Shown here piece after piece: positions 1 to 64,000 of a stretch of 64,000 bases of DNA (position 1 is the stretch's first letter; each line of letters opens with the position of its first letter). Both the position numbers and the translations under genes were made by a program. Origin of the DNA: Asinibacterium sp. OR53 (lineage in GTDB: Bacteria; Bacteroidota; Bacteroidia; Chitinophagales; Chitinophagaceae); assembly GCF_000515315.1 (NCBI RefSeq), contig NZ_KI911562.1, positions 1,384,505-1,448,504 of the forward strand, given 5' to 3'. Under the pieces are notes generated by a model. It searched no databases and had not been told where the DNA came from. It saw only the letters and a program-made list of their open reading frames with translations.

Positions 1-47
1 TGATGATCCAACACTATTGTAAAACCAATTTGTAAAAACTAACAAGC

Positions 48-1598
48 ATGTCACTACCCAAGGAACCGCGGCAGAAGATGATCAATTTCATGTACCTCGT
101 GCTTACGGCAATGCTGGCACTGAATGTATCATCTGAAATCCTCAACGCGTTCAAGACAGTTGACCACAGTTTGAAGACTGCCACAGAAATTGTAGAACGA
201 AAGAATACAGACGTATTCAAATCGTTCAAAAGGAAATTCGATGACCCTAAAACCCATGAAAAAGCTGCGATATGGATGCCCAAAGCAGAAAAAGCAAAGG
301 TCCTCGCAGATGAAGTTTACAACTATATTGAAGGACTGAAACTGGATCTGAAAAAAGAATCAGGGCTGAAAACAGAGAATGGCCAGGAATCTTTTAAAGA
401 AGACGATCTCGATGCACCTACCCGTTTGTTGGTTTCCATGCCACCCAACGGAAAAGGGAGAGGAAATGAGCTGTTTGCCAAATTGAAGCAATTCAGGGAT
501 CAGTTGCTCGCTATCGACCCCGACATTAAAAAAGATGTAGGGCCTAACCTGCCACTCGATCTGAGCATCCCTCCAACAAAAAATGAAGGCGGTAAGGATG
601 ACTGGGCATTCACCTATTTCCACATGACCCCTTCTATAGCGGCGTTGACGATCATGAGCAAATTTCAGAACGATGTGAAGAACAGTGAAGCGCAGGTGGT
701 TGAGTACTGCCACAAAGAAGTAGGTGAAGTGGAGATCGTATATGATGAATTCAAAGCTTTCGCCGGAACGAATTCGCAGTACCTGATGCCGGGTGAAGAA
801 CTGGTGATCACAGCCGGTATGGGTGCTTTCAGTAAAGCAGCCAAGCCTACCATCACCATTGATGGTGCCAATGTACCCCTGAATGCAGATGGAGCGGCTG
901 AATACAAAGCTACCGTAAGCTCTCCTGGCGCAAACACTAAAAAAGTAAGGATCACTTATTATAAGCCCGACGGTACACCGGCAGTGGTGGAAAAAGAAGT
1001 GAAATATACAGTGGGTGTGCCTGCTGGTATGGTGATATCGACCGACAGGACAAGGGTATTCTATAAAGGCATAGAGAACCCCCTGAGTGTTACGGGTAGT
1101 GGTGGGGATGAAAAATTACAGGTAAACGTGGAAGGCACGAATGTGACATTTAGTAAAGCCGGCCCTGGCCAATACATTGTAAAACCTAACCAACTGGGTT
1201 CGGTGAATGTGATCGCTTCGGATGGAAAGAAAACACAAAAGGTAACAATACCTGTGAAAAGGATCCCCGACCCGATCGCCATTGTAGGCGGCAGTGCGGG
1301 TGGTACCATGACCGCCAACGTGTTCAGGGTACAGACAGGCGTGATTGCCGACTTACGCGATTTCGTTTTTGAAGGCATTAAGTTCCAGGTGCAGTCTTAC
1401 ATGGTGATCTGCACCGGTAAAGGTTTTGATGAACCAGAATTCGCACAGGTTACAGGCCCCGCTTTCAGTGGTGGCGCCAGTGCCCTGATCAAGCGGTGCC
1501 AGGCGGGAACAACGGTAACAATAGGAGAGATCAAATTGATTGAACCGGGTGGCGGAACACGTAAACTGGATCAGAATATTACATTCATTTTGCAATAA
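48..1598 (+). CDS. gldM: Gliding motility / type IX secretion protein GldM
   Basis: 516-residue protein. A short cytoplasmic N-terminus (MSLPKEPRQKMINFMYLVLT) leads into one membrane helix at about residues 11-30, followed by a long periplasmic part rich in beta-type repeats; this is the GldM layout and usual length. In the family, GldL and GldM form the proton-driven motor of the type IX secretion system, with GldM spanning the periplasm to the GldK/GldN ring. gldN follows 9 bases later, as in the conserved gldKLMN operon, whose first genes must lie left of the window. The ATG at 48 starts exactly at the conserved N-terminus. Confidence 0.95.
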   Translation: MSLPKEPRQKMINFMYLVLTAMLALNVSSEILNAFKTVDHSLKTATEIVERKNTDVFKSFKRKFDDPKTHEKAAIWMPKAEKAKVLADEVYNYIEGLKLDLKKESGLKTENGQESFKEDDLDAPTRLLVSMPPNGKGRGNELFAKLKQFRDQLLAIDPDIKKDVGPNLPLDLSIPPTKNEGGKDDWAFTYFHMTPSIAALTIMSKFQNDVKNSEAQVVEYCHKEVGEVEIVYDEFKAFAGTNSQYLMPGEELVITAGMGAFSKAAKPTITIDGANVPLNADGAAEYKATVSSPGANTKKVRITYYKPDGTPAVVEKEVKYTVGVPAGMVISTDRTRVFYKGIENPLSVTGSGGDEKLQVNVEGTNVTFSKAGPGQYIVKPNQLGSVNVIASDGKKTQKVTIPVKRIPDPIAIVGGSAGGTMTANVFRVQTGVIADLRDFVFEGIKFQVQSYMVICTGKGFDEPEFAQVTGPAFSGGASALIKRCQAGTTVTIGEIKLIEPGGGTRKLDQNITFILQ

Positions 1599-1607
1599 CA
1601 GTGAGTT

Positions 1608-2660
1608 ATGAAAAGAATCACTTCCCTTATGGTTTTGGCTGCGGTACTGATAGGCAGCAGTGCTATGGGACAGTTCAACTTTGGCCAGAAAAAGCCTGCG
1701 AACAATCCTCCAAGTACCAACCAGCAGACAACACAGCAGCCCTCTACGGTTACCAACAAAGTAACCGGACTGAGTAATGCCAATGCTACTGCTGTTGATA
1801 CTTCGCTGAAGCCTAAGAAAACAGTGGATACTACTACGGTAGGAGGTTTTGAAGAAACAACCCCCAGGAACCTGAGGAATAACACTGCCGTGGAAAGGAC
1901 CATTACGAGGGAGAAAAAGCCACTGGCGTATGAGCACTTGCGTGAAGACGACTGGCTGTACAGCGAGATGATCTGGCGTGAGATCGATGCCAGGGAAAAA
2001 ATGAACCAGAACTTCATGTATCCCGGCAAAGATGAAATGGGCGACCAGCGCTTTTTTGCGATCCTGCTGAAAGCCATTCGTGAAGACAGCGTAGTTGCTT
2101 TTTCTGCCGAAGGAGGTGATGACCGTTTTACCAAGCCATTGCAATACAGTGATGTTTCTAAATTGCTGAAAGGCACGCTGGATACACAGCTGGTACAGAA
2201 CGCCAACAATCCCAATGTGTACGATACCACAGTGATCTATGATACCAAGTATGCACCGAACCCCGATTCTATTTACACTTTCAGGCTGAAGGAACAATGG
2301 ATATTCGATAAGGAAGCAAGCCGCCTGTTCTGCCGGATCATTGGAATTGCCCCGGTGGCCAAGATCATGGTGAACAACAAACCCACCAGCAAAACGCTGT
2401 TCTGGATACATTATCCCGATCTGCGTCAGACCCTGACCAAATACCTGGTGTACAATCCTAAAAATTTCGCCAGCCGTATGACATGGGAAGACCTTTTCGA
2501 AAGCCGTTTCTTTTCCAGCTATGTGATCAAAACCAGTAACAACAACCCCACCGATAAGTTCCTAAGTGGCCTGATCAAAGACCCGCTATTCCGTTTGTTG
2601 GAGGGTGATAAGATCAAAGACAGACTGTTCAATTATGAGCAGGACCTGTGGTCGTATTAA
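1608..2660 (+). CDS. gldN: Gliding motility / type IX secretion protein GldN
   Basis: 350 residues with an N-terminal signal peptide (about residues 1-21, ending SSAMGQ), a Gln/Asn/Thr-rich linker to about residue 80, then the conserved GldN core (EHLREDDWLYSEMIWREID). In the family GldN (PorN) is a periplasmic partner of the lipoprotein GldK in the outer-membrane-associated ring of the T9SS. It lies 9 bases after gldM and is the last gene of the operon; a strong hairpin terminator follows at 2681-2711. Confidence 0.93.
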   Translation: MKRITSLMVLAAVLIGSSAMGQFNFGQKKPANNPPSTNQQTTQQPSTVTNKVTGLSNANATAVDTSLKPKKTVDTTTVGGFEETTPRNLRNNTAVERTITREKKPLAYEHLREDDWLYSEMIWREIDAREKMNQNFMYPGKDEMGDQRFFAILLKAIREDSVVAFSAEGGDDRFTKPLQYSDVSKLLKGTLDTQLVQNANNPNVYDTTVIYDTKYAPNPDSIYTFRLKEQWIFDKEASRLFCRIIGIAPVAKIMVNNKPTSKTLFWIHYPDLRQTLTKYLVYNPKNFASRMTWEDLFESRFFSSYVIKTSNNNPTDKFLSGLIKDPLFRLLEGDKIKDRLFNYEQDLWSY

Positions 2661-2680
2661 TTTTATTTGGTATAATAAGC

Positions 2681-2711
2681 AAAAAAGGGGGGCTTTTAAG
2701 TCCCCTTTTTT
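2681..2711 (+). terminator. Terminator after gldMN
   Basis: An A6-G4 run (2681-2690) can pair with C4-T6 (2702-2711), with a small internal CTT/AAG pairing in the loop. The A-tract on one side and T-tract on the other make it usable in both directions. It sits 20 bases after the gldN stop. Confidence 0.85.
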
Positions 2712-2753
2712 CGTGAAAATTATGTTTACATTATAATTATTAGGGCCAGTTGA

Positions 2754-2784
2754 TTGTATTAATTAAATGCTTTCCTTATCTTTA
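2754..2784 (+). promoter_or_regulatory. Possible promoter for a short transcript
   Basis: TTG at 2754-2756, a 20-base gap and TATCTTTA at 2777-2784, one mismatch from the Bacteroidota TAnnTTTG element. It lies between two terminators with no ORF downstream before 2850, so it would drive only a transcript of about 60-70 nt. This is inference from spacing alone. Confidence 0.3.
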
Positions 2785-2819
2785 CTTCGGTTTTTCATAG
2801 GATATTGGATTTTAAAAGC

Positions 2820-2850
2820 GGGGCTGGATTTTTATCCTGGCCCCTTTTTT
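2820..2850 (+). terminator. Hairpin terminator in gldN-uvrC gap
   Basis: GGGGC (2820-2824) pairs with GCCCC (2840-2844), extended by GGAT/ATCC inside, and is followed by T6 (2845-2850). It can stop + strand transcripts. It also lies just beyond the uvrC stop on the other strand, where the trailing U-run is poorer. Confidence 0.7.
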
Positions 2851-2862
2851 ATTAATGAACTG

Positions 2863-4671
2863 TTAATTTTCTGCGTTAAAATACGCTGTCACCAATGCCG
2901 CCTTTTTCTTGCCGATCAATGCGGTCAGTGAATCCACACCGGCCTCCCTTACCTTCTTCACCGATTTGTATTCTTTCAGCAATTGCAAGGCAGTCTGCTT
3001 ACCAATACCGGGTATTTGCTCCAGCTCATTTTTGAATGTTCCTTTTGACCGCTGGTTCCGGTGAAAACTGATGCCGTAATTATGCACTTCATCCCTGACA
3101 CGCCTTACCAGTTTCAGGCTGTCGCTGTTCCAGGGAAGTTTGATAGAATGGCTATCGCCAGGGAAAAAGATCTCTTCTTCGTTTTTAGCCAGCCCAACAA
3201 CCGTCATCCGCCCTACCAGTCCCAGTTCGGTAATGCTTTCCATGGCTGCGCCCAGTTGTCCCTTTCCTCCATCAATGATCACCAGTTGGGGGATGGGCGC
3301 CTCTTCTGCCAGTAGTCTCCTGTACCTTCTGTACACCACTTCTTTCATGGTGGCAAAATCGTTGATCCCTTCAACGGTTTTCACATTGAAATGCCGGTAG
3401 TCTTTTTTACTGGGCATCCCGTCTTTGAAACACACCATGGCCGAAACCGGGTAGCTGCCGTGAAAGTTGGAATTATCGAAACATTCAATATGTAAAGGGG
3501 GCTCCTGTAACTGCAGAAAATCCTGCAATTCGTACAACACTTTTGCTTTTTCCTCGTCGCTCTTATCTTCCAGGTGCAGTATCTTTTTCCTGCGCAGTTC
3601 TTCGCGGAAATAATCCACGTTTTTCACAGACAGCTCCAACAGCTTTTTTTTATCGCCCGCTTTGGGTATGGTAAGTGTGAGGTTTTCTTCCTCCACTTCA
3701 ATAGCAAAGGGAACTACCAGTTCTTTGGCCATACTGTTGAAAGTGCTTCGGAGCCTGGCCACCGCAAACGACAATACCTCGGCGTCTGTTTCCTCGAGCT
3801 TTGTTTCCAGCGGAACCGTATGGGTTTGCACAATAGCGCCGTTCTGCACCATGAGGTAATTCACATAGGCCAGGTTGTCTTCCTTCACAATAGAGAAAAC
3901 ATCCATATCGGCAAAATGACTGCCTACCACCACAGATTTTGCCTGGTAGTTCTCGAGGTGATCTATTTTTTTTCTTACCAACTCTGCTTTTTCGAATTGA
4001 AGTCCGGCCGCCAGCGCTTGCATCTCGGCTTTGAACTGTCCAACTACCGAGCCCAGGTTCCCTTTGAGGATATTGCGTACCTGTTGCAAGCCTTCTGCAT
4101 AATCAGCGGCTGACTGTAAACCTTCACAGGGCCCTTTGCAATTACCCAGGTGGTATTCAAGACATACTTTGAATTTGCCTTTCCGGATATGCTGCTCGGT
4201 GAGGTTGAGCTTGCAGGTGCGCAACGGAACATACTGGCGGATGAAATTGATGAGCTCCCTTACCCTGCCTACCGAAGTAAATGGTCCCAGGTATTCAGAT
4301 CCATCGTTCACTTTTTTTCGTGTGAAAAAAACGCGTGAGAAAGGTTCTTTTTTGATAACGATGAAAGGGTAGGTCTTATCGTCCTTGAGCATGATATTAT
4401 AGCGCGGCTGATATTCCTTAATGAGGGAGTTCTCCAGCAGGAATGCATCGTGCTCGGAATCTACAATGGTAAAAGCAATGCGATGGATGCGTTTAACAAG
4501 CTCATGTGTTTTATAACTGGTAAGGTTCTTAACAAAATAAGAAGAGACCCTTTTGCGCAGATCCTTGGCCTTGCCTACATACAACAAGGTATTACCCTCA
4601 TCGTAGTATTGGTAAACGCCGGGCTGTTGCGGAATGGTGGAAGCCAGTTGCTGAAATTGATCTGCGGTCAT
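2863..4671 (-). CDS. uvrC: Excinuclease ABC subunit UvrC
   Basis: 602 residues, normal for UvrC. Domains in order: an N-terminal GIY-YIG nuclease (PGVYQYYDEGNTLLYVGKAK), a Cys-rich stretch, a UVR motif for UvrB contact (ELVRKKIDHLENYQ), the RNase H-like 5' endonuclease domain (IECFDNSNFHGS, VIIDGGKGQL), and C-terminal helix-hairpin-helix motifs (LEQIPGIGKQTA). It makes both incisions around a DNA lesion in nucleotide excision repair. It lies 10 bases downstream of the lipoprotein gene 4682-5269 and is probably co-transcribed with it. Confidence 0.97.
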   Translation of the reverse strand: MTADQFQQLASTIPQQPGVYQYYDEGNTLLYVGKAKDLRKRVSSYFVKNLTSYKTHELVKRIHRIAFTIVDSEHDAFLLENSLIKEYQPRYNIMLKDDKTYPFIVIKKEPFSRVFFTRKKVNDGSEYLGPFTSVGRVRELINFIRQYVPLRTCKLNLTEQHIRKGKFKVCLEYHLGNCKGPCEGLQSAADYAEGLQQVRNILKGNLGSVVGQFKAEMQALAAGLQFEKAELVRKKIDHLENYQAKSVVVGSHFADMDVFSIVKEDNLAYVNYLMVQNGAIVQTHTVPLETKLEETDAEVLSFAVARLRSTFNSMAKELVVPFAIEVEEENLTLTIPKAGDKKKLLELSVKNVDYFREELRRKKILHLEDKSDEEKAKVLYELQDFLQLQEPPLHIECFDNSNFHGSYPVSAMVCFKDGMPSKKDYRHFNVKTVEGINDFATMKEVVYRRYRRLLAEEAPIPQLVIIDGGKGQLGAAMESITELGLVGRMTVVGLAKNEEEIFFPGDSHSIKLPWNSDSLKLVRRVRDEVHNYGISFHRNQRSKGTFKNELEQIPGIGKQTALQLLKEYKSVKKVREAGVDSLTALIGKKKAALVTAYFNAEN

Positions 4672-4681
4672 GTTGGTGCAT

Positions 4682-5269
4682 TTACGGCGTATCGTTATTC
4701 CAGTTAACGTAATTCAATTCGGTGGAACTGTAACGGCCTGCATGGATATAGCGGTTTACCTGGAAACTTTTGTAGGCTTTCCAGTTGCATTGTTCGGTAA
4801 TGCTGGTATCGCCCCTGTTGTACTGGCTCCTGATAAAAACCCGTTTAACGTTATTGCTTTCTTCATCCAGCAATATATCTATTCCCCGGATGATGGCGTT
4901 GTCGTGAGCAGTTGTGTAACTGAGTGTATAACTTTTGGTACCCAGGTCGCGAAAAACAGATTCCCGGTAAAACCCTTTGATATTGGGTGCCGAGATATCC
5001 TTGCTGAGAAAAATGTCTACCCACTGTTTAAATACTTCCTGGTTCAGTGAAACGGAATCTTTTTTACCGTCTTTGATGGTGATGCGGTATATGGGTGCAT
5101 GAACAGATTGTGCATAAGCCAACTGGTCTTTGAAAAAAACGGGTAATGCAAAGAAACCGGCGGTGTCTGCTGAAGCTGTTTGCGGCGCGGCAGGCGCGGC
5201 ATGGTGACCGCAGGCAACAGATAATACCGCTATCAAAAAAACGAAAAGAGCAGGGACTGATTTTTTCAT
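4682..5269 (-). CDS. Predicted lipoprotein of unknown function
   Basis: 195 residues. A lipoprotein signal peptide with lipobox LSVAC (Cys about residue 20) is followed by an Ala/Pro/His-rich linker and one mixed alpha/beta domain. The mature part speaks of a periplasmic or outer-membrane-anchored protein, but I recognise no catalytic motif. Similar short lipoproteins of unknown role are common beside uvrC in Chitinophagaceae-type genomes (general impression, not checked). It precedes uvrC by 10 bases in the same direction. Confidence 0.75.
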   Translation of the reverse strand: MKKSVPALFVFLIAVLSVACGHHAAPAAPQTASADTAGFFALPVFFKDQLAYAQSVHAPIYRITIKDGKKDSVSLNQEVFKQWVDIFLSKDISAPNIKGFYRESVFRDLGTKSYTLSYTTAHDNAIIRGIDILLDEESNNVKRVFIRSQYNRGDTSITEQCNWKAYKSFQVNRYIHAGRYSSTELNYVNWNNDTP

Positions 5270-5295
5270 CCCACAAAATTATCCAATCAACTGCA

Positions 5296-5324
5296 TAAAA
5301 AACCACCGCTGTTACAGCAGTGGT
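5296..5324 (-). terminator. Terminator of the sigma/barrel operon
   Basis: On the minus strand ACCACTGCTG and CAGCGGTGGT (5315-5324 and 5302-5311) form a hairpin with one mismatch, followed by six T residues (the A-run at about 5296-5302 on the plus strand). It lies 24 bases beyond the stop of the barrel-fusion gene at 5348. Confidence 0.75.
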
Positions 5325-5347
5325 AGAAGAATCATGCATACGGGCTT

Positions 5348-6808
5348 TTATTTCGAAAGTTGTTTTGTGATACCGAGTCTCACCCCATAATCAAGCAGGT
5401 ATTCCTTGATGGGGTAGAGGTTGGAATAAGTAGGCAGGTGCTGGTAACGGATCTGCGGCCCCAGTTGAATGGTAGCGCCTCTTGTTTTATACGTAAGGTT
5501 GATGCCTACGCCTGTGTTCACATTCCATTTGCGAAGCAGCGAACCTCCATCGGCATAATGCTTGAGGTCGGTAGACAACAGGTATACGCTTTTGTTGAGG
5601 GTAAAAGTCGGTTGCACAGAAGCTTCTGTATTCACACCAAAATGTTTGCCATCGAGTATTTCCCATTGTAAACCCAGGGGAACAGCTACCTGGTACAGTT
5701 TATTATCGAGTTGCGTTGCACTCAATCCGGAATTATTATGATAGGGTGAATACAGGTTGATATTTTCAATGCCACGGTAATTGATCAATGATATGGTGGC
5801 CACATCGCTGGTGGGTGACTGGAATGTTTCGATATAATACTGCCTGATGTTCATTTGCACCCCTGTTTTGAACTTGAGGTGGTTGCTCATATTGTACAGC
5901 ACTGCAAAACCAAATTCAAGTCCGATTGCAGGCTTGTGACGCACTACCTGGTTAACATCGGAACTGTTGTTCTGGCTCAGGGGTGTGTTAACAGCTGTGC
6001 TGGCGGGTTGTATGATCTCTTTCAGTTTCTCATCGGTGAGTTTGCGATAACTGGTAGAAGGCGTTAGGTAGAACTGGATACCTACTTTGGAATTCCTTTT
6101 CTGGTTAATAACAACAGGCGGATTGTAAGCGTAAGCAGCAGCTTTGTGCGTATTCTCCGTAACCGGTGGCATTGTTGTTTCAGTGGTAGTGGCAGGGGCT
6201 GCTTTCTCGCTTGCAGCAAGACTATTGGCTGTATCCACGTCCTGCCTGTTATCTGTGGGTGCAGTAAATGAAGCAGTACCCGATGAGCGGGCTTTGTTGT
6301 TTTGGGCTGATGCAATCAAAGAAGCAGCTGGCTTCAGGTTGGTGGTTTTGGCAGTGATGGTTGCCATGGTCTTTTCTGTTGCAGCGGTGGCTACAGCATC
6401 ATATCCTACCGTAGGAACAGTTTCGGGCTGCAGCAGTGTTGCCGTTTGCCTGCTGGCCAGTTCCTCGAGTGTAGCTGCAGTGACATGTCCGGATGCCATC
6501 TGTGTGAAATAATTTTCTTGTACAGATCCGGTGGTATGATCTGCCGATGCTGCCAGGTTGTTTTTCATTTGCCCGTCAACCAGCAATGTATGCGCGGCAA
6601 ACCTTGCAGGATGGTTGATAAGTAAAGTGGAAAGGGTGAGTGCGGTAATGATGAAAAGGGCAAAAAAGCTGAGTGCCGGCCAGGAATGGTTTCCATGCAA
6701 CTCCGTGCGGATATTCTTCCAGACATGGTCGGAAGGATATATCCGGTGCTGTTTTACTTCGTCGTGTAAAAACTGCTCAAGTTCGTCTCTGTAGTTTTGG
6801 TTTTCCAT
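5348..6808 (-). CDS. Anti-sigma-like membrane protein fused to an outer-membrane beta-barrel domain
   Basis: About 486 residues from the ATG at 6808 (an upstream in-frame ATG at 6817 would add MFV). Order: a cytoplasmic segment of about 43 residues with an IYPSDHVWKNI motif, one hydrophobic helix at about residues 44-63, a long Ala/Thr/Pro-rich linker to about residue 215, then a C-terminal region of alternating amphipathic strands (EFGFAVLYNMSNHLKFKTGV and others) resembling PorT/OmpA-like barrels of the outer membrane. It follows the ECF sigma gene by about 40 bases. I infer an anti-sigma or sensor role from context and topology; the anti-sigma sequence itself is not a textbook zinc-binding type. 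Confidence 0.7.
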   Translation of the reverse strand: MENQNYRDELEQFLHDEVKQHRIYPSDHVWKNIRTELHGNHSWPALSFFALFIITALTLSTLLINHPARFAAHTLLVDGQMKNNLAASADHTTGSVQENYFTQMASGHVTAATLEELASRQTATLLQPETVPTVGYDAVATAATEKTMATITAKTTNLKPAASLIASAQNNKARSSGTASFTAPTDNRQDVDTANSLAASEKAAPATTTETTMPPVTENTHKAAAYAYNPPVVINQKRNSKVGIQFYLTPSTSYRKLTDEKLKEIIQPASTAVNTPLSQNNSSDVNQVVRHKPAIGLEFGFAVLYNMSNHLKFKTGVQMNIRQYYIETFQSPTSDVATISLINYRGIENINLYSPYHNNSGLSATQLDNKLYQVAVPLGLQWEILDGKHFGVNTEASVQPTFTLNKSVYLLSTDLKHYADGGSLLRKWNVNTGVGINLTYKTRGATIQLGPQIRYQHLPTYSNLYPIKEYLLDYGVRLGITKQLSK

Positions 6809-6847
6809 AACAAACACGGCATCAATCTATCGGTCAATCAACCACTG

Positions 6848-7426
6848 CTATTTTTTATATGCAGCCAGCCAATGAAAATCCTCTTTGGGTACCTCGATGA
6901 TTTTTTTCTTTACCAGTATGGTCTCCAGCATCGATTTGGCGCGCGTATATTGACTACGGCTGGTGCTTTCTTCGATGTCCAGCATCATACCTATCTCCTT
7001 ATGACTATATCCTTCCATAGCGTACAGGTTCAATACCGTCCGGTATCCGATGGGTAATAACCTGATACACTCAATGATCTGCCGGGCCTGCATGATGGAT
7101 GGAATGGTCTCTTCCCGCACTTCTACCATAGTGGCATAATCCAGATCAACCCGCTCGTTGAATTTTTTATTCTTCTTCAGGAAGTTGATACAGGTATGCA
7201 CAACGATCCTCCGGATCCATCCTTCAAATGCCCCCTTGTTCTGGAACGTATGTATTTGGGTAAACACTTTAATGAACCCCTCCTGCAACATATCCTCTGC
7301 GTCTTCACGGCTCTGCGCGAAGCGATAACAAACGCTCAGCATCTTAGGGCTGAACCGGTTGTACAGTTCGCGTTGGGCCGCAGAATCATTATGTAAACAG
7401 CCAGCAATGATTGCCTGTTCTGTCAT
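6848..7426 (-). CDS. ECF-family RNA polymerase sigma factor
   Basis: 192 residues. Region 2 is visible at about residues 22-90 (YNRFSPKMLSVCYRFAQSRE, DAEDMLQEGFIKVF, and the AFEGWIRRIVVHTCIN stretch), and region 4 at about 125-180 with its helix-turn-helix (LNLYAMEGYSHKEIGMMLDI). It directs RNA polymerase to a specific set of promoters. The next gene, about 40 bases on, is a membrane-spanning protein with a barrel domain, the usual position for the partner that holds the sigma factor inactive. Transcribed away from the DUF1800 gene; the 136-base gap between them holds both promoters. Confidence 0.93.
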   Translation of the reverse strand: MTEQAIIAGCLHNDSAAQRELYNRFSPKMLSVCYRFAQSREDAEDMLQEGFIKVFTQIHTFQNKGAFEGWIRRIVVHTCINFLKKNKKFNERVDLDYATMVEVREETIPSIMQARQIIECIRLLPIGYRTVLNLYAMEGYSHKEIGMMLDIEESTSRSQYTRAKSMLETILVKKKIIEVPKEDFHWLAAYKK

Positions 7427-7562
7427 GAGGGGTAAATGTGTACCCTAAATATAGACATTATTTCCCTTCTTATGCTGCATAGTACGGCCAAAATGTATCT
7501 GTTGATTAATTTTAAACGTTCTTACGAAAAACCGATCTCAGATCAGACCTAAACCCCTCGGC

Positions 7563-9191
7563 ATGATGTCCAGAATGGATTTTCCAGCCCCGCCTCCTGC
7601 AACAGGACTGGCGCCTTATTCCGGTCCCTGGACCGAAAACGAAGTCATTCACCTGCTGAAACGGGCCATGTTTGGCGCCAGGCGGGCCGATATCAGCTAT
7701 TTCCTGGGCAAGACCTGTTCCCAGGCGGTTGATGAATTGCTCAACCCTCAGGCCCCCCTGCCAGCTCCTCCGGTTAAAGAATATACTACACCGGCAACCG
7801 CCAACCCGGCCGACAGTAATATCGTTGCGGGCAGTACCTGGGTGGGTGATGCCAATACCGATGGTTCGGTGAACAGCCTGCGGGTAGCTTCTTTCAAGAA
7901 ATGGTGGATGGGACAGATGGTGAACCAGGACAGGAGCATCCGGGAAAAGATGACCCTTTTCTGGCACAACCATTTTTCTACCGAAACAGGGGTGATCAGC
8001 TATGCGCAATATGTGTACAAGCACCACGCCATGCTGCGGGCCAATGCGCTGGGCAATTTCAGGAGCCTGGTAAAAGCGGTGACCATCGATCCGGGTATGC
8101 TGGTATTCCTGAATGGTCAACAGAATGTGGCAGCGGCGCCTGATGAAAACTATGGAAGGGAATTACAGGAACTGTTCTGCTGCGGAAAAGGCCCCGGATC
8201 GCAATACACAGAAGCCGATGTGAAAGCTGCAGCACGCGTACTTACCGGTTGGCGCAATAACGCAACGAACATCAGTTCTTATTTCGACATCAACCGGCAC
8301 GATAAGAACAGCAAACAATTCTCCTCATTCTATAACAATACCGTAATACAGGGACGCACTACTGCAACAGCCGGTGATGAAGAGATCGATGCCATGATCT
8401 CTATGATACTGGCCGCCGATGAAGTGGCTATGTACATTTGCCGCCGTCTGTACCGATGGTTTGTTTATTACGATATAGACAGTACGGTAGAAGCGAATGT
8501 GATCACTCCGTTGGCCGCCATTTTCCGCAGCAACAATTATAATATTGTGCCGGTCCTCAGTACCTTGCTCAAAAGTGAACACTTCTTCGACGCACTCTCC
8601 AGAGGATGCCAGATCAAGAGCCCGGTGGATTTTGTAGTGGGATTTTGCAGGGAACTGGAATTGAGTTTCCCGCCTCTTACAGATTATGTGAGCAATTACG
8701 GACATTGGAATTATCTCCTGAGCTGGGTTGCCAGCCTGCAACAGAACATCGGCGATCCGCCCGATGTGAGCGGATGGAAAGCTTATTACCAGGTGCCGCA
8801 GTTTTATGAAACATGGATCAACAGCGATACGCTTCCCAAGCGCAATCAATTCAGCGATATCCTGATGAACAGCGGCTATACATTCAATGGTAAGAAAATA
8901 CTGGTAGACGGTGTCGGGTTCATCAAAACATTGTCGCAGCCCGGCGATCCTAACAAACTCATCGATGACCTGACCAGGCTCTTGTTCAGGATCGATTTGT
9001 CGGCCGCTTCCAAAGCGCAGGTGAAACAGGATATTTTACTGAGCGGACAAATCAGCGATTATTACTGGACGGGTGCGTGGAACCTGTATATTTCTACGCC
9101 TGGTGACACAGCGAATACTACTACTGTTAAAAACAAAGTGCGCGATCTGTTGAAATACCTGATGGACCTTTCTGAATATCAGCTGGCATAA
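7563..9191 (+). CDS. DUF1800 domain protein
   Basis: 542 residues of the DUF1800 family (HLLKRAMFGARRADI near the N-terminus; REKMTLFWHNHFSTE; YGRELQELFCCGKG; RVLTGWRN; DVSGWKAY). Family members are nearly always encoded next to a DUF1501 protein, as here (10 bases apart); the pair is thought to act in the cell envelope but the reaction is not established. No signal peptide is evident from the ATG at 7563 (the next ATG, 7566, is also possible), so export would need another route or an upstream non-ATG start. Confidence 0.9.
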   Translation: MMSRMDFPAPPPATGLAPYSGPWTENEVIHLLKRAMFGARRADISYFLGKTCSQAVDELLNPQAPLPAPPVKEYTTPATANPADSNIVAGSTWVGDANTDGSVNSLRVASFKKWWMGQMVNQDRSIREKMTLFWHNHFSTETGVISYAQYVYKHHAMLRANALGNFRSLVKAVTIDPGMLVFLNGQQNVAAAPDENYGRELQELFCCGKGPGSQYTEADVKAAARVLTGWRNNATNISSYFDINRHDKNSKQFSSFYNNTVIQGRTTATAGDEEIDAMISMILAADEVAMYICRRLYRWFVYYDIDSTVEANVITPLAAIFRSNNYNIVPVLSTLLKSEHFFDALSRGCQIKSPVDFVVGFCRELELSFPPLTDYVSNYGHWNYLLSWVASLQQNIGDPPDVSGWKAYYQVPQFYETWINSDTLPKRNQFSDILMNSGYTFNGKKILVDGVGFIKTLSQPGDPNKLIDDLTRLLFRIDLSAASKAQVKQDILLSGQISDYYWTGAWNLYISTPGDTANTTTVKNKVRDLLKYLMDLSEYQLA

Positions 9192-9201
9192 AACCATTCA
9201 A

Positions 9202-10767
9202 ATGAAGAGAAGAGATTTTTTACGCAATTCCGGAGTACTGATCCCTTCACTGCTGGGGGGATTATCGGTAAAAGCATTCAGCGTTGAAGACCTGTTGATG
9301 CAGGGCATGTTCCTGCCTACCACCGAAACAGACCATGTGCTGGTAATTATTCAGCTCAGTGGGGGTAACGACGGACTGAACACGGTCATTCCCCTCGAGT
9401 ATTATAGTAATTATACCAATGCCAGGAGCAATATTGCCATTCCGCAGCAATCGGTATTGTCTTTGAGTGGCACGCAAAAAGTAGGATTGCATCCGGCCAT
9501 GACGGGACTGCAAAATATGTTCAACGACGGGCGGGTGAAACTAGTGCATTCAGTAGGCTATCCCCAACCCAGTTTTTCACATTTCAGGGCAACAGATATT
9601 TGGATGAGTGGCAGCGACAGCAATGTAACAGTCAACAGTGGCTGGGCAGGACGCTACCTGAATTATGAATATCCCAATTTTCCCAACGGTTATCCTAATG
9701 CCAGCATGCGCGACCCGCTGGCTATCCAGATTGGTTCTATCACATCGCTGACTTTACAGGGACCGGCAGTGAGCATGGGCATGAGCATCAGCAATACCAA
9801 TAATTTCTACAACCTTATTAATGGTGTACAGGACCCAGCACCGGAAACGCCGGCGGGTAAAGAGTTGAAGTTCGTGCGCATGGTGGCGCAGCAAACACAG
9901 CAATATGCGGCCGTGATCAAAGATGCGGCATCGAAAGTAACACAGCAGGTTACCTATCCTACCAATAATTCGTTGGCCGACCAATTGAAAATTGTAGCCA
10001 GGCTTATCAGCGGCGGTTTGCAAACGCGCATTTATATGGTGAATTATGGCGGTTTCGATACGCATTCTGCACAGGTAGACAGTACCGATAATACCACCGG
10101 TAACCATGCCCGTTTGTTGAAGAATGTAAGCGATGCGATCAAGGCTTTTGAAGATGATCTCAAATTCATGAAAGTAGACGACAGGGTAACAGGCATGACT
10201 TTCTCTGAATTCGGCAGGCGCATTAAAAGCAATGGCAGCATAGGAACCGACCATGGATCTGCGGCGCCTATGTTTATTTTCGGAAAGAATGTAATTGGTG
10301 GTGTACTGGGCGATACACCCAATATTGCAGCCAGTGTGAGTGTGAACGACAATCTCCCTTTTCAATACGATTTCAGGAGCGTGTATGCTACCTTATTATC
10401 TAACTGGCTTTGTGTTGATGAAAAAGACCTGCAGCAGATCATGCTCAAGAATTTTCAAATGCTTCCGCTGGTGAGCACGGTATCCTGCAAAAAGCCGATA
10501 AACCTTTCGGGAGAAACACTTATCAGCAACTACCCCAATCCGTTCACCAGTTCCACCGTGATCACTTTCAAAACTTCCGGTGGGCATACCCTGGTACAGA
10601 TCATGGATACCAGTGGTAAAGTGATTGCGAACCTTGTTGATAAAGATTATACGGCAGGTAATTACACAATAGTGTTCGACAGCGGTAATCTCCCAACGGG
10701 CGTTTATTATGCCCGCTTACAGAATATGGCCACCCAGCAGGTGCATACCATGCTGAAAGCGCGTTAA
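9202..10767 (+). CDS. DUF1501 protein with Tat-like leader and T9SS sorting domain
   Basis: 521 residues. The N-terminus MKRRDFLRNSGVLIPSLLGG is a twin-arginine-type leader. The DUF1501 core shows the sulfatase/phosphatase-like features of the family (IIQLSGGNDGLNTVIPLE, GFDTHSAQ, MTFSEFGRR, TDHGSAAPMF). From about residue 440 a separate beta-sandwich tail begins (NYPNPFTSSTVITFK, LPTGVYYARLQ), the type A C-terminal sorting signal of type IX secretion. So the protein is predicted to cross the inner membrane by Tat and then be secreted or surface-attached by T9SS. It is co-directional with the DUF1800 gene. Confidence 0.9.
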   Translation: MKRRDFLRNSGVLIPSLLGGLSVKAFSVEDLLMQGMFLPTTETDHVLVIIQLSGGNDGLNTVIPLEYYSNYTNARSNIAIPQQSVLSLSGTQKVGLHPAMTGLQNMFNDGRVKLVHSVGYPQPSFSHFRATDIWMSGSDSNVTVNSGWAGRYLNYEYPNFPNGYPNASMRDPLAIQIGSITSLTLQGPAVSMGMSISNTNNFYNLINGVQDPAPETPAGKELKFVRMVAQQTQQYAAVIKDAASKVTQQVTYPTNNSLADQLKIVARLISGGLQTRIYMVNYGGFDTHSAQVDSTDNTTGNHARLLKNVSDAIKAFEDDLKFMKVDDRVTGMTFSEFGRRIKSNGSIGTDHGSAAPMFIFGKNVIGGVLGDTPNIAASVSVNDNLPFQYDFRSVYATLLSNWLCVDEKDLQQIMLKNFQMLPLVSTVSCKKPINLSGETLISNYPNPFTSSTVITFKTSGGHTLVQIMDTSGKVIANLVDKDYTAGNYTIVFDSGNLPTGVYYARLQNMATQQVHTMLKAR

Positions 10768-10771
10768 TACC

Positions 10772-11308
10772 ATGACCCTACGTTTCTGTTGGCAGTCCAG
10801 CGGCTTCTGCCAGTCGACAGAACTCATCCGTCTGACATCCGGTGACATCTGCCTTCAGGCGGATCTCGCCCGTCTCCAGTCAGACCGTGTCCGCCTCCAG
10901 GCGGATCACATCCGTCTTGAGTCAGATCACATCCGTCTGACGTTTGGTGGCATCTGCCTTCAGGCGGATCTCGCCCGTCTCCAGTCAGACCGCGTCCGCC
11001 TCCAGGCGGATCACATCCGTCTTGAGTCAGATCACATCCGCCTGACGTTTGGTGGCATCTGCCTTCAGGCGGATCTCGCCCGTCTCCAGTCAGACCGCGT
11101 CCGCCTCCAGGCGGATCACATCTGTCTTGAGTCAGATCACATCCGTCTGACGTTTGGTGGCTTCTTCCAGACTGCAGAACTCACTGTACGATTGATAAGT
11201 GGCTCTGTTTGGTCGACAGCTGACTCCGTTCGGTCAACAGATCATTTCTACCAGACGAAAGGCGGTTTCTGCCAGTCGACAAAACTTGCCGGTCAAGAAA
11301 AGGTTTGA
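10772..11308 (+). CDS. Doubtful ORF of heptapeptide repeats in a tandem array
   Basis: 178 codons entirely inside a 21-bp tandem array, so the product is a chain of 7-residue repeats such as ARLQSDR, VRLQADH, IRLESDH, IRLTFGG. It begins 4 bases after the DUF1501 stop. Of the three forward frames, only this one stays open through the whole array including its degenerate ends, which favours coding; but there is no signal peptide, no domain I know and no clear ribosome site. A 21-bp period never shifts frame, so an open frame can also arise by chance. Leu sits at one fixed heptad position and Asp/Ser at others. Confidence 0.35.
   Translation: MTLRFCWQSSGFCQSTELIRLTSGDICLQADLARLQSDRVRLQADHIRLESDHIRLTFGGICLQADLARLQSDRVRLQADHIRLESDHIRLTFGGICLQADLARLQSDRVRLQADHICLESDHIRLTFGGFFQTAELTVRLISGSVWSTADSVRSTDHFYQTKGGFCQSTKLAGQEKV
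10807..11289 (+). repeat. 21-bp tandem repeat array with 105-bp higher-order units
   Basis: Twenty-three consecutive 21-bp units can be aligned end to end without a gap. The middle is organised in three near-identical 105-bp blocks of five different units each (10849-10953, 10954-11058, 11059-11163), differing at only a few bases. The outer units (10807-10848 and 11164-11289) are diverged but keep the period; the first and last share CTGCCAGTCGACA. Many units hold short palindromes such as TCCGCCTCCAGGCGGA. 21 bp equals two turns of B-DNA. Confidence 0.95.
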
Positions 11309-11389
11309 TAATTTTTTTACTAACTTTCTAATGGCTGACGTTTAGGGTTGCCATATTTTTTTTGCTACCAACATCTATAAAACAAAAAC

Positions 11390-13504
11390 ATGAAGAAGAT
11401 AATCTTTTCTATTGCAATACTACTATCAGCTTCTGCAATTCTGAATGGACAACCAATTCAATACCCCATAACGAAAACGGTAGAGCAAACGGATAATTAT
11501 TTCGGCACCCAAATCAATGATCCGTATCGTTGGTTAGAAAATGACACCAGTGAAGAAACAAAAGCATGGGTAAAAGAAGAAAATAGTGTTACACATGAAT
11601 ATCTTTCAAAGATTCCGTTCAAAGATAAGATTCGTAGCCGCCTGACAGAATTGTGGAACTATCCCAAATATGGGGCGCCTCATAAAATAGGAGAGTGGTT
11701 TGTTTTTAGTAAAAACGATGGCCTTCAAAATCAATCGGTCTTATATGTGCAAAAAGGATTAAACGGAGCACCCGAAGTTTTGCTTGATCCTAACAAATTA
11801 TCTTCCGATGGAACTGTCGCGTTGCAAGCAACTGCATTTTCCAAAAAACAAAAATATTTCGCCTACGCTGTTGCTGCTTCGGGTAGTGATTGGCAAGAGA
11901 TTTATGTAATGAATTTTGCAACAAAGCAGCTGCTGAAAGATAAAATTGAATATGTGAAGTTCACCGATATGAGCTGGTCAGGAGATGATGGATTTTATTA
12001 CAATGGTTATGATAAACCGGCTGATGAAAAGACAAAATATTCAGCTAAAACAGAATATCAAAAAGTGTTTTATCATAAAATAGGCACATCGCAAAACGAG
12101 GATAGATTAATTTATCAGGACAAAGAACATCCTTTGCGTTATGTATGGGCAGGGCTCACAGAAGACCAACGGTTTTTGGTATTGAGCATTTCAGAAGGAA
12201 CAGATGGGGCAGAAATTAAAGTAAAAGATTTGCATGATGAAAACGCAAGAGACTTTACAACTATTATTTCGGGCTTTAAAACCAATGCAGGCGTAATAGA
12301 TAATGTTGGCAGCAGGATTCTGTTACATACAAACAATGAAGCGCCTAATTTCAAGGTAGTGTTGCTTGATCCCGCGCATCCTGAACCTTCTAATTGGAAA
12401 ACCATTATTCCCGAGCAAAAAGAAACATTGGATGGTGTAAGAACCGGTGGCGGGAAATTGTTTGCCAACTATTTGAAAGATGCTAATACATTGATTAATC
12501 AATACAGTTACAGCGGTAAGCTGGAGAGAAAAATAGCATTACCCGGAGTAGGCACTGCTGCTGGATTTGGCTGCAAGAAAGAAGATAGTTTCTTCTTCTA
12601 CACATTCACGTCTTTTACTTACCCTGTCACTATTTTTAAGTATGATATAGCAACAGGCAAATCTACTTTGTTCCGTAAATCGGAAGTGAAGTTCAATCCG
12701 GAGGATTATGAAACCAAGCAAGTTGCTTACCCAAGTAAAGATGGAACTAAAGTGCCGATGTTCATCACGTATAAAAAAGGATTGAAATTAAATGGCAACA
12801 ACCCGACTTTGCTATATGCTTACGGCGGCTTCAATATTAATCTCACACCGGCATTTTCTGTATCTAATATGGTATTCCTGGAAAACGGAGGCGTGTATTG
12901 TCAGGCCAATCTTCGTGGCGGCGGTGAATATGGAGAAAGTTGGCACAAAGCCGGAATGTTGGATAAAAAACAGAATGTATTCGATGATTTAATTGCCGCT
13001 GCCGAATATTTGATTAAAGAAAAATACACAAACCCTGAAAGGTTGGCTATCCGGGGTGGAAGCAATGGTGGTTTGTTGACCGGTGCTTGTTTAACGCAAA
13101 GGCCGGATTTGTATAAAGTAGCCATTGTACAAGTAGGCGTATTGGATATGTTGCGTTATCATAAATTCACTGTGGGCTGGGGTTGGGCGGTAGAATATGG
13201 CAGTAGCGACAAAAAAGAGCAGTTTGATTATCTGGTGAAATATTCTCCATTGCATAATATTAAAAAAAGCACTTGTTACCCGGCAACGTTGATTACTACT
13301 GCCGATCATGACGATCGTGTGGTACCTGCGCATTCATTTAAATTTGCGGCAACTTTGCAACCAGCCCAAGGTTGCAATAATCCGGTATTGATTCGCATTG
13401 ACAATAAAGCCGGACATGGCGGAGGTAAGCCTACTTCTAAACTGATAGATGAAGCAGCAGACATTTGGAGTTTTGTGTTTTATAATATGGGAGTAAAGTT
13501 ATAA
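11390..13504 (+). CDS. Prolyl oligopeptidase family serine peptidase (S9A)
   Basis: 704 residues, the usual length. A signal peptide (about residues 1-20, ending ILNGQ) places it in the periplasm. An N-terminal beta-propeller (from IQYPITKTVEQTDNYFGTQI, with the DPYRWLE motif) is followed by the alpha/beta-hydrolase domain with nucleophile motif RGGSNGG (Ser about 557), Asp in DHDDRV (about 641) and His in GHGGG (about 675). It cleaves short peptides after proline. Base composition is unlike its neighbours: 12001-12060 is 19/60 G+C, whereas 14641-14700 in the next large gene is 32/60. This suggests a different history, perhaps transfer. Confidence 0.95.
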   Translation: MKKIIFSIAILLSASAILNGQPIQYPITKTVEQTDNYFGTQINDPYRWLENDTSEETKAWVKEENSVTHEYLSKIPFKDKIRSRLTELWNYPKYGAPHKIGEWFVFSKNDGLQNQSVLYVQKGLNGAPEVLLDPNKLSSDGTVALQATAFSKKQKYFAYAVAASGSDWQEIYVMNFATKQLLKDKIEYVKFTDMSWSGDDGFYYNGYDKPADEKTKYSAKTEYQKVFYHKIGTSQNEDRLIYQDKEHPLRYVWAGLTEDQRFLVLSISEGTDGAEIKVKDLHDENARDFTTIISGFKTNAGVIDNVGSRILLHTNNEAPNFKVVLLDPAHPEPSNWKTIIPEQKETLDGVRTGGGKLFANYLKDANTLINQYSYSGKLERKIALPGVGTAAGFGCKKEDSFFFYTFTSFTYPVTIFKYDIATGKSTLFRKSEVKFNPEDYETKQVAYPSKDGTKVPMFITYKKGLKLNGNNPTLLYAYGGFNINLTPAFSVSNMVFLENGGVYCQANLRGGGEYGESWHKAGMLDKKQNVFDDLIAAAEYLIKEKYTNPERLAIRGGSNGGLLTGACLTQRPDLYKVAIVQVGVLDMLRYHKFTVGWGWAVEYGSSDKKEQFDYLVKYSPLHNIKKSTCYPATLITTADHDDRVVPAHSFKFAATLQPAQGCNNPVLIRIDNKAGHGGGKPTSKLIDEAADIWSFVFYNMGVKL

Positions 13505-13585
13505 TTGCCAAAGCCCGTCCATCCTGTACATGCCACTGACAACAAGAGCCGGAATTATACTGGAGAACAAATACAAAAAGAAGTA

Positions 13586-13614
13586 TTGTAAATCAACCAT
13601 ATTTCCTATTTTTG
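13586..13614 (+). promoter_or_regulatory. Bacteroidota-type promoter
   Basis: TTG at 13586-13588, 18-base gap, TATTTTTG at 13607-13614 (perfect TAnnTTTG). It would start transcription near 13620, just ahead of the TTG-start small gene at 13636 and the TonB receptor behind it. Confidence 0.6.
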
Positions 13615-13635
13615 CAACAATGTAACAAATAGCTA

Positions 13636-13986
13636 TTGCACCCCTCATCGGTCATACATCGTTTACTGGCAGGATGGTTGCTGTTGTTTTTCGCTTTCAG
13701 CATCACCCCTAAAAAATTCCTGCACAACCTGGTTGCCAACCACCGGGACGCGACTGCAATAAATTTTTCCAGGGAAGACAAGAGCGCCAGCCAATTGAGT
13801 AAGGCCGGTTATCATTGTCCCTGTGAACAATTGGTGGTGCAAACACCTTTTGTTTATCAACCTGCAACCATTGATTATGCAGTTGTTCCTGTGTTCGTTG
13901 TTTACCAGGATCAACATTTTGTTTCTATTCATACCGTCACTCCATATGTATCTTTTCTTCGAGGCCCTCCTGCGTTGAACGCTTAA
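13636..13986 (+). CDS. Small predicted membrane/exported protein with TTG start
   Basis: 116 residues. An N-terminal hydrophobic helix (LLAGWLLLFFAFSITPKKFL) is followed by a short domain with a CPCEQL motif and His residues. There is no ATG; the only candidate start is TTG at 13636, one codon after an in-frame TAG, and a good promoter ends at 13614. It precedes a TonB-dependent receptor by 94 bases. Small proteins of this kind with Cys/His pairs often sit in front of metal-uptake receptors in Bacteroidota, so a metal-related role is possible, but this is inference. Confidence 0.6.
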   Translation: MHPSSVIHRLLAGWLLLFFAFSITPKKFLHNLVANHRDATAINFSREDKSASQLSKAGYHCPCEQLVVQTPFVYQPATIDYAVVPVFVVYQDQHFVSIHTVTPYVSFLRGPPALNA

Positions 13987-14080
13987 AGTAGTATAATATC
14001 CTCATTCTAAGATTTGGCCGGAAAGTTGCATTACTGCACAACCGGTTGTTTTTATCATTCTGTTTATAATCTCATCGCGT

Positions 14081-16570
14081 ATGAAAAAGGCCATGAAATT
14101 TTTCAGCCTCTTGTTGTGTGTAAATATTTTTTCCTTCATCATTGCAACCGCAAAACCTGTTGTTTTTTTTGGTGATGAAACGCTGAAAGGGGTGGTAACC
14201 GATAACAAAACCCATCAACCATTGCGCGGGGCAGCGATATTGATCCCTGACCTGAAACTGGGTGTTGCGGCAGATTCGCTCGGGCATTATGAGTTTAAAA
14301 AACTGCCCGCAGGAACTTTTTTAGTAGAAGTAAAATTTGAAGGTTATAAAAGCATTGCCAAAAATGTGTTGATCAGGGGCGATGTAAACCAGGATTTTCA
14401 GTTGGAAGAAAGCGCTACCGAGATCAGTGAAGTGGTGGTTACCGGAACCTCCAAAGCTACACAGATCAAACGAAACCCGGTTCCCATTGTAACGGTGAGT
14501 CACGATTACCTGACTTCAAACCTCAGCACGAATGCCATTGATGCCATTGCCAAAGTGCCGGGTATCCGTGCTGTAACTACCGGCCCGAATGTATCCAAAC
14601 CCTTCATCCGCGGACTGGGTTATAACCGCATCCTTACGTTGTACGATGGTATCAGGCAGGAAGGCCAGCAATGGGGTGATGAGCACGGTATCGAAGTAGA
14701 CGCCTATGCTATAGACAAAGTGGAAGTGATCAAAGGACCGGCCAGCCTGAGTTATGGCTCCGATGCATTGGCAGGTGTGGTGAACCTCATACCCGTACCT
14801 TCAGCGCCAGAGGGAAAAATGATCGGTAATGTTACCATGGAATACCAGACCAATAACAAATACCTGGGTGGTTCGGCTATGCTGGGCGCTGCCAAAAATG
14901 GTTTTGAATGGTCGGGACGGATCTCTCACAAACAAGCTACCAATTACCAGAACAAATACGATGGAAGAGTATATGGTACCGGATTCAGTGAAACCGACGC
15001 GAATGCATCTCTTGGTTTGCATGGTAAATGGGGGTACTCTCACCTCAACCTGGTATTGTTCGATAATTTACAGGAGATACCCGATGGTAGTCGCGACAGT
15101 GCTACCAGGGCTTTTACCAAACAGATTACGGAAGCAGATACGCTTCGTCCCATTGTACCTGCATCTGAACTGAATAGTTATAGTATCAACACGATACACC
15201 AGCATGTGCAGCACTACCGTGCATTCCTCAATAATAATTTCATCATTGGCAACGACCGGCTCGACGTGAATCTGGGATTCCAGCGGAGTGTGCGCAGGGA
15301 ATACAGTCACCCGGTATTATCTACTATCCCTGGGCTATTCCTTCAACTGAATTCATACACCTATGACGTCAAATACCATTTCGCAGAAAAAAACAACTGG
15401 AATGCCAGCATCGGTATCAATGGCATGTACCAGGAAAATCATGTTGAAAAAGGAACCGACTTCATCATTCCTTCTTACAAACAATTCGATTTTGGTCCCT
15501 TTGCTTTGTTGAAGAAGAGCATTGGCAAGCTGGATATTGCAGGAGGATTGCGTTATGATATCCGTTCATTCAACAACAATGCCCTTTACACCAAACCCGA
15601 TCCGGTAACAGGTTTTGACAAAGTTTATTACGGACCAGTTACAGCAGCAGATACGGCTGTTTTCAATAAATACAGCCATACATTCAGCGGCTTCTCCGGA
15701 AGTATTGGCGCCACTTACAATTTCTCCGAACAATTCTCCGTGAAGTTCAACCTGGCAAGAGGTTTCAGGGCGCCCAATATTGCAGAGATATCCGCCAACG
15801 GCGTGCATCCCGGAACTAATATTTACCAAATTGGTAATGACCAGTTCCAGCCTGAGTTCAGTTTGCAGCAAGATCTGGGGTTTGTGTATTCATCCAAATA
15901 CGCGGTGATACAACTGAACCTGTTCAACAACAGCATCAGCAATTATATTTATAACCAGAAATTGCTGGCTGCGAACGGACAGGATTCGGTGATAGTAACT
16001 GGTAACCAGACTTTCAAATACCAGTCGGGCAAGGCCGATCTGTATGGTGGTGAACTGAGTGTTGACCTGCATCCTGTAAAGGCATTGCATTTCGAAAACA
16101 GCCTTTCTATTGTGTATGCGCAAAACAAGAGTGCCGGATCAAAAGATGCGGACAGTACCCGCTATCTGCCCTTTATTCCACCAGTACATGGTGTTTCGGA
16201 ACTACGCTTTGATTTTGATATCAAAAACGCCGGTATCAAACACGGTTTTGCGAAAGTGCAGGCAGAATATTATGCCGCACAAAACAGGGTCTTCACTGCT
16301 TACGGAACGGAGACAGCTACACCGGGATATGCGTTGTTGAATGCTGGTTTGGGAGGAAGCCTTGTGAACAGGAGAGGTAATCCCTGGGTGAGCATCTATA
16401 TCCTGGGTAATAACCTGCTAAATACAGGCTACCAGGATCACCTGAGCAGGCTTAAATATTTTGAACCTTATCCGGGCAATTTCACCGGCCGCAATGGTAT
16501 TTACAATATGGGACGGAATATTTCCTTCAAGCTGAGCTTTCCCATCAGCTATAGCTTAAAAAAATCCTAA
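14081..16570 (+). CDS. TonB-dependent outer membrane receptor, ZnuD-like
   Basis: 829 residues. A signal peptide (about 1-25) is followed by a carboxypeptidase-regulatory-like domain (LKGVVTDNKTHQPLRGAAIL), the plug (IKRNPVPIVTVSHDYLTSN, VPGIRAVTTGPNVSKPFIRG, DKVEVIKGPASLSYGSDALA) and a 22-strand barrel region ending in an aromatic-rich terminus. The plug motif LYDGIRQEGQQWGDEHGIE is typical of the receptors in this phylum that resemble the zinc/haem receptor ZnuD. It imports a metal complex or other small ligand with TonB energy; the ligand is not shown by sequence. Likely one operon with the small gene ahead. Confidence 0.92.
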   Translation: MKKAMKFFSLLLCVNIFSFIIATAKPVVFFGDETLKGVVTDNKTHQPLRGAAILIPDLKLGVAADSLGHYEFKKLPAGTFLVEVKFEGYKSIAKNVLIRGDVNQDFQLEESATEISEVVVTGTSKATQIKRNPVPIVTVSHDYLTSNLSTNAIDAIAKVPGIRAVTTGPNVSKPFIRGLGYNRILTLYDGIRQEGQQWGDEHGIEVDAYAIDKVEVIKGPASLSYGSDALAGVVNLIPVPSAPEGKMIGNVTMEYQTNNKYLGGSAMLGAAKNGFEWSGRISHKQATNYQNKYDGRVYGTGFSETDANASLGLHGKWGYSHLNLVLFDNLQEIPDGSRDSATRAFTKQITEADTLRPIVPASELNSYSINTIHQHVQHYRAFLNNNFIIGNDRLDVNLGFQRSVRREYSHPVLSTIPGLFLQLNSYTYDVKYHFAEKNNWNASIGINGMYQENHVEKGTDFIIPSYKQFDFGPFALLKKSIGKLDIAGGLRYDIRSFNNNALYTKPDPVTGFDKVYYGPVTAADTAVFNKYSHTFSGFSGSIGATYNFSEQFSVKFNLARGFRAPNIAEISANGVHPGTNIYQIGNDQFQPEFSLQQDLGFVYSSKYAVIQLNLFNNSISNYIYNQKLLAANGQDSVIVTGNQTFKYQSGKADLYGGELSVDLHPVKALHFENSLSIVYAQNKSAGSKDADSTRYLPFIPPVHGVSELRFDFDIKNAGIKHGFAKVQAEYYAAQNRVFTAYGTETATPGYALLNAGLGGSLVNRRGNPWVSIYILGNNLLNTGYQDHLSRLKYFEPYPGNFTGRNGIYNMGRNISFKLSFPISYSLKKS

Positions 16571-16591
16571 CTGCTAACATATGATCGAATG

Positions 16592-16621
16592 AAAGAAACG
16601 CTGCCACGGCAGCGTTTCTTT
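16592..16621 (+). terminator. Terminator between convergent TonB receptor and ABC genes
   Basis: A 13-bp perfect stem (16592-16604 with 16609-16621, core AAACGCTGC) with a CACG loop, followed by more T residues; AAAG on the left arm makes it usable from both sides. Confidence 0.85.
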
Positions 16622-16728
16622 TTATGAATTCATTTTTATATTGGTAGTATGGATATCACCATCAATACACCTGCCTTGCTGTTCCCTGCGATCATATCAA
16701 GCGCCGTTTTGAAAAAGAATGAACAGGA

Positions 16729-18519
16729 CTAATTGACCAGGGCCGGTTCCTTGCTCATGATCTTACGCTCACCGATCTGCTGTCTCCACATAGCATAATA
16801 CAATCCCTTTTCTGCTAGAAGCTGTTCGTGACTTCCTGTTTCCACTACCTGGCCTTTTTCCAATACATAAATGCGGTGAGCATGCATGATGGTACTCAAC
16901 CGGTGGGCGATCATCACTGTGATCTGTTCCTTTTCCAATGAAATGTTGCGGATCGTATTGGTGATCTCTTCTTCGGTAATGCTATCGAGCGCTGAAGTGG
17001 CTTCGTCGAAAATGAGTAAGTGCGGATGGCGCAGCAAAGCACGGGCAATGGAGAGTCTTTGTTTCTCACCACCACTCAGTTTTAGTCCGCCTTCCCCGAT
17101 CATGGTATCAATTCCTTTCTCTGCCCTTTGCAACAGGCCATCGCAACTGGCTTTGTGCAAGGCTTCCACCAGGTCGGCATCACTGGCTTCGGGATGAACG
17201 AAGAGCAGGTTTTCGCGAATGGTGCCGGCAAACAATTGCGTGTCTTGTGTTACGAAACCGATCTGGTTACGCATCTCATCGAAGTTTATTTCCAAACCGT
17301 TCACGCCGTTGTATAAAATATGCCCTCCCTGCGGGCGGTACAATCCTACCAATAGTTTTACCAGCGTACTTTTTCCTGCGCCCGAAGGGCCAACAAATGC
17401 AATGGTCTCTCCCTTTTTAGCATCGAAAGAAATGCCATCAAGCGCCCTGTATTGTGCGGTCTGGTGTTTGAATACCACATCCCTGAACTCCAACTCTTCA
17501 ACCACACCTACGTGACGTGGATGAGCCGGTTTTGGTTCCGCTTCTTTTTCCATCAGGTTATGGAAGTTGATGAGTGAGGCTTCGGCCTCGCGATAACTCA
17601 TGATGATACTGCCAATTTCCTGCAACGGGCCGAAGATGAAGAAACTGTAGAACTGCAATGATATCAATTGCCCAACGGTGAGCACCTCTCTGAAGATCAG
17701 CCACATGAGGGTGAAAGTAATTACCTGTCGCAATAAATTCACCATAGTGCCCTGTATAAAACTGAGCGAACGGATACTCTTCACTTTTTTCAGTTCCAGT
17801 CCGAGTATCTTGTAGGTATTTGTATTGAGGCGATTCACTTCCTGGTTGGTAAGCCCCAGGCTTTTTACCAGTTCAATATTGCGCAGGCTTTCAGTAGTAG
17901 AACCCGCCAGCGAAGTAGTTTCCTTGACGATCTTTTTCTGGATGGTCTTAATTTTTTTGCTGAGCAGGTTGGTCACAAAAGCGATCAGCAGTGCGCCACC
18001 CAGGTAAATGGGTATGATGGACCAGTGGAGCCTGGTAGCGTAGATGGTCACGAATATCACACTTACGATGATGCTGAAAAGTACATTGATGACGTACCCG
18101 ATGAACTTTTCGGTATCGGCTCTCACCTTGGTAAGGATAGAAAGCGTTTCACCGCTGCGCTGGTCTTCAAATTCCTGGTAAGGCAACCGCATGGAATGCT
18201 TGAGTCCGTCGGTAAAGATCCGCGCCCCGAATTTCTGTATGATCACATTCACCACATAATCCTGGAAGGCCTTGGCGATGCGGCTTACCATGGCAGTACC
18301 CACCAGCAGCAGGAGCATGAACATGATACCGTTGATATACTGACTTTCTGTGCGCGTAGTGCCGTTGGCTGCAATTTTAACATGCATGCCATACTGGTCT
18401 ATCAGCTTACCGAAGATCATGGGGTCGAAAAGGGAGAAGGTCTGGTTGATGGCGGCCAGCAATAAAGCCAATGCTACCAGCCATTTATAAGGCTTGAGGT
18501 ATTGTAAGAGTAATTTCAT
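16729..18519 (-). CDS. ABC exporter, fused permease and ATPase
   Basis: 596 residues, one half-transporter of the MsbA/MDR type that would work as a dimer. The N-terminal membrane domain has about six helices (for example ALALLLAAINQTF near residue 20). The ATPase domain has Walker A GPSGAGKS, signature LSGGEKQRLS, Walker B LLIFDEATSALD and switch His in IAHRLST. It exports a lipid or drug-like substrate that cannot be told from sequence. No partner gene is next to it; a second exporter of similar design is at 49188, but their signature motifs differ. Confidence 0.93.
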   Translation of the reverse strand: MKLLLQYLKPYKWLVALALLLAAINQTFSLFDPMIFGKLIDQYGMHVKIAANGTTRTESQYINGIMFMLLLLVGTAMVSRIAKAFQDYVVNVIIQKFGARIFTDGLKHSMRLPYQEFEDQRSGETLSILTKVRADTEKFIGYVINVLFSIIVSVIFVTIYATRLHWSIIPIYLGGALLIAFVTNLLSKKIKTIQKKIVKETTSLAGSTTESLRNIELVKSLGLTNQEVNRLNTNTYKILGLELKKVKSIRSLSFIQGTMVNLLRQVITFTLMWLIFREVLTVGQLISLQFYSFFIFGPLQEIGSIIMSYREAEASLINFHNLMEKEAEPKPAHPRHVGVVEELEFRDVVFKHQTAQYRALDGISFDAKKGETIAFVGPSGAGKSTLVKLLVGLYRPQGGHILYNGVNGLEINFDEMRNQIGFVTQDTQLFAGTIRENLLFVHPEASDADLVEALHKASCDGLLQRAEKGIDTMIGEGGLKLSGGEKQRLSIARALLRHPHLLIFDEATSALDSITEEEITNTIRNISLEKEQITVMIAHRLSTIMHAHRIYVLEKGQVVETGSHEQLLAEKGLYYAMWRQQIGERKIMSKEPALVN

Positions 18520-18691
18520 TCGTCGGGGTTTGATGGTGTGTTCTTACCCGTCAATTTCCGTACAAATCTCCAAAAAATGACAAAGTTGCTTCCCGGAAAT
18601 GCCAGGTTTTTCCACGTCTGTTAACAATAAGATATTTTTATGTTGCTCTTTCTCCGCCAATTAATCGGTAACTTACAAAAACCTTCTTTAT

Positions 18692-19165
18692 ATGCGTTGG
18701 AGAAAATTCAATGGAGAAACCATTCAGCTACCGATCAAAAATGCGGTAGAAGAGGCCATCAAAAGAGAAACGGCTAATGGCACCCGGCTGAAAGTTTGTA
18801 TTGGAACCGATAGCCAGGTAAAAGGAGATGACACCGAATTTGCCACTGTGATCGTTTTTCTTCGGGAGCACAATGGCGGCTTTATGTACATCCACAACGA
18901 AAAGACCAAGCAGAAATTCCACATCAAGGAAAGAATGCTGGTTGAAGTAGCCAAGAGTGTTGAAATCGCTTACGAACTGTGCAACCTTTTCATCAAGTAC
19001 CAGGTGGATATGGAAGTGCATGCCGACATCAACACCAATCCGCATTTCAAAAGCAATGACGCCCTGCGTGAAGCCATGGGTTATATCCTGGGTATGGGCT
19101 TTGCTTTCAAGGCCAAACCGGAGGCTTTTGCCAGTAGCTGCTGTGCAGACAAAGTAGTCAATTAA
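18692..19165 (+). CDS. YkuK family RNase H-like protein
   Basis: 157 residues matching the DUF458/RNAse_H_YkuK family: KVCIGTDSQV near residue 33 carries the first acidic residue of an RNase H-like fold, with further acidic positions in VDMEVHADINTNPHFKS. Bacillus YkuK is the family name-giver, and its function is not settled. It is transcribed alone, away from the ABC exporter, with its ATG 172 bases from that gene's start. Confidence 0.8.
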   Translation: MRWRKFNGETIQLPIKNAVEEAIKRETANGTRLKVCIGTDSQVKGDDTEFATVIVFLREHNGGFMYIHNEKTKQKFHIKERMLVEVAKSVEIAYELCNLFIKYQVDMEVHADINTNPHFKSNDALREAMGYILGMGFAFKAKPEAFASSCCADKVVN

Positions 19166-19170
19166 TAATG

Positions 19171-19244
19171 ACTCAATGGCTCAATGCTCAATTGCTCAAT
19201 GATTTTTGAAGCAATAGGCATTTGTCCCCCCCATTGAGCCATTG
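19171..19244. repeat. CTCAAT repeats with a 13-bp inverted copy
   Basis: CTCAATG-type words recur three or four times in 19172-19201, and CAATGGCTCAATG (19174-19186) is repeated as a perfect inverted copy at 19232-19244. The pair could form a long-loop hairpin between the convergent ykuK and engB genes and may serve as a terminator for both, though no T-tract follows. Confidence 0.7.
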
Positions 19245-19264
19245 TGTATTTGGCCATCGAGCAA

Positions 19265-19885
19265 TTATCGTTGATTGCATTCCTGAATGAATTGCAAAAG
19301 GTCATCTCTTCCCTGTTTTTTCTCTGAACTTGTTACAAAATGTCTGGGAAGGAACTGCCAGGTCTCCAGCAGGGCATCGAAGAAAGCCTGTACATTGGCT
19401 TTCACAACGCCAGGTTTTTCTTTATCCGATTTAGTGAATACAAGCGAAAAAGGCACCTGCCATTTATCGAGCTGACTAATGAACTCAAGGTCTATTTTCT
19501 GCGGCTTGTGCCTGCTGTCGATGAGCACGAAGACCATAGTGAGATTTTCGCGCTTACGCAGGTAGTTTTCAATCATTTGCTCCCATTTTCTACGGCTCGA
19601 TTGCGAGACTTTCGCAAATCCATAACCGGGAAGGTCTACCAGGTACCATTTCTCTGAAGGTGATTTTTCAGCAGCTGCACTGGTTACATCAAAATGGTTG
19701 ATGAGCTGGGTTTTGCCGGGTGAAGCGGATGTTTTGGCCAGTTTCTGGTTACCGGCCAGCATGTTGATGAGTGATGACTTGCCTACATTACTTCTGCCAA
19801 TGAACGCATATTCGGGCCTGTCGGCCTTAGGGCATTTGTCAAAAGAAGGACTGGAAACAAGATAAACAGCTTTTCGGATCAACAT
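19265..19885 (-). CDS. engB: Ribosome biogenesis GTPase YihA/YsxC (EngB)
   Basis: 206 residues from the ATG at 19885 (an ATG at 19894 would add three residues). It has G1 GRSNVGKSSLI, G3 DLPGYG, G4 TKSD and the family motif ASPGKTQLINHFD. EngB binds GTP and helps assemble the large ribosomal subunit. It is a single gene facing ykuK. Confidence 0.95.
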   Translation of the reverse strand: MLIRKAVYLVSSPSFDKCPKADRPEYAFIGRSNVGKSSLINMLAGNQKLAKTSASPGKTQLINHFDVTSAAAEKSPSEKWYLVDLPGYGFAKVSQSSRRKWEQMIENYLRKRENLTMVFVLIDSRHKPQKIDLEFISQLDKWQVPFSLVFTKSDKEKPGVVKANVQAFFDALLETWQFLPRHFVTSSEKKQGRDDLLQFIQECNQR

Positions 19886-20002
19886 GTTGTACAATTAAAA
19901 AGTTAGCAGGTAAAATTAAAAACTTTCTGCAATGAAGGCTTGATTACCTTTTTTTGCGGAAAGTACCTAATGTGCCAATCTACTAACAAGGTAAGTTGCA
20001 GT

Positions 20003-20242
20003 ATGCCAACTGTCTTGTTAGAGAATGGGTTTCGTTTCTTTTTTTATAGCAACGAAAATGAAGAGCCGATGCATATCCATCTAAAAAGGGGAAATGCTAT
20101 AGGAAAGATATGGCTGGAACCTGAGATTAGAATTGCTTATACAGATGGTTTTTCCTTAAAAGAAGAACGTCAGATCATGGAAATAATTTCAAACAAATTC
20201 GTAATTTTACAACAAAAGTGGAATGATTACTTCTCACAATAA
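20003..20242 (+). CDS. DUF4160 protein
   Basis: 79 residues from ATG 20003; an ATG at 19940 in the same frame would add 21 residues that look unlike the family. Motifs GFRFFFYSNENEEPMHIH and GNAIGKIWLEP fit DUF4160. It overlaps the next gene (DUF2442) by 20 bases. DUF4160-DUF2442 pairs occur widely and have been suggested as toxin-antitoxin-like modules, but the activity is unproven. The region is AT-rich (20041-20100 is 21/60 G+C) compared with nearby housekeeping genes. Confidence 0.85.
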   Translation: MPTVLLENGFRFFFYSNENEEPMHIHLKRGNAIGKIWLEPEIRIAYTDGFSLKEERQIMEIISNKFVILQQKWNDYFSQ

Positions 20243-20531
20243 ATATGATGCTATTGAAAACCTCATTTATAATGAAGGTTTGAAGATTCAATCATTGGAA
20301 TTTAGTCCAACGTACAGGAAAATGTTTATTCACCTGACGAATGATACCACTTTTGTTGTTAGAACTCATCAGTACCCAAATCTTAAAAAGGCCTCTGTTC
20401 AACAATTGAAAAATTTCAGCTTAATTGGGAATGGTGCCGGAATCCATTGGCCAGAAGTAGACGAAGATCTTAGTTTGAAAGGGTTTCTGAAGGAACTCAA
20501 CATAAGTTGGTTACACAAAAGGAAGAATTAA
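20223..20531 (+). CDS. DUF2442 protein
   Basis: 102 residues. The part FVVRTHQYPNLKKASVQQLK followed by GAGIHWPEVDEDLSLKGFL is the DUF2442 signature. It overlaps the end of the DUF4160 gene by 20 bases, which suggests translational coupling, and ends at a long perfect hairpin terminator. Probably the partner protein in the same two-gene module. Confidence 0.88.
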   Translation: MITSHNKYDAIENLIYNEGLKIQSLEFSPTYRKMFIHLTNDTTFVVRTHQYPNLKKASVQQLKNFSLIGNGAGIHWPEVDEDLSLKGFLKELNISWLHKRKN

Positions 20532-20543
20532 TTACCCATAAAT

Positions 20544-20587
20544 CATAAATACAAAAGCCTTCTATTTAGAAGGCTTTTGTATTTATG
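20544..20587. terminator. 21-bp-stem bidirectional terminator
   Basis: A perfect 21-bp stem (20544-20564 with 20567-20587) with TT between the arms, core AAAAGCCTTC/GAAGGCTTTT. It sits between the convergent DUF2442 and haem-binding protein genes. Confidence 0.85.
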
Positions 20588-20593
20588 GGCTGT

Positions 20594-21088
20594 CTATTTT
20601 TTGCGTTTAATAACAAGACTATCAGCCGGATATTTTGCTTTGATGCTGTCGCGGATACCAGCGCACCAATTGATGAGCGTTTGTTTTTCTGCATCGGTGA
20701 GTACGGCATCTTTATGCATAAGGGTGTATGACCCGATCGGCATCTCGCCTTCCTTCACCTCATCGATACATTCATCCAATTTCTTGTATTGTTTGCCAAT
20801 ACGGTAACTGTTGAATTCATCGAAGTTGAGGTGGCGTTTACCATCTTTAACATGATCGCCTAGCCACCAGGCAACAGGCTGCACTTCTCCATACCAGGGA
20901 TAACGGGTAAGGTTGCTGTGACAATCATTACAGGCTTTGGCCAGTATTACCTGCACATCGTGAGGCACAGGATAAGTTTTATCAATGCTGTTGGCAGTAT
21001 TACCCGATTGGTTTTTATCTGGCCTGAAAGCCTGGGATATCACCAATAAAACCAGCAATACCAGTCCGACCCTTTTCAATATTTTCAT
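20594..21088 (-). CDS. Haem-binding domain protein, cytochrome-like
   Basis: 164 residues. An N-terminal anchor or signal (VGLVLLVLLVISQAF) is followed by a single c-type haem site CNDCH (Cys53, Cys56, His57) and the sequence NLTRYPWYGEVQPVAWWLGD typical of the Haem_bd family. A Lys-rich C-terminus follows. Predicted to be a periplasmic, membrane-tethered c-type cytochrome-like protein; its redox partner is unknown. It lies 20 bases downstream of gpmI on the same strand. Confidence 0.85.
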   Translation of the reverse strand: MKILKRVGLVLLVLLVISQAFRPDKNQSGNTANSIDKTYPVPHDVQVILAKACNDCHSNLTRYPWYGEVQPVAWWLGDHVKDGKRHLNFDEFNSYRIGKQYKKLDECIDEVKEGEMPIGSYTLMHKDAVLTDAEKQTLINWCAGIRDSIKAKYPADSLVIKRKK

Positions 21089-21108
21089 AAACAGTATCTA
21101 TTTGGCAT

Positions 21109-22629
21109 TTAAATTAACACATTTCCCGTCATCTCTTTCGGAATCGGTAATCCCATCACAGTTAAAATAGTAGGAGCCAGGTCACCAAGTTTTCCGTTTT
21201 TAATGGGGCCTTTCCATTCTTTGTCGATGATGAAGAAGGGAACCGGGTTCATGGTATGCGCTGTATTAGGACTGCCATCTTCATTGATCATGAAATCGGC
21301 ATTGCCATGATCGGCTGTGAGGAAAATGGTATAGCCATGCGCCAATCCTGCTTCCACCACTCTTTTTACACAGGCATCTACCGTTTCCGCTGCTTTGATG
21401 GCTGCTGTGAATACGCCGGTATGTCCCACCATATCGGTATTGGCATAGTTGAGGCAAATAAAATCGGCCGATTCTTTTTCTATTTCAGGAACGAGTTTGT
21501 CGGTTATTTCAACAGCGCTCATCTCGGGCTGCAAATCATAGGTAGCTACTTTGGGGGAAGGAACCATGATGCGTGATTCGCCGGGGAAAACATCTTCCCG
21601 TCCGCCACTGAAAAAGAAAGTAACGTGCGGATATTTTTCTGTTTCCGCAATGCGAATCTGTTTTTTACCATTGGCCGCCAAAACTTCACCCAATGTATTA
21701 TTGAGGTTGTCGTTTTCAAACACCACATGTACGTTCTGGAATTTGTGATCGTACAGGGTCATGGTGGTATAATGCAGGTTGAGTTTATGCATACCGAAAT
21801 CGGCATGATCCTGTTGCGTGAGCACTTCTGTGATCTCACGGCAGCGATCGGTGCGGAAATTGAAGCAGAGCGCTACATCGCCATCCTTGATCAGCGCCAA
21901 TGGTTGTTGCGCCTGGTCAACGATCACGGTGGGTTTGATGAACTCATCTGTTATTGCTGCGGTATAAGATTGTTCAATGGCGGCAACAGCACTGGTGGCA
22001 GTGGGACCTTCACCTTTTACCAGGCAGTCATAAGCCAGTTTCACCCTTTCCCATCGCTTATCCCTGTCCATCGCATAATAACGTCCGCTTACGGAAGCGA
22101 TGGTACCTGCAGATTGCTTCAAATGTTCTTCCAATGAAGTGATGAAGCCCAGTCCGCTTTTAGGATCGGTATCCCTTCCATCGGTGAACGCATGGATGAA
22201 CACCTGGCTAAGTCCCTCCGCCTTACATACATCGCAGATGGCTTTTAAATGGCTGGTATGGGAATGCACACCGCCATCGCTTACCAGTCCGAGTAAATGC
22301 AAAGGCTTGTTATTGCTCTTGGCATAACGGATAGCGTTCAACAACACTTCATTCTTTGCAAATTCACCGGTACGTATGGCAACATTGATGCGTTGCAACT
22401 CCTGGTACACGATGCGGCCGGCACCGAGATTGAGGTGACCCACTTCACTATTGCCCATTTGTCCGTCGGGCAAGCCCACATCTTCTCCACATGTTATCAA
22501 TGTGGTATTAGGATACTTTTGATATAAAGAACTTACAAAAGGAACTTTTGCATGTTGAATGGCGTCGGCATAAGGAACTTTACCGAGTCCCCATCCGTCC
22601 ATGATCACCAGGATTACTTTGTTGCTCAT
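21109..22629 (-). CDS. gpmI: 2,3-bisphosphoglycerate-independent phosphoglycerate mutase
   Basis: 506 residues from ATG 22629; the open frame continues 37 codons further upstream but the family N-terminus MSNKVILVIMDGWGLG starts here. Catalytic Ser in MGNSEVGHLNLGAGR, metal ligands in TADHGNAD and GVHSHTSHL are present. It interconverts 3- and 2-phosphoglycerate in glycolysis using two Mn ions. The upstream extension overlaps the leader of the divergent DUF4783 gene. Confidence 0.97.
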   Translation of the reverse strand: MSNKVILVIMDGWGLGKVPYADAIQHAKVPFVSSLYQKYPNTTLITCGEDVGLPDGQMGNSEVGHLNLGAGRIVYQELQRINVAIRTGEFAKNEVLLNAIRYAKSNNKPLHLLGLVSDGGVHSHTSHLKAICDVCKAEGLSQVFIHAFTDGRDTDPKSGLGFITSLEEHLKQSAGTIASVSGRYYAMDRDKRWERVKLAYDCLVKGEGPTATSAVAAIEQSYTAAITDEFIKPTVIVDQAQQPLALIKDGDVALCFNFRTDRCREITEVLTQQDHADFGMHKLNLHYTTMTLYDHKFQNVHVVFENDNLNNTLGEVLAANGKKQIRIAETEKYPHVTFFFSGGREDVFPGESRIMVPSPKVATYDLQPEMSAVEITDKLVPEIEKESADFICLNYANTDMVGHTGVFTAAIKAAETVDACVKRVVEAGLAHGYTIFLTADHGNADFMINEDGSPNTAHTMNPVPFFIIDKEWKGPIKNGKLGDLAPTILTVMGLPIPKEMTGNVLI

Positions 22630-22748
22630 CTTGTTTAAAACTACGCTGTTTGGGTTTGATGAATTGATATTAACTTTAGCGTCGAACACGCTGCGTGCAA
22701 ATTTGGCATGTTTTTGGCAATTTGAAAGGTAAGATAACACTGAATATC

Positions 22749-23135
22749 ATGAAAAAGATGTTTTTATTAACGGTATGGGCATTGATGGTGTCACTGGCAG
22801 TTCCTGCCCAGTCACCCGGGGCTGATGCTGTGGTTCAGGCTTTTAAATCGGTCAATGCCGATAGAATAGCCGATCACTTTGATGATTTTATCGATATGAA
22901 GTTGCTGGACAAAGATGAAGTGAAAAACATGGGCAAAAACCAGGCTTCTATAGCGCTTAAGTCATTTTTTGCTGAAAACGGCGTGAAAGGTTTCGATAAG
23001 CAATCAGACCGCGAGTTGGGTAATACTATGTACCTCACCGGTAAATTACAAACAAGCAACAAGAATTACAACATTACCGTAATGCTGAAGCAGAAAGACA
23101 ACCGCTACCAGATCATTACGATACGCATCAGTTAG
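22749..23135 (+). CDS. DUF4783 exported protein
   Basis: 128 residues from ATG 22749, where a clean signal peptide begins (MKKMFLLTVWALMVSLAVPA). The mature part, about 108 residues (DAVVQAFKSVNADRIADHF to the end), has the NTF2-like look of DUF4783: a small cone-shaped fold with no catalytic motif that I can see. Found across Bacteroidota, often before nadC, as here (82 bases). A terminator separates the two. Confidence 0.82.
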   Translation: MKKMFLLTVWALMVSLAVPAQSPGADAVVQAFKSVNADRIADHFDDFIDMKLLDKDEVKNMGKNQASIALKSFFAENGVKGFDKQSDRELGNTMYLTGKLQTSNKNYNITVMLKQKDNRYQIITIRIS

Positions 23136-23170
23136 CCGGACTTTCATAATTCTCATAAACTGACAGACAG

Positions 23171-23195
23171 GGCCCCGCTTCGGCGGGGTTCTTTA
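23171..23195 (+). terminator. Terminator after DUF4783 gene
   Basis: CCCCGC-TTCG-GCGGGG at 23173-23188 forms a tetraloop hairpin, followed by TTCTTTA. Confidence 0.8.
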
Positions 23196-23204
23196 TTTTA
23201 ATCC

Positions 23205-23212
23205 TAGTTTTG
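23205..23212 (+). promoter_or_regulatory. -7 promoter element of nadC
   Basis: TAGTTTTG, a perfect TAnnTTTG, lies only five bases before the nadC ATG, implying a leaderless or near-leaderless mRNA. No TTG at the right distance upstream. Confidence 0.4.
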
Positions 23213-23217
23213 CAGCC

Positions 23218-24078
23218 ATGCAATCATTCGATCAACAATTGGAGCACCTTGTAAAAGAAGCTTTACAGGAAGATATAGGAGATGGAGACCATTCCACCCT
23301 GGCCGTGATTCCCGCTGGAAAAAAAGGGAAAGCGGTTTTAAAGATCAAACAGGACGGTATACTGGCAGGCGTGGCAGTGGCGGAAAAAATCTTCCGGCAG
23401 GTGGAAAAGGATGTGGTTTTTCATCCCTTTAAAAAAGACGGCGAGCCGATGAAAGTAGGAGAGAAAGCGTTTGAAGTGGAAGCCACCGTTCATACCATAC
23501 TCCAATGCGAGCGGCTCGTATTGAACTGCATGCAGCGTATGAGCGGTATTGCCACCCTCACCCAGCGGTATGTGGCGCAATTGAAGGGCTATCATACCCG
23601 CCTGCTCGATACGCGTAAAACAACGCCTAATTTCCGGCTGCTGGAGAAAGAAGCGGTTCGCATTGGCGGAGGTACAAATCACCGGTTTGGGTTGTTTGAT
23701 ATGATCATGCTGAAGGATAACCATATTGATTATGCGGGCGGACTGGAACCTGCCATCAACCAGGCATGGGAGTATATTCAGCGCAAAAAGCCCGGATTGA
23801 AAATAGAAGTGGAAACCAGGAGTGTGGAAGATGTGAAGCAGGTTTGTGCCATTGGCGAAGGGAAAGTGTTCTGCATCATGCTCGATAATTTCTCACCCGA
23901 ACAGATACGTGCGGCTTTACAGGTAATCGATGGCCGTTTTGAAACAGAAGCCAGTGGGGGTATCAATCTGAATACCCTGAAAACTTATGCAGAAACGGGC
24001 GTGGATTATATCAGTGTGGGAGGACTCATTCACCAGGCACAGAGCCTGGACCTGAGCCTCAAAGCCAGTTTTGAATGA
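23218..24078 (+). CDS. nadC: Nicotinate-nucleotide pyrophosphorylase (carboxylating)
   Basis: 286 residues. Conserved parts: EDIGDGDHST near the N-terminus, ERLVLNCMQRMSGIAT, LDTRKTTPNFRLLEKEAVRI, LKDNHIDYAGG, VETRSVEDV and ASGGINLNTL. It forms nicotinate mononucleotide from quinolinate and phosphoribosyl pyrophosphate in de novo NAD synthesis. The SUI1-like gene starts 15 bases after its stop and is likely in the same transcript. Confidence 0.97.
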   Translation: MQSFDQQLEHLVKEALQEDIGDGDHSTLAVIPAGKKGKAVLKIKQDGILAGVAVAEKIFRQVEKDVVFHPFKKDGEPMKVGEKAFEVEATVHTILQCERLVLNCMQRMSGIATLTQRYVAQLKGYHTRLLDTRKTTPNFRLLEKEAVRIGGGTNHRFGLFDMIMLKDNHIDYAGGLEPAINQAWEYIQRKKPGLKIEVETRSVEDVKQVCAIGEGKVFCIMLDNFSPEQIRAALQVIDGRFETEASGGINLNTLKTYAETGVDYISVGGLIHQAQSLDLSLKASFE

Positions 24079-24093
24079 TTGAACGGAATAACC

Positions 24094-24435
24094 ATGAGTA
24101 AAAAGAATAAACCGGATACCAGAGGGTTTGTGTACAGTACCAACCCCGATTTTCATTTCGAGCAGGAAGAAGAAGTATCGGAAACATTGCCGCCTGCGCA
24201 ACAATTACTGAAGATCAAGCTCGATACCAAACAGCGCGCCGGTAAAGCGGTAACGTTGGTCACAGGTTTTATCGGCACGCAAACAGACCTGGAAGACCTG
24301 GGTAAGAAATTGAAGAATTTTTGCGGTACAGGAGGTAGCGCAAAAGACGCTGAGATCATTGTGCAGGGCGATCAACGGGAGAAAGTATTGCAGTGGTTGA
24401 TGAAGAATGGTTTTGTAAAAGCGAAAAAGATATAA
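24094..24435 (+). CDS. SUI1/eIF1-like translation factor
   Basis: 113 residues from ATG 24094 (a TTG at 24079 is less likely). The C-terminal 75 residues carry the SUI1 fold: RAGKAVTLVTGFIGTQTDLE, LKNFCGTGGSAKDAEIIVQG, and GDQREKVLQWLMKNGF. Bacterial YciH-type proteins of this family affect start-codon selection by the ribosome. It follows nadC and is followed at once by a REP-like element. Confidence 0.88.
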   Translation: MSKKNKPDTRGFVYSTNPDFHFEQEEEVSETLPPAQQLLKIKLDTKQRAGKAVTLVTGFIGTQTDLEDLGKKLKNFCGTGGSAKDAEIIVQGDQREKVLQWLMKNGFVKAKKI

Positions 24436-24439
24436 AGAA

Positions 24440-24539
24440 CGTCACCCTGAGCGAGCGAAGCGAGCCGAATGGGCTGCTGCACGCTCGGGCAGATACCTCG
24501 GCTTCGCCCTTCGACTCACTTCGTTCGCTCAGGGTGACG
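24440..24539. repeat. REP-like palindromic element A
   Basis: Arms 24440-24464 and 24515-24539 are inverted copies matching at 23 of 25 positions (core CACCCTGAGCGA / TCGCTCAGGGTG). The loop contains a second word pair around GCTCGGGCAG...CTCGGCTTCGCC. The sequence right of it (24543-24555) has CTCGGGATGACG, the same word as the left end of element B. It lies in the 125-base gap between convergent nadC-SUI1 and dnaX. Confidence 0.85.
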
Positions 24540-24560
24540 ACCTCGGGATGACGGTGGATT

Positions 24561-26390
24561 TTAATAATCAATCTCCAGTTTCAATTTATCTCTCAGCTCT
24601 TTTACCAGCGGGTATTGTTCCGCAATACGTTCGAATTTTTCTTTGCTGTTCATACGCATGTGGGCGGGCACTTCTTCTTTTTCTGAAGCATCTACCAATA
24701 TGGAAAAACTAATGCTGCGGTTATTGAATGCCTGGTGCAGGTGATCGATGAGCATCATCCTTTCCTGTTCCACGAATTTTTGAGCTGTAAGAGCGGGCAC
24801 TGATACGGTGAAGCGCATATCATTTTCAATGGTCAGTACAGCTATTTTGAATGTGCCTACAGAAGAATGTTTTTTTTGCCGTTCCAGTTCTGCCGTATAT
24901 GCATCCCAGCACTCGCGCAGCTTGTCCATTTTCAGTACTTCTGCTTCTTTTACTTCTTCAATGGCATACTGATCACCATATTTTTCACGCAAAGCATCGA
25001 GCAGGTTTTTTTTGTTCCCTTGTGGCGGGGCAGGCTTGGGAACCGGCCTGGAATTGTTTGCCGGAGGAGCTGTTGCAGGCGTTATAGGCCTGGGAACAGT
25101 ATTGGCCGGCGAGTTAGCCGGTGCAGGAGCAGCAGGTTTTTGTTCGATGTATAATTTAGATCCGGCAGGAGCTGTGTCGCCGTTTGTTTTCAACAACATA
25201 GGCGCTATCGGTTGAATGCGGAATGCAACCGGTCCGTCAATGCGCTTTTTTTTTACCACTGTGCCATTGTCTGCCGACAGTTCAATGGCCTGCTGCAGGA
25301 AATTCAGTTTGATGAGTGTGAGTTCAACGTGCAGGCGTTTATTACGCGCCATTTTGAAATTGATCTCCGCTTCATTCAATATGTTCAGGGTGCTTACAAG
25401 GTAAGAGATACCAACTTTGTTGGCAGTGGCCGTATATTTTTCCTGCAGGCCTTCCACTACTTCCAGCAAGGCGGCTGATTTAGGATCTTTACATACCAGC
25501 AGGTTGCGGATGAATTCAGCGAAACCGTTCAATACAAGATCGCCTTCAAAACCTTTGCGGTTGATCTCGTCGTACAGTAACATGGCACCCGCCATATTTT
25601 GTTGCTGCATACAATCGAGCATTTTGAAATAATAATCTTCATCCAGTATGTTGAGGTGTTCCAGTGTATTCTGGTAAGTAACCGTACCATTGGTGAAGCT
25701 CACGATCTTATCCAGTATGCTCAGTGAATCACGCATACAGCCTTCGCTTTTCTGTGCGATCACCTGGAGTGCGGCTTTTTCGGCCTGTATCTCTTCCTTG
25801 TCAACGATCTCCTGTAAATGCTCAACTGTATCGTTGTTGGTAATGCGCTTGAAATCGAATATCTGGCACCGGCTGAGTATGGTAGGCAATATCTTATGTT
25901 TCTCGGTAGTGGCTAATATGAAGATGGCATAAGAGGGCGGCTCTTCCAGTGTTTTCAGGAAAGCATTGAAAGCACTGGCACTGAGCATGTGCACCTCGTC
26001 CACGATGTATACTTTGTATTTACCCGCTTGCGGCGCAAACCGCACCTGTTCTACCAGTGAGCGTATATCGTCTACCGAGTTGTTGCTGGCGGCATCCAGT
26101 TCATGGATATTGAGTGAAGTACCTGCATCGAACGAAACACAGCTGGCGCAGGTATTGCAGGCTTCTCCATCGGCTGTGGGCTGGGTACAGTTGATCGTTT
26201 TGGCAAGGATACGGGCACAGGTGGTTTTGCCCACACCGCGCGGACCACAGAATAAAAAAGCATGTGCCAACTGGTTGTTCCGGATGGCATTTTTAAGCGT
26301 GGTAGTGATATGCGACTGACCCACCACAGTATTGAAATTCTGCGGCCTGTACTTCCTGGCTGAAACGATGAACTTATTATCCATATACAA
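24561..26390 (-). CDS. dnaX: DNA polymerase III subunit gamma/tau
   Basis: 609 residues; start at MYMDNKF (26390) or MDNKF (26384). Walker A GPRGVGKTT (about residue 48), four-Cys zinc site (CTQPTADGEACNTCASC), Walker B region VYIVDEVHML, sensor SRCQIFDF. The C-terminal half is a Pro/Ala-rich linker and tau-type domain. It loads the sliding clamp and couples polymerases with the helicase, which is encoded 3.7 kb away (dnaB). No slippery frameshift signal was sought in detail. REP-like elements flank both ends. Confidence 0.97.
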   Translation of the reverse strand: MYMDNKFIVSARKYRPQNFNTVVGQSHITTTLKNAIRNNQLAHAFLFCGPRGVGKTTCARILAKTINCTQPTADGEACNTCASCVSFDAGTSLNIHELDAASNNSVDDIRSLVEQVRFAPQAGKYKVYIVDEVHMLSASAFNAFLKTLEEPPSYAIFILATTEKHKILPTILSRCQIFDFKRITNNDTVEHLQEIVDKEEIQAEKAALQVIAQKSEGCMRDSLSILDKIVSFTNGTVTYQNTLEHLNILDEDYYFKMLDCMQQQNMAGAMLLYDEINRKGFEGDLVLNGFAEFIRNLLVCKDPKSAALLEVVEGLQEKYTATANKVGISYLVSTLNILNEAEINFKMARNKRLHVELTLIKLNFLQQAIELSADNGTVVKKKRIDGPVAFRIQPIAPMLLKTNGDTAPAGSKLYIEQKPAAPAPANSPANTVPRPITPATAPPANNSRPVPKPAPPQGNKKNLLDALREKYGDQYAIEEVKEAEVLKMDKLRECWDAYTAELERQKKHSSVGTFKIAVLTIENDMRFTVSVPALTAQKFVEQERMMLIDHLHQAFNNRSISFSILVDASEKEEVPAHMRMNSKEKFERIAEQYPLVKELRDKLKLEIDY

Positions 26391-26411
26391 GGTGCAAGAT
26401 AATAAAAGGGA

Positions 26412-26493
26412 ACGTCATCCCGAGCGCAGCCGAGGGATCTGCCCCAACCCGCCAGCGGGTCCTTCGGCTCACTTCGTTCGCTCAGGATGACGT
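26412..26493. repeat. REP-like palindromic element B
   Basis: Outer arms ACGTCATCC (from 26412) and GGATGACGT (to 26493) pair, and the right part CTCACTTCGTTCGCTCA is shared with the right arm of element A. The inner CCCGCCAGCGGG (about 26448-26459) is another small palindrome. It sits between dnaX and the GNAT-like gene, so dnaX is bracketed by related elements. Confidence 0.8.
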
Positions 26494-26495
26494 GA

Positions 26496-27677
26496 TTAAA
26501 TTTTATATTCCATTTCGGGATGGCGTTCAAAATTTTTGGTATGATCGAATAAATAACGATAAGTTATCATCCTTCTGCTCGGAACGCCTCCCAGGCTTTT
26601 GTAAACATTGAGCATTTTCGGATTCCATTCGCCTGCCCAGCCCATCTCATATTCTTCGTACCAGCCTTTGTTCTGGATGAGCAGGGCCGATTCATAGATC
26701 ATAAAGCTGTCAATGCCGAGCGACTGGTACTTGGGCACCACGCCAAAAGCGAGCCCGGTTAACCGCTTGTTGATGCCTCTTTTCTTCAGCCACAACAAAT
26801 GCAGTTTTTGCAGGAGACCGAATTTGCCACTGAAATGTTTGAAGTACTGGTTCACATCGGGAATATTGATGAACATGGCAATGGGATCTTCTTTGTAGTA
26901 AGCAAACCAAACAACCCGTTCATCCATGATGGGCTTCATGGATTTGAATAGTTTGAGCACCTGTTCTTTGGTGATCTCCTTTCCTTCTCCATGCTGCGCC
27001 CATGCTGCATTGTACACGGTAGCGAAATCGCCTGCGTATTTTTCCAGTTCGTTGAGGTTAACATGCTTTGCCACATACCCCGGTTTGGCCTTGAATTTGG
27101 CATGGCGTTCCGGGAAACGAGGTGGCAAAGGATCATCCACTTTCATGGAATAATAAAACTGGTTGTAATAATTCTGAAAGCCATATCCTTCAAACAATTG
27201 CTCATAATAAGGCGGGTTGAAAGACATACCGTACATAGGTTCTTTATCGAATCCTTCTGCCATCAGCCCCCACCATTTATCTCTGTCGCCAAAATTGATA
27301 GGCCCGTCCATTGCTTCCATGCCTTTCGACTGCAGCCATGTTTTGGCTGCATCGAACAGTATATTGGCTGCCTGCTGGTCGTTGATGCAATCGAAATATC
27401 CGATGCCTCCTGTTGGAAAATCTGTTCCCTTGTTGATGTATTTAGTATTGGTAAAAGCGGCGATACGGCCAATAGGCTGATCCTGCTCATCCCTTAATAT
27501 CCAACGATGCGCTTCTCCATATTTGAAATTTTTGTTTTTGGCTGGATCAAATACATCGTTTACCTCTTTATCAAGCGGCCTGATATAACAAGGGTTACCC
27601 TGGTTCATCAGGACATTCACCCTTAGGAAATCATTGACCGTTGTTTTATCTTTTACGGTTATCAGGCGCATGAACAA
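26496..27677 (-). CDS. GNAT-like N-acyltransferase domain protein
   Basis: 393 residues, start MFMRLITV (27677) or MRLITV (27671). An N-terminal mixed domain (HRWILRDEQDQPIGRIAAFT) resembles a GNAT fold; the middle has DGPINFGDRDKWWGLMAEGF and GMSFNPPYYEQLFEGYGFQ; the C-terminus has LTGLAFGVVPKYQSLGIDSF, a likely acyl-CoA binding loop, and EYEMGWAGEWNPKMLNVYKS. Proteins of this type are widespread in Bacteroidota, with unknown substrate. Monocistronic by position, separated from dnaX by element B. Confidence 0.7.
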   Translation of the reverse strand: MFMRLITVKDKTTVNDFLRVNVLMNQGNPCYIRPLDKEVNDVFDPAKNKNFKYGEAHRWILRDEQDQPIGRIAAFTNTKYINKGTDFPTGGIGYFDCINDQQAANILFDAAKTWLQSKGMEAMDGPINFGDRDKWWGLMAEGFDKEPMYGMSFNPPYYEQLFEGYGFQNYYNQFYYSMKVDDPLPPRFPERHAKFKAKPGYVAKHVNLNELEKYAGDFATVYNAAWAQHGEGKEITKEQVLKLFKSMKPIMDERVVWFAYYKEDPIAMFINIPDVNQYFKHFSGKFGLLQKLHLLWLKKRGINKRLTGLAFGVVPKYQSLGIDSFMIYESALLIQNKGWYEEYEMGWAGEWNPKMLNVYKSLGGVPSRRMITYRYLFDHTKNFERHPEMEYKI

Positions 27678-27730
27678 AAATTTATGCTGAACAATTGTGT
27701 TTAGCGAATGTACTGAAGTAGTGATTGTTG

Positions 27731-29332
27731 TTACAGGAAAAGTTTCTCTTCCATTTTTTTATCATGCCCGTATATGTCCTTGCGGAAATTCAATTGTCCG
27801 TTTTTGTCAACCCAGGCGGTGAAATACGTAATGAAAACAGGAACGCCTTTGCTGAGTGGTACCCATTTTTCTTTGGGTTGGTGCATTGCAGAATCAATCT
27901 TCACTTCAGTCCAGCTGGTATCGGAACGAAGCAGGTATTGTGCAAATTTTTTAGGCTCACCCAGCCTGATACAACCGTGGCTGAAACTCCGGCTGGATTG
28001 CGTGAACAACTCACGGTTAGGCGTATCGTGAAAATAAATGTTGTAATTGTTGGGGAAGAGGAATTTGACCAGCCCTAATGAATTAGGCCCGCCCGGTTTC
28101 TGGCGGATATTGGGAACAGGCCCAGTCTTACCGTAAATTTCCATGTGGTTCTTAGCGAGGTAATCGGGATTCTTTTGAATTGCGGGCAGTATCTCTTTTT
28201 TTACGATGCTTTCTGGTACGTTCCAATATGGACTGAATACAATATACTTCAGCTTACCAGTGAAAATAACGGTGCTGTTGGCCGATGTTCCTACGATCAC
28301 ATTCATATCGAATTGAAGATGGCCGCTGTCGAATACATGCATTTTGTATTCGGGTATGTTCACCAATATATAATTGGTGTCTTTTTCAGCGGGCATCCAG
28401 CGTACCCTTTCAATGTTGATGGATATCTGCCGTGCGCGCTGTTTAAGCGGCACATTCAGTTCTTCCAGCATTTTATTGCCAATGATGCCATCTACGCTGA
28501 GTCCCATTCTTCGTTGAAAAGATTTCACAGCGCGCAACAAGGTAGTATCGAAAAGCGGGGTGCTGTCGTTATGTGCAAGATCGCCAAACAGGGCAAGCCT
28601 CGTCTTGATCTTTAGAATGCTTTCGGAAGAATCTTTCCTGCGTAATGGCTTCGATAAGTAAGCAACAGAATCTGGTTCCGGCGTTTTGCTCAGTTGAGAA
28701 TAAACTGCAAGAAAATGCTGCAGCTTCTCATATTGCGGGTTGAGCGGAGCGTATGCTTCTGCTTCGGCAGTCTTGTTGCGAATAGCAGAGTCGAGGAGCG
28801 CAGTGATGTTGATCTTTTTGCGAGGGATGAACCAACCCAGTTCCGCAGCGTCGATATCGCTGCCCTTGTACACTTTAGAAGCATAGCGGAAGAACTGACC
28901 GGTAAGGAGTAACTCGGTCTTCATTACCAGTGAATCGCTGTGTTGCGGATAGAATTTTTTGTTGACGAAACCATTGTACAATTGGGCAAGCCGCGCATTG
29001 TAAATTGAACTGTCATCGAACTGACTGATATAATTGTTTTGCAGGTTGATGAAATTATACGCTTGCTCAGTGAGTCCTGTTGAGTCGAACCAGGCGAACT
29101 CATAATTGCGGTGTTTGTAAAAATCATTGAACTGCTCGGTATAGGCAGCATAGTCGGGGTTAGTGGCAATGAAATGATTCAATTCTCCGTTCTCAAGGAA
29201 CAATGTATTGAACGAAGTGACATGGGTAATGCTCGTATCCCTGTTGACGGGATTTTTTTTCTTTCGGATATTGTTGCATCCCCAATAAACAAGCGCAGTA
29301 AGGCACAGGGCCGGGATCACATAACACTTCAT
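27731..29332 (-). CDS. L,D-transpeptidase, YcbB-like
   Basis: 533 residues. The N-terminus (CLTALVYWGCNN) is a likely lipoprotein signal with Cys about residue 19. A peptidoglycan-binding repeat (VKSFQRRMGLSVDGIIGNKM) precedes the YkuD catalytic domain (NIPEYKMHVFDS to FSHGCIRLGEP), with the catalytic Cys at about residue 455 in SHGCIRLG. It makes 3-3 cross-links or attaches proteins to peptidoglycan in the periplasm. It follows rsmE by 37 bases in the dnaB-rsmE direction. Confidence 0.92.
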   Translation of the reverse strand: MKCYVIPALCLTALVYWGCNNIRKKKNPVNRDTSITHVTSFNTLFLENGELNHFIATNPDYAAYTEQFNDFYKHRNYEFAWFDSTGLTEQAYNFINLQNNYISQFDDSSIYNARLAQLYNGFVNKKFYPQHSDSLVMKTELLLTGQFFRYASKVYKGSDIDAAELGWFIPRKKINITALLDSAIRNKTAEAEAYAPLNPQYEKLQHFLAVYSQLSKTPEPDSVAYLSKPLRRKDSSESILKIKTRLALFGDLAHNDSTPLFDTTLLRAVKSFQRRMGLSVDGIIGNKMLEELNVPLKQRARQISINIERVRWMPAEKDTNYILVNIPEYKMHVFDSGHLQFDMNVIVGTSANSTVIFTGKLKYIVFSPYWNVPESIVKKEILPAIQKNPDYLAKNHMEIYGKTGPVPNIRQKPGGPNSLGLVKFLFPNNYNIYFHDTPNRELFTQSSRSFSHGCIRLGEPKKFAQYLLRSDTSWTEVKIDSAMHQPKEKWVPLSKGVPVFITYFTAWVDKNGQLNFRKDIYGHDKKMEEKLFL

Positions 29333-29369
29333 AGATTGAATATATGGATTCTTTACATATAAAAGTAGG

Positions 29370-30071
29370 CTATTTATTCACGAGCAGCGTAGCAGCTACC
29401 ACACCTGCCGTTTCGGTGCGCAGCCTGGTTTCTCCAAGGGTAACCGGCAGGTAATGATGGTTCATCGCTGTCTTGATTTCATGGGGGGTGAAATCGCCTT
29501 CCGGACCAATGAGTATTTGCGCGTCGCTGAAAGGAGGGAGTTCTGTGATGCTGTTCCTCGCATCGTCTTCACAATGCGCTACCAGCCGGAGTCCGTATGC
29601 AGTAGATACCAGCACTTCTTTGAAAGGAGCGGGTTCGCGCAGTGTGGGCAGCCATACCTGCTGACTTTGCAGCATAGCCGATACCAGTATTTGTTTCATC
29701 CGGTCGATACGAAAGCGGGTATGTTCCGTTCGCTCGCAGAGCAGGGGGATGATCTCGCTTACGCCGATCTCGGTGGCTTTTTCCAGGAACCATTCAAAGC
29801 GCGCCGGGTTTTTTAGCAGTGAAACAGCGATACTTATTTTTTTAAGATGACGGGGCGATAAGAGTTCTTCCTCAATCAGCGCTACGGCTTTCTTTTTGTC
29901 TTCACTTAGTATACGTGCTTTGAACAGTGCTCCTTTGCCATTGGTAAGTTGCAATTGCTCACCTGTCTTCATGCGCAATACCTGTATGCAATGCTTGCTG
30001 GTTTCTTCGCTCAATTGGAAGTGCCCGTTAGACGATGCAAGTAACGGCTCATAAAAAAATGGAAGGGTCAT
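29370..30071 (-). CDS. rsmE: 16S rRNA (uracil1498-N3)-methyltransferase
   Basis: 233 residues. The SPOUT knot is visible in KNPARFEWFLEKATEIGVSE, ILIGPEGDFTPHEI and VTLGETRLRTETAGVVAATL; the N-terminal PUA-like part includes HCIQVLRMKTGEQLQLTNGKG. It methylates U1498 of 16S rRNA. It starts 3 bases after the dnaB stop and is surely in the same transcript. Confidence 0.96.
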   Translation of the reverse strand: MTLPFFYEPLLASSNGHFQLSEETSKHCIQVLRMKTGEQLQLTNGKGALFKARILSEDKKKAVALIEEELLSPRHLKKISIAVSLLKNPARFEWFLEKATEIGVSEIIPLLCERTEHTRFRIDRMKQILVSAMLQSQQVWLPTLREPAPFKEVLVSTAYGLRLVAHCEDDARNSITELPPFSDAQILIGPEGDFTPHEIKTAMNHHYLPVTLGETRLRTETAGVVAATLLVNK

Positions 30072-30074
30072 GGT

Positions 30075-31646
30075 TTAAAATGGAGCTTCATTGTCGAATC
30101 CATCGTCAAAGTTACCACCATTCATCTTACTGCCTTTCTGAATGAAGAATTTGCTGCCTTCGTTTCCGCCGGCGCCTGGTGCGCCGCCCTGCGGAGCGAT
30201 GGGTTTCCAACTGCCGCCACCGAATCCGCCACCATCGTCTCCCCATTCCTCGAATTTCTGTATCTCCAGCTTGGCGCGCAGCTTGATGGTTTCGAGTGAA
30301 CCGTTCCGGTGCTTGGCTATGCGTACATGGGTTTCGCCCTGGGTGCTTTCGCCCTGTTCATTGCTGGATATCTCGTAGTATTCGGGCCTGTAAATGAACA
30401 TCACCATATCGGCATCCTGTTCAATGGCGCCCGATTCGCGGAGGTCACTGAGCTGAGGCATCTTGCTTTCCTTCCTGGTTTCTACCGCACGGCTCAACTG
30501 GCTGAGGGCAATGATGGGAATATTCAGTTCTTTGGCCAGGGCCTTGAGATTCCGAGAAATGGTACTGATCTCCTGTTCACGGTTGCTGCCCCGGTCGCCG
30601 ATGCCGCTCATCAACTGCAGGTAGTCGATGATGATGAGTCCCACCTGGTGCTTGTTCACCAGCCTCCGGGCTTTGGCCCTGAATTCAAACACGTTCAGCG
30701 CAGCCGTATCATCGATGAAGATGGGCGCTGTTTCGAGTTTTTTAACGCCCTTGGTATGCAATTGCTGGTATTCGTATTCTTCCAGTTTGCCCCGGCTAAT
30801 TTTCTCCATCTTGATCTCACTCTCGGCACTCAATATCCTTTGCACCAGCTGGCCGGCGCCCATTTCCAATGAAAAGAAAGCCACCGGAGTAGGTTTGGTG
30901 GGATGCAAAGCGGCATTGCGGGCCAGGTTGAGGGCGAATGCGGTTTTACCCACGGCTGGACGGGCAGCCAGGATGATGAGGTCGGTATTCTGCCATCCGT
31001 AAGTAACGCGGTCGAGTGTACCGAAACCGCTGGGAACACCGGAAATATCGTCTGTTTTGGTACGGAGCTCGTCGATCCGGTTGATGGTTTTGGCCAGTAC
31101 ATTGCCAATATCTTCAAAGTTCTTCTTGAGGTAATTGTTGGTGATGTTGAACATCTTGGTCTCGCTGTCGTCGAGCAGGTCGAATACATCGGTACTATCT
31201 TCGTAAGCATCACCAATGATTTCCCCGCTGATGCGGATCAGTTCGCGCTGGATGAATTTCTGCAGTACAATGCGGGCGTGGGCATCGATATTGGCAGTAG
31301 ATACAACGGCATTGGTCAGTTTGGTTACGTAATAAGGGCCGCCTACGATATCCAGCTTCTCCTGCATTTTCAGCTCTTCCACCACCGTAAGGATGTCAAT
31401 GGGCATGCTCTTTTGCTGCAGGCTCTGCATGGCCCTGAAGATCAGTTGGTTTGCTTCTACATAAAAACACTCGGGTTTGATGATCTCGGTAACGGTATCA
31501 AAAGCGCTTTTTTCCAGCATGATGGCGCCTAATACGGCCTCTTCCAGCTCTTTTGCCTGGGGAGGTACCTTTCCGTATACCATGGTGCTCATGTCGATCG
31601 AAGTCTTTCTCCTCTTCCGGTCTTTATTCAAGCTTGTCAGGTCCAT
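30075..31646 (-). CDS. dnaB: Replicative DNA helicase DnaB
   Basis: 523 residues. The N-terminal domain (PPQAKELEEAVLGAIMLEKS) and RecA-type core with Walker A ARPAVGKTAF, IIIDYLQLMSG and RDLRESGAIEQDAD-like motif LSDLRESGAIEQDADMVMFI are complete. It is the hexameric fork helicase. The C-terminus carries an extra Gly-rich tail (after FEEWGDDGGGFGG) ending in an acidic/aromatic tip, NFDDGFDNEAPF, unlike E. coli DnaB and reminiscent of an SSB-type tip. First gene of an operon with rsmE and the L,D-transpeptidase. Confidence 0.97.
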   Translation of the reverse strand: MDLTSLNKDRKRRKTSIDMSTMVYGKVPPQAKELEEAVLGAIMLEKSAFDTVTEIIKPECFYVEANQLIFRAMQSLQQKSMPIDILTVVEELKMQEKLDIVGGPYYVTKLTNAVVSTANIDAHARIVLQKFIQRELIRISGEIIGDAYEDSTDVFDLLDDSETKMFNITNNYLKKNFEDIGNVLAKTINRIDELRTKTDDISGVPSGFGTLDRVTYGWQNTDLIILAARPAVGKTAFALNLARNAALHPTKPTPVAFFSLEMGAGQLVQRILSAESEIKMEKISRGKLEEYEYQQLHTKGVKKLETAPIFIDDTAALNVFEFRAKARRLVNKHQVGLIIIDYLQLMSGIGDRGSNREQEISTISRNLKALAKELNIPIIALSQLSRAVETRKESKMPQLSDLRESGAIEQDADMVMFIYRPEYYEISSNEQGESTQGETHVRIAKHRNGSLETIKLRAKLEIQKFEEWGDDGGGFGGGSWKPIAPQGGAPGAGGNEGSKFFIQKGSKMNGGNFDDGFDNEAPF

Positions 31647-32029
31647 AAGTCGTCTTTTCCTCGATTTTTTAGTTAGTAAGTGATTGTCTCCCGGACTATT
31701 TACTTCGACCCTTCGCCCATGTTACGGAATTGTTACCAACGAAGTAAGGGGGAGCGAATATGGGGTAAGAAATCGGGTTCTGAAAATTTTTTTTGCTGTA
31801 TATTCATCCACATCTTTTCACATTCCTGTGCACACCATTCAGGGAGCTGTTCACACAATTTACTAAGGTTATCCACTAAAATCAAAAGTTTTCCGACGCC
31901 AGGCCGAGGAAATGCACAGAGGGATGTGCGTAAAGATTTATACAAAAAACGGGCCTAATGATCCTGAAAAACCGTAATTGAGAAGACAGCCTATTTACCT
32001 ATTTTTGACGCCCGAAAAGAGCGAGCAAT
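31647..32029. other. 383-bp intergenic region with DnaA-box-like sites
   Basis: No gene fits here. Four words are one mismatch from the DnaA box TTATNCACA: TCATCCACA (31804-31812), TTATCCACT (31869-31877), TGTGCGTAA (31925-31933, reverse) and TTATACAAA (31938-31946), within 143 bases. An A/T-rich run is at 31784-31803. Divergent genes (dnaB minus, pheT plus) leave from it, so it also holds both promoters. An origin or a DnaA-regulated promoter is possible; neither is shown. Confidence 0.4.
31978..32007 (+). promoter_or_regulatory. Promoter of pheT
   Basis: TTG (31978-31980), 19-base gap, TATTTTTG (32000-32007): a full match to the Bacteroidota TTG/TAnnTTTG promoter, 22 bases before the pheT ATG. 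Confidence 0.75.
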
Positions 32030-34468
32030 ATGACGATTAGTTACAACTGGCTGAGTGAATACCTGCCTATCTCTGAGGTGGGTATGGCAGAGATACTGGC
32101 ACCTGAGAAATTAGCGAAGATCCTGACTTCCATCGGACTGGAAGTAGAAAGTATGGAGCGCCATGAGCGCGTCAAAGGCGGCCTCCAGGGGCTGGTTATT
32201 GGCGAAGTGCTCACCTGTGAACCCCATCCGAATGCCGATAAACTAAAAATTACCACCGTAAATACCGGTGAACCTGCCCCTCTACAGATTGTTTGTGGCG
32301 CTGCAAATGTGGCGGCAGGCCAGAAAGTGGTAGTGGCTACCGTGGGTACTACCATTTACCCAGCGACTGGAGAGCCGCTGGCCATGCGGGTAGCCAAGAT
32401 CAGGGGAGTGGAAAGCTACGGTATGATCTGTGCCGAAGATGAGATCGGGCTGGGAACCAGTCACGATGGTATCCTGGTGCTGCCTGAGAACCTGGTACCG
32501 GGCACGCCCGCTGCTGATTATTTCAAGCCTTACAACGACTGGGTTTACGAAATAGGCCTCACCCCCAACCGCATGGATGCCATGAGCCATTTTGGTGTGG
32601 CGAAAGATGTTTGCGCCTATCTCAGCCATCATCACCGCGAAGTAAGACCGGTGAGCCCCTTCACAGATACCTGGAAAACAGATAACCAGTCACTCCCTAT
32701 CAAGGTGGAGATTGAAAATACAGAGAGCTGCCGCCGTTATGCAGGTGTAAGTATTACCGGCGTTACCGTGAAAGAGTCACCGCAATGGTTAAAAGATAAA
32801 CTGGTTTCCATTGGCCAGCGACCCATCAACAATATCGTGGACATTACAAATTTCATTCTTCATGAAACAGGCCAACCACTGCATGCTTTTGATGCGGCGG
32901 CGATCACCGGCAATACCGTGATCGTTAAAAACCTGCCCGAGGGTACTGCCTTCACTACACTGGATGAAAAAGAACGCAAGCTGGGCGCTGATGATTTGAT
33001 GATTTGCAATGCCCGGGAAGGTATGTGTATCGCCGGTGTTTTTGGTGGTTTGAAAAGCGGCGTCAAAGAGAATACGCAGGCTATTTTCCTGGAAAGTGCC
33101 TGGTTCAATCCCGTTAGTATCCGCAAAACATCGGTGCGGCATGGTTTGCGGACCGATGCCGCTACCCGTTTTGAAAAAGGGGTAGATATCTCCAATACGG
33201 TGAATGTGCTGAAAAGAGCGGCTTTGATGATCAAAGAAATAGCAGGCGGACAAATATCGAGTGATATTGTAGATGTATATCCTCAGCCTTTGCCCAAAAC
33301 AGAAGTGGCGCTGAAGAATCATTACCTGAAAAAACTGAGCGGCAAGAATTATCATCCCGACAAAGTAAAAAGAATACTCACCGCCCTGGGTTTCGAGATT
33401 GTGAAAGAAGGGTTGGATGAATTGCTGGTAGCTGTTCCTTACAGCAAGCCGGATATCAGCATACCCGCTGATATTGTGGAAGAGATTGTGCGGATAGACG
33501 GGCTGGACAATATCGCCATCCCTTCATCGATCACGATCAGTCCGGCTGTGGATGCCCTGGGTGCAAAAGAAGCCTGGAAAGACAAGATGGCCAATTACCT
33601 GGTGGGACAAGGCTTTGCGGAGATACTTACCAATTCCATTACCAGCAGCAAGTATTTCGATGAAGCTACCCTGGCTACCACGGTGAAAATGATAAACAAC
33701 CTGAGCGCCGAACTGGATGTGCTGCGACCTTCCATGTTGGAAACAGGTTTGGAAACTATTGCGTATAATATCAACAGAAAAAATAACCACCTGCGTTTAT
33801 TCGAGTTTGGCAAGACTTATGCGGTAGATGCAGCGGGCGTTTACCAGGAGCCGGAACATCTTTGTCTTTACCTGACCGGTAAGCAGGGGGAAGATGGTTG
33901 GAGGGCCAGGGCGTCACAGCTTGACCTGTATGCTGCGAAAGGAATGGTATCAGCGCTGACCTCACTTTGCGGGTTAACCGATCTGCGTTTTACAAGGCCT
34001 AATGAAGGGACATTGTTGCTGGAGTTTTACCACGGCAAACAATTGCTGGGTACGCTGGAAGAAGTAAGCAGGAAGAAGTTGCAGGCTTTTGATCTTCGCC
34101 AGGATGTGTATTTCATCGATATACAGTTAACCGCTTTATTGAAAGCAGCTGGTAAGCAAAAGATCGTGTATAAGGAGGTGAACAAGTTCCCTGCCATGCA
34201 CCGTGATCTTGCCATGGTGGTAGACAGCGTTACTTCTTACGAAGCGATGGAAGCGGTAGTGCACAAGCTGAAGCTGCCGAGACTGAAAAACATGCAGCTC
34301 TTCGATGTGTTCGAGAGCGACAAACTGGGTGCCGGGAAAAAGTCGGTAGCCATCAGTTTTACTTTCATGGACGATGAAAAAACGCTGACCGATAAAGAAG
34401 TGGATGCGATGGTAGCAAAACTGGTACAAGGTTTGGAGAAAGAATTGGGCGCTGAAATCAGAAAATAA
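32030..34468 (+). CDS. pheT: Phenylalanine--tRNA ligase beta subunit
   Basis: 812 residues, full length. N-terminal domain with MTISYNWLSEYLPIS, tRNA-binding EMAP domain (LVIGEVLTCEPHPNADKLKI), the B3/B4 editing domain (INNIVDITNFILHETGQPLH), B5 domain, the catalytic-like core domain and the C-terminal FDX-ACB anticodon domain (YKEVNKFPAMHRDLAMVVD). With PheS, which is not in the window, it charges tRNA-Phe and edits Tyr-tRNA-Phe. Starts an eight-gene block, all on the plus strand, reaching the TonB receptor. Confidence 0.97.
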   Translation: MTISYNWLSEYLPISEVGMAEILAPEKLAKILTSIGLEVESMERHERVKGGLQGLVIGEVLTCEPHPNADKLKITTVNTGEPAPLQIVCGAANVAAGQKVVVATVGTTIYPATGEPLAMRVAKIRGVESYGMICAEDEIGLGTSHDGILVLPENLVPGTPAADYFKPYNDWVYEIGLTPNRMDAMSHFGVAKDVCAYLSHHHREVRPVSPFTDTWKTDNQSLPIKVEIENTESCRRYAGVSITGVTVKESPQWLKDKLVSIGQRPINNIVDITNFILHETGQPLHAFDAAAITGNTVIVKNLPEGTAFTTLDEKERKLGADDLMICNAREGMCIAGVFGGLKSGVKENTQAIFLESAWFNPVSIRKTSVRHGLRTDAATRFEKGVDISNTVNVLKRAALMIKEIAGGQISSDIVDVYPQPLPKTEVALKNHYLKKLSGKNYHPDKVKRILTALGFEIVKEGLDELLVAVPYSKPDISIPADIVEEIVRIDGLDNIAIPSSITISPAVDALGAKEAWKDKMANYLVGQGFAEILTNSITSSKYFDEATLATTVKMINNLSAELDVLRPSMLETGLETIAYNINRKNNHLRLFEFGKTYAVDAAGVYQEPEHLCLYLTGKQGEDGWRARASQLDLYAAKGMVSALTSLCGLTDLRFTRPNEGTLLLEFYHGKQLLGTLEEVSRKKLQAFDLRQDVYFIDIQLTALLKAAGKQKIVYKEVNKFPAMHRDLAMVVDSVTSYEAMEAVVHKLKLPRLKNMQLFDVFESDKLGAGKKSVAISFTFMDDEKTLTDKEVDAMVAKLVQGLEKELGAEIRK

Positions 34469-34506
34469 AACTACCTAACCCGATTATTTGGAAGTAACTT
34501 AGAGAG

Positions 34507-34803
34507 ATGGTTGATCTTGAGTCACAGATTAAAAACGTACAGGAGAAGTTGCATCAGTTGTTGCGACAGCAGCAATTATTGCAGAAAGAGAACCATCGCC
34601 TGAGAAGAGAGATAGACAGGGCAACCCAATTGAGCCAGGAAAAAGAAGACCTCGCTATGTTGCTGCAACAGCAGATGGATGCTTTGAAACTGGGCGGTGG
34701 CTCATCATCATCACGCAGTGAGGAGGATAAAGCGACGTTGGAAAAAAGGATCGACGGCTACCTGAAAGAGATCGATAAATGTCTTGCTTTACTGAATGCT
34801 TAA
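34507..34803 (+). CDS. Small coiled-coil protein before zapA
   Basis: 98 residues, almost wholly predicted coiled coil (VDLESQIKNVQEKLHQLLRQ to DLAMLLQQQMDALK), with a Ser-rich linker and a short C-terminal helix (KRIDGYLKEIDKCLALLNA). The zapA start follows 3 bases after its stop. By size, coiled-coil nature and position it could serve as a ZapB-like or ZapA-bridging partner at the division ring; this is inference, with no sequence match claimed. Confidence 0.75.
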   Translation: MVDLESQIKNVQEKLHQLLRQQQLLQKENHRLRREIDRATQLSQEKEDLAMLLQQQMDALKLGGGSSSSRSEEDKATLEKRIDGYLKEIDKCLALLNA

Positions 34804-34806
34804 ACC

Positions 34807-35106
34807 ATGCCAGAACTGATCCCCGTAAATATTGTCATTGCCGACCGCAGCTACCGGCTTCGTATCCAGTCGGAGGACGAAGAAGCTGTTCGTAAAACAG
34901 CGGCGCTCATCAACGATAAGATAGCCGAATTCCGCAGCAACCTCGCCGGGAAAGACATGCAGGACTATGTAGCCATGGTGCTGCTGTGGTTTGCTACCGA
35001 GCAAAACCAGTCGGGCATGGACCTGGTAAAATGGGGTGAAGCGGCAGCCGGACTATCATCCCTCGAAAAAATGCTGGATAAAGCCCTCTCTGAAAACCAG
35101 ATTTAA
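34807..35106 (+). CDS. zapA: Cell division protein ZapA
   Basis: 99 residues. The N-terminal domain (IPVNIVIADRSYRLRIQSED, EEAVRKTAALINDKIAEFRS) and C-terminal helix fit ZapA, which bundles FtsZ filaments at the division septum. It follows the coiled-coil gene by 3 bases and precedes rny. Confidence 0.88.
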   Translation: MPELIPVNIVIADRSYRLRIQSEDEEAVRKTAALINDKIAEFRSNLAGKDMQDYVAMVLLWFATEQNQSGMDLVKWGEAAAGLSSLEKMLDKALSENQI

Positions 35107-35210
35107 GGCACATCTTACTTATCTTCGCCGTCTATCATTTACTTATTGCAGGAAAATGAGATGTGATAAACACAACAGGATTGTGAACCATTTTAAAAAT
35201 CGCCAGAAAC

Positions 35211-36776
35211 ATGGACCAGACAGTTGTCTCGATAATTATTGGAGTTGTTGCTTTGATCGTAGGCCTTATAGCGGGTAAGCTGATTTTCGCCAAAAACACC
35301 CAGAAAAAAGTAGAAGAAGCCGAAATCCAGGCCAAAAACATCGTCAAAGAAGCCGAACTCAGGGCCGAGACCATCAAAAAAGAAAAACAGCTCGAAGCCA
35401 AAGAACGTTTTGTGCAACTCAAGGCAGAGCACGATAAAGAGGTATTGGAGCGTAACCGCAAGATAGGTGAGTCGGAAAACCGCGCCAAGCAGAAAGAGAT
35501 CACGATTAACCAGAAAGAAGCGGCGCTGGACAAGCAGATGAAGGAGAATGAGGCCATCAAGGAAAACCTGAACCGTCAGATCGAGGTGGTGAACCTCAAG
35601 CGTACCGAACTGGAAAAACACCAGGAAGAACATATCCGCCGGCTGGAAAAAATAGCCGGACTGAGCGCCGAAGAAGCACGTGCACAGTTGGTGGAAAGCC
35701 TGAAACAGGAAGCGCATACCCGTGCCTTGGCTTTGCAGCAGGAGATCATTGAAGATGCCAAGCAGAAAGCCAATAAAGAAGCCCGTAAGATCGTGATACA
35801 ATCGATCCAGCGTACGGCTGCCGAGCAGACCATTGAAAATACCGTTACCGTTTTCAACCTGGAAACCGATGAGATCAAGGGCCAGATCATTGGCCGTGAG
35901 GGTCGTAATATCCGCGCCATTGAAGCGGCAACGGGTGTTGACCTGATTGTGGACGATACTCCCGAAGCCATTGTGCTTTCTTCTTTCGATCCATTGAGAA
36001 GGGAGATTGCCCGTTTGAGCTTGCAAAGACTGGTAGCGGATGGCCGTATACACCCTGCCCGTATTGAGGAAGTAGTTGAAAAGACCCGCCGCCAGTTGGA
36101 AGAGCAGGTGATGGAAATAGGAGAGCGCACTGTTATTGAAATGGGTATTCATGGATTGCATAAGGAACTGGTGCGTATAGTAGGTAAAATGCGTTTCAGG
36201 TCTTCATACGGACAAAACCTGCTCATGCACAGCCGTGAGACCGCCAATTTGTGCGCCATCATGGCTTCGGAGCTGGGTATGAACCCCAAGCTGGCCAAGC
36301 GCGCAGGTCTTTTACACGATATAGGTAAAGTGCCCGATGAGGAGACTGAATTGAGCCATGCCCTGTTGGGGGCCAAGCTGGCTGAAAAATATGGAGAGAA
36401 CCCCGCTGTGGTGAATGCGATCGGCGCCCACCACGATGAGATGGAGATGCAATATGTGATCTCGCCCATTGTACAGGCTTGTGATGCCATCAGCGGCGCC
36501 CGTCCCGGTGCCCGCCGCGAGATCATGCAGCAATACCTCCAGCGTATCAAAGACCTGGAGAACCTGGCCCTGGCTTATCCTGGCGTGGAAAAAGCCTATG
36601 CTATCCAGGCCGGCAGGGAGTTGCGGGTGATCGTGGAAGCAGAAAAAGTGTCTGATACCGACAGCGACAAGCTCAGCTTCGAAATAGCCCAAAAAATACA
36701 GACCGAAATGACCTATCCGGGGCAGATCAAGGTTACCGTTATCAGGGAGAAAAGGGCAGTGAACGTAGCGAGGTAA
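35211..36776 (+). CDS. rny: Ribonuclease Y
   Basis: 521 residues. N-terminal membrane helix ([19 protein letters not shown]), long charged coiled coil to about residue 200, KH domain ([20 protein letters not shown]), HD phosphohydrolase domain with [12 protein letters not shown] and AIGAHHDE. It is an endonuclease that starts mRNA decay at the membrane. Typical length; ATG 35211 begins right at the membrane helix. Confidence 0.97.
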
Positions 36777-36782
36777 ATTTAT

Positions 36783-36813
36783 TTGGGATTCTACGCTACA
36801 CCCCTTACCTTTG
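36783..36813 (+). promoter_or_regulatory. Promoter of rplS
   Basis: TTG (36783-36785), 20-base gap, TACCTTTG (36806-36813, full TAnnTTTG). The ATG of rplS follows 23 bases later. Confidence 0.7.
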
Positions 36814-36835
36814 CCGTCCGTTAAAATTTAAAGTT

Positions 36836-37186
36836 ATGAACGCAGCAGTTCAGTTTGTACACGACCAGTTGACAGCTAAAAAAGAGCACCCGAAGTTCAA
36901 AGCCGGTGATAATGTGACCGTTAAATATAAGATTATCGAAGGTGGTAAAGAGCGTATCCAGGATTTCCGTGGCGATGTGATCAAATTACAGGGCCAGGGA
37001 GCTACAGCTACTTTCACCGTTCGTAAGATCTCTGACGGCGTAGGTGTGGAGCGTTTGTTCCCCCTGTTGTCACCCAATATCGATTCTATCGTGTTGAACA
37101 AAACCGGTAAGGTTCGCCGCGCGAAACTGTTCTACCTCCGTGAGAGAAGTGGTAAGAGCGCTCGTATCAAAGAAAAACGTTTCTAG
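36836..37186 (+). CDS. rplS: 50S ribosomal protein L19
   Basis: 116 residues. [52 protein letters not shown] and the basic C-terminus ([20 protein letters not shown]) are L19 hallmarks. It sits at the 30S-50S interface. Own promoter just upstream, apart from rny. Confidence 0.98.
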
Positions 37187-37273
37187 TATTTTTACCCAAC
37201 TAAACTTCCGCTTTTTTGTTAAGTCTTAGAAAGGTTAATTAAATTTTATGGAGGTGGGCTATTGTTTTAGTCT

Positions 37274-37281
37274 TACCTTTG
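37274..37281 (+). promoter_or_regulatory. -7 promoter element of tatA
   Basis: TACCTTTG matches TAnnTTTG 23 bases before the tatA start; no TTG at the proper distance upstream. Confidence 0.4.
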
Positions 37282-37304
37282 GTGTCCTCAAAAACATTTA
37301 TTTT

Positions 37305-37505
37305 ATGGGTAATCTCGGATTCCAAGAGATCTTATTGATCGCGGTTGTTGTGCTCGTTTTATTTGGCGGCAGAAAAATTCCTGAATTTATGCGTGGCCTT
37401 GGTAAAGGCATTCGTGAATTCAATGATGCTAAGAACAATGTGAAGAAAGAACTGGAAGAAGGTATGAAAGAAAAGGATCATCCTGAGACTCCTGCCAGCA
37501 ACTAA
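37305..37505 (+). CDS. tatA: Twin-arginine translocase TatA/E family subunit
   Basis: 66 residues from ATG 37305 (the open frame runs further up, without family resemblance). One N-terminal membrane helix ([20 protein letters not shown]) and amphipathic helix ([16 protein letters not shown]) match TatA. It forms the pore for folded Tat substrates; a possible client, the DUF1501 protein with an RRDFLR leader, lies in this window. A TACCTTTG -7 box is at 37274-37281. Other tat genes are not here. Confidence 0.94.
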
Positions 37506-37544
37506 CCATCTTCATTATTTTCTCTCTAAAAAGTATTCTGGCCT

Positions 37545-38984
37545 TTGTTTCGTTTCAGCACAATCAAAGACTACCATAAGGCATTACAGAACGGCCAAAC
37601 CACCTGTGTGGAGGCCGTTCGTTTTTATGTAGATGCTATCCATGCAACAGCCTCACTGAATGCATACCTGGAAGTGTACGAAGAAGAAGCCCTTGAAAGG
37701 GCCGCAGCACTTGATGCGCAGCGCACAGCAGGTGGAACTTTTGGCGCGCTTCATGGAGTAGTGGTAGGATTGAAAGATGTGTTGTGTTACAAAGGCCATG
37801 TTGTTTCAGCTGCATCACGCATACTGGATGGCTTTCATGCTATTTACCATGCTACTGCCGTAGAAAAATTATTGGATGCCGGCGCCATCATCATCGGCCG
37901 CCATAACTGCGATGAATTTGCGATGGGCAGCAGTAATGAAAACTCTGCTTTCGGTGTGGTAAAGAACGCGCTTGATACAACAAGAGTACCGGGCGGATCA
38001 TCGGGTGGATCGGCTGTAGCAGTGCAGGCAGGTCTTTGTATGGTGAGCTTAGGTAGCGATACAGGAGGCTCTGTTCGACAACCGGCAGATTTCTGTGGGA
38101 TCATCGGCCTCAAACCTACCTATGGAAGGATTTCCCGTTACGGACTGATCGCTTATGCTTCTTCGTTTGACCAGATAGGTATTTTTGCCGGCTCCATCGA
38201 AGATGCAGCTCTCACGCTGGAAGTGATTGCCGGCGCAGATGCATTCGACAGCACGGTTTCTGAACAGCCGGTTCCCGCGTATACGCAAGTGCTGGAAACA
38301 GCTTCAGACAAACCTCAATACAAACTGGCTTATTTCAGGGAAGCGCTGGAACATCCCGGGCTCGACCCCGAGATCAAAGCGGCAACGGAAGCTTATATAA
38401 AAAAGCTGTCCGATGCCGGACATACTGTTGAGGCGGTCGATTTTGAATTGCTGGAATATGTGGTGCCTGCTTATTATGTGCTTACCACTGCCGAAGCCTC
38501 CAGCAACCTGTCGAGGTACGATGGCGTAAAATATGGTTACCGTGCTCCCGGTCAGGATATGGACCTTACCGCTTTATATAAAGCTACTCGCAGCCAGGGT
38601 TTCGGTAAGGAAGTGCAACGCCGTATCATGTTGGGTAGTTTTGTGCTGAGTGCCGGGTATTTCGACGCCTATTTCACCAAAGCGCAACAAGTAAGGCGAA
38701 TATTGAGCGACAGAACAAAAGCTATTTTTTCGCAATACGATGCACTGATTTCCCCTACGGTTCCTTCACCGGCCTTCAAATTTGGCGAAATGAGCCATGA
38801 TCCGGTGGAAATGTTCCTGGCTGATATCTATACTGTATTTGCCAACCTGGTAGGTATTCCGGGTATATCCATCCCCCTTTTCAAACACTCCAATGGCATG
38901 CCCTTCGGCCTGCAGGTCATGGCTTCTCATTTCGATGAGGTATCTTTGCTGCGTATTTCAAAAGACATGATGTCTTTGCAGTAA
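37545..38984 (+). CDS. gatA: Asp-tRNA(Asn)/Glu-tRNA(Gln) amidotransferase subunit A
   Basis: 479 residues, full length, from TTG 37545 (no ATG in a fitting place; the N-terminus MFRFSTIKDYH suits the family). Amidase catalytic triad: Lys about 75 in VGLKDVL, Ser about 152 in GGSSGGSA, and nucleophile Ser about 176 in GSDTGGS. It makes ammonia from glutamine to amidate misacylated tRNA. gatB and gatC are elsewhere. Confidence 0.95.
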   Translation: MFRFSTIKDYHKALQNGQTTCVEAVRFYVDAIHATASLNAYLEVYEEEALERAAALDAQRTAGGTFGALHGVVVGLKDVLCYKGHVVSAASRILDGFHAIYHATAVEKLLDAGAIIIGRHNCDEFAMGSSNENSAFGVVKNALDTTRVPGGSSGGSAVAVQAGLCMVSLGSDTGGSVRQPADFCGIIGLKPTYGRISRYGLIAYASSFDQIGIFAGSIEDAALTLEVIAGADAFDSTVSEQPVPAYTQVLETASDKPQYKLAYFREALEHPGLDPEIKAATEAYIKKLSDAGHTVEAVDFELLEYVVPAYYVLTTAEASSNLSRYDGVKYGYRAPGQDMDLTALYKATRSQGFGKEVQRRIMLGSFVLSAGYFDAYFTKAQQVRRILSDRTKAIFSQYDALISPTVPSPAFKFGEMSHDPVEMFLADIYTVFANLVGIPGISIPLFKHSNGMPFGLQVMASHFDEVSLLRISKDMMSLQ

Positions 38985-39003
38985 AAGCCCAAAAATCGTA
39001 TTC

Positions 39004-40065
39004 ATGCGTTGGTCCGGGATCAATCTTCATAGTCCCATTGCTGTTTCCAGGCTCACCCTGGTGGGTTTTGCTTTTATGACGGGCGGGATGACCACCCTGT
39101 CGTTTACCCACGCTTACGCTGATAAACCTTTGAGTGATTCCACCATTGACGGCAAGTATGGCTTCAAGAGTCTTTTCAAAAATGATCATTTCGATGCTAC
39201 CAAGCCCTATGCAGCCCAGTTGAATCCGCGGGCTGTTTCTTTTGTGGAAGAATATATCAGAAAACAAGGTAAAGAGCTGGAGCGGATGAAAAGCTGGGGC
39301 CGGCCGTATTTCGACCTGTACGATAATATCCTGGACCAGTATGGTTTGCCCAGGGAGATGAAATACCTGAGTGTGATCGAGAGTCACCTTAATTCCGGGC
39401 TGGTATCGTGGGCAGGCGCCGTAGGTCCCTGGCAACTGATGGATTACGAGGCCAGGCGTTTTGGCCTGCGGGTAGGTGGCAGGGGCGATGAGCGGATGGA
39501 TTATTATAAGAGCACCCATGTGGCGGCTAAGCTCATGAAAGAGTTGTATGATGAGTTTGGCGACTGGCTGCTGGTGGTAGCAGCTTACAATGGTGGCAGC
39601 GGCAGGGTGAGGCAGGCGATAAGGAAAGCCGGCAGCCGTGATTTCTGGAACCTGCAATATTACCTGCCGGAAGAGACGCGAAACCACGTTAAAAAATTCA
39701 TCGGTACCCATTATATATTCGAGGGCAGTGGCGGCCTCACTACCATGACAGCCAGCGAAACAGAAGTACAAAAAGCAGTCATGCTTCGTCCGCAGGAAGT
39801 AGTATTAAGCGCTGATGAACTCGCGGGAAGTACTGTGGTGGAGGTGAGCGGACGGTATCATTCTACGGTATTGATACAGCAACTCTCTCTCGATCCTATA
39901 CAATTTCAAAAATGGAATCCCGGTTTCGATAAGGCCTTATCGGCGGGAAAGAAATACAGTTTACGTCTTCCCAAAGACAAATTGCCTGCATTCGAAGCGG
40001 CTAAATCGCAAATACTCATGGAGTCGCTACGGTTACTGTTACAGGGTAACTTGGGAGCAAAGTAG
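39004..40065 (+). CDS. Lytic transglycosylase, MltD-like
   Basis: 353 residues. An N-terminal segment of about 40 residues with a hydrophobic run (LTLVGFAFMTGGMTTLSF) suggests export. The SLT domain follows with catalytic Glu at about residue 122 in SVIESHLN, then AGAVGPWQLMDYEARRFGL and AAYNGGSGRV. The C-terminal part resembles a small ligand-binding (LysM-like) domain. It cleaves peptidoglycan glycan strands with anhydro-sugar formation. It follows gatA by 19 bases. Confidence 0.92.
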   Translation: MRWSGINLHSPIAVSRLTLVGFAFMTGGMTTLSFTHAYADKPLSDSTIDGKYGFKSLFKNDHFDATKPYAAQLNPRAVSFVEEYIRKQGKELERMKSWGRPYFDLYDNILDQYGLPREMKYLSVIESHLNSGLVSWAGAVGPWQLMDYEARRFGLRVGGRGDERMDYYKSTHVAAKLMKELYDEFGDWLLVVAAYNGGSGRVRQAIRKAGSRDFWNLQYYLPEETRNHVKKFIGTHYIFEGSGGLTTMTASETEVQKAVMLRPQEVVLSADELAGSTVVEVSGRYHSTVLIQQLSLDPIQFQKWNPGFDKALSAGKKYSLRLPKDKLPAFEAAKSQILMESLRLLLQGNLGAK

Positions 40066-40095
40066 ATGCAGAAATCTGCAAATAGTTTAGAAAAT

Positions 40096-40124
40096 CTTTA
40101 AAAAGGCGTTTTTTATCGCCCTTT
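40096..40124 (+). terminator. Terminator after the transglycosylase gene
   Basis: AAAGGCG...CGCCCTTT with one bulged base forms a short hairpin followed by AATT, 30 bases after the stop. Moderate strength. Confidence 0.5.
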
Positions 40125-40197
40125 AATTGAATATTAATCAATAAAATTTCCTTTTCCTGAATGTGTTTTTTATTTTATCATATCTAAAACACACTAC

Positions 40198-42996
40198 ATG
40201 AGGAAAACAGCAACGAAAACCCTGTTCATGGCAATGCTATGTACATTGCCCATGACAATACTGGCCCAGTTCACGGCAACCGGTATTGTAACCGATGCAT
40301 CCAATGCGCCACTTGTTGGCGTTTCTGTAAAAATCAAAAGTACCAGCAAGGGTACACTTACCGACCAAAACGGAAAATTCAGTCTTGTTGTTCCCGGAAC
40401 CCGGGCCATACTGGAAATTTCCTATGTCGGTTACCTGACGGAGGTACAAACCGTTAGCGCTTCTTCAGGCATGCTTTCTATTGTATTAAAGGAAGGCACT
40501 GCCAGCCTGGAGGGCATTGTGGTGGTAGGTAGCCGGGCATTACCCCGTTCGGCCGCAACCACGCCGTTACCGGTTGATAATTTCGATGCCAGTGCTTTGA
40601 AAACTACCGGACAGGTCAGTTTCGATAAGAGCCTGATGTACCGGGTGCCGTCATTCAACTCCGTGAATACACCGGTGAATGATGCAACCACTTTGCTGGA
40701 TCCTTATGAGATCAGGAACCTGGGACCCAGCCGCACACTGATCCTGATCAATGGTAAAAGAAAAAACCTGAGTTCACTGTTGTATGTTCAGTTTGCACCG
40801 GGACGTGGTGAGACCGGCGCAGACCTGTCGGCCATTCCCACTGATGCCATCAAAAGAGTGGAGATATTAAGAGATGGAGCTTCTGCGCAATATGGATCGG
40901 ATGCCATTGCGGGAGTAATGAATATTATTTTGAAAGACAGGTATCAGTACAGTTCCCTGACCGTGAATTCGGGTATTACGCACAAAGGCGACGGAGCTAC
41001 TTACGGCGTTTCATATAACAGCGGTTCCAATATTGCCGGTAAAGGTTTCCTGAATTATACGGTTGATTTCAGCCGCCAGGAAAATGCCGTTCGTTCCGGT
41101 ATCATTGATGTACCTACTGAAGTAGCCACTTTCGGAGATCCCACATTGCCGCTGACAGATCCTGCCAATAAACCCATTGTAGATTACCTGAAAGTATATC
41201 CTACCGCTAACAATACCAATGGCACCGGTGAGATCAGCGCTGCCAAATTCCTTGTTAACCTGGGCGTACCACTGGGAGAAAACGGCGGAGAGTTCTATAG
41301 TAATGCCGCACTGGTAGTAAAAAGGGTCTTGAGTAATGCAAACTACAGAACACCATATTGGAAAAAAGATTACGGATTACTGCATACACCCAACCCGAAC
41401 GGGGTTGATTATACCGGAAGCACCGATCCGGCATCGATCGCTTTGTACAAAGGATACATCGGCTACCAGCCTACATTTGAAGGTCAGCTCGTAGATTACA
41501 ATGCTACCATAGGTGTGAAGGATGAAAAGAATGGTTGGAAACAGGATGTCAGCTTAACCATAGGCGGTAACCAACAATTGTACAGTGTTGACAATACGGT
41601 AAACCATACCCTGAAATCGAAAAGTCCTACTTCATTCAGACCTGGCGGTTTCCGGTTCTCGCATATTGTAGGTAACTACGATATTTCCAAATCCATTACC
41701 GATAATTTTAGTCTTGCATTCGGTTCCGAGATCCGGATGGAAACTTATAAGATCATTGCAGGAGATACGGCTTCTTATTCCGGACAGGGCGCCAACTCTT
41801 TCCCGGGTATACGTGCAGAAAATGCCACTACCAACAGCCGCTTCAACTTCGGCGCTTATGCAGACGCGAGCTGGGATATTACCAAAGACTTTTTGGTGGA
41901 TGGCGCTATCCGTGCTGAACGTTACAGCGATTTCGGAGATGCATTTGTATGGAAATTATCTTCCCGTTACAAACTGGCCGATGACCGTTTCGTGATCAGG
42001 GGATCGGCTTCTACAGGATTCAGGGCGCCTACTTTGCATCAGATATATGACCAGTCTACACAAGCCTCTTTCGTAGCAGGTACCATCCAGCTATCCGGAT
42101 TGTTCAATAACTATAGTCAGCAGGCGTTCCTGTTGGGTGTACCCAAACTCAAACCGGAAAAATCAAATAACTATACTATTGGTATTGGTATTACACCCAA
42201 TAAGAATTTCAATATCACAGTGGATTATTATGATATTACCATCAAAGACAGGATCGTTTACAGTTCCGCCATCTCTTCCAATAATCCCAACAGCACGCTT
42301 GGACAGATATTGCAGCAGGCAGGTATTGTACAAATACAATTCTTCATCAATGGTATCGAAACCAAGACCCGCGGAATTGATTACGTAGCCAATTATCGCA
42401 ACGTAGCGCTGGGTGCCGGCAAGTTGGGCTTTAACCTGGCGGGTAATGTAACACTCAGCAACGAGATCGTTGGTACGCCTAACGATCCGGCTGCCATCAA
42501 GGCCGATGGAGGTACTATTCTCAGTGCGCAGATCAAATCTTTGCTTACAGAGAGCCGGCCTAAATTCAAGACAGTGGTTGGTGTGGACTACCAGGTAAAA
42601 AAATGGAATTTCAATCTTAACAACACAGTATTCGGACCTACCAAATTCCAGGACCTGGATAATGGCGGTGATATTATGAATAATATCAAGCAGGTTTTCA
42701 AAACAAATGTTGTGACGGACCTGAATATCGGGTATGATATTACCAGCAAGGTATCGGCTTCTGTTACCGTTAACAACCTGTTCAATGTGTTGCCAAAATG
42801 GGAGTTGCAGTTAACCGGTAATGCATCTGATCCGAACTACGCGGCTGCTAAGAGCACTTTGAACAGTCCTGCCGACAAAAGCTTGCTGGAAGGATTCCTG
42901 GCTTTCAGTGGCCGTTATCGCATCCTGGGATACAACGGATCGCAGTTCAGCCAATTGGGAACCATTTTCAATGCGTCTGTAACCATTAAATTTTAA
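40198..42996 (+). CDS. TonB-dependent outer membrane receptor
   Basis: 932 residues. Signal peptide to about residue 23 (ending TILAQ), carboxypeptidase-regulatory domain (ATGIVTDASNAPLVGVSVK), then plug (VGSRALPRSAATTPLPVDNF; PTDAIKRVEILRDGASAQYG, SDAIAGVMNIILK) and barrel ending in an aromatic-terminated strand (TIFNASVTIKF). No SusD-like partner gene is next to it, so it is more like a siderophore/vitamin-type or other ligand receptor than a polysaccharide one. Ligand unknown. It is bounded by terminators on both sides. Confidence 0.92.
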   Translation: MRKTATKTLFMAMLCTLPMTILAQFTATGIVTDASNAPLVGVSVKIKSTSKGTLTDQNGKFSLVVPGTRAILEISYVGYLTEVQTVSASSGMLSIVLKEGTASLEGIVVVGSRALPRSAATTPLPVDNFDASALKTTGQVSFDKSLMYRVPSFNSVNTPVNDATTLLDPYEIRNLGPSRTLILINGKRKNLSSLLYVQFAPGRGETGADLSAIPTDAIKRVEILRDGASAQYGSDAIAGVMNIILKDRYQYSSLTVNSGITHKGDGATYGVSYNSGSNIAGKGFLNYTVDFSRQENAVRSGIIDVPTEVATFGDPTLPLTDPANKPIVDYLKVYPTANNTNGTGEISAAKFLVNLGVPLGENGGEFYSNAALVVKRVLSNANYRTPYWKKDYGLLHTPNPNGVDYTGSTDPASIALYKGYIGYQPTFEGQLVDYNATIGVKDEKNGWKQDVSLTIGGNQQLYSVDNTVNHTLKSKSPTSFRPGGFRFSHIVGNYDISKSITDNFSLAFGSEIRMETYKIIAGDTASYSGQGANSFPGIRAENATTNSRFNFGAYADASWDITKDFLVDGAIRAERYSDFGDAFVWKLSSRYKLADDRFVIRGSASTGFRAPTLHQIYDQSTQASFVAGTIQLSGLFNNYSQQAFLLGVPKLKPEKSNNYTIGIGITPNKNFNITVDYYDITIKDRIVYSSAISSNNPNSTLGQILQQAGIVQIQFFINGIETKTRGIDYVANYRNVALGAGKLGFNLAGNVTLSNEIVGTPNDPAAIKADGGTILSAQIKSLLTESRPKFKTVVGVDYQVKKWNFNLNNTVFGPTKFQDLDNGGDIMNNIKQVFKTNVVTDLNIGYDITSKVSASVTVNNLFNVLPKWELQLTGNASDPNYAAAKSTLNSPADKSLLEGFLAFSGRYRILGYNGSQFSQLGTIFNASVTIKF

Positions 42997-43025
42997 ACCG
43001 GGATTCTCAATAACAATAAACATAC

Positions 43026-43060
43026 AGGCACTTATGTCACCGGGACATAAGTGCCTTTTT
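43026..43060 (+). terminator. Terminator after the TonB receptor
   Basis: A 13-bp perfect stem AGGCACTTATGTC (43026-43038) with GACATAAGTGCCT (43044-43056), loop ACCGG, then TTTT. Confidence 0.9.
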
Positions 43061-43092
43061 AATGCGATAACTTCGTTCCATATTGCATACAG

Positions 43093-43664
43093 ATGATAAA
43101 GATCAAAAGGGTAACAGAAGTAGCTGAACTGCAGGGAATATTGCAGTTGCAGCGAGAGAACCTGAAAAAGAATGTATCGGCCGGGGAAGCGGGCAGCGAA
43201 GGTTTTGTTACGGCTGAATATACGCTTGCATTTCTGGAAGCTATGCACCGGGCGAGCCCCTCGATAATCGCAAAAGACGGCGACCGGGTGGTGGGTTATG
43301 CCCTGGTGGCTGTAAAATTGGTAGGCAAAGATCATGATCTGCTGGCCGATCTCTTTCATACGATCGATCAAAAGATGTATAAAGATATTCCGTTGAAAGA
43401 TGCCCGCTATGTAGTGGTAGGCCAGCTATGTGTAGCAAAAGGGTATCGTGGTATGGGGTTGGTGCAACAATTATACCAGCATTTCAGGGAAGTTTTGTCG
43501 GACGAATTTGATTACTGCCTCACCGATATCCCCAGGAAAATGCACGTTCGTTGAAAGCACATCTTAAAACGGGATTCCAGGTACTGGACACATTGAATTA
43601 CGGCGGTATGGTTTGGGATATTGTGCTGTGGGACTGGAAGTTGCTCAGCGATTTTGCCCATTGA
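43093..43664 (+). pseudogene. GNAT-family N-acetyltransferase, frameshifted
   Basis: The frame from ATG 43093 encodes 153 residues of a GNAT protein (VGQLCVAKGYRGMGLVQQLY is the acetyl-CoA loop) and stops at 43554. The sequence after a CCCC run at 43530-43533 continues the family in another frame: QENARSLKAHLKTGFQVLD, then YGGMVWDIVLWDWKLLSDFA, stop at 43662-43664. One missing base (or two extra) at the C-run explains this. Either a real inactivation of the C-terminal strands or a sequencing/assembly error. Converges with pabB, overlapping by 20 bases. Confidence 0.8.
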
Positions 43665-44940
43665 GCACTTGCTGTATGGCAGATGCTTTCAATAAGCACT
43701 CCTCGTATTCTTTTTCAGCATCGCTGTAGAAGGTGATGCCACCACCTACCTGGTAATTGAGGTAACGGGTTGCGGCATTGTAAAAAAGGCTCCTGATCAC
43801 TACGTTGAAATCGTAATTGCCTTCGGGGTCTATATAGCCAACAGCGCCTGAATACAAGCCTCTCTTGGTTCGTTCAAACTGCTCGATCAGTTCCAACACT
43901 CTTCTTTTGGGTGCGCCTGTCATGCTGCCCATGGGAAAGCTGGCTTTCAATACATCGGCGAGGTTTATGCCTTCTCTGAGTTCGCCCTTGATGGTAGAGA
44001 TCATCTGGTGTACCTGCGGAAAACTGTAGACACCGAAAAGCTCTTCCACTTCCACTGTTCCCTCTTTAGAAACCCGGCTCAGGTCGTTGCGCACCAGGTC
44101 TACCACCATCACGTTTTCGCTGCGGTCTTTTTCGCTTTGTTGTAACCGGGCAATCAATTGCTTATCTGTCTCTTCATTCAACAAATCTCTTTTTATCGTT
44201 CCCTTGATGGGCTGGGAGATAAGGGTATTTCCCTTTTTCTGCAAGTACCGTTCGGGGCTAGCACAGAGCAAGTATTGATCCTCAAGTTTGTAAAAGCAGG
44301 CAAAGGGTGTGGGCGACATGGCCGTGAGGCGGGCGTAGAGCGACAAAGGAGATACGGCTACCTGTTCTGCAAAGAATTCCTGGCAGAAATTGATCTCATA
44401 ACAGTCGCCCCTGAGGATATGCCGCTGCAATTGTTTAACGATGGCCAAGTAGTCTTCCCTGCTGATCCTGGCGTTGGTTTGAATACTGGCATTATCTGAT
44501 GCTTGCGGAACCGGGTCGCAAGATTGTATACTGTTGAATGTATCGGCCGGATGACCGTTGAGGCTTGAAATGGTTAGTTCTGTACCACTCAGTTGCAGAA
44601 CCGTTTGCGGCCTGTAAAAAAACAGGGTTGGAAAGCCGATGAAATCGGGGTGATGAGATGGAAGACCTTCTATTTCGATCTTCAGATCGTACGAAATATG
44701 TCCAAAGAGCCAGTCATTCTGCTGCGCCAGGAAGCCGGCGAAAGCAGGTAATATATCTTCTGTTGGGTTAAAGATGGTCTCGGCGCCAACAGCTACAAGG
44801 CATTCAACGGAATGATGGCTGGAATGGTATTGGTGGTTATCCAGAAAAGAACAAATGTTGAACCGGTTGGCCCAGTTCAACATTTGCTTTTTAAATATTG
44901 CAGTATCGGGTACTGTGAATTTAGCTGTTGTTCTATTCAC
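43645..44940 (-). CDS. pabB: Aminodeoxychorismate/anthranilate synthase component I
   Basis: 431 residues. The chorismate-binding C-terminal half shows MVVDLVRNDLSRVSKEGTVE, FPMGSMTGAPKRRVLELIEQ, GLYSGAVGYIDPEGNYDF and FYSDAEKEYEECLLKA. The N-terminal half is less conserved. In the family such proteins take chorismate to aminodeoxychorismate (folate path) or anthranilate; without a trp cluster the PabB role is more likely. Next gene on this strand (acidic protein) ends 11 bases before its start. Confidence 0.9.
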   Translation of the reverse strand: MNRTTAKFTVPDTAIFKKQMLNWANRFNICSFLDNHQYHSSHHSVECLVAVGAETIFNPTEDILPAFAGFLAQQNDWLFGHISYDLKIEIEGLPSHHPDFIGFPTLFFYRPQTVLQLSGTELTISSLNGHPADTFNSIQSCDPVPQASDNASIQTNARISREDYLAIVKQLQRHILRGDCYEINFCQEFFAEQVAVSPLSLYARLTAMSPTPFACFYKLEDQYLLCASPERYLQKKGNTLISQPIKGTIKRDLLNEETDKQLIARLQQSEKDRSENVMVVDLVRNDLSRVSKEGTVEVEELFGVYSFPQVHQMISTIKGELREGINLADVLKASFPMGSMTGAPKRRVLELIEQFERTKRGLYSGAVGYIDPEGNYDFNVVIRSLFYNAATRYLNYQVGGGITFYSDAEKEYEECLLKASAIQQVLNGQNR

Positions 44941-44951
44941 GTGCAGGATGA

Positions 44952-45410
44952 TTAGAAATCATCGTCTTCATCGTCGTCGAATCCGCCACTCTTATCATTG
45001 AAAAGGTCGAATTCCTTGAAGTCATCATCTAGTTTGAAGTCATCATCATCCTCTCCGCCTTTCTTCTTCCCGCCGCCGCCACTTTTTTTGGTCTTGCTTT
45101 TAGGAATATCGAATTCATCGAAGTCAGGATCCCAATTATCGTCTTCCTCTGCTTTGTCCCAATCGTCTTCGGGCTCATCTCCATAATCATCGTCTTCGTC
45201 ATCGTCTTCGTCCTTCGATTTTTTCGACGCGGCTTTGGACGCTTTCTTACCTGGTGCAGGTTTTACATCCATATCATCGTCGTCGTCAATATCGTCATCA
45301 TCATCGTCCGTTTGCTTCTTGCTTTTGGAAGATGGTTTCTCATCCGCATTTTTTGCAGGAGCATTTTTGGGTGCCGCGGGTTTCTTGTCCTTGTCAGATT
45401 TTGCTGCCAT
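44952..45410 (-). CDS. Highly acidic, low-complexity protein
   Basis: 152 residues with long Asp/Glu blocks (for example DDDDDDIDDDDDMDV) and Lys/Ala/Pro-rich parts between (KPAAPKNAPAKNADEKP), and Gly-Lys stretches. It should be disordered. ATG at 45410. It lies between pabB and purA. The opposite strand is also open over much of this region but is only the complement of the repeats. A histone-like or chaperone-like charge-buffer role is conceivable, without evidence. Confidence 0.7.
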   Translation of the reverse strand: MAAKSDKDKKPAAPKNAPAKNADEKPSSKSKKQTDDDDDDIDDDDDMDVKPAPGKKASKAASKKSKDEDDDEDDDYGDEPEDDWDKAEEDDNWDPDFDEFDIPKSKTKKSGGGGKKKGGEDDDDFKLDDDFKEFDLFNDKSGGFDDDEDDDF

Positions 45411-45499
45411 AAACCAATCAGATTACTGCGTAAAATTTCAACGCAAATCGATATGAACCAAATATTTTTTTTCTTTCACAAATGCAGTGCCAACCGACC

Positions 45500-46828
<1,329 letters not shown>

Positions 46829-49093
46829 CTAAATGGTCTCCGTATCAAACCTATCAACTGTTTGTATTCCGGCCAGCGATTTTAACCGGCTCACCAGCTC
46901 TTCCAGCTCTTCTTTATCGTGCACAAACACTTTGATGGTGCCTTGGAACAGGCCTTCCTTCGACTCAATGGTCAAGGCAGCGATATTGATGCGCAGGTCG
47001 CCGCTGATTACATTGGTAATTTTATTAATGACACCCACATCATCGAGTCCCACGATCTTGAGACCGGTGAGGAACGATATCTCCTTGTTCTTGGCCCATT
47101 TGGTTTTTACTACGCGGTGCCCGTAATTGGCCAGGAGCTGGGCGGCATTGGGACAACTGGTGCGGTGTATGATGAGCCCTTTACCCGTGCTCACAAAACC
47201 AAATACGTCGTCGCCCGGGATGGGGTTACAGCATTTGGCCAATGAATACATGATCTTGTCGCTGCTTTCTCCGAAAATGATGAGTTCCGAGTCTTTGCGG
47301 TTGAAGGTTTTGTGGTGGGTATGGTCAACAGCAGGCTCGCCAACAATAAGGGGTTTGGGCTTAGGAATCTCCAGTTTATCGCCCAGCACCTGGAATTCTT
47401 TCAGTTCTTTGAGATCGATGGCCTTGGTAGCGATGCGGTAATGCAGGTCGAGCGAAGAAGGCGCTTTGTAAAACTGTACCAGTTCTTCTATGTTATACTG
47501 ACTGTAAGCGGCGCCCATGGCCTCCAGTTTCCGTTGCAGGAGGTATTTGCCGTCTTCTGCCACCTTTCTTTTTTCTTCGCGCAGTGCGTCTTTGATCTTG
47601 CTCCTGGCTTTGGCGGTTACCACGAAACTGAGCCAGTCTTCCGAAGGTTTTTGCTTGCTGCTGGTGATGATCTCCACCTGGTCGCCGCTGCGCAACTTAT
47701 GGCTGATGGGCACCAGCTTGTGGTGTACTTTGGCGCCGATACATTTGGTACCGATGGCCGAGTGGATGGCAAAAGCAAAATCCAGCGCTGTGCTGCCTGT
47801 GGGCAACATCTTCACTTCGCCCTTGGGCGTGTATACATAGATTTCCTCGGCGAGGAAAGAGGTCTTGAAATCCTGCAGGAAGTCCACACCATCGGCGGTA
47901 TCGGGTGTATTCAGGACTTCACGGATCTGTCCGAACCATTTATCGAAACGGTCCTCATCGTTGCTTCCTTCCTTGTATTTATAATGCGCTGCCAGTCCTT
48001 TTTCCGCGATCTCGTTCATCCGCTTGGTGCGGATCTGTACTTCCACCCATTTTCCCTGCGGGCCCATCACCGTTGTGTGCAAGGCTTCATACCCATTGCT
48101 TTTCGGGTTGCTGAGCCAGTCGCGCAGTCTTTCCGGAGAAGGCATGTACTCATCGGTGATCATGGAATAGACTTTCCAGCAATCTTCTTTTTCTTTTTCG
48201 GGAGGAGAGTCGAGTATCACACGGATGGCGAATAAATCGTATACCTCTTCAAAAGAAACACTTTTCTTTTTGATCTTGTTCCAGATGGAATGGATGCTTT
48301 TAGGCCTTCCGTAAATCTCGAAATGGAAGCCAGAGGCTGTGAGTTTTTCTTTTAACGGGCGGATGAATTCGTTGATATAGCGGGTGCGTTCCCTTTTGGT
48401 TTCAGACAACCGCTTGGCAATCTCGCGGTAGGCTTCGGGTTCGAGGTATTTCATCGACAGGTCTTCCAACTCTGTCTTGATGTTGTAAAGCCCCATGCGA
48501 TGGGCCAGCGGCGCATATACCCACACGGTTTCAGAAGCGATCTTCAGTTGTTTTTCGCGCTTCATGGAATCGAGCGTGCGCATATTGTGCAGGCGATCGG
48601 CCAGTTTGATGAGGATCACCCGCGGGTCATCGGTAAGGGTAAGCAGGATCTTCTTGAAGTTTTCGGCCTGCTGCGAAGTATTGGTGTCGATAACATTGGA
48701 AATCTTGGTCAGTCCATCTACGATCTTGGCAATCTCAGTCCCGAATTCGTGTTCCACATCTTCCAGGGTGATATCGGTATCTTCCACGGTATCGTGCAGC
48801 AGTGCGCAGATGGTGCTGCGTACGCCCAGGCCGATCTCTTCCACGCAGATCATAGCTACGGCGATGGGGTGCAGGATATAGGGCTCCCCGCTTTTGCGGC
48901 GCATGGTCTTGTGAGCATCGGCGGCCATTTCAAAAGCATGGCGCAACAGTTCCTTATCGCCTTTTTTCAGCTTGGGCCTGAGTGCGCGCAACAAGGCACG
49001 GTAATGCCTGACAATCTCATTTTTTTCCTGCTCGGGGCTGAGATTATAGGCGGGCAGCGGGGCATCGATCGTGATTACTTGTGTTGACTCCAT
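46829..49093 (-). CDS. Bifunctional (p)ppGpp synthetase/hydrolase RelA/SpoT
   Basis: 754 residues. The HD hydrolase domain is intact (YILHPIAVAMICVEEIGLG, ALLHDTVEDTDITLEDVEHE), the synthetase domain follows (YGRPKSIHSIWNKIKKKS, FAIRVILDSPPEKEKEDC, SNGYEALHTTVMGPQGKWVE), then TGS (VYTPKGEVKMLPTGSTALDF), a helical/zinc-finger region (AKCCNPIPGDDVFGFVSTGK) and C-terminal ACT domain. With both active centres it can make and destroy the alarmone (p)ppGpp. It starts 95 bases from the divergent ABC exporter gene. Confidence 0.96.
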   Translation of the reverse strand: MESTQVITIDAPLPAYNLSPEQEKNEIVRHYRALLRALRPKLKKGDKELLRHAFEMAADAHKTMRRKSGEPYILHPIAVAMICVEEIGLGVRSTICALLHDTVEDTDITLEDVEHEFGTEIAKIVDGLTKISNVIDTNTSQQAENFKKILLTLTDDPRVILIKLADRLHNMRTLDSMKREKQLKIASETVWVYAPLAHRMGLYNIKTELEDLSMKYLEPEAYREIAKRLSETKRERTRYINEFIRPLKEKLTASGFHFEIYGRPKSIHSIWNKIKKKSVSFEEVYDLFAIRVILDSPPEKEKEDCWKVYSMITDEYMPSPERLRDWLSNPKSNGYEALHTTVMGPQGKWVEVQIRTKRMNEIAEKGLAAHYKYKEGSNDEDRFDKWFGQIREVLNTPDTADGVDFLQDFKTSFLAEEIYVYTPKGEVKMLPTGSTALDFAFAIHSAIGTKCIGAKVHHKLVPISHKLRSGDQVEIITSSKQKPSEDWLSFVVTAKARSKIKDALREEKRKVAEDGKYLLQRKLEAMGAAYSQYNIEELVQFYKAPSSLDLHYRIATKAIDLKELKEFQVLGDKLEIPKPKPLIVGEPAVDHTHHKTFNRKDSELIIFGESSDKIMYSLAKCCNPIPGDDVFGFVSTGKGLIIHRTSCPNAAQLLANYGHRVVKTKWAKNKEISFLTGLKIVGLDDVGVINKITNVISGDLRINIAALTIESKEGLFQGTIKVFVHDKEELEELVSRLKSLAGIQTVDRFDTETI

Positions 49094-49187
49094 ATTCAGC
49101 TTACGAAATTACGGAATTCAAGAAGCATTTTGAATTACACGACCGGTAACAGCCTCCATACGAATCTTCGTACCTTTACATTCTATC

Positions 49188-51014
49188 ATGAGTGAGACGC
49201 CCAAAAAGAAGGTTTTCGATTTTTCATTGCTGGGAAGGGTTTTCCGTTTTGTAAAGCCATACCGGTGGTTATTTTACCTGAGTATTGTACTGGCCATTCT
49301 GATGGCCATATTTGCTCCTGTACGTCCTTATCTCATACAACTGACAGTTGATACAGCAACGGGCAAAGCCGTGCTGGCGCCGCAATGGCTGAAAGCTTTG
49401 TTGTTCGGGACCGATCTGAGTGATGCCACCCGGTTCATCATTGCCGTTACGCTTTTCCAGGTAGTCTTTTTGTTCGTGGAAACGACCATACGGTTCGTAT
49501 TTAGTTTTATTACGGCATGGATGGGACAAAGTGTGGTAAAGGATATGCGTATTACCGTGTACCGCAAGATACTGGGACTCAATTTGCGGCAATTCGACCG
49601 TACACCCATTGGCACACTGACCACGCGTACCATCAATGATATTGAAAGTATCAATGATATTTTTTCAGACGGATTGATCCCGATCATCGCTGATCTGCTC
49701 ACCATCGTCATTACATTGGGTACTATGTTCTGGATGGATTGGCGCCTGACACTGATCTGCCTGGTGCCTTTTCCGGTGATGATCGTAGCCACGTATTATT
49801 TTAAGGAGAGCGTGAACAAAAGTTTCATCCGGGTAAGGAATGCAGTGGCCAGTCTCAATGCTTTTGTGCAGGAGCACATTACCGGTATGCAGGTGGTGCA
49901 GGCTTTTTCGGCAGAAGAGCGCGAGTTTACCAAGTTTAAAAAGATCAACAGCGAGCACCGCAACGCCAATATCAAAGCCATTTTCGCTTATTCTGTTTTC
50001 TTTCCCGTGGTGGAGGTAGTGCTGGCGCTGAGTATGGGCTTCCTGGTATGGTGGATCGCCGACCGTTCGCTGGATGCGGGATTGCTGATTGCCTTTATCC
50101 TTTACCTTAACCAGATATTCAGACCGCTGCGGGTGATCGCCGATAAATTCAATGTGTTGCAGATGGGTATGATTGCGGCGGAAAGGGTGTTGAAAGTGCT
50201 GGATAATACCGATGAGATCGTACCGGTTGCCGAAGGGGCTTACCAGCCAGCGCATATCCGGGGAGCGATACGTTTTGAAAAAGTGTGGTTTGCTTATATC
50301 GATGAACAATATGTATTGAAGGATATCGATTTTGAAGTGAAAGCAGGCCAGACGGTGGCATTGGTAGGGCATACCGGCAGCGGAAAGACTTCCATCATCA
50401 GCCTGCTGAACAGGCTTTACCACATACAAAAAGGGTCGATCAAAATAGATGGGGTGAATGTGGAAGATTATGAGCTCGACTGTTTGAGAAAGGGTATTGG
50501 TGTAGTGCTGCAGGACGTGTTCCTGTTTTCGGGTTCGGTCATGGATAATATCACTTTACGTAACCCGGATATTTCGAGGGGCCAGGTGATAGAGGCAGCT
50601 AAAATGATTGGGGTCCATGATTTCATCATGCAATTACCGGGCGGATATGATTACAATGTAATGGAAAGGGGCAGCACCCTGAGCCTGGGACAGCGCCAGT
50701 TGCTGTCGTTCATCAGGGCGCTTTTGTACAACCCCTCCATACTGATCCTGGACGAAGCCACTTCATCGGTTGACACAGAAAGCGAACAACTCATTGAGAG
50801 AGCGATAGATACGCTCATCTCGGGCCGAACTTCCATCGTTATTGCCCACCGGCTTTCCACCATCCGCAAGGCCGATAAAATCATTGTACTCGACAAGGGT
50901 GAGATCAGGGAAACCGGTAACCACGAAGAGCTTTTGTTGCTGGGTGGTTTTTATGCCAAATTGCATGAAATGCAGTTCGAAAAGCAAAAACAAAAAGTGG
51001 CAGTGGCCGGCTGA
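49188..51014 (+). CDS. ABC exporter, fused permease and ATPase
   Basis: 608 residues. Membrane domain with about six helices (YLSIVLAILMAIFAPVRPYL), then ATPase with Walker A GHTGSGKT, signature LSLGQRQLL in place of the usual LSGGQ, Walker B ILILDEATSSVD and His in IAHRLST. A half-transporter of the MDR/MsbA type, perhaps a homodimer; the substrate is unknown. It has the overall make-up of the Bacteroidota exporters that stand before the atp operon only by chance of position. atpB starts 46 bases downstream. Confidence 0.92.
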   Translation: MSETPKKKVFDFSLLGRVFRFVKPYRWLFYLSIVLAILMAIFAPVRPYLIQLTVDTATGKAVLAPQWLKALLFGTDLSDATRFIIAVTLFQVVFLFVETTIRFVFSFITAWMGQSVVKDMRITVYRKILGLNLRQFDRTPIGTLTTRTINDIESINDIFSDGLIPIIADLLTIVITLGTMFWMDWRLTLICLVPFPVMIVATYYFKESVNKSFIRVRNAVASLNAFVQEHITGMQVVQAFSAEEREFTKFKKINSEHRNANIKAIFAYSVFFPVVEVVLALSMGFLVWWIADRSLDAGLLIAFILYLNQIFRPLRVIADKFNVLQMGMIAAERVLKVLDNTDEIVPVAEGAYQPAHIRGAIRFEKVWFAYIDEQYVLKDIDFEVKAGQTVALVGHTGSGKTSIISLLNRLYHIQKGSIKIDGVNVEDYELDCLRKGIGVVLQDVFLFSGSVMDNITLRNPDISRGQVIEAAKMIGVHDFIMQLPGGYDYNVMERGSTLSLGQRQLLSFIRALLYNPSILILDEATSSVDTESEQLIERAIDTLISGRTSIVIAHRLSTIRKADKIIVLDKGEIRETGNHEELLLLGGFYAKLHEMQFEKQKQKVAVAG

Positions 51015-51032
51015 TTTTACCCCCCATACCCC

Positions 51033-51040
51033 TATCTTTG
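51033..51040 (+). promoter_or_regulatory. -7 promoter element of the atp operon
   Basis: TATCTTTG, full TAnnTTTG match, 20 bases before the atpB ATG, after the ABC exporter stop. No TTG at the proper distance. Confidence 0.4.
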
Positions 51041-51060
51041 CGCCAAATTTCGGAACAGGT

Positions 51061-52194
51061 ATGAGCCTCAGAAGTGTACAATCTTTACTGGTAGCGACTT
51101 TCGGCCTTTTATTGATAACTTTTTCTAATGTAAGCCTTGCCCAGGATTCAGCCCATGCCGCGGCTGTTGAAGGGAAAGAAGCAGCCCATGCTGAAAAGGA
51201 AGGAAAATTTAATGTTACCGAAACAATTCTCGAGCACATCAAAGACAGTCACAGCTGGCATCTTTGGGGGCATACCTCCATACATCTTCCGGTAATTCTT
51301 TATTCTGATAAAGGATTGGAATCTTTTTCTTCCAGCAACCTGATGAATGAACATCACGAACAAGTGGTGTATAATGGTCATTATCCTTACAAAGTAGTGG
51401 ACGGTAAGATCAGGGTGGTGAATGCAGATGGTTCAGTGAACAAAGAAGCTTCAGCCAGGGTTTGGGATTTCTCCATCACCAAAAATGTAACGGCCTTATT
51501 GGTAAGTGTAACCCTGTTAATGCTGATCTTCCTTTCTGTTGCTGCGGCATACAAAAAGAGAGGTGTTAAATCGGCGCCCAGGGGTTTGCAGTCTTTCATG
51601 GAACCTGTGATCCTGTTTGTGCGCGATGAAGTGGCCAAGCCCAATATCGGCCATCACTATATCAAATACATGCCGTTCCTGCTCAGTCTTTTTTTCCTGA
51701 TATTGATCAATAATTTCCTGGGTCTGATCCCTTTCTTTCCCGGTGGAGCCAATTTGAGCGGTAATATCGCTTTTACAATGACGCTGGCAGTATGTGTGTT
51801 CGTTGTAGTAAATATCAAGGGAAATAAAAGTTACTGGGAACATATTTTCTGGATGCCGGGTATGCACTGGAGCATGAAATTGTTCCTGGCGCCTATTGAA
51901 CTGATCGGTGTTTTCATCAAACCTATTTCGTTGATGGTGCGATTGTTCGCCAACCTAACGGCCGGTCACATCCTGGTGTTGAGTTTGGTTTGTTTGATCT
52001 TTATCTTTAAAACAGTATATGCTTCAGCGATAGCGGTGCCGTTTGCAGTGTTCATCAGTTTGATTGAGTTGCTGGTAGCATTTTTGCAGGCGTATATTTT
52101 TGCGATGCTCAGTGCGATGTATATAGGAATGGCGATAGAAGAGCATCACCATCATGGCGATCATGAGCCGCATTATCACGAATCGGAAGATTAA
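51061..52194 (+). CDS. atpB: ATP synthase F0 subunit a
   Basis: 377 residues from ATG 51061 (the open frame runs 73 codons further up over the end of the ABC gene). A signal-like N-terminus (VQSLLVATFGLLLITFSNVS) and a His/Ala-rich periplasmic extension typical of Bacteroidota, then five or six membrane helices. The essential Arg is in LMVRLFANLTAGHILVLSLV. The C-terminus is His-rich. Forms the proton half-channels. First gene of atpBEFHA. Confidence 0.95.
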   Translation: MSLRSVQSLLVATFGLLLITFSNVSLAQDSAHAAAVEGKEAAHAEKEGKFNVTETILEHIKDSHSWHLWGHTSIHLPVILYSDKGLESFSSSNLMNEHHEQVVYNGHYPYKVVDGKIRVVNADGSVNKEASARVWDFSITKNVTALLVSVTLLMLIFLSVAAAYKKRGVKSAPRGLQSFMEPVILFVRDEVAKPNIGHHYIKYMPFLLSLFFLILINNFLGLIPFFPGGANLSGNIAFTMTLAVCVFVVVNIKGNKSYWEHIFWMPGMHWSMKLFLAPIELIGVFIKPISLMVRLFANLTAGHILVLSLVCLIFIFKTVYASAIAVPFAVFISLIELLVAFLQAYIFAMLSAMYIGMAIEEHHHHGDHEPHYHESED

Positions 52195-52215
52195 TTTTTT
52201 TTCAATAACAATTAA

Positions 52216-52440
<225 letters not shown>

Positions 52441-52535
52441 TCCATCAAACGCATTATACAGACCTGAAGCACAGGGCGGAGGGTCTGTATAATCTTCATC
52501 TTGAGAAAGTTTACAATCCAGATAAACAGTTACTT

Positions 52536-53045
52536 ATGTTATTAGAAATAAACCCTTTGGTACTGCCTGATGTAGGGCTGGCATTTTGGAGCCTCATTGC
52601 GTTCCTCGTACTGCTATTCGTATTGGGAAAGTTCGCCTGGAAGCCGATCATGAAAGCGATCAGCGAAAGGGAGCAGGGCATTGAAGATGCTTTGGCCAAG
52701 GCCGATAAGGTGAAAGCTGAAATGGTGGCTTTGCAGAGCGAGAATGAAACCATGATCAACAAGGCCCGTGAAGAAAGAGCAAAGATGCTGAAAGAAGCCA
52801 AAGAAACTGCCGAGAAAATGGTTTCAGAAGCGAAGGACAAAGCCAAATCTGAGTACGACAGGATTGTTGCCGAAGCACAGCAGGCCATCACCCAGCAGAA
52901 AAATGCAGCGCTGACCGATGTGAAAAACCAGGTGGGAAGCCTGGTGGTGGAAGTGGCTGAAAAAGTGTTGCGTCGTGAGCTGGCTGATAAAACAGGCCAG
53001 GAGAAATACATCAAGGACTTAGCTGAAGGAGTAAAATTAAATTGA
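52536..53045 (+). CDS. atpF: ATP synthase F0 subunit b
   Basis: 169 residues. N-terminal membrane helix (LAFWSLIAFLVLLFVLGKFA) followed by a long charged helix (KADKVKAEMVALQSENETM, KEAKETAEKMVSEAKDKAK) forming the peripheral stalk. Lies 95 bases after atpE. Confidence 0.95.
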   Translation: MLLEINPLVLPDVGLAFWSLIAFLVLLFVLGKFAWKPIMKAISEREQGIEDALAKADKVKAEMVALQSENETMINKAREERAKMLKEAKETAEKMVSEAKDKAKSEYDRIVAEAQQAITQQKNAALTDVKNQVGSLVVEVAEKVLRRELADKTGQEKYIKDLAEGVKLN

Positions 53046-53061
53046 TTCTTTAAAAGAGAAT

Positions 53062-53625
53062 ATGCCAAATCAAAGATTAGCGAGCAGGTATGCAAAGAGT
53101 CTGATTGACCTGGCGATAGATAAGGGTCAGTTGGAAGCGGTGTACGCCGATATGTTGTACCTGAAGGCAGTGTGCAAGAGCAGCCGGGAATTCCTGTTGC
53201 TGTTGCGCAGTCCTATTATCAAGGGCGACCAGAAGAACAGCATCATTACTGCTGTAACGAAAGGTAAAGTGAGTGAACTCACTGCTGCTTTCAATCATCT
53301 GCTGGTGAAGAAAGGAAGGGAAAGTGATCTGCCGGAGATCGTTGCTGCATTCATTGAACAATACCAGCAACTGAAAGGCATACACAGTGTTACGCTCACA
53401 ACGGCAGCGCCTATCAGCGAAGAACTGAAACAGGCGATCTGCCAGAAAGTGCAATCTGAAAGGGCATTGGGCACAGTTGAGCTGGAGACCAAAACAGATG
53501 AGCGATTGATCGGCGGTTTTGTGTTGGAGTTTGATAACAACCTGGTGGATGCGAGTATCCTGCGCGATCTGAAAGATATCAAGAACCAATTCCTCCGGAA
53601 CGATTATATTCATCAAATAAGATAA
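53062..53625 (+). CDS. atpH: ATP synthase F1 subunit delta
   Basis: 187 residues. NQRLASRYAKSLIDLAIDKG at the N-terminus and DERLIGGFVLEFDNNLVDAS at the C-terminus are the delta (OSCP) signatures. It ties the peripheral stalk to the alpha3beta3 head. Starts 16 bases after atpF. Confidence 0.96.
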   Translation: MPNQRLASRYAKSLIDLAIDKGQLEAVYADMLYLKAVCKSSREFLLLLRSPIIKGDQKNSIITAVTKGKVSELTAAFNHLLVKKGRESDLPEIVAAFIEQYQQLKGIHSVTLTTAAPISEELKQAICQKVQSERALGTVELETKTDERLIGGFVLEFDNNLVDASILRDLKDIKNQFLRNDYIHQIR

Positions 53626-53656
53626 TCAACAAGCATAACTTTTAAAAGTATATACC

Positions 53657-55234
53657 ATGGTGGACATTAAACCCGACGAGATATCAGCGATACTGAAGCA
53701 GCAGCTGAGCAATTTCAATGCTTCGGCTGATCTCGAAGAAGTGGGAACCGTATTGCAGGTAGGCGACGGTATTGCCCGCGTATACGGCCTGAACGGTGTA
53801 CGCAGCGGTGAGCTGGTACAATTCGATAATGGTGTAAAAGCCATCGCCCTGAACCTGGAAGAAGATAATGTGGGTGTGGTATTGATGGGTGAGAGCAGCG
53901 GGATACGTGAAGGAGATAAAGTAAAAAGGACTGGCCAGATCGCTTCTATCAAAGTAGGAGAAGGTGTAGTAGGCCGTGTGATCAATACACTGGGTGAACC
54001 CATCGATGGTAAAGGTCCCATTGCCGGTGAATTGTATGAAATGCCCCTGGAGCGTAAAGCCCCTGGTGTAATTTATCGCGAGCCGGTAAAAGAACCCCTG
54101 CAAACAGGTATCAAAGCGATCGACGCGATGATCCCCATCGGACGCGGACAGCGTGAGTTGGTGATCGGTGACCGCCAGACCGGTAAGACCGCTATCTGTA
54201 TCGATACCATCATCAACCAGAAAGAATTTTACGATGCAGGCAAGCCTGTATATTGTATTTATGTAGCGATCGGACAAAAAGCATCTACCGTAGCCGGTGT
54301 GATGAAGACCCTGGCCGATAATGGTGCGATGGCGTACACTACGATCGTATCGGCATCTGCATCAGATCCTGCTCCGCAGCAGTTCTATGCACCATTCGCC
54401 GGTGCTGCGATCGGAGAATTTTTCCGTGATACCGGTCGCCCTGCACTGATCATTTATGATGACCTGTCCAAGCAGGCGGTGGCTTACCGTGAGGTATCAT
54501 TGCTGCTGAGAAGGCCACCCGGACGTGAAGCATATCCTGGTGACGTATTCTACCTGCACAGCCGTTTGCTGGAGCGTGCAGCCAAAGTGATCAACAATGA
54601 TTCTGTTGCCAAGAATATGAACGATTTGCCCGCTTCTATCAAGCACCTGGTGAAAGGTGGTGGTTCGCTCACAGCGCTGCCCATCATTGAAACACAGGCT
54701 GGCGACGTATCTGCATACATTCCTACCAACGTGATCTCTATTACCGACGGACAGATATTCCTGGAAGGTAACCTGTTCAACGCAGGTATCCGTCCGGCTA
54801 TCAACGTAGGTATCTCAGTAAGCCGTGTGGGTGGTAACGCGCAGATCAAGTCGATGAAAAAAGTTGCCGGTACACTGAAGCTCGACCAGGCGCTGTACCG
54901 CGAGCTGGAAGCGTTCTCTAAATTCGGTGGCGACCTCGATGCTGCTACCAAATCAGTGATCGACAAAGGTGCCCGTAACGTGGAAGTGCTGAAACAGGCG
55001 CAGTATACACCATTCTCTGTAGAAAAACAGGTAGCCATCATTTACCTGGGTACACAAGGACTTTTACGCGATATTGCTGTAAAGAAGGTGAAAGAGTTTG
55101 AAAGCCATTTCCTGATGGAAATGGAAAACAAACTGCCTGATGTACTGGCTGAGTTCAAAAAAGGTAACCTGCCTGAAGAAGGATTGAACAAGATGACCGA
55201 GCTGGCCAAGAGCCTGGCGGTTCAGTATAAATAA
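53657..55234 (+). CDS. atpA: ATP synthase F1 subunit alpha
   Basis: 525 residues. Walker [34 protein letters not shown], and the [20 protein letters not shown] stretch are all present. Non-catalytic nucleotide-binding subunit of F1. In the usual Bacteroidota order atpG follows it; here the next feature is a strong terminator and then a TonB receptor. atpG, atpD and atpC are not in this window. Confidence 0.98.
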
Positions 55235-55254
55235 GTAGTTCATAGATTGATTTT

Positions 55255-55315
55255 AATCACCCTTTCTCTTTGCCCTGGGTTTGAACCCAGGGCAAAGAGA
55301 AAGGGTGATTTTTTT
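55255..55315 (+). terminator. 56-bp perfect palindrome/terminator after atpA
   Basis: Arms 55255-55281 and 55284-55310 are perfect 27-base inverted copies with TG between them (core CTTTGCCCTGGGTT), and the right arm runs into TTTTT (55311-55315). Stem length far exceeds an ordinary intrinsic terminator. It ends the atp operon 20 bases after the stop codon. Confidence 0.9.
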
Positions 55316-55387
55316 ATTACCGCTCATCCAAATATTTTTGTTTATAAAATAAACTACTTTATGTTCGTGTTCCAAAACTGGGTGATA

Positions 55388-57595
55388 ATGAAAAAATGGA
55401 TCATGATATTGGTTGGCCTGGGGTTGTCGGGTATTGCCGGCGCACAGGTGCGGATCACAGGTAAAGTAAAAGATGTGAAAGGCCATATACTGCCTGGAGC
55501 CAGTATTGTAGTGAAAGGTTCATACGATGGCGGCGTTGCCGATTCGGCAGGCCATTTTTCATTTAAAACATTTGAAAAAGGCGAGCAGGTGCTGGTGGCG
55601 TCCTTGCTTGGTTATAAATCAGCGGAAGAAAAAATAACGATCGGAACTACTCCCATTGAAATTTCTTTTGCTTTGAAAGAAGAGATCAGCGAATTGAAAG
55701 CAGTAACCGTTACCGCAGGAAGTTTTGAAGCAGGTGACAGGAAGAAGGCAGCTACGGTATTGTCGTCTTTGGATGTATATACCACCGGAGGCGCCAATGC
55801 CGATATCACCGCGGTGGTCAAGACGCTTCCGGGTGCTCAGCAGGTAGGCGAGCAGGAAGGATTGTTTGTGCGTGGAGGCGCAGGCTATGAAGCCAAACAA
55901 TTTATAGATGGTACCCTGGTGAACAATCCTTTCCAGGCCAGCGTGCCTGATATCGCTTCCCGCGGAAGGTTTGCCCCGAATTTATTCAAAGGAACCATTT
56001 TTAGTACCGGTGGTTATTCTGCATTGTACGGCCAGGCGCTTTCTTCTGCGTTGATCATGGAGAGCATAGACATTCCCGACCGTTCGGAGGCCACAGCTTC
56101 TATCTCTACTGTTTTCCTGGGTGCTGGCATGCAAAAAGTAGCGAAGGATAAACAGTCTTCCTTCGGTATGAATTATGGGTATACCAACCTGATACCTTAT
56201 TTCGCGGTGGTGAAACAGAAGCCCGATTACTTCAGGATACCACAACTCCATTCGGCCGATGCTAATTTTCGCATCAAGACCAAAACAGGCGGCATGATTA
56301 AATATTATACCACTTTCGGTGCCATCGACGCGGGCCTGCGCCGACCCAACATCAACGATCCTTCTTTGAAGAATGCATTTGGATTACAGAATACGAACTG
56401 GTACAATAACCTCAGCTGGCGCGAGAACCTGGGCAATGGCTGGAAAATGAACCTGGGCTTTAGTTTCAGCACCGACCACAGCAATATTTCACAGCAGATA
56501 CAAAACCAGCAGAATGTACCGGTAACAACAGGTACTCCCTGGATAGATACCAGCAATTTCAACCTTATTACCAGGGGCGATCTTACACAGTTGAAAGCAG
56601 TATGGGATAAGCGCATCAGCGGTATCAGCGTGATCCGTTTTGGCGGGGAGTACATGTATTTCTATAACAAGAACCTGTACAACGGTTATCGTTCGGTGCT
56701 GCCAGATCATTTGAAGTCACTGTTTGCAGAAGCGGATCTTTATATCACCAATGAACTGGCTGCTAAAGTGGGTGGCCGGTTTGAACATTCATCCGTAATT
56801 GATAAAGCTGATTTTGCCCCCAGGGTATCGCTGGCGTATAAAACCGGTAAGAACGCACAAATGAGTATTGCATACGGCGTTTTCTATCAGAAACCGGAGA
56901 ATACATACCTCTATATTACACGCAACTTCAATTACACAAAAGCCACACATTATATCATCAATTATATCAAAACCACTGCGCTGCAAACATTTCGTGTAGA
57001 AGCTTATTATAAAAAATACGACGACCTGTTGAAGACCTTTCCGGCCTATGATAACAGCGGTGCCGGGGATGCAAAAGGAGTTGAATTGTTTTGGCGCGAT
57101 AAGAAAACATTCAAGGGGCTGGATTACTGGTTGAGTTATTCATATCTCGATACGAAAAGGAATTACCTCAATTTTCCCCGGGAATTGCAACCCAGTTTTG
57201 CTGCGAATCATACCGCTTCGGTAGTGGTCAAGCGTTTTGTAAGCAGCATTAATACGGGATTCAATGTTACCTATTCATTTGCTACCGGCAGACCTTATTA
57301 TAACCTGATGCAAAACGGCAATCAATATGTTATTGCCGACCAGGGCAAGACCGTCAACTATAATAGCCTGGGATTCAGTATGAATTACCTGACTTCGATG
57401 GGTAAAGCCTTTGGGGTGTTTGTAGTATCGGTAACCAATGTGCTCGACAACAAACAGGTATTCGGTTACAACTATTCTTATGATGGTAGCCGGAAAGAAG
57501 CCATAACACTTCCCGCACCTCAATTCTTTTTCGTAGGATTGTTCCTGAGCTGGGGTGTGGACAGGAGGCAGGATGCGATCAATAATAACTTGTAA
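55388..57595 (+). CDS. TonB-dependent receptor
   Basis: 735 residues from ATG 55388, which begins a signal peptide (MKKWIMILVGLGLSGIAGAQ); an ATG at 55361 would add 9 residues. Carboxypeptidase-regulatory domain (VRITGKVKDVKGHILPGASI), plug (VLSSLDVYTTGGANADITAV, VKTLPGAQQVGEQEGLFVRG, FSTGGYSALYGQALSSALIM), and a barrel ending in APQFFFVGLFLSWGVDRRQD. Ligand unknown; no SusD partner. A TPR-like exported protein follows 42 bases later, likely in one operon. Confidence 0.9.
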   Translation: MKKWIMILVGLGLSGIAGAQVRITGKVKDVKGHILPGASIVVKGSYDGGVADSAGHFSFKTFEKGEQVLVASLLGYKSAEEKITIGTTPIEISFALKEEISELKAVTVTAGSFEAGDRKKAATVLSSLDVYTTGGANADITAVVKTLPGAQQVGEQEGLFVRGGAGYEAKQFIDGTLVNNPFQASVPDIASRGRFAPNLFKGTIFSTGGYSALYGQALSSALIMESIDIPDRSEATASISTVFLGAGMQKVAKDKQSSFGMNYGYTNLIPYFAVVKQKPDYFRIPQLHSADANFRIKTKTGGMIKYYTTFGAIDAGLRRPNINDPSLKNAFGLQNTNWYNNLSWRENLGNGWKMNLGFSFSTDHSNISQQIQNQQNVPVTTGTPWIDTSNFNLITRGDLTQLKAVWDKRISGISVIRFGGEYMYFYNKNLYNGYRSVLPDHLKSLFAEADLYITNELAAKVGGRFEHSSVIDKADFAPRVSLAYKTGKNAQMSIAYGVFYQKPENTYLYITRNFNYTKATHYIINYIKTTALQTFRVEAYYKKYDDLLKTFPAYDNSGAGDAKGVELFWRDKKTFKGLDYWLSYSYLDTKRNYLNFPRELQPSFAANHTASVVVKRFVSSINTGFNVTYSFATGRPYYNLMQNGNQYVIADQGKTVNYNSLGFSMNYLTSMGKAFGVFVVSVTNVLDNKQVFGYNYSYDGSRKEAITLPAPQFFFVGLFLSWGVDRRQDAINNNL

Positions 57596-57637
57596 AATTC
57601 AAAAGGAAAATAATATTTAACAATAAACAATGTAAGC

Positions 57638-58264
57638 ATGAAAAAGATTCTCGTTATCGTATTACTTTTTTGCGCAGGCCAGTTGACTGCGCAAAGTAAG
57701 TATGAAGCTGGTATGCAGAAAGGACTAGAACAACTGACCTCGACTAAAACAGTAGAAGACATGAGCGCTGCTTCGGCTTTCTTCGAAAGGATTGCCGATG
57801 CAGAGAAAGACAAATGGCTGCCTTATTATTATGCGGCTTATGCCAACTATATTACAGGTTGGATGAATCCTAAAGCCGATAAAGACAAGGTAGCGGAAAA
57901 ATCCAGGGACCTGATTGCCAAAGCCGAGTCCATAGAAAAGAATTCGGAAATCTATTGCCTGCACCAGATGGTGGCGATACAGCAAATGACGGTAGACCCT
58001 ATGACCCGCTGGCAGACCTATGGTGCCGAAGCGCGTAAAGCATTGGATGATGCAAAGCAAGCTGATCCCAACAATCCGCGCGTGTATTACCTGGAAGGAC
58101 AAACACTTTTCAAAACACCGGAAGCTTATGGTGGGGGAAAAGCTGCTGCCAGGAAATATGCAGAGAAATCAGTAGAGTTGTTCAAAACATTTCAACCTGC
58201 ATCACCTCTGCATCCTGTATGGGGGAAGGCCGAAGCTGAAAAATTGCTCGCCGATTGCCAGTAG
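57638..58264 (+). CDS. Exported TPR-like protein of unknown function
   Basis: 208 residues. Signal peptide (KKILVIVLLFCAGQLTAQ), then a helix-rich, tetratricopeptide-like part (AAYANYITGWMN; NNPRVYYLEGQTLFKTPEAY; HPVWGKAEAEKLLADCQ). Its location 42 bases after a TonB receptor suggests a periplasmic partner, but this is by position only. Confidence 0.75.
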   Translation: MKKILVIVLLFCAGQLTAQSKYEAGMQKGLEQLTSTKTVEDMSAASAFFERIADAEKDKWLPYYYAAYANYITGWMNPKADKDKVAEKSRDLIAKAESIEKNSEIYCLHQMVAIQQMTVDPMTRWQTYGAEARKALDDAKQADPNNPRVYYLEGQTLFKTPEAYGGGKAAARKYAEKSVELFKTFQPASPLHPVWGKAEAEKLLADCQ

Positions 58265-58278
58265 TTGTTAGTGTATAA

Positions 58279-58310
58279 CGGACACCACCGGCAGTTTGGT
58301 GTGCAGTTTT
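58279..58310 (+). terminator. Weak hairpin after the TPR-like gene
   Basis: ACACCA and TGGTGT pair across a 9-base loop; GCAG and a T-tract follow. A modest terminator. Confidence 0.45.
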
Positions 58311-58315
58311 TTCTT

Positions 58316-58352
58316 AAGTTTAAACCTCCCATAACCGGTGAGGTTTAAACTT
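58316..58352. promoter_or_regulatory. 13-bp perfect inverted repeat, possible operator
   Basis: AAGTTTAAACCTC (58316-58328) and its exact inverted copy GAGGTTTAAACTT (58340-58352) lie 28 bases before the ATG of the membrane-protein/regulator pair. Could be an operator for the winged-helix protein downstream, or a terminator; no T-tract follows it. Confidence 0.5.
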
Positions 58353-58380
58353 GTTTGATGAAACCGAAACAATCTGTCTG

Positions 58381-58992
58381 ATGAAAGAACAAAAAACATT
58401 GAGCGAAAAAGAAAGCCTGGAACTGATCACCAGTATGATCGAAAAAGTCAAAAGCAGTTACCACGAAACAGGTATTGTGGCATTGTTGTGGGGTTCTGTG
58501 GTAGCCATTGTTTCGTTGGTCAACTACCTGGAGATCGAATTTTCATTCGAATTGGGTTTTGATATCTGGCTGCTGGTATTGTTTGCATTGATCCCGCATG
58601 TGATCATTTCCATGAAGGAAAGGCGGTTGAAAAAAGTGAGGAAACACGAAGACGATGCACTGGATGCAGTATGGCTGGCTTATGGCATTTCTATATTCGG
58701 ACTGGTTGCTTATGAGAACATTGTTCCTTCTGTAGCTGGGTCGTCTATTCCCAGTATATATTCTTTATTCCTGCTACTGTATGCATTGCCAACACTGGTA
58801 ACGGGCCTGGTAAAAAAGTTCAGACCCATGCTCATCGGCGCCATCCTGACCTATGGGCTGTTCATTGCATCTTGTTTTACCGTTACCAAGTACGATATGC
58901 TTTTCGGCGCTGTGGCAGCGCTGACTTGTTGGTTCATTCCCGGACTGATCCTGCGAAAAAGATATCTTGAACAAAGAAGAGCCCATGTTTAA
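58381..58992 (+). CDS. Six-helix membrane protein
   Basis: 203 residues from ATG 58381 (a TTG at 58351 is possible but less likely). After an acidic-basic N-terminal helix, about six hydrophobic stretches: GIVALLWGSVVAIVSLVNYL, FDIWLLVLFALIPHVIIS, VWLAYGISIFGLVAY, SIYSLFLLLYALPTLVTGLV, LIGAILTYGLFIASCFTV and FGAVAALTCWFIPGLIL. No known function. It overlaps the regulator gene by 8 bases, a pairing common in Bacteroidota. Confidence 0.8.
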   Translation: MKEQKTLSEKESLELITSMIEKVKSSYHETGIVALLWGSVVAIVSLVNYLEIEFSFELGFDIWLLVLFALIPHVIISMKERRLKKVRKHEDDALDAVWLAYGISIFGLVAYENIVPSVAGSSIPSIYSLFLLLYALPTLVTGLVKKFRPMLIGAILTYGLFIASCFTVTKYDMLFGAVAALTCWFIPGLILRKRYLEQRRAHV

Positions 58993-59275
58993 GGACCTGG
59001 ATCCCATATTACATTCTCAACTGAGGCTTGCTGTGATGAGCCTGCTCATTGGCATCAAGGAAGCGGAGTTTACTTTTATCCGTGAAAAAACCAATGCCAC
59101 CGCAGGTAACCTCAGTGTGCAGGTGCAAAAATTAAAAGATGCGGGCTATATAGAAGTGATCAAGCAATTCAAGAATAATTATCCCCAAACCATTTGTAAG
59201 ATCACCCCTGCAGGCGTAGCAGCCTTTGAAGCGTATGTTAAAGCGTTGAAGGGTTATTTAAAAGCAGGAAAATGA
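58985..59275 (+). CDS. Winged-helix transcriptional regulator
   Basis: 96 residues from ATG 58985 (TTG 58967 would add six). A MarR/PadR-like winged helix: LHSQLRLAVMSLLIGIKEAE, REKTNATAGNLSVQVQKLKD, then the wing YIEVIKQFKNNYPQTICKIT. No ligand domain, so it may sense through the overlapping membrane protein or act as a simple repressor. Candidate operator at 58316-58352. Confidence 0.85.
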   Translation: MFKDLDPILHSQLRLAVMSLLIGIKEAEFTFIREKTNATAGNLSVQVQKLKDAGYIEVIKQFKNNYPQTICKITPAGVAAFEAYVKALKGYLKAGK

Positions 59276-59288
59276 ACGATGATATTTA

Positions 59289-60386
59289 TTAGCCTTCTGC
59301 TTCTTCCGAAAGTTTTTCGTCTACTGCATTGGCCATCATCTTGGCGCTCATCTTACGCATAGGGTTCTGGCGCATTTCGGCATAGCCTGCTTTTCTGCGG
59401 ATGATGTCGATGCATTCGAAAGTGGCGGCAAGAAAAGAACTGGCATCGGCTTTTCCTTTGCCTGCAATGTCAAAAGCCGTTCCGTGGTCGGGACTGGTGC
59501 GTACCGCGTTGAGTCCGGCTGTGTAATTCACCCCCTCGCCAATGGCCAGCGATTTGAATGGGATCAATCCCTGATCGTGGTACATGGCCAGTACGCCATC
59601 GAATTTTTCGTGCTGACCGCGCGCGAAAAACGCATCGGCGCTATAGGGACCAAAAACCATCATGCTGTGCCTGGCATCTTTGATGGCCGGTTTGATGATG
59701 GTTTCTTCTTCATTACCGATCAATCCTTCATCGCCTGCATGCGGGTTGAGTCCGAGTACAGCGATCCTGGGTTTATCGATACCAAAATCTTTTTGCAGGC
59801 TGCTGTTCATGATGCGCAGCTTGCCGGTAATGTTCTCGCGTGTAATGTGCGGAGCTACATTGGCAATGGTCACATGCTCGGTTACGAGACCTACTTTAAT
59901 ATTCTCTGCTACCATGAACATGAGCACATCATTCACTTCGAACAGCGCTTTGAGATAAGGTGTATGACCACTGTATTGAAATTCGGCCGATTGTATGTTT
60001 TTCTTGTGTATGGGCGCTGTTACCAGTCCCTGTATCTGCCCGTTTTTGAGTGCCTGCGCGGCGTCTTTGAGTGAGATCAACGCATATTTTCCGCCTGTTT
60101 CATTGAGTTGCCCCGGCGTGATCACCACATCTTCCTCCCATGAATTATACACGTTCACCTGTTTGGTGTTGAGCCTGTCGAGCTCCTTGCCATTGGAATA
60201 ATTGAAGTTGATATCGGACAGGCTCTTGCGATAGAAGTTCACGCTTTTATTGCTGGCAAAAACAACCGGTATGCAAAAATCGAGCAGGCGGTGATCGGCC
60301 AGGGTTTTAATGATCAACTCCAGGCCAATACCATTCAGATCGCCACAAGAAAATCCGATAACGGGTTTTTGCAATTCGGAACTCAT
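59289..60386 (-). CDS. pdxA: 4-hydroxythreonine-4-phosphate dehydrogenase
   Basis: 365 residues. IGFSCGDLNGIGLELIIKTL, VTAPIHKKNIQSAEFQYSGH, LGLNPHAGDEGLIGNEEETI, YHDQGLIPFKSLAIGEGVNY and GLNAVRTSPDHGTAFDIAGK give the metal-binding His and NAD sites. It acts in pyridoxal phosphate synthesis. It ends 14 bases from the regulator gene, convergent, and starts 78 bases from rsmA, divergent. Confidence 0.96.
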   Translation of the reverse strand: MSSELQKPVIGFSCGDLNGIGLELIIKTLADHRLLDFCIPVVFASNKSVNFYRKSLSDINFNYSNGKELDRLNTKQVNVYNSWEEDVVITPGQLNETGGKYALISLKDAAQALKNGQIQGLVTAPIHKKNIQSAEFQYSGHTPYLKALFEVNDVLMFMVAENIKVGLVTEHVTIANVAPHITRENITGKLRIMNSSLQKDFGIDKPRIAVLGLNPHAGDEGLIGNEEETIIKPAIKDARHSMMVFGPYSADAFFARGQHEKFDGVLAMYHDQGLIPFKSLAIGEGVNYTAGLNAVRTSPDHGTAFDIAGKGKADASSFLAATFECIDIIRRKAGYAEMRQNPMRKMSAKMMANAVDEKLSEEAEG

Positions 60387-60450
60387 TCAGGATAGATTTA
60401 GGCTGTAAAAATAAGGATTATTGGCCATGGCTCATTTTTGGGCAATGATG

Positions 60451-60458
60451 TACTTTTG
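60451..60458 (+). promoter_or_regulatory. -7 promoter element of rsmA
   Basis: TACTTTTG, full TAnnTTTG match, five bases before the rsmA ATG; implies a very short leader. No TTG at the right distance. Confidence 0.4.
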
Positions 60459-60463
60459 CTGCA

Positions 60464-61219
60464 ATGCAATACACGCTGAAAAAGTCACTGGGCCAGCATT
60501 TCCTGAAAGATGAACGGGTCTGTGAAAAGATAGTGAAAGCTTTACGGGAAGACGATTTCAGTCACCTGCTGGAAGTTGGTCCCGGTGGCGGCGCCCTCAC
60601 CAAATACCTGCTGCAACTGCCGGCTATCGAATTCAAGGCAGTGGAGCTGGATGCCGAAAAAGTAGCGTATCTCGAACACAGCTATCCTTCCATCAAAGGA
60701 AAAATATTGCATGAAAGCATCCTGGATGTGGCCTTGCCTTTCCCTGTTCCTTTCACCGTTGTAGGCAACTTCCCTTATAATATTTCATCGCAGATATTGT
60801 TCAGGATACTGGAATGGAAAGAACAGGTACCCGTCATGATTGGCATGTTCCAAAAAGAAGTGGCGCAACGCGTGACCTCAAAACCCAATAGCAAAGACTA
60901 TGGCATATTGAGTGTGTTGATACAAGCTTATTACGATGTGGAATATTTATTCGATGTACCACCCGGCAGTTTTAACCCGCCTCCGAAAGTAATGAGTGGC
61001 GTGATCCGTTTGAAACGCAGGAGCACGCATTACGATATGAAAAGCGAGCGCTCTTTTTTCACGCTGGTAAAATCTGCTTTCAACCAGCGCAGAAAAATGC
61101 TGCGGAATCCATTGAAAAGCCTGTTCGATAAAGAACTGCTCCAGGAAGAGATCTTCAGCAAACGTGCAGAACAATTGAGTGTGGAAGATTTTGCCAAATT
61201 GACCTTTAAAATGAAATGA
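60464..61219 (+). CDS. rsmA: 16S rRNA dimethyladenosine transferase
   Basis: 251 residues. LGQHFLKDERVCEKIVKALR, LLEVGPGGGALTKYLLQLPA (SAM motif I) and the catalytic NFPYNISSQ motif identify KsgA/RsmA, which dimethylates A1518 and A1519 of 16S rRNA in late 30S assembly. The dehydrogenase gene follows 14 bases later, same strand. Confidence 0.97.
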   Translation: MQYTLKKSLGQHFLKDERVCEKIVKALREDDFSHLLEVGPGGGALTKYLLQLPAIEFKAVELDAEKVAYLEHSYPSIKGKILHESILDVALPFPVPFTVVGNFPYNISSQILFRILEWKEQVPVMIGMFQKEVAQRVTSKPNSKDYGILSVLIQAYYDVEYLFDVPPGSFNPPPKVMSGVIRLKRRSTHYDMKSERSFFTLVKSAFNQRRKMLRNPLKSLFDKELLQEEIFSKRAEQLSVEDFAKLTFKMK

Positions 61220-61233
61220 GAGCCCGTTAGCGT

Positions 61234-62160
61234 ATGAAACTTAAAGTCATTATTACAGCACCCGTACATGAATACCTCCTGCAACGCCTGGAGCAAGCCG
61301 GTTATGAAACCCTGTACCGGCCGAGCATCAGTTACGAAGAATTGAAATTGGTTATTGCAGAAATAACCGGACTCATAGTAACCACCCGTTTAAAGATCGA
61401 TGCAGCCATGTTGGATGCTGCTGCACAATTGAAATGGATTGGCCGTTTGGGAAGTGGTATGGAGCTGATAGATGTGGACTATGCAAAGAGCAAGGGCATT
61501 CGTTGCGAGAGTAGTCCGGAAGGCAACCGCAACGCCGTAGCTGAACAGGCGCTGGGTATGTTGCTGAACCTCATGAATCATATCAGCAGCAGTAACCGCG
61601 AGATTGCAGAAGGCAAATGGCTGCGTGCCGAGAACCGTGCCGATGAACTGAGCGGGAAAACGTTAGGTATCATTGGTTTTGGTAATACGGGGGCCGCATT
61701 TGCCAAACTGCTCTCTTCTTTTGATGTAACGGTATTGGCCCACGACAAGTACAAGTCTGATTTTGCAAAGGGTTATATACACGAAGCAGGACTCGAACAG
61801 GTATTGCGTTATGCCGATGTGGTGAGCCTGCATGTACCCCTTACCGACGAAACTTTTCACCTGGCCAACGACGCATTCTTCGACGCCATGGAAAGGAAGC
61901 CTTATTTCCTCAATACCAGCAGGGGTAAAGTAACCAGTATCAAGTCACTCATTGGAGCTTTACAAAGCGGCAAAGTGAGGGCAGCGGCACTGGATGTATT
62001 GGAAAATGAGAAACTGGGCACCTATACTCCCGACGAAAAGGCCGATCTGCAGTGGCTGCTGGAGCAACCCAATGTCGTCATCACCCCGCATATTGCCGGC
62101 TACAGCCATGAGGCTTATTATAAGATGGCAAAAGTGGTTTTGGATAAGCTGGATATCTGA
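61234..62160 (+). CDS. D-isomer specific 2-hydroxyacid dehydrogenase
   Basis: 308 residues. An N-terminal substrate domain, then the NAD-binding GxGxxG in [64 protein letters not shown] and the catalytic His in [11 protein letters not shown]. The substrate cannot be told; the family includes phosphoglycerate, glycerate and lactate dehydrogenases. Likely co-transcribed with rsmA. A 173-base gap to the greA ORF start follows. Confidence 0.9.
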
Positions 62161-62302
62161 GAATAGCAGGATGAATGATATCATTTAAATATTCTCAAAA
62201 TACTTGTAATCAATTAATTAAAGCCTTTTTTTGACTGTAAGGTCATCGCCCGTTAAAGACTTCTTAAATCCATCCCTAATAGGAAATTAGAAAAAAAGTA
62301 GT

Positions 62303-62354
62303 TATTTTTGCCGTTCTGCAACGCTGCAATCAAATGCGGCGTTGTATTTTTTTT
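62303..62354 (+). promoter_or_regulatory. greA leader: promoter box, hairpin and T-tract
   Basis: TATTTTTG (62303-62310, full TAnnTTTG) is followed by a hairpin, left arm AACGCTGCA (62320-62328), loop ATCAAA, right arm TGCGGCGTT (62335-62343) with one G-U pair, then eight T (62347-62354). The greA ATG is 22 bases further. The order promoter, intrinsic-terminator-like hairpin, then gene suggests leader attenuation or a short leader RNA. Confidence 0.55.
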
Positions 62355-62375
62355 ACCCTTTTTAAACCGAAGAGT

Positions 62376-62852
62376 ATGAATGAAGCTAACATGTATGTGA
62401 CAAAGGAGACATTCGACAAGATGCGGGAAGACCTGCAAAAGATGAAGTCTGTTGACCGTCCGGCTGCTTCCAGGGCTATTGCGGAGGCACGCGAAAAAGG
62501 CGATTTGAAGGAAAATGCTGAATACGATGCGGCCAAAGAGGCGCAAGGCATGCTTGAGGCCAAAATCAAGCAGTTGGAAGGCGCTATTGCCAATGCTAAA
62601 ATTGTAGATACCAGTGATATAGATACCAGTAAAGTAACCATTCTCACTAAAGTAACCATTACCAATATTGCTACCAAGAAAACGGTAACGTACCAGATCG
62701 TAGGCGAAAAAGAGGCCGATCTGAAAGCAGGAAAGATCTCTGCCGGATCTCCTATCGGTAAAGGCCTGCTGGGTAAGCAAAAAGGCGAAGTAGCCGAAGT
62801 GCAGGCGCCCACCGGTGTCATGAAATACAAAATCGAGAACATCACTGTATAA
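62376..62852 (+). CDS. greA: Transcription elongation factor GreA
   Basis: 158 residues from ATG 62376 (an upstream ATG at 62334 lies inside the leader hairpin and adds 14 unrelated residues; ATG 62391 is a further option). N-terminal coiled coil with the acidic tip region (REKGDLKENAEYDAAKEAQG), C-terminal FKBP-like domain (ISAGSPIGKGLLGKQKGEVA). It restarts backtracked RNA polymerase by transcript cleavage. A strong terminator follows at 62878. Confidence 0.95.
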   Translation: MNEANMYVTKETFDKMREDLQKMKSVDRPAASRAIAEAREKGDLKENAEYDAAKEAQGMLEAKIKQLEGAIANAKIVDTSDIDTSKVTILTKVTITNIATKKTVTYQIVGEKEADLKAGKISAGSPIGKGLLGKQKGEVAEVQAPTGVMKYKIENITV

Positions 62853-62877
62853 GCAGCCGATGCAACATTTATTTGTG

Positions 62878-62913
62878 AAACCCCGCCGGTTCAACCGGCG
62901 GGGTTTCTTTTTG
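62878..62913 (+). terminator. Terminator after greA
   Basis: AAACCCCGCCGGT pairs with ACCGGCGGGGTTT around a TCA loop, followed by TCTTTTT. Confidence 0.93.
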
Positions 62914-62961
62914 CGTTATCGTTTAAATTGCTGAATTTTCGTTTTTCAAATCCTTATCATC

Positions 62962-63354
62962 ATGACCATCTTCTCTAAAATCATAGCGGGACAAATCCCT
63001 TCATACAAAATTGCCGAGAACAACAGGTTCTATGCGTTCCTGGATATTTTTCCCCTGGTAAAAGGGCATGTACTGGTGATACCCAAAACAGAAGTTGACA
63101 ACCTTTTTGATCTTGGCGATGACTATCTTTCAGAGATACTTGTTTTTGCCCGGCCCATTGCCAAAGCCATTGAGCAGGCATTCCCATGTAACCGTTGTGG
63201 TATCAGTGTGGTAGGATTGGAAGTACCGCATGCGCATGTGCACCTGATTCCCATTAACAGTGCTGATGACCTGAATTTCACCAGGGGTAAACTTCAACCC
63301 ACACCGGAAGAGTTGAAAGAGGCGCAGCAAAAGATCATCGCTTTACTCGCGTAG
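62962..63354 (+). CDS. HIT family protein
   Basis: 130 residues. FSKIIAGQIPSYKIAENNRF and LDIFPLVKGHVLVIPKTEVD are typical; the histidine triad is HAHVHLIPI at about residues 92-100. Nucleotidyl hydrolase or transferase of the HINT type; the natural substrate is not established. It overlaps the convergent ruvC end by 20 bases. Confidence 0.95.
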   Translation: MTIFSKIIAGQIPSYKIAENNRFYAFLDIFPLVKGHVLVIPKTEVDNLFDLGDDYLSEILVFARPIAKAIEQAFPCNRCGISVVGLEVPHAHVHLIPINSADDLNFTRGKLQPTPEELKEAQQKIIALLA

Positions 63355-63895
63355 GATTTTTTTCAATGAAATCGTCCCATCCTTTTAAGCCTTTGGTGGC
63401 TTTGCCCAAAACAGAAGATGTTTGGTAATGATGACAAAGCGCCACTGCCAATGCATCGGTAGCATCAAAGTACTGGGGCTTTTCTTCAATGTTCAGTATG
63501 CGTTGTAACATTTTCCATACCTGATCTTTATCGGCATTGCCATTACCGGTGATAGATTGTTTTACTTTCTTGGGTGAATATTCGGTTACTTCCAGTCCGG
63601 CCTGTATGGCTGCCGCGATCGCCACTCCCTGGGCCCTGCCCAGTTTCAGCATACTCTGTACATTCTTACCAAAAAATGGCGCTTCAATGGCAAAGGAAGC
63701 AGGCCGGTATAATTTGATGAGCTCGCATACTTTGGCATGGATCATTTCCAGCCGTACGTAAATGTCTTTTTGTGAAGCGAGTTTCAGTACATCCATGAGT
63801 AATACCTGTGGCTGTCCTTTTTCCAGGCGTACCAATGCAAAGCCCATCACTTGTGTGCCGGGATCGATACCTAATATGATGTCTGATTTTTTGAT
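63335..63895 (-). CDS. ruvC: Crossover junction endodeoxyribonuclease RuvC, start uncertain
   Basis: The frame encodes RuvC: LGIDPGTQVMGFALV (first catalytic Asp), AIEAPFFGKNVQSMLKLGRA, SPKKVKQSITGNGNADKDQV and FDATDALAVALCHH. It resolves Holliday junctions. Downstream of the first Asp the first standard start is GTG/ATG at 63850, which would lose the Asp; upstream, the frame is open but no ATG, GTG or TTG precedes it through 63960. The end I give (63895) is an ATC just before the conserved KKSDIILGIDPGT. A single missing base in the A6 run (T6 at 63887-63892) would link a TTG upstream. Confidence 0.8.
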   Translation of the reverse strand: MKKSDIILGIDPGTQVMGFALVRLEKGQPQVLLMDVLKLASQKDIYVRLEMIHAKVCELIKLYRPASFAIEAPFFGKNVQSMLKLGRAQGVAIAAAIQAGLEVTEYSPKKVKQSITGNGNADKDQVWKMLQRILNIEEKPQYFDATDALAVALCHHYQTSSVLGKATKGLKGWDDFIEKNPTRVKR

Positions 63896-64000
63896 GACTG
63901 ATTTATAGAATGGTAAAACTGCTTCAAAACTAAAGAACCCGAAGCAAAGAATGTTGTTGATTTGAACATTCTATCTTTGATGCATCAATCCGGCTTATTC

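Follow-up and report, generated by a model that had tools for sequence, protein, structure and literature searches.

The window analyzed here is a stretch of 64,000 nt from Asinibacterium sp. OR53 (GCF_000515315.1, NZ_KI911562.1, positions 1,384,505–1,448,504 of the forward strand); coordinates below are window positions unless another locus is named. Two plus-strand genes frame the feature under study: upstream, a gene for a DUF1501 protein with a Por secretion tail (9202–10767, identified by a Pfam-type family match), and downstream, an S9 prolyl oligopeptidase gene (11390–13504, also a family match). Between the DUF1501 stop codon and the S9 peptidase start lies array A, which begins immediately 3' of that stop codon and is built of 21-bp units arranged head to tail with no spacers. 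GC content is ~0.58 in the core of the array, 0.44–0.51 in the DUF1501 gene, and 0.35–0.43 in the S9 gene. Elsewhere in the window, a short tandem repeat with a 33-bp unit and 2.2 copies occupies 35314–35384.

The core of array A (10848–11162, plus strand) comprises three 105-bp blocks (10848–10952, 10953–11057, and 11058–11162), each containing five 21-bp units in the order a-b-c-d-e, with one extra e unit in front and all rows in phase. Pairwise, the blocks differ at 2, 3, and 3 of 105 positions. Tandem Repeats Finder reported a period of 105 over 10818–11165 (3.3 copies, 95% matches, score 626), and self-identity over 10786–11310 reached 0.54 at lag 21 and 0.74 at lag 105, compared to 0.17–0.34 at lags of 3–49 that are not multiples of 21. 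A two-unit dyad skeleton (at most 2 mismatches) matched 14 times in the window, always within array A, and never in 100 shuffles. Repeat finding, self-identity, and block comparison thus bear out the nested 21-bp/105-bp structure proposed in a preliminary description of this DNA, confirming that array A is a real nested tandem array.

Diverged units flank the core on both sides. On the left (10786–10847, plus strand) are a diverged row, an a'-like unit (10806–10826), and one clear e unit (10827–10847), assigned from in-phase rows and an alignment to the left end of array B (see below) that carries no shuffle control. On the right (11163–11309, plus strand), a degenerate fourth 105-bp block (11163–11267) precedes one a'-like unit. 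This degenerate block is identical to block 3 at 46 of 105 positions, a level reached in 0 of 2000 shuffles, and in the six outer rows on the right, identity to the preceding row (21 bp earlier) is 8, 4, 13, 15, 9, and 12 of 21 positions. Such divergence at the right edge, set against core blocks only 2–3 positions apart, supports the earlier view that the outer units are diverged and that growth proceeded from the middle. The accompanying count of at least 23 units of exactly 21 bp was generous: about 16 units are clear, and the outer rows match poorly.

A second array and the surroundings of both

A whole-genome DNA search found a single relative of array A, which we call array B, 471 kb away on the opposite strand of the same 3.7-Mb contig (DNA-search and pattern matches spanning G000:C1:924258–924579). 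Its units follow the order a-b-c-e, with d absent, and so form blocks of 84 bp, whereas the a-b-c-d-e order of array A gives blocks of 105 bp. The array B blocks differ pairwise at 7, 12, and 17 of 84 positions, with the largest difference between the two end blocks, and comparison of the consensus a-b-c-e cycles of A and B shows 16 differences over 84 positions, of which 14 are transitions. The right ends of the two arrays are alike (score 40.4, compared to at most 34.8 in 300 shuffles) and the left ends align, the latter without a shuffle control; the end units that resemble one another are themselves diverged units. Both arrays therefore have a common unit order, a block structure, and decaying edges, and both are oriented along their neighboring genes. 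A profile of unit pairs (42 bp) produced 36 matches in the genome at E ≤ 1, all in arrays A and B, among the 150 of 811 first-look candidates that were scored. With 3 mismatches allowed, the pattern gave five further isolated matches in the genome versus 4 for the reversed control. Further, more diverged arrays in this genome could have been missed.

The neighborhood of array A differs among relatives. In 21 of 29 relatives, whose DUF1501 loci covered nearly the whole protein, the 1.5 kb located 3' of the DUF1501 gene matches window positions 13,600–15,000 (some matches being short), and a DNA search of all 29 loci did not find the S9 gene behind DUF1501, indicating that a ~2.8-kb stretch containing array A and the S9 gene is absent from this place in at least 21 relatives. 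The remaining eight have other neighbors behind DUF1501. The relatives' loci that were read have a short gap from DUF1501 to another start, and divergence of their intergenic sequence prevents an empty site from being defined. The S9 protein is 72–73% identical to its nearest proteins in other genera of the family and 55% identical to the best of 60 congeners; this closer match outside the genus makes acquisition by transfer from another genus probable. Arrays traveling with S9 were found neither in 29 congener loci with S9-like matches (10 full-length homologues, 51–55% identity) nor in 29 loci drawn from 106 other genomes matching across the order; one S9-type locus (L280) contained a 2-copy 21-bp repeat with letters unrelated to array A.

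Array B lies downstream of a NifU gene and of a separate terminator-like hairpin, and its neighbors are NifU and an ORF without a Pfam match. None of the three genes beyond array B occurred within 1.5 kb of NifU in 29 relatives. Both array sites are therefore places where the gene neighborhood varies among relatives. Two further features were observed near array B (coordinates of locus L004): a ParE-type toxin gene (328–678) about 2.1 kb away on the side opposite NifU, and a repetitive, alanine-rich ORF of 253 aa (4983–5744) about 1.9 kb away on the NifU side, which contains internal DNA repeats of 72–98 bp.

The preliminary description called for a search of related genomes for the unit. With one mismatch allowed, the array pattern matched nowhere in 100 congeners, of which 60 have completeness of at least 90% and contamination of at most 5%, and among 395 other genomes of the order it had one isolated match in each of four, compared to seven for the reversed control. 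A DNA search found no match to the array in 39 relatives, and no such array was present in the 1.5-kb flanks of DUF1501 (29 relatives) or NifU (29 relatives). Many of the compared genomes are incomplete, making absence softer than these counts imply, and the comparison set contains one genome per species. The outcome against which the preliminary description had set its proposal, an array private to one strain, is largely what was found: the array occurs in one genome only, yet at two loci. A phage or plasmid origin was rejected, as matches to plasmid (4 records) and phage (1 record) DNA were at chance level (best E 0.5). Two scans of viral contigs yielded 12 stretches, none flagged as periodic, and 55 stretches, 8 of which were flagged (7 at 21 bp); these eight read like coiled-coil coding sequence.

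Dispersal of the array within one genome raises the idea of a mobile, MITE-like element carrying a minisatellite and served by a transposase in trans. Consistent with this are the two dispersed intergenic arrays with similar end units, the position of array A inside a segment missing in 21 of 29 relatives, and complementary pairs around A (13 nt, 92%; 10723–10735 and 11345–11357) and around B (21 nt, 76%). However, inverted-repeat scores of the flanks did not exceed those of shuffles (P 0.21 for A, 0.07 for B), the two pairs are unlike each other, and the 13-nt pair has its left arm within the DUF1501 gene. Outside the arrays A and B have no flank in common, and the ends they do share are the diverged units themselves; moreover, only two copies were found (150 of 811 candidates scored). 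We therefore rejected a mobile element, which we regard as extremely improbable.

Open frames, dyads, and predicted folding

The open-frame list contains a 178-codon plus-strand frame over array A (10772–11308), which, according to the preliminary description, would give a heptapeptide-repeat protein. If this were a real gene, its products would be 178 aa in array A and 123 aa in array B, where the corresponding frame is open for 123 codons; these products align with 59% identity and 7-residue indels. Of the six frames, this plus frame alone runs stop-free through 10772–11305, diverged edges included, although within the core itself a minus frame is open as well. Patterns of change between the arrays give no sign of coding constraint at the available power. 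The 16 differences fall 4/5/7 across codon positions, without a clear third-position excess, and they cause 8 residue changes versus 9.3 expected from random placement (P 0.32, of low power with so few differences), so that purifying selection on the encoded residues was not detected. This comparison thus largely returned the even change across all three codon positions that had been named as counting against the proposal. As for the open frame itself, under simulated random change at the A–B divergence, the 84-bp cycle stayed open in about half to 62% of cases (the 62% simulation used 13 of 16 transitions, while the listed changes comprise 14 of 16).

Homology and structure prediction point the same way. 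Pfam and NCBIfam searches of the array frame returned only low-complexity-type matches below cut-off (DUF3540 at 21.6 bits versus a cut-off of 27.9), and tblastn against plasmids gave one weak match (33% identity, E 6e-5) to an MMPL transporter of Haladaptatus. The best of five AlphaFold models contained one long helix (residues 10–142), with mean pLDDT of 77–92 for blocks 21–110, but this helix appeared in that model alone of the five; its overall mean pLDDT was 64.9 and its pTM 0.32, and the other four models averaged 26–44. The start codon of the array B frame, furthermore, lies inside a diverged leader unit. With codon positions, residue change, frame simulation, and these searches all failing to support a coding gene, we consider the heptapeptide-repeat protein unlikely and advise against annotating the 178-codon frame as a gene unless further evidence emerges.

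The 21-bp units consist of an imperfect 16-bp dyad (a near-palindrome) and a 5-bp spacer. Among 15 distinct a–d-type units, 78% of dyad cells pair, compared to 26–48% when the dyad is slid; extending the set to 25 rows by including the e units and four outer units gives 70% and 27–49%. The palindromes reported earlier are accordingly real, if imperfect. Predicted folds were more stable than those of dinucleotide shuffles (z −5.7 and −6.5 for the two strands of A, −5.9 for one strand of B), though such shuffling ignores repetition, which inflates these z-scores. Under a stricter control, in which unit columns were permuted identically across all units, 2 of 150 permuted arrays folded as well for the plus strand of A, 9 of 150 for its minus strand, and 0 of 150 in both tests of B. 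That so few permuted arrays fold as well indicates that the dyad is real, more clearly in B.

Whether these dyads are maintained as RNA is a separate matter, and one reading is that array A serves the DUF1501 transcript as a structured 3' untranslated region or terminator whose RNA hairpins are under selection. The fold energies agree with this, as does the position of array A directly behind the DUF1501 stop codon in a region (10600–11500) where no terminator-like site was found. However, the antisense strand folds equally strongly, and array B stands behind its own terminator-like hairpin and would not be needed there. Changes on both sides of the dyad affected one cell versus 4.6 in shuffles (15 units), or 4 versus 6.8 (25 rows), so compensatory base changes were fewer than in shuffles; since arm changes are unmatched in the opposite arm, selection for an RNA stem is unsupported. 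Rfam returned DicF alone (E 0.18 and 0.7, far below cut-off), and no match to the array was found in the relatives searched. The row of hairpins envisaged in the preliminary description is not supported by the predicted geometry either, as the best fold is largely long-range rather than one hairpin per unit. Selection for RNA hairpins was therefore rejected despite strong z-scores, as column permutation weakens the case for A and covariation is absent, and we consider such a transcript element very unlikely.

Conservation within the units is palindromic without covariation, a combination expected of DNA rather than RNA recognition, and its mirror symmetry could reflect a bound dimer. The array may then be a phased set of putative dimer operators with the skeleton TCnnnCTnnAGnnnGA, placed 21 bp (two helical turns) apart, so that many dimers could load on a single face of the helix as the preliminary description envisaged for a bound protein, and acting as a decoy, boundary, or segregation-like site. 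Across 15 a–d-type units, columns 2, 6, 7, 10, 11, 15, and 16 vary little or not at all, 13 of the units have T in column 1, and most of the best-conserved columns are mirror-placed about one center. Entropy symmetry about this center (r = 0.46) ranked second of 21 possible centers (best 0.47), and rose to 0.53, the best value, when e units were included; 16+5-bp arrays from Tannerella MAGs are similarly built (r = 0.62, best of 21). Weighing against operators, the units are copies of one another, so their conserved columns are not independent, and columns 13 and 18 are just as conserved yet lack a conserved counterpart across the center. In the e units most of the right half-site is missing, the genes flanking A and B included no recognized regulator, rep, or par gene, and the relatives searched contained no match. 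On balance, we regard a putative protein-binding array as doubtful, though if the dyads do bind a protein, they would offer a simple natural multi-site array for study.

Known repeat systems and a proposed origin

Bacterial minisatellites (VNTRs) consist of head-to-tail units of roughly 10–100 bp, a description that the contiguous 21-bp units fit. CRISPR arrays contain near-identical repeats split by unique spacers of similar length, and were rejected because the units here are contiguous and imperfect. Plasmid iterons and partition sites are arrays next to a rep or par gene, and were likewise rejected: the contig is 3.7 Mb long, the neighbors are DUF1501, the S9 peptidase, NifU, and an ORF without a Pfam match, and the ParE-like gene ~2.1 kb beyond array B encodes a toxin, not a partition protein.

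The nearest known system is BrickBuilt of Porphyromonas gingivalis, a minisatellite/MITE with 23-nt tandem units in 19 intergenic copies (PMC4596501). As described there, some copies have a leader and tail with terminal inverted repeats of 12 nt that resemble those of IS5-family elements, both terminal repeats are kept in only 4 of the 19 copies, long stem-loops are predicted, and the element is reported only from P. gingivalis and its relative P. gulae (PMC4596501). Likenesses to the arrays here include imperfect, spacer-free, head-to-tail repeats of about two helical turns, dispersed intergenic placement within one species (two arrays, none in 100 congeners), and folding. The unit length differs (21 bp rather than 23 nt), as does the number of copies (two arrays rather than 19), and the 105- and 84-bp higher-order blocks have no mention in the parts of the BrickBuilt report covered. 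Because terminal inverted repeats were not detected (P 0.21 and 0.07, a weak test given that only 4 of 19 BrickBuilt copies keep both), we class the arrays as a bacterial minisatellite and not as BrickBuilt-type. The earlier statement that no element of this form has been described thus needs a qualifier, given how close BrickBuilt comes despite its 23-nt unit (PMC4596501). TAACTGA heptamer repeats of Beggiatoaceae, Cyanobacteria, and some Bacteroidetes are mostly intergenic direct repeats of patchy distribution, often pointing to a start codon (PMC4679880). They resemble array A in being mostly intergenic direct repeats with a patchy spread, but their unit is 7 bp and self-identity of array A at lag 7 is only 0.32–0.33. 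The literature covered, which took in only a minority of subscription journals, offered no other apparently relevant element beyond BrickBuilt and the TAACTGA repeats.

In higher-order repeats of eukaryotic satellites, diverged monomers in a fixed order are amplified as a block, leaving a uniform center and decaying edges. Arrays A and B share this fixed order, blockwise amplification, uniform center, and edge decay, though they are far smaller (0.5 kb), bacterial, and have no known centromere role. We consider it probable that they are a lineage-private, non-coding minisatellite with satellite-like block turnover, and they have the look of a rapidly evolving, non-coding repeat of a general type already known, not of a gene. 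The mode of growth that we infer would begin with a 21-bp imperfect dyad (a 16-bp near-palindrome plus a 5-bp spacer) amplified head to tail, after which unit types a to e may have diverged. A stretch with this unit order would then have reached a second chromosomal place, and unequal recombination or replication slippage, the latter conceivably favored by dyads that could fold on either strand, may have re-amplified whole blocks separately: five units (105 bp) in A and four (84 bp) in B. Such re-amplification would homogenize the middle and leave the edges to decay, the pattern seen in higher-order repeats of satellites. Effects on neighboring genes would be incidental or weak, if any, and the arrays may lack a function.

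Several features are not explained by neutrality alone. Repetition by itself would yield a less regular dyad (2/150, 9/150, 0/150, and 0/150 permuted arrays folding as well), conservation has a modest mirror symmetry about the dyad center, the plus frame is open through A, edges included, with the corresponding frame open in B, and both arrays follow the direction of neighboring genes. Array A is ordinary in kind; its appeal lies in its form, since two arrays within a single genome preserve a record of amplification by blocks. They provide a compact bacterial example of satellite-style higher-order repeat evolution, and since they have a common unit order and unlike block lengths within a single genome, copy-number turnover could be read from them base by base.

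A bolder proposal, to which we give little credence, is that phased-dyad arrays are a recurrent class of bacterial chromosomal element that arose repeatedly in Bacteroidota (this genome and Tannerella MAGs) and perhaps in Bacilli (Gracilibacillus, with 41-bp double units). These would be tandem 16-bp putative operators spaced by exactly two helical turns, maintained through coating by a widespread dimeric DNA-binding protein and subject to higher-order amplification as in eukaryotic satellites. A pattern scan of genome contigs returned 46 stretches, 41 of which were not flagged as periodic. Real arrays were present in three stretches from Tannerella MAGs (L049, L058, and L067) and one from Gracilibacillus (L057); a further stretch (L038) was flagged as periodic, and another (L065) contained about two units by reading. 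The Tannerella arrays share the 21-bp period and the 16-bp palindrome with a 5-bp spacer, but unlike A and B they are more uniform, with near-perfect palindromes, a CTCGAG center in most units, and no block structure seen. Their DNA matches several contigs per genome (four contigs in one MAG). With 150 candidates scored per genome, the window model R1 reached E values of 0.02 and 0.05 in two of the four genomes and had no match in the other two. We treat the Tannerella and Gracilibacillus arrays as analogues, with kinship not established, because the search pattern itself selected this look.

The three Tannerella arrays (L049, 1–310; L067, 2180–2378; L058, 4400–4528) all lie at contig ends. 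Beside the palindrome array in L049, dispersed copies of a ~200–250-bp repeat with long inverted arms were seen by eye at 300–900. In Gracilibacillus halotolerans (L057, 6838–7200), the tandem array has a 41-bp unit composed of two unlike half units and continues at the end of the stretch.
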